Source: Gammaproteobacteria bacterium (GTDB lineage Bacteria > Pseudomonadota > Gammaproteobacteria > DRLM01). Taken from it: a stretch of 59,032 nucleotides of DNA. The DNA lies in NCBI GenBank assembly GCA_011375345.1, contig DRLM01000007.1, positions 1 to 59,032 of the forward strand. The letters run 5' to 3'. The notes under the pieces are model-generated. The model saw nothing but the letters and a program-made list of their open reading frames with translations. It did not search any database and was not told the DNA's origin. Positions 1-59,032 of this stretch are shown here, piece by piece (positions within the stretch are counted from its first letter, which is position 1; each line of letters opens with the position of its first letter). Both the position numbers and the translations under genes were made by a program.

Positions 1-72
1 ACGCTGTGTCGATCTGCCTCCCCCGAGCCTCAACATCCTGCTGATCACGACGAACGCAGCCACGAACCCAGC

Positions 73-1248
73 ATGTTTCAATTCACCACCCTCCCCCCCC
101 TCGCCCTGTACGTTCATTTCCCCTGGTGCGTGCGCAAATGCCCCTATTGCGACTTCAACTCCCACGAAGCACGGGACGGCGTTCCCGGGCGCGGCTATGT
201 GGCCGCGCTGCTGCGGGATCTGGAGCAGGAACTGCCGGATATCTGGGGCCGTTCAGTGGAGACGGTGTTCATCGGTGGCGGCACGCCCAGTTTGTTGTCG
301 GCGGAGAGCCTGGATGAATTGCTCTCCGGCCTGCGTGCCTTGCTCAATTTCCCCGCCACCGCCGAGGTGACTTTGGAGGCCAATCCGGGCACGGTGGAGG
401 TGGACAGGTTCCGCGATTTCCGCGCCGCCGGGGTAAACCGGCTGTCCCTGGGCGTGCAAAGTTTTGATGACGAGATGCTGCGCCGCCTGGGCCGCATCCA
501 CAGTGGCGCCGCAGCGCTGGCCGCTGCAGAAACAGCACTGGCGGCGGGCTTTGAGCGGGTGAATCTGGATTTGATGTACGGCCTGCCCGGTCAGACCGTG
601 GCCCAGGCCGAGGCTGATCTGGCGCAAGCTCTGGCGCTGGATCCCGGCCACCTCTCTCACTACCAGCTCACTCTGGAACCGAACACAGCGTTTTTTCTGC
701 ATCCTCCCGCACTGCCGGACGATGATACGCGCTGGGCCATGCAGGAGACCTGTCAGGCGCGGCTGCAGGAGGCGGGCTACGAACACTATGAAGTCTCCGC
801 CTACGCCCGGCCCGGCCAGCGCTGCCGTCACAATCTCAACTATTGGCACTTTGGCGATTATGTGGGCATCGGCGCCGGCGCCCACGGCAAAATCACCCAC
901 TTGACGACGCAAACCATCACCCGCCGTGCCAAACTGCGCCATCCCAAAGCCTATCTGGAACAGGCCGGGGGCGAGGGACGTATCAGCGAGCGGCGGGTGC
1001 TGGGCCGGCGCGAGGCGGCTTTTGAATTCATGCTGGGTGCCCTCAGGCTCACCGAAGGTTTTCCCCCGGCCCTGTTTGCCGGACACTGCGGGCTGCCGCT
1101 TACCGTGGTAGGTGATGCGCTCACAGAGGCCGAAGCCAAGGGTTTGATCGAGTGGGACATTCACCGGCTGCGTCCCACCGAGCTGGGGCAGCGGTATCTC
1201 GACGATCTGGTGGGGATGTTTCTACCGGACGAGGCCCCCGCCCGTTAA
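73..1248 (+). CDS. hemW: HemW-type radical SAM heme chaperone
   Basis: A radical SAM protein of the HemN/HemW group. The CxxxCxxC cluster motif is at residues 19-26 (PWCVRKCPYC), followed by a GGGTPS motif near residue 70 that helps bind SAM. At 391 residues it fits HemW, the cytoplasmic heme chaperone, better than HemN, a true oxygen-independent coproporphyrinogen oxidase of about 450 residues with a longer N-terminus. Many HemW genes are still annotated as coproporphyrinogen III oxidase. The frame stays open upstream to the window edge, so a longer N-terminus cannot be excluded, but the ATG chosen puts the first beta strand (LALYVHF) directly before the cysteines, as is usual. In this group the gene often follows rdgB, which would lie outside the window. 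serB follows on the same strand 39 bp later. Confidence 0.93.
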   Translation: MFQFTTLPPLALYVHFPWCVRKCPYCDFNSHEARDGVPGRGYVAALLRDLEQELPDIWGRSVETVFIGGGTPSLLSAESLDELLSGLRALLNFPATAEVTLEANPGTVEVDRFRDFRAAGVNRLSLGVQSFDDEMLRRLGRIHSGAAALAAAETALAAGFERVNLDLMYGLPGQTVAQAEADLAQALALDPGHLSHYQLTLEPNTAFFLHPPALPDDDTRWAMQETCQARLQEAGYEHYEVSAYARPGQRCRHNLNYWHFGDYVGIGAGAHGKITHLTTQTITRRAKLRHPKAYLEQAGGEGRISERRVLGRREAAFEFMLGALRLTEGFPPALFAGHCGLPLTVVGDALTEAEAKGLIEWDIHRLRPTELGQRYLDDLVGMFLPDEAPAR

Positions 1249-1263
1249 ACTAGCGGCCTTTGC

Positions 1264-1282
1264 CCCCCTTTGCAAAAGGGGG
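1264..1282 (+). promoter_or_regulatory. Short palindromic hairpin covering the serB ribosome binding site
   Basis: CCCCCTTT (1264-1271) and AAAGGGGG (1275-1282) form an 8-bp perfect stem with a GCA loop. The right arm plus the next bases (AGGGGGAG) is the only Shine-Dalgarno-like sequence before the serB ATG at 1288, so in mRNA the site would be paired. The same kind of short C5T3/A3G5 palindrome is, from memory, a common dispersed repeat in some proteobacterial genomes, so it may be a repeat insertion rather than an evolved switch. Confidence 0.5.
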
Positions 1283-1287
1283 AGCGA

Positions 1288-2157
1288 ATGACACTTTCCG
1301 ATATCAAGAAAGCGAGCCCCATGCCCACCGTTGTCCTGCAAGGTCCCACCATCACCCCCGATGCCGCCACCCACGCTGCCGAATGTTTGCGCGGGGTGCT
1401 GGACAGCCGCGCCAGCCATGTCCGCATCCACACCGGGCAGCCGGTGCAGCGTGACACCATCCAACGCTTGCGCGACGGGCTCAGGGCCGATGTCAATCTG
1501 CTCCCACCCGACTTCGATCCCGGGCGGGTACGGCTGTTCATCACCGATATGGACTCCACCCTCATCGGCATCGAGTGCATCGATGAAATCGCGGACTATA
1601 TCGGCGTCAAAGCCCAGGTGGCTGCCATCACCGAAGCGGCCATGCGGGGTGAACTGGACTTTGAACAGTCCCTCGTCCGCCGGGTGCAATTGCTCGCCGG
1701 ACTGGACGCCAGCGCCCTGGAGCGGGTCTACGAAGAACGACTGCGGCTGAACCCCGGCGCGGAAGCCCTGATCGAGGGTTTAAAAGCACGGGGTATCAAG
1801 CTGGCCCTGGTCTCCGGTGGCTTTACCTTTTTCACCGAACGGCTGAAAAAACGCCTGGGCCTGGATTACACTCTGGCCAACACCCTGGAAATCCGGCAAA
1901 ACCGACTCACCGGCCGCGTGCTCGGCAACATCGTGGGCGCCAAAGCCAAGGCCGACTTCCTTGCCAGCCTGTGCAAGGCGTTGAACATCCACCCCGCCCA
2001 GGCCATCGCCGCCGGCGACGGTGCCAATGATTTGTTGATGCTGGAACAGGCGGGCCTCAGCGTGGCCTATCATGCCAAACCGGCCCTGCAGGCGCAGGCC
2101 GCGACAGCGTTGAACCATTGCGGCTTGAATGGGGTGTTGGCCTTTTTGGAAAACTGA
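1288..2157 (+). CDS. serB: Phosphoserine phosphatase SerB
   Basis: HAD-superfamily enzyme catalysing the last step of serine synthesis, phosphoserine to serine. The nucleophile motif DMDST is at residues 87-91, followed by IECIDEIAD, the substrate-side helix typical of SerB. Motif II is the Ser in LVSGGFTFF, and the Mg-binding motif IV is GDGANDLLML near the C-terminus. About 80 residues precede the HAD core; this region is short and divergent compared with the ACT-like N-terminal domain of E. coli SerB. The start chosen is the ATG after AGGGGGAG; a TTG at 1270 or an ATG at 1321 (MPTVVLQGPT) are alternatives. The binding site lies inside a hairpin. Confidence 0.93.
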   Translation: MTLSDIKKASPMPTVVLQGPTITPDAATHAAECLRGVLDSRASHVRIHTGQPVQRDTIQRLRDGLRADVNLLPPDFDPGRVRLFITDMDSTLIGIECIDEIADYIGVKAQVAAITEAAMRGELDFEQSLVRRVQLLAGLDASALERVYEERLRLNPGAEALIEGLKARGIKLALVSGGFTFFTERLKKRLGLDYTLANTLEIRQNRLTGRVLGNIVGAKAKADFLASLCKALNIHPAQAIAAGDGANDLLMLEQAGLSVAYHAKPALQAQAATALNHCGLNGVLAFLEN

Positions 2158-2287
2158 CCGCATTTCTCACCCGGGGCAAGATGACCGCGGCGGGCAAAAG
2201 CTGGTGAACGGCCGCCTGGCCGCCATGCCGCAATCTTCCCGCAAGCGGTGAACCCGGGGGGCGGACAACATCGCCCAAGGCCCGTCA

Positions 2288-2573
2288 GCGCTGCCCGGTC
2301 AAGCACTCCCAGGTAGATGCGCACGGTGCCCGGCATGAAGCGGTTGGCGGCTTCCACCCGGCCCAGGGCATGACGTTCGCACAGGGCCAGGCAGCGGGAA
2401 AAGGTGCGATAGGCGCTCAACATGCGTCCGGCAGCGTATTCGGCGCCACCGATGCCGCTCAAGGCGCGGGCTTCGTCCTCGCCGCGCAGATACACGACAT
2501 CACTGTGACCACCTCCCTGGCAATTGTTGAGCGGGCGCTGAAACCGGTGCAATTCCATACGGCGACCCACCAA
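2288..2573 (-). pseudogene. Degraded fragment of a cyclase-type TPR protein
   Basis: On the minus strand one frame reads, over about 90 residues, like a piece of the TPR region of adenylate/guanylate cyclase-type regulators: an ARALSGIGGAEYAAGRM segment, then SAYRTFSRCLALCERHALGRVEAANR, then a VRIYLGVLDRA stretch. In the family these parts form helical repeats (ALSGxGDAxYxxGRM, FxRCVxLxxxHGxGRxEVAN). After residue 95 the frame turns into compositional nonsense running into the end of serB. No cyclase catalytic domain lies nearby, so this is a relic, not a gene. The family assignment comes from recalled motif similarity only. Confidence 0.5.
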
Positions 2574-2713
2574 GGGCGCGCGGGAGTGTCAACGGAACAC
2601 GAAAACTGACCCAGCCGTTTCAGTCAACTGTTCACTCCTCTGGGTCCGCACCTTGGCCACCTCGTCCGGCCGGCGCCGCGCCTTGGCACTGGCGGTGGCC
2701 ACGTCCAGCCGTA

Positions 2714-2863
2714 GTCCTGACCTGTTTGATTGCCGCCCGCGAAATACGGGCGCCATTGTGTGAAATGGCTGGTATTTCGCGGGCTCGCATTGACTTGCGC
2801 CAATGGCGGCACATCCCTGTGCCGCGCTATTAACCCGACAATCCTAATTGCCGGGTTAATAGC
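2714..2863 (+). repeat. Structured dispersed repeat, copy 1 (four hairpins)
   Basis: A non-coding block with four nested or consecutive hairpins. Stem A: GCCCGCGAAATAC (2735-2747) pairs perfectly with 2772-2784. Inside it, stem B: GCCATT (2752-2757) with AATGGC (2764-2769). Stem C: GCGGCACA (2806-2813) with TGTGCCGC (2818-2825), loop TCCC. Stem D: GCTATTAACCCG (2826-2837) with CGGGTTAATAGC (2852-2863). Bases 2717-2745 are identical over 29 bp to 16172-16200, and the second copy keeps stems A and C through paired changes. The tail (2829-2863) is related to 43613-43647 in inverted orientation. It could be a REP/MITE-like element or a structured RNA; I do not recognise a named family. Confidence 0.8.
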
Positions 2864-2951
2864 TCCGCGCCCGGCAGGGTTCCGCTGGCGGCCGCCCCGT
2901 ATCCTGCCTTAAAATAGCGGCCCCTTGTCACTCACTATGGAGTGCCCGGAC

Positions 2952-3299
2952 ATGTTTTCTTTTCCCCTTTGTCGCTCAGCCGCGGTGCTGATGGCAGGCG
3001 TGTTGCTGGGCGCCTGCGCCGTGGTGCAATTGGGGCGCGACTTTCCGCTTACCGCGTTCACGTCCAAAGTGGAGCGCGGCGTGACCACCCGGCAGCAAGT
3101 GCAGGACTGGCTGGGTCCGCCGGCGGGCACCGGGGTGGAGGTGGCCCGGGATGGCAGCCGTTACGATCTTTGGACCTACTACTGGGGCAAGGGCAAACTG
3201 CCAAAAATGGCCAACGCCCGGTTCAAAATGCTGCAGGTGAAATTCAACCGCCGCGGCGTGGTGCAAAGTTATAACTGGTCGGGGGAACAGGCCCCGTAG
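2952..3299 (+). CDS. Small outer-membrane-type lipoprotein
   Basis: A 115-residue exported lipoprotein. The N-terminus MFSFPLCRSAAVLMAGVLLGAC is a lipoprotein signal peptide with lipobox LLGAC, lipidated Cys at residue 22. The mature part (VERGVTTRQQVQDWLGPPAGTG...RYDLWTYYWGKG) resembles the SmpA/OmlA (BamE-like) fold: a helix with TxxxVxxxLGPP followed by a strand with an aromatic YDLWTYYW. It is not BamE itself by context. I chose this ATG because it starts the signal peptide and follows GGAGTGCCC; the frame extends upstream to 2925 without signal character. The radical SAM gene follows after 5 bp, so the two may be cotranscribed. Confidence 0.75.
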   Translation: MFSFPLCRSAAVLMAGVLLGACAVVQLGRDFPLTAFTSKVERGVTTRQQVQDWLGPPAGTGVEVARDGSRYDLWTYYWGKGKLPKMANARFKMLQVKFNRRGVVQSYNWSGEQAP

Positions 3300-3304
3300 C
3301 GCTC

Positions 3305-4381
3305 ATGGCGGAACGCCTCACCCAGCACCGTCTGCCCCGCGGCCGCGGCGCCACAGGCAATCCGGATCACCGTTTCGAGCACTGCTCGCGCGGGCAGGTG
3401 GATGACGGCTGGGGCAGTCTGGACGAGCCGCCGCCGCCCTTGCGCACCACGCTGACGGTGGACCGCAGTCGCAGCATCATCAATTACAACGATTCGCCCG
3501 ATGTGGGCTTCGACCGCTCCATCAATCCCTATCGCGGCTGCGAACACGGCTGCGTGTATTGCTTCGCCCGCCCCACCCACGCCTACCTGGGCTTGTCACC
3601 GGGGTTGGATTTCGAAAGCCGTCTGTTCTACAAGCCCGACGCCCCGGCCCTGCTCTGCCAGGAGCTGAGCAAACGCGCCTACCGGGCCCGGCCCGTGGCG
3701 CTGGGAATCAACACCGACGCCTACCAGCCCGTGGAGGACCGCCTGCGCCTGACCCGCCGCATTCTCGAAGTGCTGGCTCACTGCCGCCATCCGGTCACCA
3801 TTGTCACCAAGTCCTGGCGCATCGAGCGGGACCTGGATTTGTTGCAGGAGCTGGCGCGGAACCGGCTCATTGCCGTCATGCTGTCCCTGACCACCTTGGA
3901 CCATGGCCTGGCCCGCAAACTGGAACCCCGTGCCGCCGCCCCCGCCCGGCGGCTGAAGACAGTGCGGCGCCTGCACGCTGCCGGCGTGCCGGTGGGGGTG
4001 CTGGTGGCCCCTGTCATTCCCATGCTTACTGATTCCGAGCTGGAACGGATATTGGCCCAGGCAAGGGAGGCGGGTGCCCGGGCCGCAGCTTATGTGTTGC
4101 TGCGCCTGCCGCACGAGTTGAAAGCCCTCTTCCGGGACTGGCTGGCAGCCCACGTCCCCACCCGGGCCGAGCGCGTCATGCACCGCCTGCAAGACTGCCG
4201 CGGTGGCCAAGACTACCAGGCGCGGTTCGGCACCCGCATGACGGGAACGGGGGAATACGCCGGCTTGATTGCCCAGCGTTTCCGGCTGGCCAGCAAGCGC
4301 CTGGGATTTGGGGAGATGCCGGAACTGAATACGGCAGCTTTCCGGCCGCCGGGGGCCGAAAGCCAGATGGCCTTGTTTTGA
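3305..4381 (+). CDS. PA0069-family radical SAM protein
   Basis: A 358-residue radical SAM protein of the group named after Pseudomonas PA0069, related to spore photoproduct lyase-like proteins (Rv2578c group). The cluster motif RGCEHGCVYC places cysteines at 79, 83 and 86, preceded by the family's NPYRGC block and followed by a FARPTH segment. Later segments (VTIVTKS, LSLTTLD, VLVAPVIPMLTD) match strands of the partial TIM barrel. Substrate and reaction are unknown for the family. The start follows the lipoprotein stop by 5 bp without a clear binding site of its own, which suggests coupling; a start further in is possible because the first 40 residues are low in conserved features. Confidence 0.85.
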   Translation: MAERLTQHRLPRGRGATGNPDHRFEHCSRGQVDDGWGSLDEPPPPLRTTLTVDRSRSIINYNDSPDVGFDRSINPYRGCEHGCVYCFARPTHAYLGLSPGLDFESRLFYKPDAPALLCQELSKRAYRARPVALGINTDAYQPVEDRLRLTRRILEVLAHCRHPVTIVTKSWRIERDLDLLQELARNRLIAVMLSLTTLDHGLARKLEPRAAAPARRLKTVRRLHAAGVPVGVLVAPVIPMLTDSELERILAQAREAGARAAAYVLLRLPHELKALFRDWLAAHVPTRAERVMHRLQDCRGGQDYQARFGTRMTGTGEYAGLIAQRFRLASKRLGFGEMPELNTAAFRPPGAESQMALF

Positions 4382-4440
4382 CAGGAGACAAAAACCGCGC
4401 CTTGCGGCACCAACGCTGCCCAGCGGCCGAGGAGTCAAGA

Positions 4441-4514
4441 TGGAGCGGGTGATGGGAATCGAACCCACGTCATCAGCTTGGGAAGCTGAGGTTCTACCAT
4501 TGAACTACACCCGC
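4441..4514 (-). tRNA. tRNA-Gly (anticodon CCC)
   Basis: On the minus strand the sequence folds into a full cloverleaf: acceptor GCGGGTG pairing with CACCCGC, D arm with AGTTCAATGGTAGAAC, anticodon stem CAGCT/AGCTG with loop TTCCCAA (anticodon CCC), and T arm with GGTTCGATTCC. The 3' CCA is encoded (TGG at 4441-4443 on the plus strand). It reads glycine codon GGG. It stands alone between a radical SAM gene and thiS, which reads the other way. Confidence 0.96.
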
Positions 4515-4620
4515 GTGGCGGCACATTTTTACCTGGAACGCGCGCCGGGTCAATGCACGGCCGCCCTTCCCCGGAGAGAAAATGGCGAGTCACTTTTGCA
4601 AATGAATATCGAGGGGTGCT

Positions 4621-4821
4621 ATGAACATCATCGTAAACGGAGAACCCCAGACCGCGGTGGACGGTCTCACCGTCGCCGGATTGCTGGAGAACATGGGCTT
4701 GGCGGACAAGCGTCTGGCAGTGGAGGTGAACCGGGAGATTATTCCCCGCAGCCTGCACCGCGAACACCGGCTGGCGGAAGGCGACCAGGTGGAAGTGGTG
4801 CTGGCCATCGGCGGTGGCTGA
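4621..4821 (+). CDS. thiS: Sulfur carrier protein ThiS
   Basis: A 66-residue ubiquitin-like sulfur carrier for thiazole synthesis. It starts MNIIVNGEPQ, has the VEVNREIIPRS segment in the middle and ends in the required Gly-Gly tail (LAIGGG), which is adenylated and thiocarboxylated. GAGGGG lies just before the ATG. thiG follows after 46 bp, the standard thiSG order; ThiS thiocarboxylate is the sulfur donor for ThiG. No TPP riboswitch motif is evident in the 106 bp between the divergent tRNA gene and the start. Confidence 0.95.
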   Translation: MNIIVNGEPQTAVDGLTVAGLLENMGLADKRLAVEVNREIIPRSLHREHRLAEGDQVEVVLAIGGG

Positions 4822-4867
4822 GGGGTGTATACTGCATTGTTTCAGTTTGACAGTGTAGGATTTTTCC

Positions 4868-5671
4868 ATGGCAGAGCGCTCCTCTTCGTCCGACGCCCCC
4901 CTGATTATCGCCGGGGTTGAATACCGTTCCCGGCTGCTGGTGGGCACGGGAAAGTACAAGGACTTGACCGAGACCCGCCTGGCCACCGAGGCCAGCGGCG
5001 CGGAGATCGTCACCGTGGCCGTGCGCCGCAGCAACATCGGCCAGAACCCCGCTGAGCCCAGCCTGCTGGACGTGCTGCCCCCCGAGCGCTACACCATCCT
5101 GCCCAACACCGCCCTGTGCTACACCGCCGAAGACGCCGTGCGCACCTGCCGCCTGGCCCGCGAGCTGCTCGACGGCCACGAGTTGGTGAAGCTGGAAGTC
5201 TTGGGGGACGAAAAAACCCTGTTTCCCGATGTCGTGCAAACGCTGCGCGCCGCCGAGACCCTGATCAAAGACGGCTTCAAAGTGATGGTCTACACCAACG
5301 ACGACCCCGTTGTTGCCAAGCGGCTGGAAGAGATGGGCTGCGTCGCCGTGATGCCCCTGGCCGCACCCATCGGTTCGGGGCTGGGCATCCGCAATCCCTA
5401 CAACCTTCTCGAAATCGTCGAAAACGCCCGGGTGCCGGTTTTGGTGGACGCCGGTGTGGGCACTGCCTCCGACGCCGCTGTGGCCATGGAGCTGGGCTGC
5501 GACGGGGTGCTCATGAACACCGCCATCGCCGGCGCCCAAAACCCCGTGCTTATGGCCTCGGCCATGAAAAAAGCCATCGCGGCAGGGCGGGAGGCGTATC
5601 TGGCCGGGCGTATTCCGCGCAAGCGCCACGCCTCGGCCTCGTCGCCCCTCGCGGGGACATTTTTTGCCTGA
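4868..5671 (+). CDS. thiG: Thiazole synthase ThiG
   Basis: TIM-barrel enzyme that builds thiazole phosphate from 1-deoxy-D-xylulose 5-phosphate, dehydroglycine and ThiS thiocarboxylate. The Schiff-base lysine is in [10 protein letters not shown]. Other family blocks visible are [12 protein letters not shown]-like [73 protein letters not shown] and the end block [16 protein letters not shown]. At 267 residues it is normal length. Other thi genes (thiC, thiE, thiH or thiO) are absent from this window. Confidence 0.97.
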
Positions 5672-5813
5672 TTGGCCGCAAAGGGCGCGACGAAATGCAA
5701 CATCATCAAACTGATTCCGCAGGCTGAGCTGTGATCACCCTGCGGGCAGGCAGGGATGGCTTGTGACGCTGTGCGGTTCTTCGCGCCCTTCGCGGTAGAC
5801 AGCAGAAACCTCA

Positions 5814-6494
5814 ATGAACTCACCCCGCCGACGCATCCGCAGTTTCGTCCGCCGCGAGGGCCGCTTTACGCCCGGGCAGCGCCGCGCCTTTGACACGCTG
5901 TGGCCGGGCTACGGCATCGACCCAGCGCCGGGCTTTTTGGATTTTGACGCGCTGTTCGGCCGCCGGGCGCCGCGGGTGCTGGAAATCGGTTTCGGCAACG
6001 GTGACAACCTGCTGCACATGGCAGCGTGCGAGCCGGACACGGATTTTCTCGGCATCGAGGTCTATCGTCCCGGCGTGGGCCGCTTGTTTCATCATTTGCG
6101 GGAACGCGACATCCGCAATGTGCGCGTGATCTGCGATGATGCCGTTGCCGCGCTGCAACAACGCATCCCCGACGCCAGCCTGGACAAGGTGTTGTTGTTC
6201 TTTCCCGATCCCTGGCCCAAGAAACGCCATCACAAACGGCGTCTTGTGCAAACCGCGTTTGTCGAACTGGTGGGAAAAAAACTCAAACCGGGGGGATGCT
6301 TCCACGTTGCGACGGATTGGGAGGAATACGCGGAACATGTGCTCGCTCTGATGGCAGGCGCGCCCGGCTTTCTCAATCTGGCCGGTTCGGCACGTTATGC
6401 GAAACGGCCCCCGTACCGGGTCTGCACCAAATTCGAACAACGCGGCCAACGGCTGGGGCATGTCATCCGCGACCTGCTCTTCCGCAAGACATAG
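5814..6494 (+). CDS. trmB: tRNA (guanine-N7-)-methyltransferase TrmB
   Basis: Class I SAM methyltransferase making m7G46 in tRNA. The SAM-binding motif is VLEIGFGNGDNL, and the family signature FPDPWPKKRHHKRRL lies mid-protein, with IRSFVRREGRFTPGQ at the N-terminus. At 226 residues it matches TrmB. It ends 9 bp from the stop of the convergent DUF3301 gene. The 142 bp after thiG carries no clear terminator, so readthrough from thiSG is possible, as in genomes where thiG and trmB are linked. Confidence 0.96.
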   Translation: MNSPRRRIRSFVRREGRFTPGQRRAFDTLWPGYGIDPAPGFLDFDALFGRRAPRVLEIGFGNGDNLLHMAACEPDTDFLGIEVYRPGVGRLFHHLRERDIRNVRVICDDAVAALQQRIPDASLDKVLLFFPDPWPKKRHHKRRLVQTAFVELVGKKLKPGGCFHVATDWEEYAEHVLALMAGAPGFLNLAGSARYAKRPPYRVCTKFEQRGQRLGHVIRDLLFRKT

Positions 6495-6503
6495 GCCCGC
6501 GCG

Positions 6504-6833
6504 CTACCCGCGGGAGTCGACCCGATACGGCTCCAGCACCACGCCCTGGGTTTCATAAGCGAGGAACGTCACGTATCCCTTGTAGCGCTGCTCCCCGGTG
6601 GACGCGAATTCAAAACGAAACACACGCCGCACCCGCAGGCGCCCATGGCGGTCGCGCTGCAAGCCCATGGCGGACAGAATAATGCTGTCATCCAAAAACT
6701 GAACACCCATTTCCCCGCAATGGTGCCGCGCTGCGCCCAATGCAAGGCGTTCAATGTCCACCGTGTGCCACCACAGCAGCAGCGCCAGCGCGACGAGGAA
6801 CAAGGCGATGAGTTCGACAAGACCCAAAGTCAT
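6504..6833 (-). CDS. DUF3301 family protein
   Basis: A 109-residue protein with one N-terminal membrane helix (LVELIALFLVALALLLWW) followed by a small soluble domain with the family pattern: a Trp pair, an AxxHCxxxGVQFLDDSI segment, then RRVFRFEFASTGEQRYKGYVTF. This matches DUF3301, found mainly in Gammaproteobacteria, function unknown. It probably sits in the inner membrane. It converges on trmB. Confidence 0.8.
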   Translation of the reverse strand: MTLGLVELIALFLVALALLLWWHTVDIERLALGAARHHCGEMGVQFLDDSIILSAMGLQRDRHGRLRVRRVFRFEFASTGEQRYKGYVTFLAYETQGVVLEPYRVDSRG

Positions 6834-7041
6834 TCTGGCAGACCTGTCCTCCTTGTACTGGCATCAGGGCAGCCCAAACCGCGGCGGGGCAAAAGGACTC
6901 ACCTGCGAGTGCTGTACGGCCGCACCGGCGCTGACTGTACTCGAAGCCGCCACCGCCAGCCGGCCCGGCATACCCTGAGTCAACGTGCCTGTCGTGCCTC
7001 CTGTTTGGTGACTGGCCGGTCGGGCTGATGGGCAGCACCGT

Positions 7042-7140
7042 TTATTGCGCTGCCATTTTCATTATGGCCATCTCCTGGCAGACGATGTCCCAGATAAACC
7101 CCATCAGCTCACGGGCGATGGCCACGCGCAACATGATGTC
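7042..7140 (-). mobile_element. Remnant of an IS110-type transposase C-terminus
   Basis: On the minus strand a 32-codon open stretch ends at TAA and reads IMLRVAIARELMGFIWDIV and then MAIMKMAAQ. The VAxARELxGFxW pattern is, from recall, the C-terminal signature of many IS110/IS116/IS902 transposases. Nothing upstream in the frame resembles the rest of a transposase, because the CopD-like gene begins to occupy that strand 26 bp away. The 200 bp downstream (6834-7041) carries no gene and may be the old IS end. No terminal repeats or target duplication can be seen. Confidence 0.45.
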
Positions 7141-7165
7141 TAAACAATCATCCGGGACAACAGCT

Positions 7166-7621
7166 CTACGGGAACAGGCGGCCGCCGCCGATGCTGATCA
7201 CCGCGATGCCGATGATCAGGTTGATACCCACCCAGCGGCGGATACGCGCCAGGTGCCGGCCCCCGGCCTGCCAGTTTTCCTGTGCCACCGCCTGGCATAG
7301 TTGGCGGTAAGGCGAAAAGTACACCAAGAGATAAATCGTCACCATCACCAGGCCCAGGCCGTGCATCAGGTGCACATACGGCGGCGCGCCGGTAAAGCCC
7401 CCGAACAGGCTGAACAACATGAGATAGCCGCTCAGGGGCAGCAGGATGACCGCCCCCCACACCCAGGGGAAAAAGCGGCCGAACACGCCCACCCACAAGC
7501 GCAGGCGCTCCGGCGGCTCCAGCCCGGCGGCAGCGACCGGGCGCAGCACCATATAGGCAAAGAACATCCCGCCCACCCAGACGGTGGCGGCGAGCAGATG
7601 GAAGGGCAGTACAATTCCCAT
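7166..7621 (-). CDS. CopD-like integral membrane protein
   Basis: A 151-residue protein with four predicted membrane helices: HLLAATVWVGGMFFAYMVL, VWGAVILLPLSGYLMLFSL, HLMHGLGLVMVTIYLLVYF and WVGINLIIGIAVISIGG. The first helix with HxxxxxxWVGGMFF is the pattern seen in CopD-family and related hypothetical membrane proteins, where conserved His residues may bind heme or copper. The function here is unknown. It is divergent from the small gene at 7715. Confidence 0.75.
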   Translation of the reverse strand: MGIVLPFHLLAATVWVGGMFFAYMVLRPVAAAGLEPPERLRLWVGVFGRFFPWVWGAVILLPLSGYLMLFSLFGGFTGAPPYVHLMHGLGLVMVTIYLLVYFSPYRQLCQAVAQENWQAGGRHLARIRRWVGINLIIGIAVISIGGGRLFP

Positions 7622-7714
7622 GTCAGCCTCGCAAAGTCAAAACCGCATTTTATCCTCCAGGCGCGGGACCGGCACAAGGACTGGGGCTTTTTGCTTTTTG
7701 GGTTTTGTCCGGCT

Positions 7715-7996
7715 ATGGTTCTGGGGCTTGTTGCGCCAATATCCGCCTTGGTGTTTTCACAGGGCGCTGGTTTTGGGGCAGGGGGCTTAGACGAGCGGCG
7801 CCGGGTGCTGGCTGCCGCCAATATCGCAACACGCACCACCAAGGTGGCCAAGGTGTACATCAGCTCCAGTGGCAAGGTGCAGGTGTCACTGGAAAACTAT
7901 GTGGGCAAACCGGAAGCTTTTGAAAAAATCTTTACTCGTGGCATGTCCGCCCTAAATACGGCGAAGAATCGTTTCGTCAGAGAAATGAGAAAGTAG
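7715..7996 (+). CDS. Small protein of unknown function
   Basis: A 93-residue reading frame that I do not recognise. The first 25 residues are hydrophobic (MVLGLVAPISALVFSQGAGFGAG) and could be a signal peptide or membrane segment; the rest is polar and basic (KVAKVYISSSGKVQVSLENYVGKPEAFEKIF, then NRFVREMRK), with protein-like composition. A strong intrinsic terminator starts 28 bp after the stop, which supports a transcribed gene ending here. The frame is open far upstream, but that part runs antisense through the CopD-like gene and is not protein-like. No good ribosome binding site is visible, so the start is uncertain. Confidence 0.5.
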   Translation: MVLGLVAPISALVFSQGAGFGAGGLDERRRVLAAANIATRTTKVAKVYISSSGKVQVSLENYVGKPEAFEKIFTRGMSALNTAKNRFVREMRK

Positions 7997-8024
7997 TTGC
8001 TGATATTGTGCGCCTGTGCTTGAG

Positions 8025-8066
8025 CGGTAGGGGCGCGCCCGGGTGCGCCCCTGCCGTTTGTTTTTT
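8025..8066 (+). terminator. Strong rho-independent terminator
   Basis: CGGTAGGGGCGC (8025-8036) pairs with GCGCCCCTGCCG (8045-8056) over 12 bp with one G-T wobble and an 8-base loop, followed by TTTGTTTTTT (8057-8066). It lies just behind the small gene on the plus strand. Confidence 0.85.
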
Positions 8067-8240
8067 CGCGAACCCGGAGGCTGCTTCGGACCCCGTGTTT
8101 TTCACCAGCCGGATGAGTCCCCGCTCGTTCTTGAGTTTTCCCGGAAAAACGCTCTGCGCCCGGCATTGAGCTGGTTCAGAATATCGCTTGTGAAAACAAA
8201 ATCCGGCGGATCTTTGCAGGCACGGCTGGGAAACACCGGG

Positions 8241-11200
8241 TCAAGTCGATGTTTTCTCCCATTGTTTTTTCAGCCGCTGGGCTGAAACGGGCAGCGCCGT
8301 TTTGAGCTCCTGGGCGAACAGCGAGACGCGATATTCTTCCAGCCACCAGCGATAAGTGTTCAGTTCCGGATCAAGCCGCTGCTCCCGACGCTGCTTTTCC
8401 ATGCGCTGCAGACACTGTTGCCACAAAGGTGAAATCTCGGCGGTGAGTTGTCTGTCCCGCAGGGGGTTTGCGTCCAGTTTGTCCAGGCGTCTGGACACGG
8501 CCTGCAAGTACCGCGGCAGATGGATCAACCACTGGGGCGGTGTTTGCGCCACGAAGCCGGGATAGATCAAATGGTCGAGTTGCCCGCGGATGTCGCTCAA
8601 GGCTTTGAGCCAGGCGGGTGAGGCGGCGCCCTTGAGCCGTTTGTTGAGCGCCTGATAGGTTTGCAATGTTTTCTGCACCACGGCCCCCAGTTCATTGGCG
8701 GCCGGCACCAGGGCCGCTTGGGCCTGGGCCAGGCGCTGTTCGAAGTCAGCCTGCTCGCGCACGGTCTCGCCGTGCAAACATACTCGGTCCAGGGTGGCGT
8801 TGATCAGGTCGTCTTTGAGGGTGGCGCAGCTGCCCAGGGGCGCATAGGCCAGACACATCTGCTGCAGGTCTGGCAGATTTTTGGCGAGACATTTGATTTG
8901 TGGCGCCAGTTTGCGTTTGAACAACTGCCGCAGGCCCAGGCGGTGGGTGGCAGCCGCCTTCTCCCGCTGATCCAGAAGGCGCAGCGCCACGGTCTTGTTT
9001 TCTGCCACCAGGGCGGGATAGCCCATCACACGCAGTTCCTGGTGTGCCAGGGTCACCTGCTCCGGCAGGTCGCCGAAATCCCAGTCGGTGACGCTGTCGC
9101 GTTCCAGCTCCCAGGTGGGCAGGCGTGCGAATGTGGCGGCGGCGCGCCCGCCCTCGCGCTGCTGAAGCTGGCGCAGATCCCGGCCCTGCGCCACCGTGGT
9201 GCCCTGTTCGTCGATGATGCGGAAATTCATGTGCAGATGGTCGGGAAGCCGGTCCGCCTGCCAGGCCTGCGGCGGTATTTCCATCCCGGTGATTTTTCGC
9301 AGATGGCGGCCCACGGCGTCCACCAGGGCCTCATCCCCGGGCACCAAAGCCTCGATGCACGCTTGGGCGAAGTTGGGGGCGGGGACGAAATTGCGCCTTA
9401 AGTGTTTGGGCAGGGTTTTGATCAGGGCGGCGATCTTTTCCTGCAACAAGCCCGGTACCAGCCACTGGAAGGGTTCGGCCCTGAGCTGATTGAGCAGAGC
9501 CAGGGGTACGGTGACGGTCACGCCGTCGGCGGTGGTGCCCGGCTCGAAATGATAGCTGAGGGGCAGCGTCAGGCCTTGTACCTGGACGTGTTCGGGAAAC
9601 GCCTCCGCGGTGAGTTCGGTGGCATCCCGCCGCATCAAGTACGCTTTGGTCAAAAACAACCGCCGGGGCCGGTTCTTTTCCTCCGTTTTGCGCCAGGCCT
9701 CGAAGGTGCGCACATCAAAAATGCCTGCCGGCACGCGCTCGTCATAAAACTGAAACAGGGTTTCTTCGTCCACCAGGATGTCGTGGCGGCGGGCTTTGTG
9801 TTCCAGTTCCTGCACGTCTTCCAGCACGGCGCGGTTGTGTTGGAAAAACGGCGCGCGGCTGTCCCACTCGCCCGCCACCAAAGCGCCGCGGATGAACAAT
9901 TCGCGCGCCAGTTTGGGATCAATGGGGCCGTATGGCACTTTGCGTCCGGTGACGACGGGCAGGCCGTACAAGGTCACCCGTTCCCTGGCCAGGACGGCGC
10001 CGGCCTTTTTCGACCAATAGGGCCCGCTGTAATGGCGTTTGAGCAGATGGGCCGCCAACGGCTCGAGCCAGGCGGGGTCGATCCGGGCCGCGATGCGGGC
10101 GTAGCGGCGGCTGGTTTCCACCACTTCTGCTGCCATGATCCACTGGGGCGGTTTTTGGCACAGGCCCGAGCCGGGAAACAGGTGAAATTTCACGCCCCGC
10201 GCCCCCAGGTATTCGCGCCCTTCCCGCCGCAGGCCCACTTGGCCCAGCAAGCCGGCCAGCAGGGCGCGGTGCACGGCGGCGTAGTCGGCGGGCTGCTCAT
10301 TGGGCTCAAGGCCCAGTTCCCGGGTCAGACTCAAAAGCTGGCCATGGGTGTCGTGCCAGTCCCGCAGGCGCACATAAGAGAGAAACTGCTCGCGGCAATA
10401 CTGACGCAGCTTGTTGTTGCTGAGGTGGCGGGCCTGGTGGTGATACTGCTCCCACAGCTTGAGGTAGCCGAGAAAATCCGAGCGCGGATCCCGGTAGCGG
10501 GCGTGCGCTTCGTCGGCCGCTTGTTGCCGGTCCAGCGGCCGTTCGCGCGGGTCCTGCACGGCCAGGGCGGCGGCGATGATGAGCACTTCGCGCAAGGCCC
10601 GTTCCTGGTCGGCGGCCAGGATCATGCGGCCGATGCGCGGGTCCACGGGCAGCCTGGCCAGGCGGCGTCCCAAGCCGGTCATGCGGTGGCGGGGGTCTAC
10701 GGCGCCCAGCTCTGCCAGGGTCTGATAGCCGTCGCGGATCAGCCTGGGGTCGGGCGGATCGACGAAGGGAAAACGGTCCACCGCGCCGATGTGCAAGGCT
10801 TCCATTTGCAAAATCACGGCGGCAAGATGGGAACGGAGGATCTCCGGTGCGGTGAAGCCAGGCCGGCTGAGAAAGTCCTCCTCTGAATAGAGCCGGATGC
10901 ACACCCCCGGTCCCACCCGGCCGCAGCGTCCCGCCCGCTGCCTGGCCGATGCCTGGGAAATGGCTTCGATAGGCAGGCGCTGCACTTTGGCGCGGTGGCT
11001 GTAGCGGCTGATGCGGGCCAGGCCCGTATCCACCACAAAGCGGATGCCGGGCACGGTGAGGGACGTCTCCGCCACATTGGTGGCCAGCACGATGCGGCGC
11101 CCGCCATGGGGCTGGAACACTTTGTTTTGCTCTGCCGCCGCCAGGCGTGCGAACAGCGGCACGATCTCGGTGTGGGGCGGATGGTGCTTGCGCAGGGCCT

Positions 11201-12101
11201 CCGCCGTTTCGCGAATGGCCCGCTCGCCGGGCAGGAACACCAGCATGTCCCCCGGCCCTTCCCGGGCCAGTTCGTCCACGGCGTCCAAAATGGCGGATTT
11301 CAGGTCGCGGTCGCGGCTGTCTTCGTCCCCCGCGCTCAAGGGGCGGTAGCGCACGTCCACGGGATATGTGCGGCCCGAGACTTCGATGACGGGTGCGCCG
11401 CCGAAATGGCCGGCGAAACGCGCCGGGTCGATGGTGGCAGAGGTGATGATGAGCTTGAGGTCCGGCCGCTTGGGCAGCAGGCGTTTCAGATAGCCCAACA
11501 GAAAGTCGATATTGAGGCTGCGCTCATGGGCCTCGTCGATAATCAGCGTATCGTACTGATCAAGGAAGCGGTCACCCTGGATCTCCGCCAGCAGAATGCC
11601 GTCGGTCATCACTTTGATGTAAGCATCCCGCTGAACGTGGTCGCCAAAGCGCACCTTGTAGCCCGCTTGTTGCCCCAGCGGCGTGCCCAGCTCCTCGGCA
11701 ATGCGGGTGGCCACCGCCCGGGCGGCGATGCGGCGTGGCTGGGTGTGGCCGATGTAGCCCGTCACGCCGCGGCCCAGTTCCAGGCAGATTTTGGGCAGCT
11801 GGGTGGTTTTGCCCGAGCCCGTCTCGCCGCAGATGATCACCACCTGATGGTCGGTGATGGCGCGGGCAATGGCCTCCCGCTTTTGGCTGACGGGCAGCTC
11901 GGCGGGAAAAGTGGGTGCGGGCAGCGCCGCCGCGCGGCGCTCGCGGCGGGCGCGGGAGGCCGCCGCGGCCTTGGCGAGCGCGGCCAGTGCCTGCGGCTCG
12001 GGCCGTCTTTTCAGCGCCTGCCACCGTTGCCTGAGGCGGTACCGGTCCACCCGCAGCGCGTGGGCGATGTCCGCGGCAATGGTGTCGATGGTGTCGTCCA
12101 A
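8241..12101 (-). CDS. hrpA: ATP-dependent RNA helicase HrpA
   Basis: A 1286-residue DEAH-box helicase of full HrpA length. Walker A is GETGSGKTTQLPK, Walker B is DEAH in LIIDEAHERSLNIDFLL, motif III is ITSATID, and motif VI is QASARQRAGRCGR. The helicase core is followed by the HA2/winged-helix and OB-fold regions and the long C-terminal region typical of HrpA. In E. coli HrpA rescues stalled ribosomes and processes fimbrial mRNA. The first codon must be TTG (MDDTIDTIAADIAHALRV in translation); no ATG occurs near it, and the bases before it (ACTCAAGCAC) hold no clear Shine-Dalgarno. A 13-bp tandem duplication sits directly upstream. Confidence 0.95.
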   Translation of the reverse strand: MDDTIDTIAADIAHALRVDRYRLRQRWQALKRRPEPQALAALAKAAAASRARRERRAAALPAPTFPAELPVSQKREAIARAITDHQVVIICGETGSGKTTQLPKICLELGRGVTGYIGHTQPRRIAARAVATRIAEELGTPLGQQAGYKVRFGDHVQRDAYIKVMTDGILLAEIQGDRFLDQYDTLIIDEAHERSLNIDFLLGYLKRLLPKRPDLKLIITSATIDPARFAGHFGGAPVIEVSGRTYPVDVRYRPLSAGDEDSRDRDLKSAILDAVDELAREGPGDMLVFLPGERAIRETAEALRKHHPPHTEIVPLFARLAAAEQNKVFQPHGGRRIVLATNVAETSLTVPGIRFVVDTGLARISRYSHRAKVQRLPIEAISQASARQRAGRCGRVGPGVCIRLYSEEDFLSRPGFTAPEILRSHLAAVILQMEALHIGAVDRFPFVDPPDPRLIRDGYQTLAELGAVDPRHRMTGLGRRLARLPVDPRIGRMILAADQERALREVLIIAAALAVQDPRERPLDRQQAADEAHARYRDPRSDFLGYLKLWEQYHHQARHLSNNKLRQYCREQFLSYVRLRDWHDTHGQLLSLTRELGLEPNEQPADYAAVHRALLAGLLGQVGLRREGREYLGARGVKFHLFPGSGLCQKPPQWIMAAEVVETSRRYARIAARIDPAWLEPLAAHLLKRHYSGPYWSKKAGAVLARERVTLYGLPVVTGRKVPYGPIDPKLARELFIRGALVAGEWDSRAPFFQHNRAVLEDVQELEHKARRHDILVDEETLFQFYDERVPAGIFDVRTFEAWRKTEEKNRPRRLFLTKAYLMRRDATELTAEAFPEHVQVQGLTLPLSYHFEPGTTADGVTVTVPLALLNQLRAEPFQWLVPGLLQEKIAALIKTLPKHLRRNFVPAPNFAQACIEALVPGDEALVDAVGRHLRKITGMEIPPQAWQADRLPDHLHMNFRIIDEQGTTVAQGRDLRQLQQREGGRAAATFARLPTWELERDSVTDWDFGDLPEQVTLAHQELRVMGYPALVAENKTVALRLLDQREKAAATHRLGLRQLFKRKLAPQIKCLAKNLPDLQQMCLAYAPLGSCATLKDDLINATLDRVCLHGETVREQADFEQRLAQAQAALVPAANELGAVVQKTLQTYQALNKRLKGAASPAWLKALSDIRGQLDHLIYPGFVAQTPPQWLIHLPRYLQAVSRRLDKLDANPLRDRQLTAEISPLWQQCLQRMEKQRREQRLDPELNTYRWWLEEYRVSLFAQELKTALPVSAQRLKKQWEKTST

Positions 12102-12104
12102 GTG

Positions 12105-12130
12105 CTTGAGTTATTTACTTGAGTTATTTA
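12105..12130. repeat. Perfect 13-bp tandem duplication at the hrpA start
   Basis: CTTGAGTTATTTA occurs twice in a row (12105-12117 and 12118-12130). It lies 4 bp before the TTG start of hrpA, where the ribosome binding site should be. Confidence 0.95.
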
Positions 12131-12235
12131 ACGGCTGTCAGTGTTTGTTGGTCCGCATCCCGGGCCCCGATGAGCGGGGCACGGCTGTATTGTATTGATG
12201 GCCGCTGTATCAAGGCAGATCAGAATCGGTGCTGT

Positions 12236-13147
12236 TTACCCGCCAGGTTTTTTCTTCCTCGCCCGCGGATGCGCCCGGTCGTAGATATTGGCCAGGTGCT
12301 GGTAGTTCAAGTGGGTGTAAACCTGGGTGGTGCCGAGATCGGCGTGGCCCAGCAGTTCCTGCACGGCGCGCAGGTCAGCGCTGGATTCAAGCAGATGGCT
12401 GGCGCAAGAATGACGCAACAGATGCGGATGTAAATTTTCGGGCAGGCCTTGTTTGATGCCCCAGTCCCGCAGGCGCTGTTGCACGGCGCGGTGGCTCAGG
12501 CGGCGGCCCCGTCGGCTGACAAACAGCGCCGGTTCGTTCGCTGCCGCAAGCTCCTGCCGCACCCGCAGCCAATGGCGCAGTGCCTTGCAGGCCTGCCGTC
12601 CCACGGGCACGATGCGCGTTTTGCTGCCTTTGCCGGTGACGGTGACTTCGGCATTGTCCAGTCGCAAACGGGACAGATCCAAAGCCACCAGTTCGGCCAG
12701 GCGCAAGCCGGAGGAATACAGCAGCTCCAGCATGGCGCGGTCGCGCACCTTGAGTGGTCCGGTGTCGGAAGTGGCGGCAAAAAGCTGTTGAATCCGGTCC
12801 ACGTCGAGGTTTTTCGGGAGGCGTCGTTTGGTTTTGGGGGCGCGAATGCCGGTGGCGGGATTGTGTTGGATCAGCCGTTCGCGAATCAGGTAGTCGAAAA
12901 AAGTGCGCAGCGCAGACAGCAGCCGTTGCAGGCTGCGGCCGTCCAGCCCTGCCCGATGTTGGGCGGCGATGAAGGCACGCAGGTGATGGGCGTTCAGTCC
13001 GGCCCAGCCGGGGAACTGCTGCTCCGCCGCGTAGCGGGTGAATTTGCCGAGATCACGCCGATAGCTGTCGGCGGTGCGGGGGGAGAGGACGCGTTCGGTG
13101 CGAAGATGGTGAATGAAGCGCGCCGGCCAGTCGTCCTCTCCCGCCAT
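12236..13147 (-). CDS. xerC: Tyrosine recombinase XerC
   Basis: Site-specific recombinase that resolves chromosome dimers at dif with XerD. The N-terminal SAM-like DNA-binding domain (FIHHLRTERVLSPRTADSYRRDL) is followed by the catalytic domain with Arg in YSSGLRLAELVAL, HLLRHSCASHLL (H-x-x-R), the His of GHADLGTTQ and the Tyr nucleophile in QVYTHLN. At 303 residues it is standard. It is the last of dapF-DUF484-xerC, 6 bp from DUF484, an arrangement shared by Enterobacteria and Pseudomonas and a reason to call it XerC rather than XerD. Confidence 0.96.
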   Translation of the reverse strand: MAGEDDWPARFIHHLRTERVLSPRTADSYRRDLGKFTRYAAEQQFPGWAGLNAHHLRAFIAAQHRAGLDGRSLQRLLSALRTFFDYLIRERLIQHNPATGIRAPKTKRRLPKNLDVDRIQQLFAATSDTGPLKVRDRAMLELLYSSGLRLAELVALDLSRLRLDNAEVTVTGKGSKTRIVPVGRQACKALRHWLRVRQELAAANEPALFVSRRGRRLSHRAVQQRLRDWGIKQGLPENLHPHLLRHSCASHLLESSADLRAVQELLGHADLGTTQVYTHLNYQHLANIYDRAHPRARKKKPGG

Positions 13148-13153
13148 CAGCCA

Positions 13154-13897
13154 CTACTGATACAGATGGCGGTGCACCGCCCGCCCGATGAGCCGGCCGA
13201 GGTAGGTGAGGAACAAGGTCCCCATGCCGGCGTGATAGCGGGTGGCGTCGCGGCTGCCGATGCCGAGGATGCCGATGGACGGTGCCTGGCCGGCCACCGA
13301 GGGCGTGATGGTGAGCGGCAGGGCCACGGCGGAGCTGATTTCTTCCGAGGCGTGGCTGAACAGATACTGCGACTGGGAACTGCGCAGCTGGCCGCATACG
13401 GGCTTGCCGGTGCTGATCAGGCGGGCAAAGCTGGCCGCGCCCTTGTCATCGTAGGCCACGCAGCGCACGTCCATGACATCATCCAGCGGCCCGGCGCCCA
13501 GCAGACGGGCCGGGTCCGTGAACAGGCGCAGCACAACCAAATCGGCGCGAAAGTCATTCCGCAGGCTTTCTTCCACCGCCGCGAGGGTGTCGCGCAGGTT
13601 TTTGGATTCCAGCAGGGACACGGTCAAACGCTGCACCCGCTCGTTCAACCGGTCGTTGTCGCGTGCCACTTGCACCAGGGCCTGAAGCTGGCGCTTGAGT
13701 TCGCGGTTTTGGTCCCGCAAGACAGCGACTTGGCGTTCGATCAGGGAAATGGCACCGCGGGTGGGATGCGGCACTTTGAGGTCGGGCAACAAGCCGCCGT
13801 GGGTGACGAAAAACTCCGGATGGCGACGCAGGTAGTCGGCAACCAGCTGCTCGTCTATCAGTTCCGGTGCGAGGTCTGCTTGGTGTTGTGTTGTCAT
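13154..13897 (-). CDS. DUF484 family protein (YigA-like)
   Basis: A 247-residue DUF484 protein. The N-terminal block EQLVADYLRRHPEFFVTHGGLLPDLKVPHP is the family hallmark; a coiled-coil stretch (VLRDQNRELKRQLQALVQVARDNDRLNERV) leads into a GAF-like C-terminal domain (LRLF...SVAGQAPSIGILGIGSRDATRYH). The function is unknown, but the gene almost always sits between dapF and xerC. Its start overlaps the dapF stop as ATGA, which implies translational coupling. Confidence 0.92.
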   Translation of the reverse strand: MTTQHQADLAPELIDEQLVADYLRRHPEFFVTHGGLLPDLKVPHPTRGAISLIERQVAVLRDQNRELKRQLQALVQVARDNDRLNERVQRLTVSLLESKNLRDTLAAVEESLRNDFRADLVVLRLFTDPARLLGAGPLDDVMDVRCVAYDDKGAASFARLISTGKPVCGQLRSSQSQYLFSHASEEISSAVALPLTITPSVAGQAPSIGILGIGSRDATRYHAGMGTLFLTYLGRLIGRAVHRHLYQ

Positions 13898-14724
13898 AGT
13901 TTTATTCTGCCTTCAAAGACCCGGACGGCCGGGCCGGTCATCAGTAAAGGAGCATCGCCCCCCGCCCACTGTATTATCAGGCGGCCACCCGGCAGGTCCA
14001 CGGCCACACGCTCCCTCAACCGTCCTTGACGCCGACCCACCGCGACCGCCGCCGAGGCGCCGGTGCCGCACGCCAGGGTCTCCCCAACACCCCGTTCATA
14101 CACGCGCAAACGAATGTGCGCGTCATCCATCACTTCCATGAATCCCACATTCACCCTTGCGGGAAAGCGTTCATGCCCCTCCAGCAGGGGGCCCAGTTCG
14201 GCGACTGGTGCATCCGCCACGCTGGGCACCTCAAGCACCGCATGGGGGTTGCCCATGGCTACCGCCCCCAATTCGATGCGTTGCCCGGCCACTTCAACAG
14301 TATACGCATTCGCTTGCCCTGACGCGCGAAAAGGAATGCGTGCGGGCGCGAATTCCGGCCGGCCCATGTCCACGGTGATCTGGCCGTCCGCCTCGAAGCG
14401 GGGTGAGACCAGCCCCCCCCGGGTTTCCAGGGTGAGGCTGTCCCCCGGAACCAGACCCTCGTCGCGCAAGTACTGCGCCACGCAGCGCAAACCGTTCCCG
14501 CACTGTTCCACTTCTCCGCCGTCGGCGTTGAAGATGCGATAGCGGAAGTCGGCAGCGGGATCAACGGCGGGTTCCAGCACCAGCACCTGATCGCAGCCCA
14601 CGCCGAAATGGCGGTCTGCCAGCAGGCGAAGCTGGGCGGCATTCAGGCGCAGGGGGCGGTGGAGGGCGTTGAACACAACGAAGTCGTTGCCCAGGCCGTG
14701 CATTTTGGTGAATTCCAATACCAT
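13894..14724 (-). CDS. dapF: Diaminopimelate epimerase DapF
   Basis: Converts LL- to meso-diaminopimelate for lysine and peptidoglycan synthesis. The two catalytic cysteines are in the duplicated pattern QCGNGLRC and ACGTGASAAV. The N-terminus MVLEFTKMHGLGNDFVV is the classical DapF start. Length 276 is standard. It is first in the dapF-DUF484-xerC unit. The 82 bp upstream before the transporter stop contain no lptM-like or lysA reading frame that I can support. Confidence 0.97.
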   Translation of the reverse strand: MVLEFTKMHGLGNDFVVFNALHRPLRLNAAQLRLLADRHFGVGCDQVLVLEPAVDPAADFRYRIFNADGGEVEQCGNGLRCVAQYLRDEGLVPGDSLTLETRGGLVSPRFEADGQITVDMGRPEFAPARIPFRASGQANAYTVEVAGQRIELGAVAMGNPHAVLEVPSVADAPVAELGPLLEGHERFPARVNVGFMEVMDDAHIRLRVYERGVGETLACGTGASAAVAVGRRQGRLRERVAVDLPGGRLIIQWAGGDAPLLMTGPAVRVFEGRIKL

Positions 14725-14806
14725 TCGCTGCCTTGATACTGCTAACAGGCCGGGGCGATTTTACCAGCCCGTCGCGGACCCGGGTAGCCGCGGCCTCGGG
14801 AGGCGT

Positions 14807-15715
14807 TCAGGGGACCGGCACCCGCACTTCGTGCCGGGACAGTTCCGGCTGCAGGGTGATGTGTTCGATGCCGAAACGCTCGTGGACCAGGCTGTGCAGC
14901 TTTTGCAAGGTCTCCTCCCAGTGCGCCATCTCCGGCAGCACGATATGGGCGGACAGCACCACCATGCCGGACGACAGGGTCCAAATGTGCAAATCGTGAA
15001 CCGAGTCCACCCCCTCCACCGCCGCCATGGCCTGGCCCACTTCGCGCAAATCCAGGTAGGGTGGCACCCCTTCCATGATGACGTGCAGGGCCTCCCGCAA
15101 CAGGCGCACCGCAGAGACCAAAATCAGAACGCAGATGAGCAGTGACAAAAGCGGGTCTATGGGCGTCCAGCCGGTGAAATAAATCACGCTTCCCGCGGCC
15201 AGGGCAGCGACCGAACCCAGCACATCCCCCATCACGTGCAACAGGGCGGCGCGGTTGTTGAGCGTGGCCTCCCCCCGGCTCAGAATCCAGGCGATGATCA
15301 GGTTTACCGCCAGGCCCAGCAGGGCGATGAGGATCACCGGTCCGCCCATAACCGCCTGCGGGCTGTGCAGGCGCGCCACGGCAGATCCGGCCACTGCCAG
15401 CACCAGCACCACCATGAACACCCCGTTGACCAGGGCCGCCACCACCTCCGCCCGGCCCAGGCCGTAAGAATGACGGATCGAGGGGGGGCGCCGGGCAATC
15501 CACGTCGCCACCGCCGCCAGCCCCAGGGCTGTGGCGTCGGACAGCATGTGCACCGCATCGCCCAGCAGGGCCAGGGATCCGGCCCACCAGCCACCCACGG
15601 CCTCCACTGCCGCGAAGCTCAAGGTGGCGGCGAAACTCCACCACAGGGTTTTGCCCGATGTGTCGGGGCGATGATGGGAATGTCCAGGGTGACCGGCCAT
15701 AAGCCATTGTGCCAT
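14807..15715 (-). CDS. Cation diffusion facilitator transporter (CzcD/ZitB type)
   Basis: Inner-membrane Zn2+/H+ antiporter-type protein of about 302 residues with six membrane helices. The metal-site HxxxD pairs are visible in GDAVHMLSDATALGLA (helix 2) and HVMGDVLGS (helix 5). The N-terminus is His-rich (AGHPGHSHHRPDT), and the cytoplasmic C-terminal domain carries VEGVDSVHDLHIWTLSSGMVVLSAHIV, the usual CDF dimerisation domain. I start at MAQWLMAG because the 17 residues upstream in frame are not transporter-like. It diverges from the DksA-like gene with 44 bp between starts. Substrate is inferred as zinc or cadmium. Confidence 0.88.
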   Translation of the reverse strand: MAQWLMAGHPGHSHHRPDTSGKTLWWSFAATLSFAAVEAVGGWWAGSLALLGDAVHMLSDATALGLAAVATWIARRPPSIRHSYGLGRAEVVAALVNGVFMVVLVLAVAGSAVARLHSPQAVMGGPVILIALLGLAVNLIIAWILSRGEATLNNRAALLHVMGDVLGSVAALAAGSVIYFTGWTPIDPLLSLLICVLILVSAVRLLREALHVIMEGVPPYLDLREVGQAMAAVEGVDSVHDLHIWTLSSGMVVLSAHIVLPEMAHWEETLQKLHSLVHERFGIEHITLQPELSRHEVRVPVP

Positions 15716-15759
15716 ACTCGTTTTATCGTGGAGTATGTGAATCCGAGGGGAGGCGAACC

Positions 15760-16152
15760 ATGGCAAGCTTAAGCGATGCCCAGCTCAACACGCTCAGGAA
15801 CAGTTTGAAGCAGCGCTACGCCAAGCTGCGCAAAGACATCGCCGAGGAGCTGGCGCGCAGTGAGCAGGAGCACTACGCTGATCTGGCCGGCCGGGTCCAC
15901 GATATTGGGGAAGAGTCAGTGGCTGATTTGCTTTCGGATCTGAACATCGCGGAGCTGGACCGGGAAATCAACGAAGTACGGGACGTCGAGGCCGCCTTGC
16001 AGCGGATCAATATGGGCAGCTACGGCCTGTGTGAGATGTGCGGCGAGCCGATCGGCTTTGAGCGCCTGCAATCCCAGCCTGCGGCGCGGCGTTGCGTGGC
16101 CTGCCAGAAAAAGTGGGAACACAGCCATGGGCAGACGACGCCCCGCCTGTAA
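15760..16152 (+). CDS. TraR/DksA-type C4 zinc-finger protein
   Basis: A 130-residue DksA-like protein. The N-terminal two thirds is a helical coiled coil (LNTLRNSLKQRYAKLRKDIAEEL), and the C-terminal zinc finger has CEMCGEPIGFERL followed by CVACQ, a full C4 set. DksA proper has Asp residues at the coiled-coil tip; here the tip reads HDIGEESVAD, so this is better called a DksA-family paralogue that may bind the RNA polymerase secondary channel than DksA itself. GAGGGGAGG precedes the ATG. The second structured repeat begins 19 bp after the stop. Confidence 0.85.
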   Translation: MASLSDAQLNTLRNSLKQRYAKLRKDIAEELARSEQEHYADLAGRVHDIGEESVADLLSDLNIAELDREINEVRDVEAALQRINMGSYGLCEMCGEPIGFERLQSQPAARRCVACQKKWEHSHGQTTPRL

Positions 16153-16171
16153 CGCGGCGGGGCACACCGTT

Positions 16172-16282
16172 CTGACCTGTTTGATTGCCGCCCGCGAAAT
16201 CCGGCCACTGTTTTTGGCGACATGGCGGGGATGTCGCGGGCGTGCGGTGGCCGGAACCGATGGCGGCCCATCTCTGGGCTGC
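16172..16282 (+). repeat. Structured dispersed repeat, copy 2
   Basis: Starts with the 29-bp block identical to 2717-2745. Stem A is GCCCGCGAAATCC (16190-16202) with GGATGTCGCGGGC (16229-16241): one mismatch, and one pair changed from A-T in copy 1 to C-G here. Stem C is GCGGCCCA (16263-16270) with TGGGCTGC (16275-16282), loop TCTC: one A-T pair in copy 1 is C-G here and one G-C is a G-T wobble. Stem D is not formed, but 11 bases at 16295-16305 resemble its right side (TTAATTGCCGG against CTAATTGCCGG) and run into the end of ppa. It sits between convergent genes. Confidence 0.85.
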
Positions 16283-16294
16283 GAGAGTCAGCTG

Positions 16295-16834
16295 TTAATT
16301 GCCGGCCGCTTGGTTGAAACGCTCGACGCTGGCGAGAATTTCCTGCCGGGCTTCGTCGGCACCCGCCCAGCCGTCCACTTTCACCCATTTGCCGGGCTCC
16401 AGGTCTTTGTAGTGTTCAAAGAAATGACCGATCTGGCCCAGCAGACTGGCGGGCAGGTCGTCGGGCCCGTGGCAGTGGCTGTACAGCGGGCTCAGCTTGT
16501 CCACCGGCACCGCCAGCACCTTCGCGTCCACGCCCGATTCGTCCGTCATCTTCAGCACGCCCACCGGCCGGCAGCGGATCACGGCCCCGTTGACCAGGGG
16601 GAAGGGGGTGACCACCAACACATCCACCGGGTCGCCGTCTTCGGACAGCGTGTGAGGAACGAAGCCGTAATTGGCGGGATAGTACATGGCAGTGCCCATG
16701 AAACGATCCACCAGCAGGGCGCCGGAATCCTTGTCGATTTCATATTTCACCGGTTCGCTGAAAGCGGGGATCTCGATCACCACATTGATGTCATTGGGCA
16801 AGTCGCGACCCGCTGCCACCCTGTCCAGATTCAT
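16295..16834 (-). CDS. ppa: Inorganic pyrophosphatase Ppa
   Basis: Soluble family I pyrophosphatase that drives biosynthesis by hydrolysing PPi in the cytoplasm. The active-site signature is [15 protein letters not shown] (the D-x-D-P-x-D-x-x metal-binding motif); [16 protein letters not shown] and [19 protein letters not shown] are the other family blocks. At 179 residues it matches the prokaryotic enzyme. Start chosen at MNLDRVAAG because the upstream codons are low-quality and this N-terminus is the normal one. The last residues (NQAAGN) coincide with the edge of the structured repeat. Confidence 0.95.
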
Positions 16835-16977
16835 TGTTCTACCTCGTCGTCTCGAAAAGCAAAAAGTATAGCATGGAGCTCGGCCACCTCCGCCGCGCAC
16901 CCGGCCCGGGCCGCTGTCGCCTTGCGCGGCCGGGGAAACACGACAAGCCTGCAATAAATCAGCAAAAGGGCTTGCAT

Positions 16978-17006
16978 TTGCAAAGTCCTTTTCATTGACT
17001 TAATAC
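16978..17006 (+). promoter_or_regulatory. Possible sigma70 promoter upstream of adk
   Basis: TTGCAA (16978-16983) and TAATAC (17001-17006) are separated by 17 bp. The site lies in the 398-bp non-coding stretch between ppa and adk (16835-17232), about 225 bp before adk. Apart from this and GGAAC just before the adk ATG, I see nothing convincing in that stretch. Confidence 0.35.
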
Positions 17007-17232
17007 AATCACTCAGAGTAGCTTTAAGCGGCGGTGGCCGCCGGGGGTAAATCACAGCCCTTTCCCAGGCTTCCTTGTCGTGCAACAGCGGCGGCAGGCC
17101 GGGCGGATCCCGGCTGCGCGGCGCCCCGCATTCCATCCACTGCTTTGACTGATGACAAGTACCGCAGCGACCCATCAGGGATTTTATACAACAAGCACCC
17201 GTTAAACGGCTTGCACGCGTGAGGAACGGCAC

Positions 17233-18723
17233 ATGAGAATCGTACTATTGGGCGCGCCCGGCTCCGGCAAGGGAACCCAGGGCAAACTACTTGCGGACAA
17301 GTTCAACATCCCCCAAATCTCCACCGGCGATCTGTTGCGCGCCGCCGTCGCCGCGCAAACGTCCCTGGGCCTGAAAGCCAAAGCCACCATGGACGCCGGC
17401 CAGCTCGTCTCCGATGATATTGTGCTGGGCATCATTGCCGAGCGGTTGCAGGAAGCGGACACGGCCCGGGGTTTCATCCTGGACGGTTTTCCGCGCAACA
17501 TCCCCCAGGCCGAGGCGCTGGACCGCATGCTGGCGGAGATGAACAAGCCGCTGGACGGTGTGATACTGATCGACGTGGACTTTGAATCCCTGGTGGAACG
17601 CCTGGCCGGCCGGCGCACCTGCGAGGTCTGCGGGCAGGTGTACAACATCTACACTTCGCCGTCACGGCTGGACGACCAGTGCGAACAATGTGGCGGCCAA
17701 CTGCGCCACCGGGCGGATGACAACGAAGAGACCATCAGCAACCGCTTGCGGGTCTACGAACAACAGACCGCGCCGCTCATCGCCTACTACCGCGACCGGG
17801 GCCGCCTGTATCCGGTGAACGGCGAAGGCGACATCGAAGACATTTTCGCCCACATCGAAGAAGTCGTCGCCCGCTTCGGCAAGACCCCGACGGTGCCCGC
17901 CCCGCAAGCCCCGGCGGCGATGGAGCGGGAAGAACGCGCCGCGCCCGGCCCGGGCCCTGCCCCCGAGCCGGCAGCGCCCCCGCCCGCCCCGTCAGCCGGT
18001 GAGAGCGCCACCGCAAGCGGAGAGGCCGCCGCTGAACCCAAAACCGGGACAAAGAAGAAAGCCACGGCGAAAAAGAAAGCGGCGGTGAAAAAAGCCGCAG
18101 CCAAGAAAAAAACAGCAGCCAAGAAAAAAACAGCGGCGAAGAAAGCCGCGACCAGGAAAAAAACCAGCGCAAAGAAAACTGCGTCCAAGAAAAAAGCCGC
18201 AGCCAAAAAGAAAGCCACCGCGAAGAAAAAGCTAACAGCCAAAAAAGCCGCGGCAAAGAAAACCGCAGCCAGGAAAAAGGCGGTGGCCGCGAAGAAAAAA
18301 ACCTCGGCAAAGAAAAAAGCCGCCAGAAAAAAGGCGGCAGCGAAGAAGAAATCCGTCGCCAAAAAGAACGTCAGCAAAAAGCGCGCGGGCGCCAAAAAGA
18401 AGGCCGCCAAAAAGATTCGTGCACGGAAAAAAACGACAGTCCGGAAAAAGGCCGGCGCGAAGAGAAGCGGTAAAAAAGCATCAGCAAAAAAGAAAGCGGC
18501 GGCGAAGCAGCGCAATGCGAAGAGGCAGGCGTCGGCAATAAAACGCGGGGGCAAGAAAACCGCCAAAAAGCGGGCCGGAGCGAAAACAAGGGCCAAAAAA
18601 GCCATTGCGAAAAAACGGGCCGCGGCAAGGAAAAAAAGCTCAGCGAAAAAATCAGCGGCCAAAAAGCGCAGCAGCGCCAAAAAGAAAATCGTGAAAAAAA
18701 AGGCGCGCGGTAGACGGCGTTAG
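17233..18723 (+). CDS. adk: Adenylate kinase with a histone H1-like Lys/Ala-rich C-terminal tail
   Basis: Residues 1-216 are a complete adenylate kinase: P-loop GAPGSGKGTQ at 7-16, DGFPR near 85, and a zinc-type LID with CxxC twice (CEVCG and CEQCG). It interconverts AMP, ADP and ATP. Residues 217-269 form a Pro/Ala/Glu linker, and residues 270-496 are an uninterrupted run of KKKA-, AAKKK- and AKKAAA-like units with almost no acidic residues, like bacterial histone H1-like or AlgP-type tails. Normal Adk ends near residue 215, so the tail doubles the protein. It is one open frame with no sign of a frameshift or internal stop. Codons vary (AAA/AAG, GCC/GCG/GCA), so the tail is not a simple DNA repeat. 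The tail probably binds nucleic acid; this is inferred. Confidence 0.93.
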   Translation: MRIVLLGAPGSGKGTQGKLLADKFNIPQISTGDLLRAAVAAQTSLGLKAKATMDAGQLVSDDIVLGIIAERLQEADTARGFILDGFPRNIPQAEALDRMLAEMNKPLDGVILIDVDFESLVERLAGRRTCEVCGQVYNIYTSPSRLDDQCEQCGGQLRHRADDNEETISNRLRVYEQQTAPLIAYYRDRGRLYPVNGEGDIEDIFAHIEEVVARFGKTPTVPAPQAPAAMEREERAAPGPGPAPEPAAPPPAPSAGESATASGEAAAEPKTGTKKKATAKKKAAVKKAAAKKKTAAKKKTAAKKAATRKKTSAKKTASKKKAAAKKKATAKKKLTAKKAAAKKTAARKKAVAAKKKTSAKKKAARKKAAAKKKSVAKKNVSKKRAGAKKKAAKKIRARKKTTVRKKAGAKRSGKKASAKKKAAAKQRNAKRQASAIKRGGKKTAKKRAGAKTRAKKAIAKKRAAARKKSSAKKSAAKKRSSAKKKIVKKKARGRRR

Positions 18724-18781
18724 CGCCGGACCGCGGCGTCTGCGGCAGTTCGGCCAAACACGTTACCCGCCACAGCATTGA

Positions 18782-19810
<1,029 letters not shown>

Positions 19811-19885
19811 GGCGGAACCCCCGCGCCTGGCCACAGTCTTTCTCACGGGGCGTGGCGCCAACAGCAGCGTGTGCGTCCCTGACTC

Positions 19886-21130
19886 ATGAGAACAACAAGC
19901 CGCCACATCCGCATCATTTTGCCCCCGGCTTTGCTGGCCCTGGCGCTGGCCGGGGCCTATGCCCTCTACGCCACCCACCCGCAGAGTGCGGCGCGGCAGG
20001 TGGAGGAGCGGGCCTGGCGGGTCAGTGTCGAACCGCTGCGCATCGCCAGCCTTGCTCCCACCCTCACCCTCTACGGCCAAGTGGAATCTCCCCGCGCCGC
20101 CCGGCTCAAATCGGCGCTGGCCGCCGAGGTGGTGGCGCTGTCCGCCCGGGAAGGACGCGCTGTCAACAGGGGAGAGGTGCTGCTGCGGCTGGATGAGCGG
20201 GATCGGCGCCTCGCCTTGCGGCGGCGCGAAGCGGAAGTCCGGGAGATCGCAGCCCAACTCGACAGCGAGCGGCGTCGCGCGGCGCGGGACCGGGCGGCCC
20301 TGGAACGGGAACGGGCCCTGCTGGAACTGGCCCGCCAGAGCCTCGCCCGCAGCCGCGACCTGGCCGCCAGGCAACTTGCCAGTGATGCCGCGGTGGACGA
20401 GGCCCAAAGCGCCGTCGAGCGCCAGGCCCTGGCAGTGCAATTGCGCGAAGCCGAGCTGGCCGATGCCCCCACCCGCCTCAAAGCCCTGCAGGCCCGCTTG
20501 CGGCGGGCTGAAGCGGAGCGCGAGCAGGCGGCGCTGGACCTCAGCCGCGCGGTGGTCAAGGCGCCCTTCCCTGCCGTGGTCAGCCGGGTGGAAGTGGCCG
20601 TGGGCGACCGGGTGGCCGTGGGCACGCCCCTAGTGCGGCTTTTCGATCCGGAGGCCCTGGAGATCCGCGCCCAGATTCCGGCGGACCGGCTGGGCGCAGT
20701 GCGCGCTGCGCTGGCGGCGGGCCGGCCCTTGCGCGCCACGCTGGCGGCGGACGGCGCCCCGCGGACTGCCGTCCTGGACCGCCTTGCCGCCGAGGTGGAC
20801 CCCCAAAGCGGCGGCGTGGACGGCTTGTTCCGGTTCACGGCGTCCGCACCGGCCCTGCCCCTGGGGCAGTTCGTCGATCTGCTGCTGGAACTGCCCCCCC
20901 AGGCCGGGGTGGCCGCCATACCGCCCCAGGCGCTGCACGGTCTTGAGCGGGTTTATGTGCTGCGGGAGGGCCGCATGCGGGGCGTTGACGTGAGCCTGGT
21001 GGGGGAACGGCGCGTGGGGGGGAAGACGCGCTTGTTGGTGCGGGGCGCCGGCCTGCGCAGTGGTGACCGGCTCATCACCACCCCCTTGCCCAACGCCATC
21101 GACGGTCTCAAGGTCACCACCGGCCCATGA
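19886..21130 (+). CDS. RND efflux periplasmic adaptor (membrane fusion protein)
   Basis: A 414-residue HlyD/AcrA-type adaptor. An N-terminal membrane anchor (IRIILPPALLALALAGAYALYA) is followed by a lipoyl/beta-barrel half (VEPLRIASLAPTLTLYGQVESPR), a long Arg/Glu/Ala-rich coiled-coil hairpin at about 110-215, and the second lipoyl and beta-barrel half (RAVVKAPFPAVVSRVEVAVGDRVAVGTPLVRLFDP). It lacks a lipobox Cys, so it stays anchored by the helix. Its stop overlaps the pump start (ATGA). An outer-membrane channel is not encoded nearby, so a TolC-like partner elsewhere is assumed. Confidence 0.9.
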   Translation: MRTTSRHIRIILPPALLALALAGAYALYATHPQSAARQVEERAWRVSVEPLRIASLAPTLTLYGQVESPRAARLKSALAAEVVALSAREGRAVNRGEVLLRLDERDRRLALRRREAEVREIAAQLDSERRRAARDRAALERERALLELARQSLARSRDLAARQLASDAAVDEAQSAVERQALAVQLREAELADAPTRLKALQARLRRAEAEREQAALDLSRAVVKAPFPAVVSRVEVAVGDRVAVGTPLVRLFDPEALEIRAQIPADRLGAVRAALAAGRPLRATLAADGAPRTAVLDRLAAEVDPQSGGVDGLFRFTASAPALPLGQFVDLLLELPPQAGVAAIPPQALHGLERVYVLREGRMRGVDVSLVGERRVGGKTRLLVRGAGLRSGDRLITTPLPNAIDGLKVTTGP

Positions 21131-24100
21131 GCGCGCCGGCGGCCCCCCCGCGCGATATGCTCGGCGTTTTCGCCCGCCACAAGGTGGCCGCCAATCTGAC
21201 CATGGCCCTGATGATCCTGGCGGGCGGCTGGGGCCTCAGCAAACTCAACGTGCAGTTTTTTCCCAATTTCGCCCTGGATTTCGCCATCGTGCGGGTGGTC
21301 TGGAGCGGCGCCGCAGCGGAAGACGTGGAAAGTGCCATCACCACCCCCCTGGAGCAAAGCCTGCGCAGCGTGGACCGCTTGCACAAAATGTCCTCCACTT
21401 CCGCTGACGGGGTGAGCGCCATCACCTTGGAGTTCGAGGAGGGCACGGACATGGCCGAGGCCCTGGAACAAGTCAAGGAAAAGGTGGCCGCCGTGCGCAA
21501 CCTGCCGGCTGACTCGGAAGAGCCCGAAATCCGCCGCGCCGTGCGCTATGAGCCCATCGCCCACCTGCTGGTCAGCGGCCCGGCCGACCCCGCCGAGCTG
21601 CGCGCCCTGGTGCGGCAGATGGAGCGGGAGTTGCTTGACCGTGGCATCGCCAAAGTGGACATCATTGGCCTGCCGGAGGAGGAAATCGCCATCCAGATCC
21701 CCGGCGCCCGCCTGGAAGCCCTGGGCCTCACCCTGGATCAGGTGGCCGACCGGGTGAACAGCCTCAGCCAGGACATCCCCGCCGGGGAGATCGGCGAAGA
21801 CGAGGTGGGCCGTCAGCTCCGCGCCCTGGAGCGGCACAAAACGGAGCGGGAGTTCGCCGGGCTGCCGCTGCGGGCGGACAGCGGCCGCCTGCTCACGCTG
21901 GGCGAGGTGGCCGCCATCGAACGGCGGGCGCGGGACCGCAGCGTCGCCGTGACTGACCACGGCCGCCCCGCGGTGGAGCTGAAGCTGTCCCGGGCCGAGT
22001 ACAGTGATTCCCTGGCGGCTGCCCGCATCCTGGAGGACTGGCTGGAGGACATCCGCGCGCGTCTGCCGCCGGCCGTAACGGTGGCGCCCTTTGACCAGCA
22101 GTGGCAGCTTATCGAAGAGCGCATCAACCTGCTGCTGAAAAATGCCGGCAGCGGTCTGGCGCTGGTGCTGTTGATCCTGTTTTTGTTCCTCAACCAGCGG
22201 GTGGCCTTCTGGGTGGCGGTGGGCATTCCCGTGTCTTTCATGGCGGCCCTGGGGGTGCTGTACGCGGCCGGCGGCAGCATTAACATGATCAGCCTGTTCG
22301 CCATGATCATGGCCTTGGGGATCATCGTGGATGATGCCATCGTGGTGGGCGAGGATGCCCTGGCCCATTATCAAAAAGGCGAGCCGGCCCTTAACGCCGC
22401 CGAGGGCGGGGCGCGGCGCATGTTCGCGCCGGTGCTGTCTTCCTCCTTGACCACCGTGGCCGCCTTTTTGCCCCTGATGATCGTAGGCGGCATCATCGGC
22501 AACATCATGTTCGATATTCCGCTGGTGGTGATCTGTGTGATCCTCGCCTCCCTGGTGGAATGCTTTTTGGTGCTGCCGGGCCATTTGCGGCACGCTTTTT
22601 TGCGCATTCACCAGGCCCGGCCGGGAACGGTCCGGGTCCGTCTGGATACGGCCTTCAAGCGCCTGCGCGACGGCCCTTTCCGCCGCCTCGCCAACTGGTC
22701 GGTGACGCACCGCTGGACCACCATAGCGGTGGCGGTGGCGGTGTTGATCCTGTCGCTGGGCCTGGTGCTGGGCGGGCGCATCAATTTTCATTTCTTTCCG
22801 GCACCGGAAGGCACCATCCTCTACGCCAATGCCGCCTTCGTGGCGGGCACGCCCCGCAATCAGACCGATGCTTTCCTGGAACACCTGGAACAGACCCTGG
22901 TGGAAACCGACGAGGCCCTGGGCGGCGGCTTGGTGCAACGCTATGTGATTTACCACGGCCGCGCCAGCGCGGCGGGGGGCGGTTTCAACCGCTACGGCGA
23001 CCGCCTGGGTTCCCTGGTGATTGAACTGGTCTCCCCCGATCAACGGGAGGTGCGCAATCAGGCCTTCATCCGGGCCTGGGAGGCGCGCATCCACAAGCCG
23101 GCGGGGTTGGAAAGCTTCAACGTCTCGCAGCGCCAGGGCGGGCCGCCGGGACGGGAAGTGGACGTGCGCCTGGTGGGGGGCGGGGCCGGGCAGGTGAAAG
23201 CCGCCGCCCTGGAACTGGCCCACGCCCTGGAGGCCATTCCCGGCGTGTACGCCGTGGAGGATGACATGGCCTATGGCCGGGAACAACTGATTTACCGCCT
23301 CACCCCCCGCGGCCTGGCCCTGGGTTTGACGGTGGCCGGGGTGGGCCGGCAGCTGCGTGCCGCCTTCGACGGCCGGATCGCCCAGATTTTTCATGATGGC
23401 GAGGATGAAGTGGAAGTGCGGGTGATGCTGCCCGATGCGGAGCGGGACACCCTGGCCACCTTGCGGCAGTTGTACATCGCCCTGCCGGAGGGGGGGCGGG
23501 TGCCTTTGTCGGCGGTGGTCGAATTCACCGCCCGGCGGGGTTTTGAAGTGCTGCGCCACGACGACGGCCGCCTGGCGGTGCACGTGACCGCCGATGTGGA
23601 CGCCGCGGTCAACGAGACCCAGCAGGTGTTGGCGGAGCTGGAAGAGCGCATTCTGCCTGCCCTGGAGGCGCGCTTCGGGGTGGCCAGCTCCTTCGAAGGC
23701 CGTGCCGCCGACCAGCGGGAAACCACCGCCGACATGAAACGGGGTGCGGTGCTGGGTCTGGTGCTGATCTACCTGATCCTGGCCTGGGTGTTCGCCTCCT
23801 ACGGCTGGCCCCTGGTGGTCATGGCCGCCATTCCCTTCGGTCTGGTGGGGGCCGTGGTGGGGCATTGGAGCATGGGGGTGGACCTGTCGGTGCTGTCCCT
23901 GTTCGGCCTGTTCGGCCTGTCGGGCATTGTGGTCAACGATTCCATCATCCTGGTGACCTTCTACCGCCACCTGCGCGAGGGGGGCATGGCCATCCGCGAT
24001 GCCATCGTGGAGGCAGCCTGCCAGCGCCTGAGGGCGGTGTTGCTCACCTCGCTGACCACCATAGGCGGGCTCTTGCCGCTGCTGTTCGAAACCTCCCTCC

Positions 24101-24294
24101 AGGCCCAGTTCCTGATTCCCATGGCGGTGACCATTTCCTTCGGCCTGGCCTTCTCCACGCTGCTGGTTTTGCTGGTGATCCCTGCTTTGCTGTCTGTGCA
24201 CGAAAGCGCCGCCACGGTCCTGGGGCGGCGCACGGCGCACTCAGCCCTTGCCGGCCAGTCTGGCGAGGCGGCGGGGATCGTGGATCACGATTAG
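21127..24294 (+). CDS. RND efflux transporter, inner-membrane pump (AcrB/HAE1-like)
   Basis: A 1055-residue RND permease with the duplicated 12-helix layout. The proton-relay Asp pair is present in helix 4 (MALGIIVDDAIVVGEDALAHYQ). Porter-domain segments such as RVVWSGAAAEDVESAITTPLEQSL and the second-half block LFGLFGLSGIVVNDSIILVTFYRH are typical of the group near metagenomic efflux RND permeases. Substrate is unknown: drug-type (HAE1) rather than metal-type (HME) by these motifs. Translationally coupled to the adaptor. Its last 54 bp overlap the 3' end of the convergent Crp/Fnr gene. Confidence 0.93.
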   Translation: MSAPAAPPRDMLGVFARHKVAANLTMALMILAGGWGLSKLNVQFFPNFALDFAIVRVVWSGAAAEDVESAITTPLEQSLRSVDRLHKMSSTSADGVSAITLEFEEGTDMAEALEQVKEKVAAVRNLPADSEEPEIRRAVRYEPIAHLLVSGPADPAELRALVRQMERELLDRGIAKVDIIGLPEEEIAIQIPGARLEALGLTLDQVADRVNSLSQDIPAGEIGEDEVGRQLRALERHKTEREFAGLPLRADSGRLLTLGEVAAIERRARDRSVAVTDHGRPAVELKLSRAEYSDSLAAARILEDWLEDIRARLPPAVTVAPFDQQWQLIEERINLLLKNAGSGLALVLLILFLFLNQRVAFWVAVGIPVSFMAALGVLYAAGGSINMISLFAMIMALGIIVDDAIVVGEDALAHYQKGEPALNAAEGGARRMFAPVLSSSLTTVAAFLPLMIVGGIIGNIMFDIPLVVICVILASLVECFLVLPGHLRHAFLRIHQARPGTVRVRLDTAFKRLRDGPFRRLANWSVTHRWTTIAVAVAVLILSLGLVLGGRINFHFFPAPEGTILYANAAFVAGTPRNQTDAFLEHLEQTLVETDEALGGGLVQRYVIYHGRASAAGGGFNRYGDRLGSLVIELVSPDQREVRNQAFIRAWEARIHKPAGLESFNVSQRQGGPPGREVDVRLVGGGAGQVKAAALELAHALEAIPGVYAVEDDMAYGREQLIYRLTPRGLALGLTVAGVGRQLRAAFDGRIAQIFHDGEDEVEVRVMLPDAERDTLATLRQLYIALPEGGRVPLSAVVEFTARRGFEVLRHDDGRLAVHVTADVDAAVNETQQVLAELEERILPALEARFGVASSFEGRAADQRETTADMKRGAVLGLVLIYLILAWVFASYGWPLVVMAAIPFGLVGAVVGHWSMGVDLSVLSLFGLFGLSGIVVNDSIILVTFYRHLREGGMAIRDAIVEAACQRLRAVLLTSLTTIGGLLPLLFETSLQAQFLIPMAVTISFGLAFSTLLVLLVIPALLSVHESAATVLGRRTAHSALAGQSGEAAGIVDHD

Positions 24295-24957
24295 ATTGCG
24301 GCTGGTTTCAATGTATTGGTCCGCCACCAATTGGCTCAACACCCGGGCAATCACCTCCCGCGATGTCCCCAGATGCGAGGCGATTTCCCGCTGCGTCATC
24401 CGGACCCTGGCATCCACCGACGCGCGCAGCAACAAGAAATTGGCCAGCCGCTGCTCCAGCTTGTGGGCATGAATGTCTTCCAGTTCCGCCATCAGGCGAA
24501 ACACGATGGTGGAAAAGGCCTGCACGGTCATGTTCTGAATGGCCGGCTCGGCCTCGAACAGGGCACGGTACAAGGTCCCCGGAATCACCGCCACCACGGT
24601 GGCCGGCCGGGCCTCCACCCAGGCGGGATAGAGCAAATCGTTGAAGATGCAGTTGAGCGCCAGCACGCAGGTTTCCCCGGGATTGATCCAATACAGCGTC
24701 GCTTCTTTGCCGTTCGGGGTCAGCGTGAAGACCCGCAGCTGGCCGCTCAGGACCACATATGCCCCCGAGATCCGTTGTCCCTTGCTCAGCACCGTGGCGG
24801 TATCGGCGAAACTGGCATGCCGCAATCCCTGTTCCAGCAATCCCCGGCTGTTTTCCGACAAGTTCCGGAAAGGCTCGAAGTCGTCGAGTTTTGCTGCTGA
24901 TGGCATCGGTTCCGGATGTCTGCTCACGTTCGTTGGGTCGGGGGGAAGATCAGTCAC
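24241..24957 (-). CDS. Crp/Fnr family transcriptional regulator
   Basis: A 238-residue regulator with an N-terminal cyclic-nucleotide-type beta roll (VLSKGQRISGAYVVLSGQLRVFTLTPNGKEATLYWINPGETC), a dimerisation helix and a C-terminal winged helix-turn-helix (MTQREIASHLGTSREVIARVLSQLV, the recognition helix). No N-terminal FNR-type cysteine cluster is visible; the internal GETCVLALNC cysteines are at a place where some family members sense redox or heme. Target genes are unknown. It is tail to tail with the RND operon, so it is not clearly its regulator. Confidence 0.9.
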   Translation of the reverse strand: MTDLPPDPTNVSRHPEPMPSAAKLDDFEPFRNLSENSRGLLEQGLRHASFADTATVLSKGQRISGAYVVLSGQLRVFTLTPNGKEATLYWINPGETCVLALNCIFNDLLYPAWVEARPATVVAVIPGTLYRALFEAEPAIQNMTVQAFSTIVFRLMAELEDIHAHKLEQRLANFLLLRASVDARVRMTQREIASHLGTSREVIARVLSQLVADQYIETSRNLIVIHDPRRLARLAGKG

Positions 24958-25031
24958 CTGTTATCGGAGGCAGCGGGGTAAACGCCAGGGGCAGGCCTGT
25001 TGTCCCCCGCCTCGCCTCCCTCCCGGTCAGA

Positions 25032-25565
25032 TCAATTCACACCCAGCTTCCTGGCCACCGCCTTGGTTTCGGCGAGATGGTGCTCAAAGCCCGGCAGCAC
25101 CTTGTTCACCAGCGCTTTGAACTCGGGGTTGCTGATGGCCGGCAGCAAGGTGTTTTTCAGGGCATCAATGACGGCTTGATGATAAGCGATTTCGTGCCGC
25201 AGATAGGCTGCATCGAAACCGGTTCCGGACTGGGCCGACAGCATCGCCACTGTCTTGGCCTGATCCGCCACGCTGGTGTCGCCGGCGGGCGGTGTGGGCA
25301 CGATACCCAGTGTTCTGGCCAGGTCACGGCCCATTTGTTGCACCATTTCGTGATCGGCCGCCACGGCCCGGCCCAGCTCCCGGACCGCCTGCGAGTGACC
25401 GTACTTGGCGCCCATGCGCGCTGTGTAAATGTCGATGGCGTTGGCTTGATCGAAGATGGCCAATATGGTGGCGTCGTCAAGCTGGGGACCGGCCACCGCG
25501 GCATGGCCCGGGAGCATCATCAAAGCGGCCAGCAGCGCCGCAAAACTCAAGCGAAGTGGATTCAT
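25032..25565 (-). CDS. DUF4142 domain protein, exported
   Basis: A 177-residue protein with a cleavable-type signal peptide (MNPLRLSFAALLAALMMLPGHAAVA). The mature part is helical with the DUF4142 pattern: ILAIFDQANAIDIYTARMG, then AVRELGRAVAADHEMVQQMGRDLA, then YLRHEIAYHQAVIDAL and LLPAISNPEFKALV. This ferritin-like helical family is periplasmic; its function is not established. The regulator gene upstream is on the same strand, 74 bp past its stop. Confidence 0.85.
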   Translation of the reverse strand: MNPLRLSFAALLAALMMLPGHAAVAGPQLDDATILAIFDQANAIDIYTARMGAKYGHSQAVRELGRAVAADHEMVQQMGRDLARTLGIVPTPPAGDTSVADQAKTVAMLSAQSGTGFDAAYLRHEIAYHQAVIDALKNTLLPAISNPEFKALVNKVLPGFEHHLAETKAVARKLGVN

Positions 25566-25761
25566 TGTCTGTCTCCTGTAGTGACGCTACGGCGGTGTAG
25601 CGAGGGCCAGGATGACGCAAATTCCCACATATTATCTGTAGCAAATGTTACACCGCGGCGTCTTTTGTGATGGGGTGCCAACGGCCGGAAATTGCATGCC
25701 ACAGCAGTGGGCGAATGAGGAAAGCGGGCCCTGGATGCGGCGGAACCCCAAAAGATCACAA

Positions 25762-25777
25762 CCCCAATATATTGTGG
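25762..25777. promoter_or_regulatory. NrdR-box-like palindrome, distal
   Basis: CCCCAATATATTGTGG is a near-perfect palindrome close to the NrdR consensus (acaCwAtATaTwGtgt). It sits in the AT-rich stretch 25566-25999, 162 bp upstream of the proximal box and 238 bp before nrdJa. A weaker related sequence, CCCCAAAAGATCACAA, overlaps just upstream. Confidence 0.6.
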
Positions 25778-25860
25778 TTCCGCCGTTTCGCCTGCACCGG
25801 CCGTCGGCACGCAAAAAACCCCCCGCTTCTGTTTGTTGTATTTAATTAATAGTGTAATAT

Positions 25861-25874
25861 CAATTAGTTAATTG
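25861..25874. repeat. AT-rich palindrome upstream of the nrdJ promoter
   Basis: CAATTAGTTAATTG is a perfect 6-bp-arm palindrome with a 2-base centre, in a run of AT-rich DNA (25831-25880) that also holds two TTGTTGTAT copies. It is located where an UP element or activator site would be, 28 bp before the -35 box. Confidence 0.4.
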
Positions 25875-25901
25875 TTGTATCCTAAAGCGGGTCGGATCTT
25901 G

Positions 25902-25930
25902 TTGACACCTGTGAAACAAATCCCTATTCT
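25902..25930 (+). promoter_or_regulatory. Sigma70 promoter of nrdJa-nrdJb
   Basis: TTGACA (25902-25907) and TATTCT (25925-25930) with a 17-bp spacer. Expected start of transcription is about 25937, giving a leader of about 60 bases. The proximal NrdR-like box directly overlaps this start point. Confidence 0.75.
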
Positions 25931-25938
25931 GGCGCCCA

Positions 25939-25954
25939 CCACAACATATTGTGT
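25939..25954. promoter_or_regulatory. NrdR-box-like palindrome, proximal
   Basis: CCACAACATATTGTGT has the CACAA-N4-TTGTG dyad of NrdR boxes. It lies on or just after the predicted transcription start, a position expected to block RNA polymerase when NrdR is bound with dATP. Confidence 0.65.
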
Positions 25955-25999
25955 CTATACTTAGAGCTGTACCCAATCACCCCAGGGGGCCCCATCACT

Positions 26000-28153
26000 A
26001 TGAAGACCGTACCACTGAAGGCCGTTTCCGTGGACCTGACTGAAATTCCCATGCAATCCGCCTCGCTTGATATCTGGGATAAAAAATACCGCCTCAAGGC
26101 CAAAGACGGCACGGTGGTTGATGAGGACATCGATGCGACCTATCAGCGGGTGGCCCGCGCCCTGGCCGAGGTGGAAAGCACTGACGAGGCCCGCAGGCAG
26201 TGGTACGAACAGTTTCTCTGGGCCCTGCGCCACGGCGCCATTCCTGCCGGCCGCATCATCTCCAACGCCGGTGCCCAGGCCTACAAGCCCGCCACCTCCA
26301 CTATCAACTGCACCGTCTCCGGCACCATCCGCGATTCCATGGACGACATTCTGAACAAGGTGCATGAGGCCGGCCTGACCCTGAAAGCGGGCTGCGGCAT
26401 CGGCTACGAGTTTTCCACCTTGCGTCCCCGGGGGGCTTACGTTTCCGGTGCCGGGGCGTACACTTCCGGCCCCCTGTCCTTTATGGATATCTACGACAAA
26501 ATGTGCTTTACCGTCTCCAGCGCCGGCGGCCGGCGGGGCGCGCAGATGGGCACCTTCGACGTGGGCCATCCCGATGTCATGGATTTTATCCGCGCCAAAC
26601 GGGAGCCGGGGCGGCTCAGGCAATTCAATCTGTCATTGCTGGTGACCCGCGAATTCATGGAGGCGGTAAGGCACGACCGCATGTGGCCCCTGGCCTTTCC
26701 CCTGACCCCGACAGAGGCGGAAGCGGACGGCATAGACGTGCACGACCCGGCGCAGGTGGTGTGGCGCGAGTGGCCTATCAAAGACAGCTACATCACCAAT
26801 CCCGCCGGTCAGGTGGCCTGCCGGATTTACAAAGCAATCCGCGCCCAGCGCCTGTGGGACATGATCATGTCCTCCACTTACGATTACGCCGAGCCGGGCT
26901 TTATCCTTGTCGACCAGTACAACGAGATGAACAACAACTGGTTCTGCGAGAACATCCGGGCCACCAATCCCTGCGGTGAACAGGGCCTGCCCCCGTACGG
27001 CGCCTGTCTGCTGGGTTCCATCAACCTCACCAAGTTTGTCCGCAAGCCTTTCAGCAAGCACGCCCGTTTCGACTGGGAGGAATTCCGCAAGGTGGTGCGG
27101 GTGTTCACCCGCATGCTGGACAATGTGGTGGAAATCAACGGCCTGCCGCTGGCCCGCCAACGCGAAGAGATCGAACGCAAACGCCGTCACGGCATGGGTT
27201 ATCTGGGCCTGGGTTCCACCCTCACCATGCTGCGGATGAAATACGGCTCGCCCGCTTCCATCGCTTTCACCGAAGAGGTCACCCGTGAGCTGGCGCTGGA
27301 GGGATGGCGCACCGGGGTGGCGCTGGCGCGGGAGAAAGGCCCGGCGCCCATTATGAACGAAGAATTCACGGTGACGGAAGAAATGTTGCTCAAACGACCG
27401 GAGATGGCGCGCGACGGCTGGAAGCCCGGTGATACCATCAATGGCAAGGTGCTGCACGCCCGCTACAGCCGCTACATGCAGCGCATTGCCGAAGTGGCGC
27501 CCACTTTGGTGGACGAGTTGGCGGAAGTGGGGGCCCGTTTCACCCACCACAGTTCCATCGCTCCCACCGGCACCATTTCCCTGTCGCTGGCCAACAATGC
27601 CTCCAACGGCATCGAGCCCAGCTTTGCCCATCACTATTTTCGCAACGTGATCCGGGAGGGCAAAAAAACCAAGGAAAAGGTGGATGTGTACTCCTTCGAG
27701 CTGTTGGCTTACCGCGCCCTGGTCAAGCCCGAGGCGGCCACCGACGCTGGGGAAGAACACAACACCCTGCCCGATTATTTCGTCACCGCCGATGACATCA
27801 CCCCGCAACAGCACGTGGACATGCAGGCGGCGGCCCAGCGCTGGATAGATTCCAGTATCTCCAAGACCGCCAACGTGCCCACGGACTACCCTTACGAGGA
27901 TTTCAAAAATATCTATATGTACGCCTATGAGCGGGGCTTGAAGGGCTGTACCACCTTCCGTTTCAATCCGGAAGCCTTCCAGGGGGTGCTGGTCAAGGAA
28001 CAGGATCTGGCCAACACCACCTACCGCTTCACCCTGGAAGACGGCAGCGTGATCGAGGCCAAGGGCAATGAAGAGATCGAATACGACGGCGAAACCCATA
28101 CCGCCGCCAATCTGTACGATGCCCTCAAGGAAGGCTATTACGGTAAGTTCTAG
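26000..28153 (+). CDS. nrdJa: Adenosylcobalamin-dependent ribonucleotide reductase, large part
   Basis: Class II ribonucleoside-diphosphate reductase catalytic subunit of 717 residues. Family blocks are GAIPAGRIISNAGAQ, STINCTVSG with the first active-site Cys, GCGIGYEFSTLRPRGA, NPCGEQGLPPYGACLLGSINL (Asn-x-Cys-x-Glu active-site set), and APTGTISLSLANNASNGIEP. It reduces ribonucleotides using B12 and so works with or without oxygen. The C-terminal part that in fused NrdJ enzymes carries the redox cysteines is encoded by the next gene, as in Pseudomonas nrdJa/nrdJb. The ATG is chosen over an upstream TTG in the same frame because it follows the promoter and starts the conserved sequence. Confidence 0.92.
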   Translation: MKTVPLKAVSVDLTEIPMQSASLDIWDKKYRLKAKDGTVVDEDIDATYQRVARALAEVESTDEARRQWYEQFLWALRHGAIPAGRIISNAGAQAYKPATSTINCTVSGTIRDSMDDILNKVHEAGLTLKAGCGIGYEFSTLRPRGAYVSGAGAYTSGPLSFMDIYDKMCFTVSSAGGRRGAQMGTFDVGHPDVMDFIRAKREPGRLRQFNLSLLVTREFMEAVRHDRMWPLAFPLTPTEAEADGIDVHDPAQVVWREWPIKDSYITNPAGQVACRIYKAIRAQRLWDMIMSSTYDYAEPGFILVDQYNEMNNNWFCENIRATNPCGEQGLPPYGACLLGSINLTKFVRKPFSKHARFDWEEFRKVVRVFTRMLDNVVEINGLPLARQREEIERKRRHGMGYLGLGSTLTMLRMKYGSPASIAFTEEVTRELALEGWRTGVALAREKGPAPIMNEEFTVTEEMLLKRPEMARDGWKPGDTINGKVLHARYSRYMQRIAEVAPTLVDELAEVGARFTHHSSIAPTGTISLSLANNASNGIEPSFAHHYFRNVIREGKKTKEKVDVYSFELLAYRALVKPEAATDAGEEHNTLPDYFVTADDITPQQHVDMQAAAQRWIDSSISKTANVPTDYPYEDFKNIYMYAYERGLKGCTTFRFNPEAFQGVLVKEQDLANTTYRFTLEDGSVIEAKGNEEIEYDGETHTAANLYDALKEGYYGKF

Positions 28154-28205
28154 TCAATGTGCGGCGCCTGCGCGCCCCTTGCACCGGGAACACGGAGATA
28201 CAGCC

Positions 28206-28898
28206 ATGACCATTAAAATCGACAAAAAAATCGTCAAATACAACGTCGTCAAGGACACGGGCGGTGCCGCGCAGGACGCGGTGGATGAACAGCCCGCCAA
28301 AGTGATCCAGATGCACGAAAAGATTGAACGGCCGGAAACGCTGCTCGGCGCCACCTATAAAATCAAAACGCCCCTGTCGGAGCATGCCCTCTACGTCACC
28401 ATCAACGATGTCGTGCTGAACCCAGGCACCGAACACGAATTGCGCCGGCCTTTCGAGATCTTCATCAACTCCAAGAACATGGACCACTTTCAGTGGATTG
28501 TGGCCCTGACCCGCATTGTCTCCGCCGTGTTCCGCAAAGGCGGTGATGTGACCTTCCTGGTCGAGGAACTCAAGGCGGTGTTCGACCCGCGTGGCGGGTA
28601 TTTCAAAAAAGGCGGCAAATACATGCCTTCACTGGTGGCGGAAATCGGCGATGCCATCGAACACCATCTGCGGGTGATCGGTCTGATCAAGGATGAAGGT
28701 CTGGACGAGCACCAAAAGAAGCTGGTGGCGGAAAAGCGGGCCCAGTACGAAAAAGGCACACGGCAGTCTGGTGGGGCCGGCGCGGATGGCGATTTTCCGG
28801 AGTCCGCCCAGCTTTGCGGCAAATGCCAGACCAAGGCGGTCATTGTCATGGACGGTTGTCTGACCTGCCTTAACTGTGGCGATTCCAAATGCGGCTGA
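28206..28898 (+). CDS. nrdJb: Ribonucleotide reductase class II, small C-terminal subunit NrdJb
   Basis: A 230-residue protein with a TSCPD-like central domain (LYVTINDVVLNPGTEHELRRPFEIFINSKNMDH) and a C-terminal cysteine tail (CGKC, then CLTCLNCGDSKCG) that should relay reducing equivalents or bind zinc. This matches Pseudomonas NrdJb in length and design, where it is needed for activity of the split enzyme. It follows nrdJa by 52 bp. Its TGA is directly next to the TCA of the convergent pilE, leaving no intergenic base. Confidence 0.88.
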   Translation: MTIKIDKKIVKYNVVKDTGGAAQDAVDEQPAKVIQMHEKIERPETLLGATYKIKTPLSEHALYVTINDVVLNPGTEHELRRPFEIFINSKNMDHFQWIVALTRIVSAVFRKGGDVTFLVEELKAVFDPRGGYFKKGGKYMPSLVAEIGDAIEHHLRVIGLIKDEGLDEHQKKLVAEKRAQYEKGTRQSGGAGADGDFPESAQLCGKCQTKAVIVMDGCLTCLNCGDSKCG

Positions 28899-29297
28899 TC
28901 ACCAGCAGGCATCGGTATTGGAACCGGTAGCGCCCTTGGCGCCGGTATGGGACAACGTCAGGGTGGTGCATTCGGCATCGTTGGCCTGGGCGCTGGTGGA
29001 TTTTGGCGTCGCAGTGGCGGTGAAGGTGGAGGCGGTGCTTGCCACGGTGATGGTGTAATGCCCCTCGTCGGAGTCGGCACTGGCCGGCACCGGGCAATTG
29101 GCGTTGTTGTAGGCACCGAACTCGGTGAAGCAGCGCTCCAGGTTCTGGGCGGTTTGCATCAGTGATGATTGCGCATCGCTGCGGCGGGTTTTGGTGAGCT
29201 GCGATTGAAGGGAGGGGTAGGCCACCGCTGCCACTATGGCGAGGATGACCATCACGATCATCACTTCCACCAAGGTAAAACCATTTCTTGCCATCAT
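28899..29297 (-). CDS. pilE: Type IV minor pilin PilE
   Basis: A 132-residue type IV pilin-like protein. The short leader MMARNG ends at the Gly/Phe cleavage site, followed by FTLVEVMIVMVILAIVAAVAYP with Glu at mature position 5. Two cysteine pairs (ERCFTEF, NNANCPV and the C-terminal AECTTL, TDACW) are expected to form the D-region and a second loop. It is the last gene of the minor pilin operon, where PilE helps prime pilus assembly with PilVWX and PilY1. The first or second Met could be the start. Confidence 0.9.
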   Translation of the reverse strand: MMARNGFTLVEVMIVMVILAIVAAVAYPSLQSQLTKTRRSDAQSSLMQTAQNLERCFTEFGAYNNANCPVPASADSDEGHYTITVASTASTFTATATPKSTSAQANDAECTTLTLSHTGAKGATGSNTDACW

Positions 29298-29544
29298 ATC
29301 CGTACCTGCTGTTGAGTCGTTGTTTTGCGGCGCCTGGCGCCGCCCCGAACCACACTGCTTTGCCTGGAACAGCCCTCACCCTTTGCCAGCCCGCGTTTTC
29401 CACCGGATCCGCACCATCGGGCTGGTTGTTACGTTGACCGCGGATTTTCTCCACTCGGGAGCCGTGGGCTGCGCTTGTCCGGAGCATGCCGGGTAAAAGC
29501 AAAGTCCGGCGGCGATTATCTTGCCCCCTGGTGAAGGATGCGGG

Positions 29545-29901
29545 TCAGGGCCGCCTCCTCGGTATCGGCCCCGAACCCGGGGGCATGACCTCGATGTCGG
29601 TCACCAGTTTTCTGTGCCCGCTGCGCATATAGTGGGCGCGCACCTGCATGCCTGGCCGCAATTCGTATACTGTGGCGCTGTTGCTCAAGGCCGTTTTCAC
29701 CCGGGCCCGGGGATGCAGGGCGAGCTGGGCATCGTTGATGATGATGGTGAAGGCTTCCAGATCCACTTTCTGGATGACACCGACGTGCAAACTTGTCCCG
29801 GATGTCGGCGCTGTCCCGGGCAGGCGGGCATTGTCCCGCTCCGCTCCGGCGGTGGCGGACAGGCCGAGGGTCAGCAGTACTACCAGCAAAGTCTTGTTCA
29901 T
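29545..29901 (-). CDS. pilY2: PilY2-like small exported protein
   Basis: A 118-residue protein with a signal peptide (MNKTLLVVLLTLGLSATAGA) and a small beta-rich domain (LHVGVIQKVDLEAFTIIINDAQLALHPRARV, then LRPGMQVRAHYMRSGHRKLVTDIEVMPPG). Its position between pilY1 and pilE and its size match PilY2 of Pseudomonas, a poorly understood accessory factor for pilus assembly; sequence alone would not be enough. GGAGGA lies 7 bases before the ATG. 247 bp without a gene separate it from pilE. Confidence 0.65.
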   Translation of the reverse strand: MNKTLLVVLLTLGLSATAGAERDNARLPGTAPTSGTSLHVGVIQKVDLEAFTIIINDAQLALHPRARVKTALSNSATVYELRPGMQVRAHYMRSGHRKLVTDIEVMPPGSGPIPRRRP

Positions 29902-29923
29902 GGCCGCGTCCTCCTGGAATCAA

Positions 29924-32900
29924 TCATTGCTCGAGTTCGGTCCAGGACAAGCGTCCCGTGCCGGTGCTGGGCAGGCGTTCAATAGCCCGGTCATTGATGT
30001 CGTCACCGCTGTCGGTTTTGGTGCCGGCGGTGTACTGGCGGTCACCCAGCACCGCGGGGGAGGCCGGCAGGCCCTGATCGAAGAGCTGGCCGCTGGCCGC
30101 CACATTGGACAGGCTGGAAGAGGACAGCAGATCGTTGTCGTCCACCAGGCCGTCGTTGTTGTAATCGAACACCGCATCGTCGGGGCGGGCGCCGGTTTTG
30201 TAGTTCAGGGACATCAACCAGCCTGAGCCGCCGAAGGTGCAGGCGTCGGTGGAGGGAATGAGGGTGTTGAAATAGACGATGTCGCCGCGCACGATGGGAT
30301 GGGTCACCATCCGTTCGCCGGGGCTGGGCAGGTTGATATACCAACCGTGCTCCTGGCCGCTGCCCGAAGTGTCGTATGCCACCGAGTAGTCACTGGATAC
30401 CCGCATGTCCGCGGGGAAGCCTGACAGGAATTCCTGTTCCTTGAGATCGCTGATTTCGAGTTCTTTTTTACCGTGGTCCCACACCCCGTAAAATGCCTGG
30501 GTGTCGGTGTTGCTTTTGTCTGCGTCCACCAAGTATTGGCCGGTGCCAAACAACACCAGGGTGTCCGGTTCGTTGCTGGTGCCGCCGGGCTCGTCGCTGT
30601 GGCGCACCACCACCGGGGGGCTGGTGATGGGCTGGGTGGATCCGGCGATGAACAGGGGTTTGGGCGTGCTGCCCAGCTTGTAGGCCACCTTCCACTTGGA
30701 ATCGTTGCTGTTGTCCACGTCAAAGGCCCACAGGTTGCCTTTGATATCGCCGGCGTAGATGCGCTCCGCCACGCCGTCGCCGTCCAGATCCACCACCGCC
30801 GGGGTGGACAGGCCGTTGCGGTCCGAGCTGCTGCCCACCTCGGTGCTGATCTTGATGTAGTCATCGCCCTCGGTCCAGCTGCCATCCAGGCCGCCGTCCA
30901 GGTAGACGATGAACAACTGGGCTTCGCCGCTGCCGCTGTCGTTGTAGCCGTTGCCGAACACCGCCGCCCAACGGTCGTTGGCCATCATGGCGATGGTGGG
31001 CGTACTGAAGCTGTAGCCCAGGTCGGCATCGTCGGCGGAAGTGAATTCCCACATGACGATCTGATCCGCATTGCTTTCATCGAAGAGGTTGGGATTGGTC
31101 ACGTCCAGGGCAAAATAGCCGCGCCCGCCGCCCCGCAAGCCACCGATGAGTACCGAGCGCCAGGCGGCGGTGCTGCCGCCGGGACCGGCGATGTAGGCGT
31201 CGGACACCACGGGGGTGAGGTCCACGTAGTAGCGGTGGGTGTAGCCGGGATCCGCCAGATAATGCAGCCCGCCGCTGGTATCGGTGGAAAACAGGCTGGC
31301 GGGAATATAGGCCAACACTTCTTCGCCGGTGTCGCTGTCGAAACCGTGCAGCATGCCGTCGTTGGCGCCGATGTAGACCACCCCCTGGCGGTCGGCCTGG
31401 GCCGAACGGAACTCGAAGTAGCGTTCGCCCGCGCCGGTGGGAAAGGGGGCCACCGCCGGCCAGTTCAGCTCGGGTTTGCCCACGTGCACCGGGCCGGCGT
31501 GCACCACGTCACCCAGGCGGCTGGCGCGTACCCGGAAATTGTTGCCCGTGCCTTCGTTGCTGCGGTCGCCGCGGATGAAGTCCAGCCGGCTCTGGCCCAG
31601 GGCCTCGCTGTCCGTGCCCCCGTTGGCGTTGGTGCGCAGATCATTTTGCTGGGCCGTGGTGAGATTGTCCCACTGAAAGGGGATGCCCTGGCTGCCGTCG
31701 TAGCTCAGGATCACCCGCGGCGTGGAGGAGATGTTTCTGGCGTCCAGCTCCGTGGCCGCCTGCCAGAGCGCCGTGGACTGCACTTCGCCGGTGACCGCGT
31801 CCAGGGGATAGGCGGACAAATCGCCGCTCCAGCCCTCGGAATTGAACAGGGCGAGAAACACCGAACTGGTGGTGTTCAGCGAGGTGGAATTGAACGCCAC
31901 GGCGGCGGCTGAACCCGCCCGGTCGGTGATGGCGGCCAGGGCGTCCACCAGGCCGTCCGTCAGTTCCGCCGGGTTCTGGGCGCTCAGGAATTTTCCCCGG
32001 CCGTTGTATGCGGCGTGCCACAGATCATCCACCCGCTCTTCGTCGAAGGCATCGGTGGGATCGGGCCAGGAAAATTCGGCATCGGTGGGATCCTGGGTGG
32101 CCGGATCCAGCGTGCCCGCCACGCCGAAGGCCACGGCAAAGGTCACCATGTGCTGGTGCTCGGCCTCGTCCACTCCCGTGATGGTGGGCACGATGTCATC
32201 CAGGCCGGGCTTGAGGTCGGTCTCGTAGTAGAGCATGGCCACATCGCCCAGGGTTTCGGCGACGGCATCGGCGTAGGGCGCGCCGTCGAAGGCGCTGCTG
32301 TCGTCGCCGTCGGCATTGCCCACCCCGGGATCCCAGCCGTTCCAGTAGCCGTCGGAAATGACCACCGAGAAGTTCTGCTGGCAGGCCCCGCCGTCGCTCT
32401 CGGAAAAAATGGCGTCGGCATCGTTTTCGAAATATTCGCCCACGGTCTCCAGGGCGTTGCGCGCTGGTGTGCCGGGACAGGTGGTCCAGGTGCAGGGGAT
32501 GTCCAGGTTGTAAACGGTGCTCAGCATGCCGGTCTTGACGCTGCTGTCGCTCATGGTGTCGAGATCACGCTCCAGGCCGCCGTTGTAGACGTGCAGGCCC
32601 ATGCGCTTGGCGCTGGTGGCGTTTACCACATTGCCGATGGCGGCCTTGGCCACGTAGGAGCGCTTGCGGTAATAGGTGTACCAGTTGGCGAAGTTCTGGA
32701 TTTCTTCGGCATAGGTGCAGATGGGCGCGGCGGCGCAATCGCTGCGGGCGGCGCTGCCGCTGTAAGTGGCGGTGGCGGGGACGATCTCCACCTTGGTGTG
32801 GACGTCGCTCTCGTCCACCACGCCATCACCGTCGCTGTCCGTCCAGGTAAAGTAGTAGGCGGGAAAAATCGTCTCCCAATACCAGCCGTCGTTCCAGGTA

Positions 32901-33439
32901 AAGTTCCAAAACGAGGTATTGGCAGTCAGATTCAAGGTGGCGCCGCCGGGGTTGTCAGGATCCACCGGGGCGGCGCTGGGGTTGGCGTCGTTGTAGAGCG
33001 CGTTGCCCGAGCTGTCCACCCCGGGCCAGGGCTGGTAGGTCACGTTGGGGTTGTAATACAGGGTGTTGTAATTGTGGTTGCGGGTGCGCCATGCGCCCGC
33101 TACCGAATCTTCGTCAGGGGTGACGTAAGGGTGATCACCCCCGAAGTCTTCATCCAGGCCGTTGTTGGCGCTGGGCAGGATATAGTAGTTCCCCGTCCAG
33201 CCCCCGATGTCGGGCAGGCCGCTGGTGCCGTCCTGCACCAGCAAGTCCCATTCCATGCTGCCGGAGTTGTCCAGCAAAAACTGCACATTGGGTTCCACCG
33301 CGGTGCTCAGAAACAGCGGTGAGGTGGCCAGGGTGCCCGGGGCGGCGTGCACGGTGCCCATAGCCGCCAGCAGGGCGGCCAACAGAGTCGTCCATGGCTG
33401 GCGGTGATCCGCTTTGCTACCTGAATGACTCGTTTTCAT
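29924..33439 (-). CDS. pilY1: Type IV pilus tip adhesin and assembly factor PilY1
   Basis: An 1171-residue exported protein. After a signal peptide (TLLAALLAAMGTVHA) comes a von Willebrand A-type segment with a MIDAS-like DxSxS at residues 57-61 (FLLDNSGSM). The C-terminal half is the PilY1 beta-propeller (YIGANDGMLHGFDSDTGEEVLAYIPASLF, then YAGDIKGNLWAFDVDN). Two calcium-loop candidates are visible: DLDGDGVAERIYAGD in the propeller and DYNNDGLVDDND near the end. In known systems calcium binding by PilY1 controls pilus extension and retraction, and the vWA part senses surfaces. GAGG precedes the ATG. Confidence 0.93.
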   Translation of the reverse strand: MKTSHSGSKADHRQPWTTLLAALLAAMGTVHAAPGTLATSPLFLSTAVEPNVQFLLDNSGSMEWDLLVQDGTSGLPDIGGWTGNYYILPSANNGLDEDFGGDHPYVTPDEDSVAGAWRTRNHNYNTLYYNPNVTYQPWPGVDSSGNALYNDANPSAAPVDPDNPGGATLNLTANTSFWNFTWNDGWYWETIFPAYYFTWTDSDGDGVVDESDVHTKVEIVPATATYSGSAARSDCAAAPICTYAEEIQNFANWYTYYRKRSYVAKAAIGNVVNATSAKRMGLHVYNGGLERDLDTMSDSSVKTGMLSTVYNLDIPCTWTTCPGTPARNALETVGEYFENDADAIFSESDGGACQQNFSVVISDGYWNGWDPGVGNADGDDSSAFDGAPYADAVAETLGDVAMLYYETDLKPGLDDIVPTITGVDEAEHQHMVTFAVAFGVAGTLDPATQDPTDAEFSWPDPTDAFDEERVDDLWHAAYNGRGKFLSAQNPAELTDGLVDALAAITDRAGSAAAVAFNSTSLNTTSSVFLALFNSEGWSGDLSAYPLDAVTGEVQSTALWQAATELDARNISSTPRVILSYDGSQGIPFQWDNLTTAQQNDLRTNANGGTDSEALGQSRLDFIRGDRSNEGTGNNFRVRASRLGDVVHAGPVHVGKPELNWPAVAPFPTGAGERYFEFRSAQADRQGVVYIGANDGMLHGFDSDTGEEVLAYIPASLFSTDTSGGLHYLADPGYTHRYYVDLTPVVSDAYIAGPGGSTAAWRSVLIGGLRGGGRGYFALDVTNPNLFDESNADQIVMWEFTSADDADLGYSFSTPTIAMMANDRWAAVFGNGYNDSGSGEAQLFIVYLDGGLDGSWTEGDDYIKISTEVGSSSDRNGLSTPAVVDLDGDGVAERIYAGDIKGNLWAFDVDNSNDSKWKVAYKLGSTPKPLFIAGSTQPITSPPVVVRHSDEPGGTSNEPDTLVLFGTGQYLVDADKSNTDTQAFYGVWDHGKKELEISDLKEQEFLSGFPADMRVSSDYSVAYDTSGSGQEHGWYINLPSPGERMVTHPIVRGDIVYFNTLIPSTDACTFGGSGWLMSLNYKTGARPDDAVFDYNNDGLVDDNDLLSSSSLSNVAASGQLFDQGLPASPAVLGDRQYTAGTKTDSGDDINDRAIERLPSTGTGRLSWTELEQ

Positions 33440-33480
33440 GTTCTACCTCTTCAATTCAGCCACAAGTTAAGACCCGCGTG

Positions 33481-34014
33481 TCAGAACTGCCGCCCGAAGT
33501 GGCTTTGCAACAAGACGGTGGCGGTGTCGGTGGCGCCGGTGCCGCGGGCGGTCACGCGGAAGGTGTCCACATCACCGCTGCGGTAGGCGCCGTAGCCGCT
33601 GACAGTGAGGTTGTCGCTGTCCCCCGTTACGGTGCCCACATGTTTGATGATGTAACGGGGCTTGCTGTTGACGCCGTCTATGGTGCCGCTGTATTCCACC
33701 GAGCCGGTGCTGCTCCAGGTCCCGGCGGCGGTGTAGTCGGGTTCGGTATCGTCTTCGCCATAGAGGCCGCCGCTGCCGTCGAAGTCGGTGATGGCGACGA
33801 TGGTGTTGAGATAGGCTTCGGCATCCCGCAAGGCGGTCTCCGAGGCTTCGAAGGCCAGGCCGCGGTCGCGGCTGTTGCCCGCCATCCTTTCCTCCATGGT
33901 GCTGGTGCGGGCCGCGGTGAGCCCGATCAGGCTCATGACGATGAGAATCAACAGGCTGACGATGAGCACCGAGCCTCTTTGCGCGGTGGGAAAAAAACAA
34001 GTGTGTTTGTTCAT
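33481..34014 (-). CDS. pilX: Minor pilin-like assembly protein PilX
   Basis: A 177-residue protein with the PilX N-terminal pattern QRGSVLIVSLLILIVMSLIGLTAARTSTMEERMAGNSRDRGLAFEASETAL: a Gly/Ser prepilin-type cleavage site, a membrane helix lacking the Glu5 of normal pilins, then the METMER-like stretch. It primes pilus assembly with PilV, PilW and FimT/U. The ATG at 34014 follows AGAGG; an in-frame GTG 9 bp upstream is less likely. Confidence 0.88.
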   Translation of the reverse strand: MNKHTCFFPTAQRGSVLIVSLLILIVMSLIGLTAARTSTMEERMAGNSRDRGLAFEASETALRDAEAYLNTIVAITDFDGSGGLYGEDDTEPDYTAAGTWSSTGSVEYSGTIDGVNSKPRYIIKHVGTVTGDSDNLTVSGYGAYRSGDVDTFRVTARGTGATDTATVLLQSHFGRQF

Positions 34015-34049
34015 CACGGGCACCTCTTACATCAAACGCCACCCGGCCG

Positions 34050-35021
34050 TCAGCCGGTGCGGTTGCGCAACGCCACGGTGGTGGTGAAATAGCGGCGGAT
34101 GCGCCGGTCGGCACCGCTGTCGTCCAGGCTGAGAAAATCGGCGCTGCGCAGGGTCAGGATGACGCGGATGCTGACCACCGCTTCCATGTCCAGGCCCGCC
34201 GCGTCGGCCTGCACATAGCGGTCGGCGGTGCCGTCACCGGTGGTGTCTTCGCCGTAGAGGATCTGCATGTCCTCCACCCCTTCCACCAGTTCCTGGGCCA
34301 CGCCGTTTTCCGAGCGGAACAGGGCCGGCTCGCCGCTGGCGCCGTTTTGAATGGAATAGGTGATTTCCTGCAATTTGTAGATGGAGGCATCGCCGCGGTA
34401 GACCTTGGACAGATCGCCGCTGGCGTTGCCCGGCGTCGCGCTGCCGCCGGGGTTGTGCACCACGGTGGTTTTGGAACCGGTGGTGCTCACATTGGTGGCC
34501 TGGAAGACATCGCCGCCGGTGCAATCGCTGACGATGAGAATATCGCCGTCTTCCAGATCCGCATCGGCGCTCACGAACAGTGCCGAGGAAGGCGTGGGCA
34601 TAAACGGATCGACGACGGTCGCGCCGTTGCCTGCCCCGCCCCGCAAGGTCAGGGTATCGGGGTCGGCACCGCCCTCTGTTCCTTCCACGCCGCCGTTGCC
34701 GATATTGATGTAACCCTCGCCGCCTGAATTCAGGCCGTTGGTCATATCCGAGATATCGGGCTGGCAGCCCCAGTAGTCCGTTTTACGAATGTCTTCGCTG
34801 AGAAAGTGCATGGCCACGCGGCCATCTTCCTGCATCCTGGCCATGGCTTCCTGCAGGCGGTAATTGGCCTTGGTGCTGATCAATATCTGCACGATACCGG
34901 CCAGTAACAGCAGGCCCGCGGTAATGGCCACCATCAGTTCCACCAGGGTCAGCCCCTGCTGGAGTGGACGGGGGGCGCCGGTCTGCCGTGGCCTCACAGC
35001 TGGGTACTCACGGACAGGCAT
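34050..35021 (-). CDS. pilW: Minor pilin PilW
   Basis: A 323-residue minor pilin. The long leader ends in QQG before LTLVELMVAITAGLLLLAGIVQIL; then comes ANYRLQEAMARMQEDGRVAMHFLSEDIRKTDYWGC, diagnostic of PilW. Two cysteines in the early D region (WGC and later SDC) can pair. The start lies inside the end of pilV, with a 28-bp overlap and no strong binding site, so translation is probably coupled. Confidence 0.9.
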   Translation of the reverse strand: MPVREYPAVRPRQTGAPRPLQQGLTLVELMVAITAGLLLLAGIVQILISTKANYRLQEAMARMQEDGRVAMHFLSEDIRKTDYWGCQPDISDMTNGLNSGGEGYINIGNGGVEGTEGGADPDTLTLRGGAGNGATVVDPFMPTPSSALFVSADADLEDGDILIVSDCTGGDVFQATNVSTTGSKTTVVHNPGGSATPGNASGDLSKVYRGDASIYKLQEITYSIQNGASGEPALFRSENGVAQELVEGVEDMQILYGEDTTGDGTADRYVQADAAGLDMEAVVSIRVILTLRSADFLSLDDSGADRRIRRYFTTTVALRNRTG

Positions 35022-35479
35022 TTCAGGTCACCACTGGCGCCGCTGCAGTCCTCGCCGGTGGCGCCGGTCTGGTCGTCGTCCCACATCACGGTGACGGTGA
35101 ACACTGAGCCAGTGCCGGCACCGCTCACCTTGCCCTTGCCGGCGGGCAGCAGCTGGCTGATGGCCGTGCCCCACTGGTAGTCGTCGTACTGAGCCATGGC
35201 AGCGGCGCTGCAGCCGCTGGAGATGCAACCGGGGTCGGACGAGCTGCCATCGAGGTCGTTATAGGCGCCGGCGGCCACCCCCGTTTGGTTGGCCCGCATG
35301 CGGTCGATCATGTCGTAGGCCAGCAGCGCGGCCTGGCTGCGCTGATAGGCGCTGTGATTGCTTTTGAGCGAGGCGGTTTGCAGCCCGGCGATGCCCAGCA
35401 GGCCGATGGACAAGATCAGTACCGCAATGAGCACTTCGAAGAGGGTGAAGCCGCTTTGGCGCCAAGGCACGGAACTCAT
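34994..35479 (-). CDS. pilV: Minor pilin PilV
   Basis: A 161-residue minor pilin with leader MSSVPWRQSG, cleavage before FTLFEVLIAVLILSIGLLGIAGLQ and the family segment SYQRSQAA-like AYQRSQAALLAYDMIDRMRANQ. Four or more cysteines in the C-terminal half suggest disulfides. I use the ATG at 35479 because GAGG stands 7 bases before it; a longer frame with a TTG start at 35494 would overlap fimT. Confidence 0.88.
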   Translation of the reverse strand: MSSVPWRQSGFTLFEVLIAVLILSIGLLGIAGLQTASLKSNHSAYQRSQAALLAYDMIDRMRANQTGVAAGAYNDLDGSSSDPGCISSGCSAAAMAQYDDYQWGTAISQLLPAGKGKVSGAGTGSVFTVTVMWDDDQTGATGEDCSGASGDLKCLSVSTQL

Positions 35480-35487
35480 GGTGCGCC

Positions 35488-36087
35488 TCAACAACCGCTG
35501 GCGCCGCTGGCGCTGGCTTCAACGGCGCGGGCGCGGCCGGTGGGGGACAGGCTGATGGCGCGCGCGTCGTCGCCAAAGCCGCGGTCATCACACCATACCA
35601 CCACACCGCTCTGGCTGGCGCCACTGGTCAGCGTGCTCAGGCCCGTGGCGACGTAGCTGATGTAGTCGGCCACGTTGCCGCTGCCGTTCAGCGTGGTGGA
35701 GCCGGACAGTTCGCCGTGAACGCGGATCAGTTCTTCGCCGGGATCGAAGACCGCGTCGGCGTCGGCGTCGGCAAACACGATCCAGCCCTTTTCCCAGCCG
35801 TCGGACAGGGTGCAGGCGGTGCCGCTGCTGCTTTTGCAGAGGGTGACCCGCTGGCCGCGCTTGATCGCCTCGCTGCGGGCGAGGTGAATGGCGGTGATGA
35901 ATTCGTTGACCTGGGTGGCCGCACGGTTGTCCTTGATCACCGTGGTGACGCCGGGTACGGCCAGAGACACCATGACGGCGGCAATCAACATCGTCACCAG
36001 GAGTTCGGGCAAAGTGAAGCCCGCCCTCGTCCGGCACGGTGTCGGTGATATAGTGATAGGGTGTGTCATACCTGGATATATCGGCAT
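35488..36087 (-). CDS. fimT: Minor pilin of the FimT/FimU (GspH) family
   Basis: A 199-residue type IV pseudopilin. After a long leader ending in RTRAG, cleavage precedes FTLPELLVTMLIAAVMVSLAVPG, with Glu5. The soluble part has the GspH/FimT blocks ATQVNEFITAIHLARSEAIKRGQRVTLCKS, DGWEKGWIVFADAD and a C-terminal LSPTGRAR segment. Pseudomonas has two such genes (fimT, fimU); only one exists here and it heads the operon, so the name fimT or fimU is a matter of choice. A Met 18 bp in is an alternative start. Upstream, 36088-36264 holds the divergent promoters for this operon and the patatin gene; I cannot pick out boxes with confidence. Confidence 0.87.
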   Translation of the reverse strand: MPIYPGMTHPITISPTPCRTRAGFTLPELLVTMLIAAVMVSLAVPGVTTVIKDNRAATQVNEFITAIHLARSEAIKRGQRVTLCKSSSGTACTLSDGWEKGWIVFADADADAVFDPGEELIRVHGELSGSTTLNGSGNVADYISYVATGLSTLTSGASQSGVVVWCDDRGFGDDARAISLSPTGRARAVEASASGASGC

Positions 36088-36264
36088 TTCCGGCTGGGGT
36101 TTTATCGCTGATTTACCGTTGACGGCCGGCCCAGTGCGGCATCTTCAACTGTAACGGGGCGGGAGGGGCGCCGCTGTGAGCGGGTTCTCAATTTCGCACC
36201 CTGCGGTGTCGGGGCGGGTGGCCGATATGCTCAGCAGGCGGATAAGGAAAATCTAGAAAAAAGC

Positions 36265-37467
36265 ATGACGGAAGCGAATTCCACAGGCACCAAAACGGGT
36301 TTGTTGCTCGCGGGGGGCGGTGCCCGGGCGGCCTACCAGGTGGGCGTGCTGAGAGCCATTTCAGCGATCTTGCCGCGCCAGGCAGCCAATCCTTTTCCCA
36401 TCATCAGTGGCACTTCCGCGGGCGCCATCAACGGCGCCGCTCTGGCCATCTACGCCGCTCACTTCCACTCCGCCGTGGCCAAACTGGTGGCGGTGTGGGA
36501 ACATTTTCATTGCCACCACGTTTTTCGCACCGATCTGCCCGGCATCATGAGCAGCGGCTCGCGCTGGCTGGCGGCCATGATGTTCGGCGGTTTCGGCCGC
36601 CGCAATCCCCATGCCCTGCTGGACCGTGCGCCCCTGCGGCAGTTGCTGCAGCGCAATCTGCGCTTCGAGCGCATCCAGAGCGCCATCGACGCCGGCCACC
36701 TGCATGCCCTGGCCATCACTTGTTCCGGCTATACCTCGGGTCAGTCGGTCACCTTTTACCAGGGCGCCCACGAGATCCCGCCCTGGCGCCGGGTGCGTCG
36801 CTGCGGCTGTCCGGCGCAGATCAACGTAGAGCATTTGCTGGCCTCCTCGGCCATTCCCTTTGTCTTTGAAGCCGCCAGAATTCACCGGGAATATTTCGGC
36901 GACGGCTCCATGCGGCAGATTGCCCCCATCAGCGCCAGCTTGCACCTGGGGGCGGACAAAGTACTGATCGTCGGGGCGCGCACGGAGCAAGAGCAAGCGG
37001 AGCGGTTGCGCTCGGAGGGTTATCCATCCGTGGCGCAAATCGCCGGCCATGTGTTGAACAGCATCTTTCTCGACGCCCTGGAGGCGGACCTGGAACGGTT
37101 GCAGCGCATCAACCGCACCATCAGCCTCATTCCCGACCAGGAGCTGCGGGAAGGGAACGTGCGCCTGCGCCCGGTGGAGGTGCTGGTGATCTCCCCCAGC
37201 CAGGAGTTGGATGACATCGCCCTGCGTCATGCCCACCGCCTGCCGCGCAGCATCGCCTTTCTGCTCAAGGGCATCGGCGGGCTGCGCCGCAACGGCTCCA
37301 ATCTGTTGAGCTATCTGCTGTTCGAGCGGGAGTATTGCCAGGAACTCATTGCCCTGGGTTATCACGACGCCATGGCGCAAAAGGAAAAAATCCTGGCTTT
37401 CCTGGAGGTGGAACCCGCCCTGGAACTGCGTGCCAGGACGGCGGGGGAGAACGGCCGGAGGATGTAA
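36265..37467 (+). CDS. Patatin-like phospholipase
   Basis: A 400-residue patatin-fold serine lipase. The oxyanion motif GGGARAAYQVGVL is at 17-29, the nucleophile elbow GTSAGA has Ser51, and the catalytic Asp of the Ser-Asp dyad is in DGSMRQ near 213. The rest resembles a group of proteobacterial patatins in which the dyad is followed by a cap-like region rich in charged helices. Cytoplasmic by lack of signal peptide. Substrate unknown; it could act on phospholipids or polyhydroxyalkanoate. It ends 15 bp from the convergent MidA-type methyltransferase. Confidence 0.88.
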   Translation: MTEANSTGTKTGLLLAGGGARAAYQVGVLRAISAILPRQAANPFPIISGTSAGAINGAALAIYAAHFHSAVAKLVAVWEHFHCHHVFRTDLPGIMSSGSRWLAAMMFGGFGRRNPHALLDRAPLRQLLQRNLRFERIQSAIDAGHLHALAITCSGYTSGQSVTFYQGAHEIPPWRRVRRCGCPAQINVEHLLASSAIPFVFEAARIHREYFGDGSMRQIAPISASLHLGADKVLIVGARTEQEQAERLRSEGYPSVAQIAGHVLNSIFLDALEADLERLQRINRTISLIPDQELREGNVRLRPVEVLVISPSQELDDIALRHAHRLPRSIAFLLKGIGGLRRNGSNLLSYLLFEREYCQELIALGYHDAMAQKEKILAFLEVEPALELRARTAGENGRRM

Positions 37468-37482
37468 AGGCAACGCAATAAA

Positions 37483-38673
37483 TCACAATCTGTCTCGCAA
37501 ATCCCGCATCTGAAAGCCGCTGAGGGGCCCGGCCACGTCCCGTGTCAGCGCCAGCACCTTGAATAACTCCCCCATTTCGTGGGGCAGGGTGAGAGTTTTG
37601 ATCTGCTGCGCCCATTCCAGTTGCTGGCGCGGGTCGGCGGCCGGGGGCTGCATTTCGGTGATGCCGGTGCCCAGCAGGAAATAGCCCTGGGTGGTGTAGC
37701 CGGCCACCTCCAGACCGGCTGCGCAGCCGGCCTCGGCCAGGGCGGTGAAGTCCACATGGCAGGTGATGTCCTGCAGGCCCGGCAGGATCAGGGGGTCGTC
37801 GTGGGCGCGGTGGCGGTAATGGCACATGAGGGTGCCATTGCGGCGCGCGGGATGATAGTACTCGTGGCGGGGATAGCCGTAATCGATCAGCAAGATCATG
37901 CCGGCGTCCAGCTGCTTCGCCAGGCTGGCCAGCCATGCTTCGGCGGCAAAATTGATTTCCGAGGCATAGCCCGGGTAGAGGGTTTCTTCTCCCAGCGCCT
38001 CGCGCAGCAGCCGCACCCGCGCCCCGAGCTGCCCGTCCTGAGGCATCCCGGCGGTCCAGGCGAAGCGGCCGTTCTCCCAGCCTACATAGGCCTCCAACAG
38101 TTCGTCTTCGGTGACCAGGAAACGGCGCACGGGCAGGGCGTCGAGGAGTTCATTGGCCAGCACCACGCCGCGAAAACCGGCCGCGGGCAGCGTCTCCAGC
38201 CACACCACCCGCTCCGCCAGCGCCGGGGCGTGCCTGGCCACGGTGGCCTGTTGCCGCTGGCGCAAGTCACCGCTGAGTTCGAGTATGGCATAGCGCTCGG
38301 GCACCTGCCCCAGGGCTGCCAGTTCCGTCAGCACCGCTGCCGCCATGGCGCCGGAGCCGGCCCCCACTTCCAGCACCTCGCCACCGCCCAGTTCTGCCAG
38401 TACCGCCGCCGCCTGGCGCGCCACGCAGCGGCTGAACAGGGGTGAGATTTCCGGGGCCGTGACAAAATCGCCGCCGGCGCCGAATTTGCGCGCCCCGGCG
38501 CTGTAGTAGCCCAGGCCCGGTGCGTGCAGGGCCAGCGCCATGTAGCGGTCGAAGGGCAGGCGTCCCCCGGCGGCCCTCATGGCCCCGCGGATGTGGGAGA
38601 TCAGTCTTGCGCTGTGGGCGGCGGCGGCGGGGTCCGGCGGCGGCAGGCCGGGGTCGGCTGGGTGCATGGGCAT
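37483..38673 (-). CDS. SAM-dependent methyltransferase, MidA/NDUFAF7 type
   Basis: A 396-residue class I methyltransferase (COG1565). Family blocks: MRAAGGRLPFDRYMALALHAPGLGYYSAGARKFGAGGDFVTAPEISPLF at the start, SAM motif LEVGAGSGAMAAAVL, VVLANELLDALPVRRFLV and LLIDYGYPRHEYYHPARRNGTLMCHYRH. The eukaryotic relative NDUFAF7 methylates an arginine in complex I; the bacterial substrate is not known. It is divergent from the pteridine reductase gene with 42 bp between. Confidence 0.88.
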   Translation of the reverse strand: MPMHPADPGLPPPDPAAAAHSARLISHIRGAMRAAGGRLPFDRYMALALHAPGLGYYSAGARKFGAGGDFVTAPEISPLFSRCVARQAAAVLAELGGGEVLEVGAGSGAMAAAVLTELAALGQVPERYAILELSGDLRQRQQATVARHAPALAERVVWLETLPAAGFRGVVLANELLDALPVRRFLVTEDELLEAYVGWENGRFAWTAGMPQDGQLGARVRLLREALGEETLYPGYASEINFAAEAWLASLAKQLDAGMILLIDYGYPRHEYYHPARRNGTLMCHYRHRAHDDPLILPGLQDITCHVDFTALAEAGCAAGLEVAGYTTQGYFLLGTGITEMQPPAADPRQQLEWAQQIKTLTLPHEMGELFKVLALTRDVAGPLSGFQMRDLRDRL

Positions 38674-38715
38674 GCTCGCGGTCTGCTAAAGTGGCAAAAA
38701 GCCAGGGAGTGACTC

Positions 38716-39462
38716 ATGAGCGGCAATGATACACCCAAAGTCGCCCTCATCACCGGCGCCGCCCACCGCGTGGGCGCAGCCATCGCGGAGACCTTGCATC
38801 GGGGCGGAATGAACGTGGTGGTGCACTACCGCCACTCGCGCGAAGCAGCCGAGGCGCTGCAGCGGCGCCTGGTGGCCCACCGTGCCGCGTCGGTGGTGCT
38901 GCTGCGGGGCGATCTTTTGAACAGCGCGGCGCTGCCGGCCCTGGTGGGCGAAGCCGCCGCGGTCTGGGGCCGGCTGGATGTGCTGGTGAACAACGCCTCC
39001 AGCTTCTATCCCACGCCGCTGGGGGAGGTGAGCGAAGCCCAGTGGGACGATTTGCTGGGCACCAATCTCAAGGCGCCTTTTTTTCTGGCCCAGGCCGCCG
39101 CGCCGCTTCTCACGGCGGCGGGCGGGGCTATCGTCAACATTGTGGACATTCACGCCGAGCGGCCTTTGAAAAACCACCCCGTTTACAGCATCGCCAAGGC
39201 CGGGCTGGTCATGCTCACCCGCGCCCTGGCGCGCGAACTGGGGCCCGCAGTCCGGGTTAATGCCGTGGCCCCCGGTGCCATCTTGTGGCCGGAGCACGGC
39301 GCCAGCGCCGAGACCCGCCACTACATCATTTCCCGCACCGCCCTCAAACGCCAGGGCGATCCCCTCGACGTGGCGCGGGCGGTGCGTTACCTGGTGCAGG
39401 AGGCGGACTACATGACCGGCCAGGTACTGACCGTGGACGGCGGCCGTTCCCTGAGCTATTGA
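38716..39462 (+). CDS. Pteridine reductase (short-chain dehydrogenase)
   Basis: A 248-residue SDR enzyme. The NADPH-binding motif is TGAAHRVGAAIAETL, with the Arg that marks NADPH use; HYRHSREAA is the pteridine-reductase-like cofactor loop. The catalytic Tyr-Lys is in YSIAKAGLVML, preceded by IVNIVDIHAERPLKNHPV, a pattern typical of bacterial pteridine reductases (FolM/PTR1-like), where YSxxKA follows a distinctive Asp. It probably reduces dihydrofolate or dihydromonapterin. A Gly-rich loop (NNASSFYPTPLGEV) also matches. Confidence 0.87.
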   Translation: MSGNDTPKVALITGAAHRVGAAIAETLHRGGMNVVVHYRHSREAAEALQRRLVAHRAASVVLLRGDLLNSAALPALVGEAAAVWGRLDVLVNNASSFYPTPLGEVSEAQWDDLLGTNLKAPFFLAQAAAPLLTAAGGAIVNIVDIHAERPLKNHPVYSIAKAGLVMLTRALARELGPAVRVNAVAPGAILWPEHGASAETRHYIISRTALKRQGDPLDVARAVRYLVQEADYMTGQVLTVDGGRSLSY

Positions 39463-39486
39463 CGGGGCCACTGGCGGTCATGGCCG

Positions 39487-40194
39487 TCAGCGTCGCCACA
39501 GTTCCCCGGCACCGTCCCGCTCCACCCGCTCCAGGCGGGCGTCGCCGGCCAGTTCCACATCGCCGCTGCCCGTCAGCGTGAGCCGCAGCGCGCCACTCAC
39601 CCACAGCCGCACATCGCCCGCGCCGGCAGCCGTCACGTCCGCCTCGCGGGCGCGCAAGGCGGCGAGATCCATATCGCCGCTGCCTTCGCTGATGAGGTGG
39701 AGGCGCCGCACCCGGCCGGCGGCGCGGAGATCCCCCGCCCCCGTGCTTGCCAGCGCCAGCGATGTGGCCTGCAGTCCTGCCAGGGTCACCGTGCCCGCGC
39801 CCTGGTGGATCACCCGCGCAAGTGCCGGCAGGGACAAGGTGACCTGGACAGGCAAGGTGGCGAGATAGGAACCCCTGGTGTCCAGAGTGGCCGTCCGCCC
39901 CGCCACGCGGAGCCGCACCAGCGGCACGATATTGTCATCGCCGCTCACCGTCATGGCCGGCGCCGCGTCCACCTTGATGCGCACGTCCATCCCGCCATCC
40001 ACCACCAGTTGCGTGAATGCGGGCAGGGGATGCATCACGGTGGCCGCGCGGCCGGAGCCGCGCACCAGGGGTGCGGAGGACGCGGTGACGCTGAGTTCCA
40101 CGCCCTCCAGCTCTGCCGCTCCGCCGGCGGGCGCCGCCGGGAGCGCCAGCGCGGCAGCCAAAAGCACGCCGGCTTGGTGGCGGCCGGGACTCAT
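39487..40194 (-). CDS. DUF2807 (auto-transporter-like adhesin head) domain protein
   Basis: A 235-residue exported protein. After a signal peptide (VLLAAALALPAAPAGGAA) it is a right-handed beta-helix-like repeat of alternating residues: LVVDGGMDVRIKVDAAPAMTVSGDDNIVPLVRLRVAGRTATL, then VIHQGAGTVTLAGLQATSLALASTGAGDLRAAG, SGDMDLAALRAREADVTAAGAGDVRLWV. This GxGD-type pattern defines DUF2807. It probably lies in the periplasm or at the surface; function not established. Its ATG overlaps the stop of the preceding gene. Confidence 0.8.
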   Translation of the reverse strand: MSPGRHQAGVLLAAALALPAAPAGGAAELEGVELSVTASSAPLVRGSGRAATVMHPLPAFTQLVVDGGMDVRIKVDAAPAMTVSGDDNIVPLVRLRVAGRTATLDTRGSYLATLPVQVTLSLPALARVIHQGAGTVTLAGLQATSLALASTGAGDLRAAGRVRRLHLISEGSGDMDLAALRAREADVTAAGAGDVRLWVSGALRLTLTGSGDVELAGDARLERVERDGAGELWRR

Positions 40195-40700
40195 CGTGCT
40201 TTGGCCTGCCAGGGGCTGAGCAGGTAGTGGTGTCCCGCCTTGTCATAGGCGTTGATGATGCCGCCCCGCTCTTTGTGACCATAAAGATAAACACGGGCGC
40301 CGTCCTGGGTGTAGAGGTAGCCTTCCAGATCCGATTCGCTGACGGGGCTCAGCTCGCCATAAACGTACGCATGGTCGCCATAGCCCTCCACCGTGATGAT
40401 GAAAGACAGCCTGGCGGGCCGGGTTTTGCTGTCCGGCATGCCGCCCAGGGGCTGAATGCGTAGCGTAATGGCACTGAGAACCGGTGTTTTGTCTACGCCC
40501 TCCTGCTGCTCCGGGGCGACCCCGTTTTCCCCGGCGGCGGCAGCCGTTGCCTGCACCGGCTCGCCGGCGCTGTGTTGCGCTGCGGTGGCGATTCCGGCGG
40601 CGGCGCTGTCGCTGTTCAGGTCTGGCAGGCCCGCCAGCGTGAGCAGGCAGAGCAGTCCTGCACTATGCCGTGACATTGATGCAAACATGTAATTGTCCAT
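40191..40700 (-). CDS. Exported protein of unknown function
   Basis: A 169-residue frame that I do not recognise. The N-terminus (SRHSAGLLCLLTLAGLP) looks like a signal peptide, followed by a low-complexity Ala/Ser/Thr stretch and a beta-rich domain (AITLRIQPLGGMPDSKTRPARLSFIITVEGYGDHAYVYGELSPVSESDLEGYLYTQDGARVYLYG). The start is uncertain: ATGs at 40700, 40688 and 40676 are all in frame. It is translationally coupled to DUF2807 and lies 84 bp behind the CsgG-like gene, so it belongs to the same unit. Confidence 0.6.
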   Translation of the reverse strand: MDNYMFASMSRHSAGLLCLLTLAGLPDLNSDSAAAGIATAAQHSAGEPVQATAAAAGENGVAPEQQEGVDKTPVLSAITLRIQPLGGMPDSKTRPARLSFIITVEGYGDHAYVYGELSPVSESDLEGYLYTQDGARVYLYGHKERGGIINAYDKAGHHYLLSPWQAKAR

Positions 40701-40784
40701 TGTCCGTTGGTGGGGTGTTGATGGCGCTGTCGCGGCCGCGGCCGCCAGGCTGCCCCTTTCCGCCACGGGGGGCGCAAAGGGGCA

Positions 40785-42311
40785 TTACCTGATGGCAATA
40801 CGCATGTCCACCCGGGTGTCGAAGCGGGCCAGCACCTCGTCCGGCAAACCGGCCTCGTTCGCGGCGACAGGCAGTTCCTCCAGGGGCACGCTGGTCGCCA
40901 GGGCCACCACCCGGTCTTCCCCCGCCGGTCCCACTACCTCGAGCACGTAGCCGGCGCTTTGGGGCGGCACGGTATAGCTTTTCCCGGGGGTGAGCAGCAT
41001 GGCTTGTTCGCCTTTGCCCGGCAGCAGCTCCCACACTTCGCCAGTGGAGCTGATGTTGTAGATTTTCACGTACAAGGGTTTGGCCACTTCCACGGCGAGC
41101 TGAATCTTGTCGCCGATGCGGTAACTGGCCGCATCGGTGGTAAGCCTGAGCAGGCCGTCTTCGCTGATGGCGGTGTGCGCGCCGTTGCCGGTCACCCTCA
41201 TGCCCTTGAGCATGCGGCGTTTGGCCAAGGTGGCGGGGCTGATGTCCACCGATTCATACAGGGCAAGATAGGTGGCCAGATCCACCCGCCCCGTGGCCTC
41301 CATGTGGGTGGCGCTGAAGCTGGCCAGGGCCTGCTTCGTCGCCGCATCCAGGCGCGCGGTGATGGGCAGGGGGTGGCCGTTGAGCACCAGATATTCCTGC
41401 ATGGCCTTGATGCGCTCGGCCTGGGTCATGGTGTAAAACCTCTCGGTCATCTGCCCGATCACCACCGGGTCGCGCTTCGCGCCGGGTACCAGGCGCCAGT
41501 AAGGCAGTTTCAGGTATTTGCCCAGCAGTTGGATCATGCTGGCGTGCACCAGCATGCGCACGGCGGCGTGGCGGCCCTGCACTTTTTTCACAGTACCCTG
41601 AAAGCCGATGGAGTTGCCGACGATGGAAAAGCCGATGGCGTTTTCCGCCGAGGCCTTGTGCACTTTCACCGAGTTCACCGCCTGCATGCGGGGCACGCCG
41701 GCCAGGGTCTCGAAATCCACCAGGTTGAAGTCCAAAGTGATGCTGGCCACGGAATATTTGTTGGCATCGGAAAACTCGGCGCCGAGGGCGTTGCCGTCCA
41801 GCTTGCCTGCCAGGCTGAGGTCGGTGTTTTTGCCGCGGGTCTCCAGGCCGCGGTCGAATTCGGTGATGCCGCCGGAGACCACCACGTCAGGCAATAATTT
41901 GGATTGGAAACCCGAGTAGCCGGTGTTGGCCGAGTTGAGCATGAATTCCGGGTCATAGGGGATGTACACCACCTGGCCGCCAATGGCGTTCAGCGTGCTT
42001 TTCAGCATCTCCGTCACGTCCCGGGGAATTTCCGCGCTGGTGGCCACGGAGGAACCGGTGTTGTCAAAGATGTCCCGGGCCATGATGTGCACCTTGGGCG
42101 CGCCGTAGATTTCTGACATCAGGCCGAACTCATACAGCGTGTCGTTGAACGTGCTGCTGGTGGTGTGGGGCAGTTCGGGTTGCAGGGAGACATCCACATT
42201 GTGCGGATGGTAGGCACAGCCGGAAAAAGCCAAAATGCCCGCCGCCACCACCGCGGACCGGGTCAGGCGCGGAGCTTGCGGCGGCCGTTGTTTTTCGTTG
42301 CTTCTGCTCAT
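40785..42311 (-). CDS. CsgG-like lipoprotein with a DUF4384 C-terminal domain
   Basis: A 508-residue lipoprotein: lipobox FSGC with Cys at residue 32. Residues about 70-290 follow the CsgG/HfaB pattern: a strand-rich segment (KVHIMARDIFDNTGS), a helix (EIPRDVTEMLKSTLNAIGG), VVVSGGITEFD, a membrane-strand-like part (SVASITLDFNLVDFETLAGV) and a helical end (AVRMLVHASMIQLLGKYLKL). A short peptidoglycan-binding-like stretch (YLVLNGHPLPITARLDAATKQALASF) follows, and the C-terminal part (SYRIGDKIQLAVEVAKPLYVKIYNISSTGEVWELLP) is DUF4384. CsgG-like proteins form outer-membrane secretion pores. The small exported gene just upstream could be its cargo; this is inference. Confidence 0.7.
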   Translation of the reverse strand: MSRSNEKQRPPQAPRLTRSAVVAAGILAFSGCAYHPHNVDVSLQPELPHTTSSTFNDTLYEFGLMSEIYGAPKVHIMARDIFDNTGSSVATSAEIPRDVTEMLKSTLNAIGGQVVYIPYDPEFMLNSANTGYSGFQSKLLPDVVVSGGITEFDRGLETRGKNTDLSLAGKLDGNALGAEFSDANKYSVASITLDFNLVDFETLAGVPRMQAVNSVKVHKASAENAIGFSIVGNSIGFQGTVKKVQGRHAAVRMLVHASMIQLLGKYLKLPYWRLVPGAKRDPVVIGQMTERFYTMTQAERIKAMQEYLVLNGHPLPITARLDAATKQALASFSATHMEATGRVDLATYLALYESVDISPATLAKRRMLKGMRVTGNGAHTAISEDGLLRLTTDAASYRIGDKIQLAVEVAKPLYVKIYNISSTGEVWELLPGKGEQAMLLTPGKSYTVPPQSAGYVLEVVGPAGEDRVVALATSVPLEELPVAANEAGLPDEVLARFDTRVDMRIAIR

Positions 42312-42328
42312 GTCGACTCCCCCTGGGT

Positions 42329-42643
42329 TTACTCTGAGATGACAGTGCTGTTTTCGTTGTCGGAAAGATTGATGATGGTGGCACCCGATAAATCCACGCC
42401 CGCACCGATGTTGATGTTGCCGAGACCGTTGCCGTCTGCGGTCACCGTGTCAGTGGACGAACCGGAGGACTGGGCCCGGGCCTTGGTTTTCGCATGAACC
42501 ACGGTGAAGGTGGTGTTGGTGTCCACCTGCACGCTGTCGTTAACGGGTTCGTCAATGGCGATGCCATCGTCCAGATCACTGCCCCAGGCCGGCGTGCACA
42601 ACAAGGCCGTGCTCATCAGGGCGCTGCATAAGGTTTTGTTCAT
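42329..42643 (-). CDS. Small exported Ser/Thr/Asn-rich protein
   Basis: A 104-residue protein with signal peptide MNKTLCSALMSTALLCTPAWG. The mature part is about 80 residues and rich in Asp, Ser, Thr and Asn (VDTNTTFTVVHAKTKARAQ, then SSGSSTDTVTADGNGLGNINIGAGVDLSGATIINLSDNEN). The composition recalls curli or holdfast (HfaA-like) fibre subunits, but no repeat register is clear and I do not recognise a family. GAGGTGA lies before the ATG. The CsgG-like lipoprotein gene follows after 17 bp. Confidence 0.65.
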   Translation of the reverse strand: MNKTLCSALMSTALLCTPAWGSDLDDGIAIDEPVNDSVQVDTNTTFTVVHAKTKARAQSSGSSTDTVTADGNGLGNINIGAGVDLSGATIINLSDNENSTVISE

Positions 42644-42897
42644 TCTGGTCACCTCGGTGGCTGGGTGGAGCTGCCGCTCGAATTCATCATGTTGGCGCCA
42701 GAATACAAGGGGGCACGCCGCTGGCGCGGCGACCCAGTGGGACTGGAATAGGTGAATATTCACCTTGGGGGAGGGGCGGAAGGAGACAAAGATGCCGGCC
42801 CGGTGCATGGCGTACCTGTAGCGCTTCCCCCTTTGGAGACAAGGGGACATTCAAAGGGATCAGGCAGGCTTCTTGTCAGGCCGGGGGCCGGGCCTGC

Positions 42898-42978
42898 CCC
42901 GCATTTTTCACCACAGGGCGAGATGATCGCACCGGGCTTGGAATCCCGGGGGCCCGTCCATCTGGTGAAAAATGCGGG
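42898..42978. repeat. Long inverted repeat with nested dyads
   Basis: CCCGCATTTTTCACCA (42898-42913) is the exact reverse complement of 42963-42978, a 16-bp perfect inverted repeat with a 49-base interior. Nested inside is the short dyad GCGAGATGATCGC (42919-42931), which recurs at 53505-53517. The surrounding 42644-43074 has no gene I can support. Bases near 42826 also form CCCCTT-N7-AAGGGG. Transcribed either way the large hairpin could be a terminator or part of a repeat; no T-run adjoins it. Confidence 0.7.
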
Positions 42979-43074
42979 TCGACGCTGGGTCCGGGCGCAT
43001 TCAACCCGCTTGCCCACGCCCCGGGGCCGGCAGCAGTGCCATGGCGGGTCTGCCTGGTTCTTTCGCCGGCGGCG

Positions 43075-43509
43075 TCAAGGTTTTGCGAATTGAATCCAGT
43101 TGGCGGCGCGGATGGCGTGAACAGTGCGGCGCAACATCCAGACGGCAAGGGCGAGGCCGGCGATCGAGATGACGCCTTCAGCCGAATCGATCAGGCTGCT
43201 GCCGCTGGTGCCTTTCAAAGAAAATATTCCCGACAGTACGAACAGAAACAAGCCGGCTCCCATAAAAAGGATATATGGCGTGCAGTCGATTTTGGCTATT
43301 TTGCCGCGGTTGAAGTTCTTCAGGGCGACGACGTGGAGGACGTTATTTTTTACTTCTCCGGCCACGGCGACGTTGTCACTTTGCGTCACGCTGTCGGCCA
43401 GATCTGGGTGAATGCTGACGGCGCTGGTCCCGATGCGGCAGGTGACGGCACCATCCTTGTCCGGCGCCGACAAGGCACTGATCTGACCACTCAACAATAC
43501 AGTTCCCAT
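43075..43509 (-). CDS. Small membrane protein of unknown function
   Basis: A 144-residue frame with a soluble N-terminal part (VLLSGQISALSAPDKDGAVTCRIGTSAVSIHPDLADSV, a small beta-barrel-like stretch) and two membrane helices (YILFMGAGLFLFVLSGIFSL and GVISIAGLALAVWMLRRTV). I do not recognise a family. Start taken at the ATG preceded by GGGAGGTAAT, a strong binding site, rather than at an upstream TTG. Confidence 0.65.
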   Translation of the reverse strand: MGTVLLSGQISALSAPDKDGAVTCRIGTSAVSIHPDLADSVTQSDNVAVAGEVKNNVLHVVALKNFNRGKIAKIDCTPYILFMGAGLFLFVLSGIFSLKGTSGSSLIDSAEGVISIAGLALAVWMLRRTVHAIRAANWIQFAKP

Positions 43510-43612
43510 ATTACCTCCCGAATTTGTTGATACCGAGACTGAATACAACAAGGACCGTCAAACAGGCCTGCGGTTCATTGTGAGGCCGCGAAGCAGATAC
43601 GCTCTGCACCCA

Positions 43613-43691
43613 ATTATCAACCCGGCAGTTAAACTTGTCGGGTCAGTGGTGCGGGTGACCATCAAACAGCTCAGGACGAGCTGTTTGATGG
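43613..43691 (-). repeat. Rearranged relative of the structured repeat (third member)
   Basis: On the minus strand it reads the same head as copies 1 and 2 (22 of 26 bases shared with 2715-2740), then after 3 bases the tail hairpin of copy 1 (26 of 35 bases shared with 2829-2863). Stems A-C of copy 1 are missing. Here the head also sits in a 14-bp perfect hairpin, CCATCAAACAGCTC (43659-43672) with 43678-43691, loop AGGAC. In both tail copies the stem keeps the same A-C mismatch inside CCCGACAA / TTGCCGGG. It lies between the small membrane gene and uvrD. Confidence 0.65.
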
Positions 43692-43730
43692 CCGAATGAA
43701 TATCAAGCTGGCGCACAAGGCAGTGGCAAC

Positions 43731-45890
43731 TTACACCTGCTCCAGGCGCGCATACGCCAACACCAGCCACTTCGCCCCCACGCCCTCAAAATTCACCTGC
43801 ACCCGCGCGCTGGCGCCCCGCCCTTCGTAGTTGAGCACGATGCCTTCACCGAACTTGGCGTGCTGCACCCGCTGGCCCAGGCTGAAGCCGGCCGGGGCCT
43901 CCTCCAGCGGCCGGCCCCCGGGCGCGGCGTAGCAGGGCCGGGTGACGTGGGCACGGGGTCGGACTTCGTGGATGAGTTCGGCCGGAATTTCGCCGATGAA
44001 GCGGGACGGGCGGGTGTGGTTTTCAGTGCCGTGCAGACGGCGCCGCTCGGCGTAGCACAGGCAGAGCTCCCGCTGGGCGCGGGTGATGCCCACATAGGCC
44101 AGGCGCCGTTCTTCTTCCAGCCGCACGGGGTCTTCCATGGACATCTGGTGGGGGAACAGGCCCTCCTCCAGACCCGTGATGAACACCAGGGGAAATTCCA
44201 GCCCTTTGGCGGCGTGCAGGGTCATGAGTTGCACGCAGTCTTCCCAGGCCTCGCCCTGGCCCTCACCGGCCTCCAGGGCGGCGTGGGTGAGGAATTGGCT
44301 GAGGGGGTCGAAGTCGCTGTCTTCCTCGCCGCTGAACTGGCGGGCGGCGCTGACCAGTTCTTCCAGGTTTTCCACTCGCGCCTGACCTTTTTCGCCTTTT
44401 TCCTTTTTGTAGTGCGCCAGCAGGCCGGCGGCTCTGATGACGTGATCAATTTGCTCCCAAAGTTCCAGTCCGGCCACGCTTTCGGCCAGTTGGTCGATGA
44501 GGCGGAGAAAGCTGTGCAACGCGTTTGACGCGCGGGGACTGAGTTGCTTTTCACCCAGCACCCTGTCTGCGGCCTGCCACATTGTCAGGCCCCGGGCCCG
44601 GGCCACGTCGCGCACCACCGCCAGGGTGCGCTCGCCAATGCCGCGGGTAGGCTGGTTGACCACCCGTTCGAACGAAGGGTCGTCGCCACGGTTGGCAATC
44701 AGGCGTAAATAGGCCAGGGCGTCTTTGATTTCCGCCCGCTCGAAAAAGCGCAGGCCGCCGTAGACCCGGTAGGGCACGCCGGCGGTCAGCAGCGCTTCTT
44801 CCAGCACCCGCGACTGGGCGTTGGAACGGTACAGGATGGCGGCGTCCGAGCGGCGCTGGCCGTCCTCCACCCAGCGCTGGATGCGTTCCACCACGAAGCG
44901 GGCTTCGTCCAGTTCGTTGAAGGCGGCGTAGAGCAGCAGCGGGTCGCCCTGGTCGCCGCTGGTCCACAGCTCCTTGCCCAGGCGGCCGCTGTTGTGGGCG
45001 ATGAGGGCGTTGGCGGCGGATAGAATCGACCGGGTGGAGCGGTAGTTCTCCTCCAGCCGGAACAAGCGGGTGCCGGGAAAATCTTTGGCAAAGCGCTGGA
45101 TGTTTTCGATGCGCGCGCCGCGCCAGCCGTAAATGGATTGATCGTCGTCCCCCACCACGAACAGACAGGCCCGCTCCCCCGCCAGCAGGCGCAGCCAGGC
45201 GTACTGGATGGCGTTCGTGTCCTGGAATTCATCCACCAGGATATGTTGGAAACGCTCGCGGTAGTGTGTCAGCACCGCGTCGTTGTCGCGCAGCAGTTCG
45301 TGGGCGCGCAGCAGCAGCTCGGCGAAGTCCACCACCCCGGCGCGGTGGCACTGGGCCTCGTACGCCTTGTAGATGCGGATCATGTGCAGCAGATAGGGAT
45401 CGTTTTGGTGGTCGATGTGGTGGGGCCGCCGGCCTTCGTCTTTGCGGCCGTTGATGAACCACTGCACTTGCCGGGGCGGCCACTTGGCCTCGTCCAGCTC
45501 CATGGCCTTCAGCAAGCGGCGGATGAGGCGGAACTGATCGTCGCTGTCGAGAATCTGAAATGCCTGCGGCAGGGCAGCCTCCTGCCAATGACGACGGAGC
45601 AGGCGATGGGCCAGGCTGTGAAAGGTGCCCACCCACATGCCGCCGGTGGGCAGGCCCAAGAGCTGCTCGGTGCGGCCGCGCATTTCCGCGGCGGCCTTAT
45701 TGGTAAAGGTGACGGCGAGAATGCCGTAGGGCGAGGCGCCCTCCACCCGGGCCAGCCAGCTCAGGCGGTGCACCAGCACCCGGGTTTTGCCGCTGCCGGC
45801 GCCGGCCAGCACCAGCACGGGACCGGCCGGGGCGGTGACCGCCTCGCGCTGGGCGTCGTTGAGGGGGGCGAGAATATCGGATACATCCAT
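43731..45890 (-). CDS. uvrD: DNA helicase II UvrD
   Basis: A 719-residue superfamily I helicase for nucleotide excision and mismatch repair. Motifs in order: AGAGSGKTRVL, VTFTNKAAAEM, LVDEFQDTN, VVGDDDQSIYGWRGA, FRLEENYRST, and LMTLHAAKGLEFPLVFITGLEEGLFPH with RLAYVGITRAQ. The C-terminal GQRVQHAKFGEGIVLNYEGRGASARVQVNFEGVGAKWL is the UvrD/PcrA tail rather than Rep. The start is MDVSDILAPLNDAQREAV; a TTG 18 bp upstream is unlikely. Confidence 0.95.
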   Translation of the reverse strand: MDVSDILAPLNDAQREAVTAPAGPVLVLAGAGSGKTRVLVHRLSWLARVEGASPYGILAVTFTNKAAAEMRGRTEQLLGLPTGGMWVGTFHSLAHRLLRRHWQEAALPQAFQILDSDDQFRLIRRLLKAMELDEAKWPPRQVQWFINGRKDEGRRPHHIDHQNDPYLLHMIRIYKAYEAQCHRAGVVDFAELLLRAHELLRDNDAVLTHYRERFQHILVDEFQDTNAIQYAWLRLLAGERACLFVVGDDDQSIYGWRGARIENIQRFAKDFPGTRLFRLEENYRSTRSILSAANALIAHNSGRLGKELWTSGDQGDPLLLYAAFNELDEARFVVERIQRWVEDGQRRSDAAILYRSNAQSRVLEEALLTAGVPYRVYGGLRFFERAEIKDALAYLRLIANRGDDPSFERVVNQPTRGIGERTLAVVRDVARARGLTMWQAADRVLGEKQLSPRASNALHSFLRLIDQLAESVAGLELWEQIDHVIRAAGLLAHYKKEKGEKGQARVENLEELVSAARQFSGEEDSDFDPLSQFLTHAALEAGEGQGEAWEDCVQLMTLHAAKGLEFPLVFITGLEEGLFPHQMSMEDPVRLEEERRLAYVGITRAQRELCLCYAERRRLHGTENHTRPSRFIGEIPAELIHEVRPRAHVTRPCYAAPGGRPLEEAPAGFSLGQRVQHAKFGEGIVLNYEGRGASARVQVNFEGVGAKWLVLAYARLEQV

Positions 45891-45966
45891 GGGGGCGGAT
45901 TCTAACAAATCCGCCGCGGCGGGCTTGTTATACTGCCGGCTCCGCTGGCGTCACTGAGGGACAACG

Positions 45967-46443
45967 ATGATCTGGGGCATACTCGGACTTTTCCTGGTCA
46001 TAGTCTTGGTGGTGGTGGCCTTGCTGGGCAATCAGGCCAACCGCGCCATTCCCATCGCCATCATCGCCGTGGTGGGCATCATTGCCTTCTTTGCCTGGTA
46101 CCAGGACCAGCAGTTCAAAGCCGCCCAGCAACGCATCAACAAGGACGAGGTGGAGCTGGCGGACGTGGAGCTGCTGGAGGAAGAACGGGGCCGCTGGGTC
46201 ACCGGGCGGGTACGCAATCATTCCCGGGACCACACCCTTCATGCCCTGACGGTGCGGGTGCAGATCGAAGACTGCCTGAAGCAGGCCTGCGAGATCGTCG
46301 CGGAAAGCGATATCCAGTTCACCCCCGATGTCCCCCCCGGCCAGGCCCGCGATTTTCAGGAGCGGGTTTTTTTCCAGTCCCTGGTACGGCCCCGGGGCCG
46401 GCGTGCCGTGCGCTATGAGGTGCTGGCCACCGAGGCAAAGTAG
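45967..46443 (+). CDS. Small membrane-anchored protein, unknown
   Basis: A 158-residue protein with two N-terminal membrane helices (IWGILGLFLVIVLVVVALLG and IPIAIIAVVGIIAFFAWY), a charged helix (QDQQFKAAQQRINKDEVELADVELLEEE) and a beta-rich C-terminal domain (WVTGRVRNHSRDHTLHALTVRVQIEDCLKQACEIVAESDIQFTPDVPPGQARDF) resembling FxLYD-type domains. I cannot name it. It is divergent from uvrD with 76 bp between starts. Confidence 0.72.
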   Translation: MIWGILGLFLVIVLVVVALLGNQANRAIPIAIIAVVGIIAFFAWYQDQQFKAAQQRINKDEVELADVELLEEERGRWVTGRVRNHSRDHTLHALTVRVQIEDCLKQACEIVAESDIQFTPDVPPGQARDFQERVFFQSLVRPRGRRAVRYEVLATEAK

Positions 46444-46445
46444 AC

Positions 46446-47105
46446 TCAGGCCGGGGGGGTTATTTCAATGCCCCGGTTCCTGCGGCCGGGTGTGGTTCTG
46501 CTGAGCCGTGCGAGCTTCTGCCGGGCCAGATTGCGCAGGACCGGGACCAGGGTATCACCGAGCGCCTCCAGGTCCTGCTGCAGCATGCCCAGATGAAAGG
46601 GCCGCTCCGGGTCGCTCTGGGGGCGCAGGATGAAGGTGGTGGCCTGGGCGTCGGCCTGAAAGCTGGAGACCGCGATTTCCCAGGGGGCGTGGAGCGTCTG
46701 TGTCACAAACAGATCGTGCAGGCATTCGGCCAGCATTTCCACATACAGCGTTGAGGTGGCGTAGAACCACACCTGGGGCAGTTTGCAGCGCCCGCCGGCG
46801 GCAACGTGGCCTTCGCAGGACCAGCACGGCGGCATCAGGCGCAATCCGGCCAGGGCATATACCAGGGGAACGGCCTTGGGCTCGATGGGATAGCGCTCCG
46901 GTTCAGACGACAATGCCCAGGCCGCCTTGGGGCAGCGCGGCGAACAGCCGCAGGTGCACTTGCGTGAGTGGCGGGCGCAGCGGCAGGGGGCGCGGCAAGC
47001 GGGGCAGGGGCGCTGGTCCGAATCCGACGCTTGCGAGAGAAACAGGCGCAGGGCTTCGGGCCGGGCGTCGGCCGGGGCTTTTGGGGCGTAGTTGGCGATT
47101 TTCAT
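46446..47105 (-). CDS. Cysteine-rich cytoplasmic protein, unknown
   Basis: A 219-residue frame with twelve or more cysteines in the first half: CPACRAPCRCARHSRKCTCGCSPRC, then PPCWSCEGH and GGRCKLPQ. They are likely metal ligands in zinc-ribbon-like pairs. The second half is helical and Cys-free (LYVEMLAECLHDLF apart from one, LQQDLEALGDTLVPVLRNLARQKLARL). I do not recognise the family; PCWSCEGH-type motifs appear in some conserved hypothetical proteins. It stops 2 bp from the stop of the convergent membrane protein. Confidence 0.6.
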   Translation of the reverse strand: MKIANYAPKAPADARPEALRLFLSQASDSDQRPCPACRAPCRCARHSRKCTCGCSPRCPKAAWALSSEPERYPIEPKAVPLVYALAGLRLMPPCWSCEGHVAAGGRCKLPQVWFYATSTLYVEMLAECLHDLFVTQTLHAPWEIAVSSFQADAQATTFILRPQSDPERPFHLGMLQQDLEALGDTLVPVLRNLARQKLARLSRTTPGRRNRGIEITPPA

Positions 47106-47334
47106 GGCGACAGTGACCTTGACGAGGGTGGAACACAGGCGGTTTCCCTACACTGCCATCCGTTTCTGTCGACCGCATCACGAAAACCCCAAGCAACAGT
47201 GTGATGAACTGCGAAGGGTGTCACAGTATTGCCGGAACATCAGAATGAACGAATACGGTGCAACGCCGTTCTCGCACCGGTCGCCGGCGCGTTGATGGCG
47301 CCTTTGCATGCCGACAGCGGCATGCGGCACCGCC

Positions 47335-50300
47335 TCAGCGTTTGATCCGCCTTGCCAGCAGGGGCGGCAAGCCCAGCAGGCAATAGCTCATGCTGCCGCC
47401 GCCACTGCCGGTGGCTGCCTTGTTCTCCACTTCATAGGCCTGCACTTGCACCGGTTCGCGGTTGCCCGCCTGGTCCACCGACAAGACGCTGAGGGTCATG
47501 GTGGCGGTGATTTTCAGGGGCGCGCGATAGCGCGCAGAGTCTTCCGTGGGCAGGCTGCCGTCGGTGGTGTAATAAGTGGCGGCGCAGCCGCTGCCGCGGT
47601 CTTCGCAGCGCAACCTGACCCAGGTCTCCCCCGCCGCCGCGCGGGCGTCGTTGCCAATCCGGGTGGTGGGGGGGGTGGTGTCCACCACTGCGGTGGCGCG
47701 GCTCACGGCGGACCAGCGCCCGTCCATGCCCAGTTCCTGCAGGTATAGCGTGTGGCTGCCGTCGCTCAGGGGGGTGGGGGGTGCGAAGGCGGTGGCGCTG
47801 GTGATCACCGCCTGGCTGAGGTCGGGATCGTCCAGGCGGAAGCGGTACAGGCCGCTGCCGCCGGGGGAGGGCCAGGACCAGCGCGGCAGTCCGTGGTTCA
47901 CCGGGCTGGTGACCAGGATGACGGGGCCCGGCGCCGTGGAGGGGGTCTCGCTGAGGCCTGATCCCGGGATGTCCACGGTGGCTGCCGCTGTGGCGGACCA
48001 GTGTCCCGCCTCGTCCCGTTCCTGCACATAGAGTGTATGGCGGCCGCCGCCCAGCGGCACCGGCGGCCGGTAGCTTTCGTCGCGGGTGTCTGTGGCACCC
48101 TCTTCCAGCACAGCGTCGTTGAGTTTGTAGCGGAACCGCCCGGCCCCGTCCGCCGACGACCATGCCCACCGGGCCGTGCCCGCGGCTGTGTCCCACCAGC
48201 CTGTCACGACGGGCGGCGGCGGTGGTGTGGTATCCAGCTCAATAGTGGCGCTGACCGGGGCGCTGATATTGCCGTTGGCATCGCGCAGCCAGGCGTAGAC
48301 GGTTTTGCGGCCGTCACCGGTGCTCAACTGAAATTCCAACCGCGCCTGCAGGCGGGTGACACCGGCCACCGGCGTGAAGTGTTCCGCGGCGGGCGACTCG
48401 GCGGACTCGGAAAGAAAGTAGCCGTTGATGCCCTGATCGTCGTAGCCCGCCAGGTAAACCTCCACCTTGCGTTCCAGGGCGTAAGACGCCCCGGCGTTCA
48501 ACACCAGGAAGGCTCCCCCGGGCGGGGTGCCGTCCGGCGGCATGTCCACGCTGCTTACCAGGGCGAACGTCTGCTCCCCCTGCACGGCGTGGCCGCGCAC
48601 CACGGCTTCCCACTCGCCGGGGGCCGGGTCGCTGAGCCGCACCTGTTCCACGTTGTCCACCCGGTTGGGACCAAACTGGGTGGCGGGGGCGGTGGGGTCG
48701 TCGGGGCCGTGGAGCGTGAAGGGGTAGTGCACCTCCCCGTCCGGGGAGACCAGGGTCAGATCCAGGTCATTGACCAGGGCCACGGCGGCGCCGGGGGAGG
48801 CGGCGGGGTCGGTCCAGGCCAGGGAGACTTTCAGCTCCGCTGTGCCGGGGGTGACGAAGACCACGTAGCGCCGCTCGGTCCCGTTGCCCACGCTGCCGCC
48901 CCGCAGGCGCCGGCCCTGGCCGCCGTCGGCGGCCAGCAGGGTCACTGCCGCCCGGGCGTCCAGCAGACCCCAGCCGTAGGCATAATCGGGGCCGGGCTCG
49001 CCCAGGTCACGCGAGCTTTGCGCCAGCAGTGCCTTGATCACCTGGGGCGCGGGCGGGCCGCCGCTGAGCTGGGCGTAGCGCTGGGCAATCAGGGCCAGGG
49101 CGCCGCTCACCACCGGGGCGGCCATGGAGGTGCCGGTAAGGCGGGTGTAGCGGCCGTTGCTGTAGGTGGAGTACACGCCCACGCCGCTCGCCACCACGTC
49201 CGGTTTCAGGCGGCCGTCGCCGGTGGGTCCCCAGGCGCTGAAGGCAGGCATGCCGCCGGCGTCGTCCACGGCGCCTACGGTGATGACGTTTTTGGCGCTG
49301 CCGATCTGGGCGATGGAGCCGTAGTCGCCGTCGGGCTGGTGGGCGTCGTAGTACAAGGTGGCGGCATCGCCCAGGTGCAAGTGGGCCTGGCCGGAGGCGC
49401 CGTGGTCGTTGCGGTCATTGCCCGCAGACTTGACCACGATGAGGCCCTGCTCCGCCACCAGCCGGTCCCAGGCCGCAGTGATGCCGCTGTAGTCGCCAAA
49501 GGCGGGATCGGTACTGCGGTTGCCGCCGAACCACACCCAGCGGCCATCGCCGTAGTAATTGGCTTCCCAGCCGCTGAGATAGCCCCAGGAGTTGTTGGCG
49601 ATGAGCACGCCATGGTCCTGGCGGGCGCGGCGGTGCTCCGCGACGGGGTCGCCGAAATAGTCGTAACTCCACAAGGTGGCCGCCGGGGCCATGCCCTGGG
49701 CGGAGGGGTTGCCCAGGCCTGAGCCGGCCATGGAACCGGCCACGTGGGTGGAGTGGGCAGAGATCCTGCCCTGCTCTCCGGCCTGGACCCGCCCCGCCAG
49801 GTCGGGATGGCCGCTGTCCGCCAGGCCCTCGTCCCACATGCCCAGCACGATGCCGTCGCCCTGCAGGGCGGGGTTTCCCGTGTTGAGCAGGTCTATGCCG
49901 GACAGGGCCGCCGCGTCGTAGTTGTGGCCGGCCCGCGGCGGAGGGCGGTCTTCCACCCATTTCACCCCGTCCAGCTCCAGCAGGGGCAGCACCCGGTCCT
50001 GGGGGAGGCGCACAGCAAGGCGGTGGCCGGTGCCGAAGTCCTCATCCAAGGTGGTGGCGCCCGCGGCGGCCAACTGCGCGCGGGCTTGTGCCAGATCGAG
50101 ATCGGCGTGGAAATAAACCTCCAGTGTCAGGCTGCCGTCGGTATTGAGGGAGCGCGGCTGGAAATCCTGTTCCGCCACCGCCGGGGGCACCTTGTCAATG
50201 GGCAGCAGGGCGCCCAGGGCGCGCACAAAGGGCAGGGCGCGCACGGCCGCCAGGCGTGCCGCGGGGGCGCCGGCCAGGTAAGCGTTGTCGGGCCAGTAGT

Positions 50301-50709
50301 CGCCAAGTTCGACCTCAAGCGCGGTCAGCGTGTCGCGTTGGGAATCACTCAAAGGGCCGCGGAGCTGCACGATGAAATGGCCCCGGGGGCCGGGAAATAA
50401 GGGCCCGTCCTGATCCAGCAGCCGTACTGTGCCCTGCTTGAGACGCAGCGCCGGGCCGGTGTCCGGGTTCGCCAGTCCCCGCGCCGCGGCATCGGTCCCC
50501 GCCAGGCGGCCGGGATAAGGGCGCTGCTGGAGGGTGGGCACGGCGGTGTGCACGCCGGCGGGCCCGGCCTGGTGATCGGTGGCTGCTTGCAGAGGTGTTG
50601 GACTGAGCGCCATGCTGGCGGCGAAGACGGCTGACAGACCCTTGGCAACAGCGCGCATGGGTCGCGGCCACCGCACACACAGTGGCGCTTCCATGCGTTG
50701 TTGTGCCAT
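47335..50709 (-). CDS. S8-family (subtilisin-like) serine protease with Ig-like C-terminal repeats
   Basis: A large exported protease of 1124 residues. Signal peptide near MRAVAKGLSAVFAASMALSPTPLQA. Catalytic triad by motif: Asp in IVLGMWDEGLADSGHPDL (about 290), His in HSTHVAGSMAGSG (about 318), Ser in TGTSMAAPVVSGALALIAQRYAQL (about 527). A P-domain-like beta region follows (LKVSLAWTDPAASPG), then about 400 residues of repeated Ig-like or chitobiase-like modules (ARWAWSSADGAGRFRYKLND, RWSWPSPGGSGLYRFRLDD). The last 24 residues are Gly-rich followed by a short hydrophobic stretch and RRIKR, like a C-terminal sorting tail. 47106-47334 downstream holds no gene, only a perfect GCATGCCG dyad at 47306-47325. 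Confidence 0.9.
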   Translation of the reverse strand: MAQQRMEAPLCVRWPRPMRAVAKGLSAVFAASMALSPTPLQAATDHQAGPAGVHTAVPTLQQRPYPGRLAGTDAAARGLANPDTGPALRLKQGTVRLLDQDGPLFPGPRGHFIVQLRGPLSDSQRDTLTALEVELGDYWPDNAYLAGAPAARLAAVRALPFVRALGALLPIDKVPPAVAEQDFQPRSLNTDGSLTLEVYFHADLDLAQARAQLAAAGATTLDEDFGTGHRLAVRLPQDRVLPLLELDGVKWVEDRPPPRAGHNYDAAALSGIDLLNTGNPALQGDGIVLGMWDEGLADSGHPDLAGRVQAGEQGRISAHSTHVAGSMAGSGLGNPSAQGMAPAATLWSYDYFGDPVAEHRRARQDHGVLIANNSWGYLSGWEANYYGDGRWVWFGGNRSTDPAFGDYSGITAAWDRLVAEQGLIVVKSAGNDRNDHGASGQAHLHLGDAATLYYDAHQPDGDYGSIAQIGSAKNVITVGAVDDAGGMPAFSAWGPTGDGRLKPDVVASGVGVYSTYSNGRYTRLTGTSMAAPVVSGALALIAQRYAQLSGGPPAPQVIKALLAQSSRDLGEPGPDYAYGWGLLDARAAVTLLAADGGQGRRLRGGSVGNGTERRYVVFVTPGTAELKVSLAWTDPAASPGAAVALVNDLDLTLVSPDGEVHYPFTLHGPDDPTAPATQFGPNRVDNVEQVRLSDPAPGEWEAVVRGHAVQGEQTFALVSSVDMPPDGTPPGGAFLVLNAGASYALERKVEVYLAGYDDQGINGYFLSESAESPAAEHFTPVAGVTRLQARLEFQLSTGDGRKTVYAWLRDANGNISAPVSATIELDTTPPPPPVVTGWWDTAAGTARWAWSSADGAGRFRYKLNDAVLEEGATDTRDESYRPPVPLGGGRHTLYVQERDEAGHWSATAAATVDIPGSGLSETPSTAPGPVILVTSPVNHGLPRWSWPSPGGSGLYRFRLDDPDLSQAVITSATAFAPPTPLSDGSHTLYLQELGMDGRWSAVSRATAVVDTTPPTTRIGNDARAAAGETWVRLRCEDRGSGCAATYYTTDGSLPTEDSARYRAPLKITATMTLSVLSVDQAGNREPVQVQAYEVENKAATGSGGGSMSYCLLGLPPLLARRIKR

Positions 50710-50861
50710 GAAGCTTCAAGGCTCCCTTCGACATTCCCTACTCCCGACCGTGGTCACGGTCGCCAGGGTTATCGGTGCGCGGGCAACAGCCCTTTAACGC
50801 GGGCCCGCAGGCGCTGCTAAATCAAGGTAAAATGCAGGTTTTTTGTGAGGGGCGGTGCAAC

Positions 50862-51659
50862 ATGGAGTGGTGGCACATACTGGCCTTGGCCCTGCTGCAG
50901 GGGGTGACGGAGTTTTTGCCCGTCTCCAGCTCGGCCCATTTGATTTTGTTGCCCCAATTGGCCGGCTGGGCGGATCAGGGCCTGGCCTTTGACGTGGCCG
51001 TGCACGTGGGTACCCTGGTGGCGGTGGTGAGTTATTTTCGCCGCGAAATCGTGATTCTGATCCGCGACTGGACGCAGTCGCTGCGCCGGCGCCGCCGGGT
51101 GGGCGACAGCGCCCTGGCCTGGGCGGTGTTGCTGGGTACGGTTCCGGTGGGCCTGGCGGGCTTGCTCTTGGGCGATCTGGTGGAGACGCAGCTGCGCACC
51201 GTGCTGGTCATTGCCCTCGCCACCATCGTGTTCGGCCTGTTGCTGGGCTGGGCCGACCGGCGCGGCGGGGGCCGCCGCAGCGAACACAGCATCGGCTGGC
51301 GGGATGTGCTGGTGATCGGTTGTGCTCAGGCCGTGGCGCTGATTCCCGGCACCTCACGCTCGGGCATCACCATCACCGCGGCCTTGTTTATGGGGCTGAG
51401 CCGGGAAGCGGCGGCGCGGTTTTCGTTTTTGTTGTCCATCCCGGTGATCACCCTGGCGGGGGGGCTGAAAGTGCTGGAGCTGGCGGGCGGCACGGCGCCG
51501 GCGCCCTGGGGGGTGTTGCTGCCGGGGGCGCTGGTGGCCGCGGTCAGCGCCTATCTGTGTATCCATTTCTTTTTGCAGATGCTAAAGCGCATGGGCATGA
51601 TGCCCTTCGTGGCCTACCGGCTGGTACTGGGCGTCGTGCTCCTGGGTATGGCGCTCTGA
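50862..51659 (+). CDS. uppP: Undecaprenyl-diphosphatase UppP (BacA)
   Basis: A 265-residue polytopic membrane phosphatase that recycles the lipid carrier for cell wall synthesis. Motif 1 is LLQGVTEFLPVSSSAHL; motif 2, PGTSRSGITITAALFMGLSR, supplies catalytic Ser and Arg. Start chosen at MEWWHILALALLQG, the normal first residues; in-frame upstream Met codons are not membrane-protein-like. Bacitracin resistance can result from its overproduction. Confidence 0.96.
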   Translation: MEWWHILALALLQGVTEFLPVSSSAHLILLPQLAGWADQGLAFDVAVHVGTLVAVVSYFRREIVILIRDWTQSLRRRRRVGDSALAWAVLLGTVPVGLAGLLLGDLVETQLRTVLVIALATIVFGLLLGWADRRGGGRRSEHSIGWRDVLVIGCAQAVALIPGTSRSGITITAALFMGLSREAAARFSFLLSIPVITLAGGLKVLELAGGTAPAPWGVLLPGALVAAVSAYLCIHFFLQMLKRMGMMPFVAYRLVLGVVLLGMAL

Positions 51660-51709
51660 TCGTCGGGCGGCCCCCGGGCGGTGCTCCCGGAGGGCGTTTC
51701 AACGTCTTG

Positions 51710-52363
51710 TCAGACCTGCTTCGTGCCGTTGTCCACGGCGGCAAGGTAGGCCTCAGGGAGAGCGTCCGGGCCGCTGACGCACATCTTCAAATCACGCAGC
51801 CTGCCGTCGCGCAGGCCGTACACCCAGCCGTGGGCCGACAAGGTCTGGCCCCGGGCCCAGGCATCTTGCACCACCGTGGTGTGACAGACATTGAGCACTT
51901 GCTCGATGACGTTGAGTTCGCACAAGCGGTTCAGGCGCCGGTCGGGGTCGGCGATGCGTGCCAGGCGCGTGGCGTGTTTTTGTTTGACATCCTGAACGTG
52001 GCGTAGCCAGTTGTCGATCAGGCCCAGGCGGGAATCGTGCAAGGCGGCCTGCACGCCGCCGCATCCGTAGTGGCCGCAGACGATGATGTGCTCCACCTGC
52101 AGCACATCCACCGCGTACTGCATCACCGACAGGCAGTTTAAATCTGTGTGCACCACCACGTTGGCGACGTTGCGGTGCACGAACAGCTCGCCGGGCAGCA
52201 GGCCCACGATTTCGTTGGCGGGCACGCGGCTGTCGGCGCAGCCTATCCAGAGATAGTCGGGGGCCTGCTGGCGCGACAGCGTCGGGAAAAAGGCCGGGTT
52301 TGCCGCCGTCAGGGTATCCGCCCAGCGGCGGTTGTTGTCAAACAGGTCTTTCAGCACACTCAT
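51710..52363 (-). CDS. can: Beta-class carbonic anhydrase
   Basis: A 217-residue enzyme hydrating CO2. The zinc ligands are Cys in CADSRVPANEIV, and His and Cys in VCGHYGCGGVQAAL; HRNVANVVVHTDLNCLSVMQYAVDVL links them. Its length matches E. coli Can more than the shorter mycobacterial types. It converges on uppP with 50 bp between. Confidence 0.95.
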   Translation of the reverse strand: MSVLKDLFDNNRRWADTLTAANPAFFPTLSRQQAPDYLWIGCADSRVPANEIVGLLPGELFVHRNVANVVVHTDLNCLSVMQYAVDVLQVEHIIVCGHYGCGGVQAALHDSRLGLIDNWLRHVQDVKQKHATRLARIADPDRRLNRLCELNVIEQVLNVCHTTVVQDAWARGQTLSAHGWVYGLRDGRLRDLKMCVSGPDALPEAYLAAVDNGTKQV

Positions 52364-52463
52364 TGGCCTGGGTGAATTTGGAGGACCGTCGACATGGTAG
52401 TCAGCGCCGTCCTTTTTGGGAAGACAACAATCTACCCGCGGGTCCGGCGGTCGCCTCTGGTTT

Positions 52464-53279
52464 TTACGGTGTGATGAGAAAACCCGATTCGCGCATCAGG
52501 GCCTGAATGCTGCCGAAGTTTCTCACCCAGGGGGAGGATTCGCGCAAATGGGGCGGCAAGGTCGCGATGGCAGCCTGGGCTTCCTCTGCGCTGGCGTAAC
52601 TGCCGTAAACCACGGCATACCAGGCTTCCCCTTCCAGGCGGTAGGGGAAGTAGCCAGCACGGGAACCGAGTTTTTCCTTCAGCACGTAGCGGCGGATGGC
52701 GTGCTCCCGCCGGCTGCTGATGAGCTGGATCGTGTAGCGGTTGGGGTCTTCGGTGGCCACCCATTCCGGCCCTTTGGGTGCGCCCACGGGGGCAACCGGT
52801 GTGGCGGCGCTTTCGTCCACTTGCACCAGGGCCGGTTCATTTTTTGGAGGGGGAGGGGCCGCCCTGGCTTCGGCGGCAGCCATGTCGGCCTCTTTTCGCG
52901 CCGCCGCGGCTGCCCGCTCCGCCTGGCGGATTTCCGCCAGCGCCGCCTGGGCGGGGGGGTGGGCCTGGGCGGCGGCCCGTTCTATCCATTGTCTGCCCGC
53001 TGCTTTGTTTTGCGCCACGCCTTCGCCGTAGAACTGCATGTAGCCCAGGGTGTACTGCGCCCAGGCCTTGCCTGATTCCGCCATGGGGCCCACGATGCGC
53101 AACACCCGTTCGTAATCCCCTTGCAAATAAGCGCTGCGCGCTTCGTCGCGGGGAGTGGGCAGTTGGTCCACGACCACCGCCGGTTTGGGCGCACAGGCTA
53201 CAAGGCCTGCGATTGCGGCGGCCAGGGCAAAGCGCCTGATGCAGCGCGCCGGAATCAGGTTCCTTTGAAAAATCCCCAT
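52464..53279 (-). CDS. Sel1-like repeat and SPOR domain lipoprotein
   Basis: A 271-residue envelope protein. The N-terminus (RRFALAAAIAGLVACAPKP) is a lipoprotein-type signal with lipobox VAC. A Sel1/TPR-like part follows (WAQYTLGYMQFYGEGVAQNKAAGRQWIERAAAQAHPPAQAAL), then an Ala/Glu/Lys coiled segment and Pro-rich linker, and a C-terminal SPOR domain (RYTIQLISSRREHAIRRYVLKEKL, then AWYAVVYGSYASAEEAQAAIATLP). SPOR domains bind denuded peptidoglycan at division sites. Start at the ATG before GIFQRNLIPARC; the longer frame upstream is not protein-like. Confidence 0.83.
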   Translation of the reverse strand: MGIFQRNLIPARCIRRFALAAAIAGLVACAPKPAVVVDQLPTPRDEARSAYLQGDYERVLRIVGPMAESGKAWAQYTLGYMQFYGEGVAQNKAAGRQWIERAAAQAHPPAQAALAEIRQAERAAAAARKEADMAAAEARAAPPPPKNEPALVQVDESAATPVAPVGAPKGPEWVATEDPNRYTIQLISSRREHAIRRYVLKEKLGSRAGYFPYRLEGEAWYAVVYGSYASAEEAQAAIATLPPHLRESSPWVRNFGSIQALMRESGFLITP

Positions 53280-53503
53280 GATGCTGTCATCCGTCAGTTG
53301 ATGCCGTGAGCCATGCGGCGACGCCGCGGAGCGTCGCGCCGGCAAGAGGCCTTTATGCCCTATTTTTGCGGCGGCGTCGACAAGCCGGTGCCGGCAGCCT
53401 GGCAAGACGAGGCGTCATCCGCTTGCTTCTTGCGGCAGCTCAGAGAATGGTAACACTATCCGCCGCTTGTGCAGGGCGGCGCGGCCCTGCCCCCCTCAAA
53501 GAG

Positions 53504-53518
53504 CGCGAGATGATCGCG
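53504..53518. repeat. Short dyad shared with 42919-42931
   Basis: CGCGAGATGATCGCG, a 5-bp-arm dyad with a GATGA loop. The 13 bases GCGAGATGATCGC are identical to the dyad nested in the inverted repeat near 42.9 kb, and both follow a G/C-rich CCTGCCCC stretch. It lies in the 286-bp gene-free gap 53280-53565. Confidence 0.5.
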
Positions 53519-53565
53519 TGCCGGTGGGCATACGGGCGGGCTGCAGGCTGTTGTCCAACCAGCTG

Positions 53566-54078
53566 TCAAGGGCGCGGTCTCAGCGCGGCGCTCAAGATTG
53601 ATTGGGCGTGACTCAGCAGCGTGGGCCGGCGGCCGGTGTCCACCGGGGCGTCGCGGTGCTGGCGGAGCAGCGCTATGGCGTGGCGGGCATTGAGTTCGGC
53701 GCTGCGCCAGTCACCCCCCATGAGCGCTACCTTGGCCAGTCCCACGTAGGCGGCGGCCAGTGTGGGTTGTTTTTCCAGGGCAGTTTTGAAGTGCCGGCCG
53801 GCGGCGCCCGTTTCACCGTGCTCCAGGGCGCTCAGGCCCTGGAGGTATTGTGACACCGCCACTTGTGCCTGGGCGGGGCCGGGCGAAAAGGCCGGTGCGG
53901 GGCGCACTGCCGGGCTTGGGGTCTGTATCAGTATCGGCCGGGCGGGCAGGAGTGCGCCGGGCAAACCGGTAGCAACGGCGAGGCAGGCGCCGCTGAACAC
54001 TGCCGTGGTCAGGACGATACCCCAGCCGCACCGGCCCGTCTGGCGGGGGGCTTGTCTGTGTTGTTCTGTGGGGGCCAT
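53566..54078 (-). CDS. Membrane-anchored TPR protein
   Basis: A 170-residue protein with one N-terminal membrane helix (WGIVLTTAVFSGACLAVATGLPGAL), a Pro-rich linker and two TPR-like helix pairs (AVSQYLQGLSALEHGETGAAGRHFKTALEKQPTLAAAYVGLAKVALMGGDWRSAELNARHAIALLRQH). The TPR part should face the periplasm. Partner unknown. Confidence 0.65.
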   Translation of the reverse strand: MAPTEQHRQAPRQTGRCGWGIVLTTAVFSGACLAVATGLPGALLPARPILIQTPSPAVRPAPAFSPGPAQAQVAVSQYLQGLSALEHGETGAAGRHFKTALEKQPTLAAAYVGLAKVALMGGDWRSAELNARHAIALLRQHRDAPVDTGRRPTLLSHAQSILSAALRPRP

Positions 54079-54216
54079 GCGCTGCGCTTTCGTTCTTTAA
54101 GTCCTCTTGGGTCGCCATATTTGTCGGCCCGGATTCCTGAGGCAATACACCCCGGGAAAGTACTAAAATTCAATCACGCGTAAGACAAACATACGCTCAG
54201 AGGAAGGATGGCAGGC

Positions 54217-54525
54217 ATGGATGAATTACAAAACAAACTGCGCGCGGAGACCGGTGATGCGGACTGGCCCACGCTGCGTCCCCATCACGCCCGGGGCCGT
54301 TTGCGCGTGGTGGATCCCCGTTTGGATTTGGTGGAGGTGGGGGTGTGCGTGGCCCGCGACGAGGTGGAGCAAATCGCCCGCTGGATTACCGACGGTTTGA
54401 TTACCCGTCCCACCAACGGCCAGATTGAACGCTGGGAAAACGGTGCCACGCGCTTGCGCAGCGTGGTGCTCGCCCCTTATGTGTTCGTACAGGACTGGAC
54501 TCCCCCGTCCTCCCTGGCCTCCTAG
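54217..54525 (+). CDS. DUF2288 family protein
   Basis: A 102-residue protein with the DUF2288 pattern: MDELQNKLRAETGDADWPTLRPHHARGRLRVVDPRLDLVEVGVCVARDEVEQIARWI and a C-terminal RSVVLAPYVFVQDW. Function unknown; found in Proteobacteria. I start at the second ATG because GAGGAAGG stands 9 bases before it; the ATG 9 bp upstream would touch that site. Confidence 0.78.
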   Translation: MDELQNKLRAETGDADWPTLRPHHARGRLRVVDPRLDLVEVGVCVARDEVEQIARWITDGLITRPTNGQIERWENGATRLRSVVLAPYVFVQDWTPPSSLAS

Positions 54526-54545
54526 CCTTCGCTTTCCCAATGAAA

Positions 54546-54571
54546 ACGGCGGCTGCCTGGGCAGCCGCCGT
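54546..54571. terminator. GC-rich hairpin after the DUF2288 gene
   Basis: ACGGCGGCTGC (54546-54556) and GCAGCCGCCGT (54561-54571) form an 11-bp stem with a CTGG loop. No T-run follows on the plus strand; four A precede it, so it would have a short T-run only if read on the minus strand. Confidence 0.55.
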
Positions 54572-55028
54572 CAAGGGGGATGAAGGCGGGGCGGGTGAGT
54601 GGACCCCAGGCTGGCGGCTCGAGGGTTAGGGCACCTCAGGCGGTTCAGCGGGTTTGAACCGGGAAGGTGTGAGCCGTCGCCTGTTCCGCTCGGCGGGATG
54701 ATTCGAGAAGACCGCCGGCGATGGGGCCGGGTCTTCCCGTGGCGGGGCATGCATTGATGCCTCACAAACGGTGTAACAAGTTGCGTGCCAGAATATAGTT
54801 ATCCTGTTATTTCAGTGTATTGGAACGGTTTGCGCCGCTTGGGGTGGGGTGCGCAGGCGCAAATCGTCGCCGCTCGCCGACAGGAATTTTGGCAGACTGG
54901 CAACGGCCCGCTATATTCTGCGTTTTCGGCTGTCGCCGCAGTGCGACGTTGGACGGTCAAGTGCGCGCACTTCGCCACTGCGGTTATCTTCAGCAGGCCG
55001 GCAGCGGCAACACGACAATGTGTCCCAG
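54572..55028. other. Gene-free interval before the kinase gene
   Basis: No reading frame here looks like protein. The stretch 54790-54830 is relatively AT-rich (AGAATATAGTTATCCTG) and may contain the promoter of the kinase-phosphatase pair, but I cannot place boxes with confidence. Confidence 0.5.
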
Positions 55029-55769
55029 ATGCAGAACGTCCGCAAAAAAGCCCCCCGTATCGACAGCTTTAATTTCAAGGCGGGCAAGTTGCTGCGCGAC
55101 CGCTACGAAGTGGTGACGCGCCTGGGCGCGGGCTGGGAAGGAGAGGTGTATCTGATACGCGAGCGGCCCACGGGAATTGAGCGTACCGCCAAGTTCTTTT
55201 TCCCCGAGCGCAACATCAACGACCGCGCAGCGATTTTTTATGCGAAGAAACTGCACAAGCTGCGGCAGTGTCCGGTGGTGATTCAGTACTACACCCAGGA
55301 CTCCATTGTCTATCGCGGCATCCCCATCACCTTTCTGGTTTCTGAGTTTGTGGAAGGGGAATTGCTCAGCCGCTTTCTCGCGCGCCAGCCGAAAAAACGC
55401 CTGAGTCCTTTCCAGGCGGTCCATCTTCTGCACGCCCTGGCGTCCGGCATTGAGGTGATTCACAACATGGGCGAATACCACGGCGATCTGCACGCTGACA
55501 ATATCATTGTGCTGCGCTACGGGCTGGGTTTTGAGCTCAAACTGCTGGATATGTTTCACTGGGGCGCGCCGCGGGGTGAGCACATTCATCACGATGTGCT
55601 GGACCTGGTGCGCCTGTTTTACGATGCCCTGGGGGGCGCGAAGCGCTATTCCCACCACCCGCCGGAGGTCAAAGCCATCTGCTGTGGTCTCAAAAAGAGG
55701 CTGATTTTGAAGAAATTCCGCACTGCGGGCCAGTTGCGCGCCTACCTTGAAACCATGGAATGGAGCTGA
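55029..55769 (+). CDS. Ser/Thr protein kinase-like protein
   Basis: A 246-residue single-domain kinase. A shortened Gly loop is at 33-39 (GAGWEGE), the ATP-binding Lys is residue 55 (TAKFFFPE), the catalytic loop is HGDLHADN at 151-158 with Asp153 and Asn158, and the metal-binding Asp is in KLLDMF at 174, where DFG has become DMF. No membrane helix or sensor domain is present, unlike most bacterial Hanks-type kinases, so it is cytoplasmic. The next gene is a PP2C phosphatase overlapping by 10 bp. The start has no clear binding site; a GTG three codons upstream is possible. It may be a small-molecule kinase of the same fold, though the phosphatase argues for protein. Confidence 0.82.
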   Translation: MQNVRKKAPRIDSFNFKAGKLLRDRYEVVTRLGAGWEGEVYLIRERPTGIERTAKFFFPERNINDRAAIFYAKKLHKLRQCPVVIQYYTQDSIVYRGIPITFLVSEFVEGELLSRFLARQPKKRLSPFQAVHLLHALASGIEVIHNMGEYHGDLHADNIIVLRYGLGFELKLLDMFHWGAPRGEHIHHDVLDLVRLFYDALGGAKRYSHHPPEVKAICCGLKKRLILKKFRTAGQLRAYLETMEWS

Positions 55770-56614
55770 TCCGCTTGAACGAGGTTTTCGCCCGCGACGG
55801 CGCTCAGGTCTGGGCCCGGCAGAATATGAGCATGCCGTTGAGACAGCGGCTGGGACTGGGGTCCACGGTCTTGTATACGGCGCGTTCCCCGACCAAGGAG
55901 ACGGTCAACGAAGACGCGGTGGCCCTGGTGGCCGTGCGTCACGATGCCGCGGTGCTGATCGTGGCCGACGGCTTGGGCGGTCTGCCCTCCGGTGACACCG
56001 CATCCAGCTTGGTGGTGCACACCCTGACGGAACAGTTGCTGGCCGCGGCGGCCAGCGGTGCGGTTATCCGCGATGCGGTGCTCGATGGTATTGAAAAAGC
56101 CAACGCCATGGTGCTGGCGCAGGGCAGTGGGGCGGCCAGTACCTTGGCCGTGGTGGAGCTGCAAGGCAACACCATGCGCTCCTATCACGTGGGCGATTCG
56201 CTGATATTGCTGAGCGGCCAGCGCGGCAAGATAAAATTTCAAAGCGTGGCGCATTCCCCCGTGGGTTATGCTGTGGAAGCCGGTTGGCTGGACGAGGAAG
56301 AGGCGGTGCATCACGAGGAGCGCAATATCGTTTCCAACGTGATCGGCAGTGCCGCGATGCGCATCGATGTCGGGCCGGCAGTGACCCTGGCCCCGCGGGA
56401 CACCCTGACCGTCGCCAGCGACGGTTTGGCGGACAATCTGTACATGGGTGAAATTGTCGAGGCCGTACGCGCCGGTTCCCTGGATCAGGCCGGGAAAGCC
56501 CTGCTGGAGACCTGCCGGGAGCGGATGTTGCACCCGCAGCCCGGCCTGCCCAGCCATCCCGATGATCTGAGTTTTATCATCTATCGTCCCTTAACGACGC
56601 CCGGCCGCCAATAA
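55760..56614 (+). CDS. PP2C-type Ser/Thr protein phosphatase
   Basis: A 284-residue metal-dependent phosphatase. Metal ligands: Glu51-Asp52 in TVNEDAV, Asp70 in VADGLGGLPSGDTAS, and Asp in TVASDGLADNLY near 220, plus HPDDLSFIIYRP at the end. The family usually has DGMGG; Leu replaces Met here. It probably removes phosphate from targets of the kinase encoded just upstream, and its ATG overlaps the end of that gene. Its last 24 bp overlap the end of the convergent methyltransferase gene. Confidence 0.88.
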   Translation: MELIRLNEVFARDGAQVWARQNMSMPLRQRLGLGSTVLYTARSPTKETVNEDAVALVAVRHDAAVLIVADGLGGLPSGDTASSLVVHTLTEQLLAAAASGAVIRDAVLDGIEKANAMVLAQGSGAASTLAVVELQGNTMRSYHVGDSLILLSGQRGKIKFQSVAHSPVGYAVEAGWLDEEEAVHHEERNIVSNVIGSAAMRIDVGPAVTLAPRDTLTVASDGLADNLYMGEIVEAVRAGSLDQAGKALLETCRERMLHPQPGLPSHPDDLSFIIYRPLTTPGRQ

Positions 56615-57403
56615 ATATTCGTGCGGGATGCGTAACTGGCCGTCCTGCACGCAGTGGCGGGCAAAGGCGCCCACTTCATCACGCACGGCGTCGCGCTCCG
56701 CGGCGGACAGGGCATCGAACTGATTTTTCATGATGTCCGAGGCCTCGACCACATCCCAATAGGCATCGAAGTCGGGAAACTGATACTCGAAGCGCGACCG
56801 GGTAACGGAAAAATCAACAAAGCCGGCTTCCTTCAATAGTCCTGCCAACACCCCTTCGCCTCCCAGTGAGGTGACCTTCGCCAGGGGGGGATGCAGGTCT
56901 TCCGGCAAACGGTTCTTCAACACCTCAAAGGTCCAGTGCAGCGTGGGCATGGTCTCCGGCTCACCCCACACCGCCAGGGCGAAAGTGCCTCCCCGCTTCA
57001 ATACCCGGTGCATTTCTTTCAATCCCTGCAAGGGCTCGTCGAACAACATGACGCCGAAGCGGCACAGTACCCGGTCAAAGTGCTCGTCCGGGAAATCCAT
57101 GTGTTCGGCGGCCATGCACTGGAAGCGGACATTTTTCAGGCCCTCCTGTTCCACCTTGTTTTGCGCCACGCGGGCCATGGCCTCGGCGGCGTCTATGCCC
57201 ACGATGTTTAACCGGCCTTCAAACCGTCGCGCCAGTGTCAGCGCGGGTTCTCCCGTGCCCGAGGCGACGTCGAGAATCTGATCTCCCGCCCGGGCTTTGA
57301 GGGCGGTCAGCAAACCCTCCCCCACAGGGGCGATGTGGGGCAGCCACAAATCGAATTTTTCGGCAATGAGATCCCAGTCTGGCTGATTACTGGATGCAGT
57401 CAT
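56591..57403 (-). CDS. SAM-dependent methyltransferase (UbiE/ArsM-like, type 11)
   Basis: A 270-residue class I methyltransferase. SAM motif I is ILDVASGTGEPALTLARRF, motif II is IVGIDAAEAMARVAQNKVEQEGLKNVRFQCMAAEHMDFPDEHFDRVLCRFGVMLFDEP, and motif III is LKRGGTFALAVWGEPE. This is the methyltransf_11 type. The substrate is not evident from sequence. The start at 57403 is an ATG preceded by GGAG. It overlaps the phosphatase gene tail to tail. Confidence 0.83.
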   Translation of the reverse strand: MTASSNQPDWDLIAEKFDLWLPHIAPVGEGLLTALKARAGDQILDVASGTGEPALTLARRFEGRLNIVGIDAAEAMARVAQNKVEQEGLKNVRFQCMAAEHMDFPDEHFDRVLCRFGVMLFDEPLQGLKEMHRVLKRGGTFALAVWGEPETMPTLHWTFEVLKNRLPEDLHPPLAKVTSLGGEGVLAGLLKEAGFVDFSVTRSRFEYQFPDFDAYWDVVEASDIMKNQFDALSAAERDAVRDEVGAFARHCVQDGQLRIPHEYLLAAGRR

Positions 57404-57712
57404 AACGTGACTCCTTGTACGGGCTTGGTTTGGCGATGTGCGCGCAGCTGCTTGCGCTATGGCGAAAAATGTGCGTCACCGGGGAAAAATGGATTGTATC
57501 AGTAAACAAATAAGCGTAAGCTGTCAGCGGTCTACTATCTAGCTTTTGGTACTCGCGTTCATGTCGTGATAGCGATCCTGGAACAAAGCCCGATACGTAA
57601 CCGAGGCAGGGTGTGGGATTGCGGGTCGTAGTTTTCCCGGATTTTTAGCGCTCTGAAAGATGTGATTAATTCGGTGCTTGTTTAGCCCGAAGGTTTATAG
57701 GTGTTTACGCTC
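57404..57712. other. Long AT-richer leader/promoter region of the RRM gene
   Basis: The 309 bp between the divergent methyltransferase and RRM genes is AT-richer than its surroundings (57470-57720). I see no reading frame. Weak promoter-like elements exist but none is clear. A long leader would fit autoregulation by the RNA-binding protein, as for cold-inducible RRM genes; this is inference. Confidence 0.4.
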
Positions 57713-57979
57713 ATGAAATCGATTTATGTTGGCAATCTGCCCTTCTCAGCCACCGAGGATGAAGTTCGCAACTTGTTTGAGGCCTACGGCGAAGTGCAAT
57801 CCGTGAAACTGGTGTCCGATCGCGACACGGGCCGTCCCCGCGGATTTGGCTTTGTGGAAATGGATGACGAAGCCGCCGGTGCCGCCATCTCCAACCTCAA
57901 CGGCTCCGACATGGGCGGGCGGCCGCTGCGCATCAACGAAGCCCGGGAGCGCACTCCCCGCCGCGAACGACGATTCTAA
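57713..57979 (+). CDS. RNA-binding RRM protein
   Basis: An 88-residue single RRM. RNP2 is KSIYVGNLPFSATEDE and RNP1 is GRPRGFGFVEM; the tail is basic (NEARERTPRRERRF). Bacterial single-RRM proteins of this form resemble cyanobacterial Rbp proteins and bind mRNA, often under cold. The ATG is preferred over a GTG 12 bp upstream because it starts RNP2 as in the family. Confidence 0.93.
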   Translation: MKSIYVGNLPFSATEDEVRNLFEAYGEVQSVKLVSDRDTGRPRGFGFVEMDDEAAGAAISNLNGSDMGGRPLRINEARERTPRRERRF

Positions 57980-58012
57980 CACCGTATTCCAATCGCTTTG
58001 CTCATTGATCCT

Positions 58013-58041
58013 GCCTCCCGGAACCTCGGGTTCCGGGAGGC
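58013..58041 (+). terminator. Perfect 13-bp hairpin behind the RRM gene
   Basis: GCCTCCCGGAACC (58013-58025) pairs exactly with 58029-58041 across a TCG loop, 33 bp after the RRM stop. Only a weak T-rich run follows (GGTCTGCCTCTTT), so it may be a terminator or an mRNA-stabilising end. Confidence 0.7.
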
Positions 58042-58167
58042 GGTCTGCCTCTTTGGGCCCGCCGCCAGGATGTGGCCGGCGCCTGATCTTTTCCTCACGC
58101 CGGCGTCACAGTACTATTCCCTTGTTGTGACCAGGTAACGTTGAGTGTGCATATAGGGAGGCCACAC

Positions 58168-59032
58168 ATGACCACATTGGTAGTCGGCGCGACAGGACTC
58201 GTTGGTAGCGCGGTGGCAGGCCGGCTCTTGGCAATGGGTACTGCAGTACGCGGAATGACGCGTTTCGCCAGCAAGATTGCCGACCTGCCCCGGGGTGTGG
58301 AAGGCCGGGTGGGCGATCTGGACAAGCCCACGACGCTGGGTATGGCGTTTGACGGCGCCCGGGCCTTGTTTTTGGTGACGCCGCTCAATCAGCACGAAAC
58401 CGAACTCGGTCTGGCCGCCGTCGCGGCGGCCAGGGCGGCCAAGCTTGAAAAAATCGTTTATCTTTCCGTTCCCATGCCGGCCGGAGCGGACGTCATTCCC
58501 CATTTCCGCAGCAAGCGTCCCGTCGAAGAGGCCATAATAACCTCTGGCATTGCCTACACAATTTTGCGCCCCAACAATTTCTTTCAGAACGATTCCCTCT
58601 GGTGCCGGGCTGCGGTCATGTCCTTTGGGGTATATCCGCAGCCCATAGGTTCGGTGGGCCTGAACCGTGTTGACGTGCGTGATGTGGCGGATGCGGCTGT
58701 GAACGCCCTCAGCGATTCCGCCTTTGATGGCAGGGAATACGGTTTGCACGGTCCCGATGTCCTGACCGGTGACGGTGTGGCGGAAACATTCAGCCGCCAT
58801 CTCGGCCGCAACATCTCATACGGCGGCGACGATCTTGACGCCTGGGCCAAACAGGCCCAACACATGATGCCTGAGTGGATGGTGCAGGATTTGCGGGTGA
58901 TGTACGACTACTTCCAGCGCCATGGCCTGATCGCCTGCGAAGAAGAGCTGGTCCGCCAGCAAGACATCCTCAAGCGCGCGCCTACGCGTTTCGATGAGTT
59001 CGTTACGGAGATCGTTGCCCTGTGGCGGGAAG
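58168..59032 (+). CDS. NmrA-like NAD(P)-binding protein, truncated by the window end
   Basis: An atypical SDR of the NmrA/NAD(P)H-binding group. It starts MTTLVVGATGLVGSAVAGRLL, the GATGLVGS nucleotide-binding loop, preceded by GGGAGG. Then come RGMTRFASKIADLPRGVEGRVGDL, ALFLVTPLNQHETELG, KIVYLSVPMPAG, and an ILRPNNFFQND segment typical of the family. The usual YxxxK catalytic pair is absent, so it is a redox sensor or atypical reductase. The frame is open for 288 codons to the window edge without a stop. Confidence 0.85.
   Translation, partial: MTTLVVGATGLVGSAVAGRLLAMGTAVRGMTRFASKIADLPRGVEGRVGDLDKPTTLGMAFDGARALFLVTPLNQHETELGLAAVAAARAAKLEKIVYLSVPMPAGADVIPHFRSKRPVEEAIITSGIAYTILRPNNFFQNDSLWCRAAVMSFGVYPQPIGSVGLNRVDVRDVADAAVNALSDSAFDGREYGLHGPDVLTGDGVAETFSRHLGRNISYGGDDLDAWAKQAQHMMPEWMVQDLRVMYDYFQRHGLIACEEELVRQQDILKRAPTRFDEFVTEIVALWRE

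Follow-up and report, generated by a model that had tools for sequence, protein, structure and literature searches.

The dispersed repeat found at two sites of the window, i.e., the whole 59,032-nt stretch analyzed here (contig DRLM01000007.1 of the Gammaproteobacteria bacterium assembly GCA_011375345.1), is a MITE; its terminal inverted repeats measure 15 bp and lie in YTAR contexts with flanking TA, and at least 42 copies are present in its genome. The core consists of consecutive hairpins that have been kept by compensatory change across two bacterial classes, and two of the hairpin loops carry a CsrA-type GGA motif. Our overall reading is that the element is probably a MITE-type transposon with a CsrA/RsmA-binding, sponge-type RNA as its cargo, in which both the binding and the sponge function are inferred. 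Transposons carrying a conserved regulatory RNA cargo, with the fold strongly selected across two bacterial classes, are unusual, and the element would also give Rfam a large and clean new family. The original prediction reported two copies of a structured element with compensatory changes between them; that observation is correct but understates the case, as it did not extend to the transposable nature of the element, the meaningfulness of the minus strand, the decay of the window copies, and the GGA motif in two loops.

Element copies in the window and in the host genome

Both window copies are poor specimens (Table 1), as 22 bp are missing from copy 1 and copy 2 is an old remnant that has diverged, and at least one GGA hairpin has been lost in each. 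The covariance model R1 matched copy 1 at 2698-2853 on the minus strand (48.5 bits, E 4e-14). With the 22 bp at its low-coordinate end, copy 1 has lost the terminal repeat on that side as well as one of the two H1 arms, which disrupts its second GGA hairpin; in intact copies, H1 reads GGCAATCAAACAGGTC-AGGAC-GACCTGTTTGATTGCC on the minus strand. The 15-mer in H5 of copy 1 also closes the opposite side of intact copies. Copy 2 lies between a dksA/traR-type gene (15709-16152, plus strand) and an inorganic pyrophosphatase gene (16295-16954, minus strand; both by Pfam), and R1 recognized only its H4 (E 0.15). Compared with shuffled sequence, the fold of copy 1 is strong (z -8.0) and that of copy 2 weaker (z -4.0).

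Table 1. Coordinates of the element copies and their hairpins in the window
Feature	Position	Strand	Description	Basis
Element copy 1	2711..2861	-	151 of 173 bp	BLAST to family consensus 23-173, 99% identity
H5, copy 1	2828..2861	-	Terminal hairpin TATTAACCCGGCAATTAGGATTGTCGGGTTAATA; the terminal inverted repeat forms its outer arm	Fold
H4, copy 1 (stem C)	2806..2825	-	GCGGCAC-AGGGAT-GTGCCGC; CsrA/RsmA-type A-N-GGA-N hexaloop	Inverted repeat
H3, copy 1	2788..2805	-	CATTGGCGCAAGTCAATG; short form in this subfamily	Fold, R1 alignment to family H3
H2, copy 1 (stem A)	2735..2784	-	Long hairpin GCCCGCGAAATAC...GTATTTCGCGGGC with inner hairpin	13-bp perfect arms, fold
H1 remnant, copy 1	2711..2733	-	One arm and loop (GGCAATCAAACAGGTCAGGACTA); partner arm deleted	
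Element copy 2	16172..16282	-	Old truncated copy, terminal repeats absent	
H4 relic, copy 2	16263..16282	-	GCAGCCC-AGAGAT-GGGCCGC; paired changes keep the stem, loop GGA changed to AGA	
H2 relic, copy 2	16189..16242	-	14-bp arms, 93% complementary	

The details originally described for the two copies were recovered. The identical 29-bp head (2717-2745 and 16172-16200) is exact, with the identity stopping precisely at those limits. An inverted-repeat search returned stem A in both copies (2735-2747 with 2772-2784, and 16189-16202 with 16229-16242), and stem C is present at 2806-2813 with 2818-2825. The changes between the copies can be read directly from the sequence: in stem A, an A-T pair has become C-G and there is a single A.G mismatch, and in stem C, an A-T pair has become C-G and a G-C pair has become G.T. 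The designation of 2714-2863 as a dispersed structured element held, while the true limits of copy 1 proved to be 2711-2861.

The intact element is abundant elsewhere in this genome. A 22-base seed from the head, with up to three mismatches allowed, gave 42 matches in the 2.68-Mb assembly (35 of them exact), and the reversed control of the seed pattern gave none. Copy numbers for this genome are seed or BLAST counts; R1 counts include some opposite-strand echoes of hairpins. The full unit measures 173 bp and, read outward from the seed, starts with TATTAACCCGGCAATC and ends with ATTGCCGGGTTAATA, which form the 15-bp inverted repeat. On the sense strand, which is the minus strand in the window, five hairpins follow each other in the order H5-H4-H3-H2-H1, with H5 and H1 at the termini. 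Intact copies are as a rule 98-100% identical to the consensus and mostly 98-100% identical to each other, which points to a recent amplification burst. The usual definition of a MITE (short, non-coding, many near-identical copies, and terminal inverted repeats) is met. Most intact copies are flanked by Y-TA...TA-R, and judging from these flanks alone, without proof from an empty site, this looks like insertion into YTAR with duplication of TA.

Element copies lie at the start or the end of many contigs of this assembly, which break off within them (C9, C12, C17, C30, C41, C42, C83, C105, C108, C119, C120, C141, C161, and C162). As the repeat breaks the assembly, the copy number in this genome is underestimated. 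Six solo palindromes, TTAACCCGGCAATT..GATTGCCGGGTTAA, consist of two terminal repeats back to back (C4:13673-13702, C9:8862-8891, C51:2600-2629, C103:22235-22264, C114:12235-12264, and C120:34102-34131), and a consensus search found no RNA core in them; they are either minimal elements or excision remnants. A second subfamily is represented by L250 (C40:13211-13344), C89:28799-28932, and C6:8647-8780. In L250, the only one of these copies that was read, the ends are GTTGAAAAAGGCC and the H4 stem has covaried (GCGGCGC-GGGGAT-GCGCCGC).

Covariation of the hairpin row across two classes

The core of the element is a hairpin row that relatives share in structure and hardly in sequence. When 56 genomes were searched by BLAST, only the H4 part matched in other families, and the loci of those matches contained the same row of five hairpins in other sequences and with other ends (AGGAAGCTCTGAAT...ATTCAGAGCTTCCT). 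Such structural relatives occur in Gammaproteobacteria and in another class of the phylum, often at 30-100 copies per genome (97 being the highest count in another genome), and their stems are almost wholly different. Of 36 chosen genomes, 28 contained the family according to R1; in a sample of 399 genomes from across the phylum, 45 did, and most of those 45 belong to families of the other class. The host records include uncultured Gammaproteobacteria from groundwater and biocathodes, Chromatiales, Sedimenticola, and Porticoccaceae.

Compensatory change in these relatives shows that the fold itself is kept. In a MAFFT alignment made without structure (20 copies from 16 genomes), 22 of the 30 pairs called by RNAalifold had changed on both sides. 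For the 54-pair structure, 86.7% of the cells were paired compared with 70.8% in shuffles, and double changes occurred in 41 pairs compared with 25.1 in shuffles; neither value was reached in any of 500 shuffles. When the partners were shifted by one to three columns, pairing fell to 38-52%. The fold had been proposed to be maintained on the basis of the two window copies; a single pair of sequences is not enough to prove such selection, and the proof is supplied by the wider family. The copy number and covariation expected of a real family (more than about 10 copies with covarying pairs) are likewise exceeded here and in other genomes. Chance palindromes, or the neutral decay of a plain repeat with an unselected fold, are a conceivable source of such patterns, since two copies alone could mislead and inverted repeats are common in MITEs. 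The shuffled and slid controls, together with the replacement of stems around retained loops in genomes not used for model building, already contradict this explanation and leave it a negligible chance.

Variants of the unit were observed in two other genomes. Five loci of G024 (L075, L081, L086, L107, and L377) are head-to-tail arrays of the element with a period of 116 or 124 bp; they contain several units with two GGA hairpins each and resemble a multi-site CsrB-type RNA gene. Three loci of G129 (L128, L132, and L133) represent a longer variant with two extra GGA hairpins before H1 (GTCC-ACGGAT-GGAC and GCCC-AGGGAG-GGGC).

Conserved loops

The only fixed features of the family are the H4 loop (ANGGAN), the H1 loop ((A)NGGA), and a motif in the H2 loop. 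When the H4 stem was fixed and the six-base loop left unconstrained in a search of 274 genomes of the class, the loop in high-hit genomes was almost always A-N-GGA-N (AGGGAT, AAGGAC, ACGGAT, ATGGAC, AGGGAG, etc.), and reversed controls were near zero. Among 100 distinct copies collected with R1, GGA was present in the H4 loop of 95 and, of the 98 copies that could be scored for H1, in the H1 loop of 89, compared with 0/87 for H5, 1/100 for H3, and 1/99 for H2, and the H4 loop was retained on 24 different stems.

R1 had seen both loops, and a second model (R2) was built with the H4 and H1 loops masked as N. With two exceptions (a genome closely related to one used for training, and an NC_groundwater genome), its test genomes lay outside the training set. 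The 51 copies found by this loop-blind model had GGA in H4 (45/51) and H1 (46/51) and hardly ever in H5 (0/50), H3 (1/51), or H2 (1/51), so circularity can be rejected. Their H4 stems include GCAGCCC/GGGCTGC, ACCGGCC/GGCCGGT, GCAGGCC/GGCCTGC, and GCGGCCC/GGGCCGC. H4 loops fitting ANGGAN were found in 39 of the 51 copies; in the 47 six-base loops, A occupied position 1 in 44 and GGA occupied positions 3-5 in 44-46, with no constraint at positions 2 and 6. The H2 loop is also conserved as ACCACGCT or ATCACACT, approximately AYCRCRYT, with AAA...TTT pairs flanking it (e.g., in L077, L265, and L320). No known binding motif accounts for the H2 loop, and a pure CsrA model leaves it unexplained.

Proposed recognition of the loops by CsrA

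The A-N-GGA-N sequence in a hairpin loop is a CsrA/RsmA recognition site. CsrA/RsmA recognizes GGA in hairpin loops, with the SELEX consensus RUACARGGAUGU and mostly six-base loops (PMC7652899). The H4 of this subfamily (GGCAC-AGGGAU-GUGCC) contains ACAGGGAUGU, and its stem is more stable than those of most SELEX ligands. The element also has more than one hairpin with a GGA loop, a feature that characterizes Csr/Rsm antagonist RNAs. In the absence of binding data, we infer that the GGA loops bind CsrA and have considerable confidence in this point. A search of 26 element-bearing genomes detected csrA in 24, this genome among them, but neither in G013 (75% complete) nor in G127; since csrA is nearly universal in the class, this co-occurrence is weak evidence. 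Two GGA hairpins per RNA suit the CsrA dimer. The spacing between H4 and H1, about 95 nt along the chain, exceeds the reported bridging range of 10-63 nt (PMC7652899), although two intervening hairpins shorten the path.

How the core would act can only be proposed. The flanks differ at every copy, which leaves read-through or an internal promoter as the only possible routes of transcription, and no transcription data are available. Transcription of the GGA strand may result mostly from read-through out of neighboring genes, and each transcript would then present two GGA hairpins to one CsrA dimer. Tens of copies could together form a diffuse CsrA sponge, or CsrA could be tethered to the transcripts that host insertions. 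A sponge-like effect on CsrA is inferred without phenotype data, and we consider the case for it evenly balanced. If the loops bind CsrA, mobile DNA spreads sites for one of the main post-transcriptional regulators, tens of copies at once, and a selfish element may spread regulatory sponge sites around genomes. Such binding would also bear on the prediction of Csr networks in these genomes and on the origin of single-copy Csr/Rsm sRNAs.

The core could instead be a cis-acting RNA without CsrA that serves RNase processing, transcript protection, or polarity relief in UTRs, as reported for Correia and ERIC, with GGA read by another protein. MITEs are known to alter mRNA via folded RNA (PMC10969869), the copies are intergenic, and the conserved H2 loop falls outside the pure CsrA model. 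We nevertheless consider this improbable, as the orientation of the copies to neighboring genes is unbiased, and the sharing of an ANGGAN-type loop by two hairpins and not by the others fits a dimeric GGA binder. In this genome, the two orientation counts were 12 vs 7 and 12 vs 10; without orientation bias there is no sign of selected UTR insertion, and we claim no fixed cis role for the element.

Mobility and the nature of the mobilizer

Target duplications support the transposition of related subfamilies with GG...CC ends. Identical 4-bp flanks were present at 21 of the 42 elements with intact ends, compared with a mean of 3.4 and a maximum of 9 in 1000 random re-pairings of left and right flanks. 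The duplications vary (TTAA, TTAG, CTAG, CTAA, TTCA, TTGA, CAAA, ATAA, and TAAG), as expected for true target duplications. One genome (G265) contains a 1,220-bp IS5-family element (NF033581, E 2e-97) whose ends, GGAAACGCTGATTTAT, are the same as those of the copies in that genome and whose flanks are CTAG, CTAA, or TTAG; this partner does not have the RNA core. For the TTAACCC ends of the present genome, no complete mobilizer with matching ends was found. IS630 was rejected as the demonstrated mobilizer of this subfamily, as only a C-terminal fragment lies beside one copy and the ends of the element were not shown to be its own. That fragment (L331, C61:1-420) is directly adjacent to an element copy at the start of its contig, and the IS630-family transposase it represents is a candidate mobilizer of the TA-flanked subfamily. 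A phage or plasmid origin was also dismissed, as no match was found in plasmids, phages, or viral contigs. REP/BIME (RAYT) elements and IS200/IS605-type palindromic elements, which have neither terminal inverted repeats nor target duplications, were excluded by the presence of both.

The original prediction left undecided whether the fold is maintained as RNA or as single-stranded DNA, and its maintenance is supported in that form, as covariation tests cannot separate the two. The hairpins might be DNA signals, i.e., single-stranded or cruciform structures recognized by a transposase, an integrase, or a host factor reading TCC/GGA; the mobility of the element would fit this, and IS200/IS605-like and integron systems typically have a palindrome at each end. 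The terminal inverted repeats, the 4-bp YTAR-type duplications, and the IS5-family (DDE) partner point away from such signals and toward a double-strand mechanism that needs the ends only, in keeping with the absence of the core from that partner. Moreover, the loop constraint agrees with the CsrA consensus position by position, including the free positions, and the core has been retained in lineages whose ends differ. We see only a small chance that the hairpins are DNA signals; since the ends suffice for a DDE transposase, the core is inferred to act as RNA.

Comparison with known systems

No Rfam family covers the element, and the original prediction did not recognize the family. At the gathering threshold, Rfam returned only one tRNA in the window, and lax searches of the copies gave chance matches apart from RsmW. 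Within the literature searched, the coverage of which is incomplete, we found no description of CsrA sites as transposon cargo and no link between CsrA and MITEs beyond Rfam 12. TwoAYGGAY (RF01731) and Bacillaceae-1 (RF01690) have two strong matches each to the CsrA-binding hairpin motif and are predicted binders (Gardner and Eldai, PMC4333381), on the same kind of evidence as used here for the element. These families were proposed for Clostridia and Bacillales and are not described there as transposons (PMC4333381). TwoAYGGAY, our first guess from the loops, was rejected, as RF01731 did not match the copies scanned at E up to 5-10, and RF01690 did not match the copies scanned at lax thresholds.

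In its mobile features, the element resembles IS5-family insertion sequences and their MITEs, sharing the ends GGAAACGCTGAT and 4-bp YTAR-type duplications with the IS5-family element of G265, from which its internal RNA core is not derived. QMITE1/QMITE2, ERIC, and Correia are likewise short inverted-repeat elements with tens of copies and strongly folded transcripts (PMC5896051, PMC10969869). No conserved GGA-loop cargo has been described for them, and CsrA is not mentioned in these two papers. QMITE1/QMITE2 of Coxiella give rise to sRNAs, showing that MITEs can become sRNAs (PMC5896051).

RsmW is similar in plan to the element, and its membership in the family remains unresolved. This P. 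aeruginosa sRNA binds RsmA with a Kd of 11.5 nM and is reported to be conserved within P. aeruginosa but not among the other pseudomonads (PMC4950607). The order of its hairpins (GGA, plain, plain, GGA) is the same, and no transposon ends have been described for it. The RsmW model (RF02809) gave 55.2 bits for one copy from another class (L334), marginally above the cut-off of 52, and at most 45.6 bits for other copies (L333 reaching that value), and its alignment to the copies runs hairpin for hairpin. This and the hairpin order would suit the copies being plain members of the RsmW sRNA family. The best score in the present genome was 28.1 bits, and among 50 genomes scanned with RF02809 only G329 passed, with element-bearing genomes reaching at most 45.6 bits. 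The RsmW locus of G329 (L373, 90.7 bits) adjoins a 74-aa ORF like PA4570, which is described next to RsmW. In the reciprocal search, R1 did not match this locus, and on the RsmW strand R2 gave only 9.6 bits. The third hairpin of the locus resembles a terminator stem, and Rfam found nothing in the window (apart from the tRNA) or in the best copies. We regard plain RsmW membership as very unlikely.

The preferred reading, a transposon with an RNA cargo that binds CsrA, leaves room for proposals on its origin. The core may have arisen from a Csr/Rsm-type sRNA that was captured between transposon ends and re-captured by different ends across lineages. A broader, SINE-like scheme, in which a Csr/Rsm RNA travels as transposon cargo with re-captured ends, sponge sites are distributed in at least two classes, copy number sets the CsrA level, and some copies (RsmW may be one) are domesticated as host sRNAs, is tentative and in our view rather doubtful. 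Among known systems, the element also resembles CsrB, CsrC, RsmX, RsmY, and RsmZ, which have several GGA-loop hairpins per RNA (PMC7652899), whereas a unit of the element has two, and no Rfam model matches it. These antagonist sRNAs are host genes present in one or a few copies; in contrast, the element is mobile and often present in 30-100 copies.
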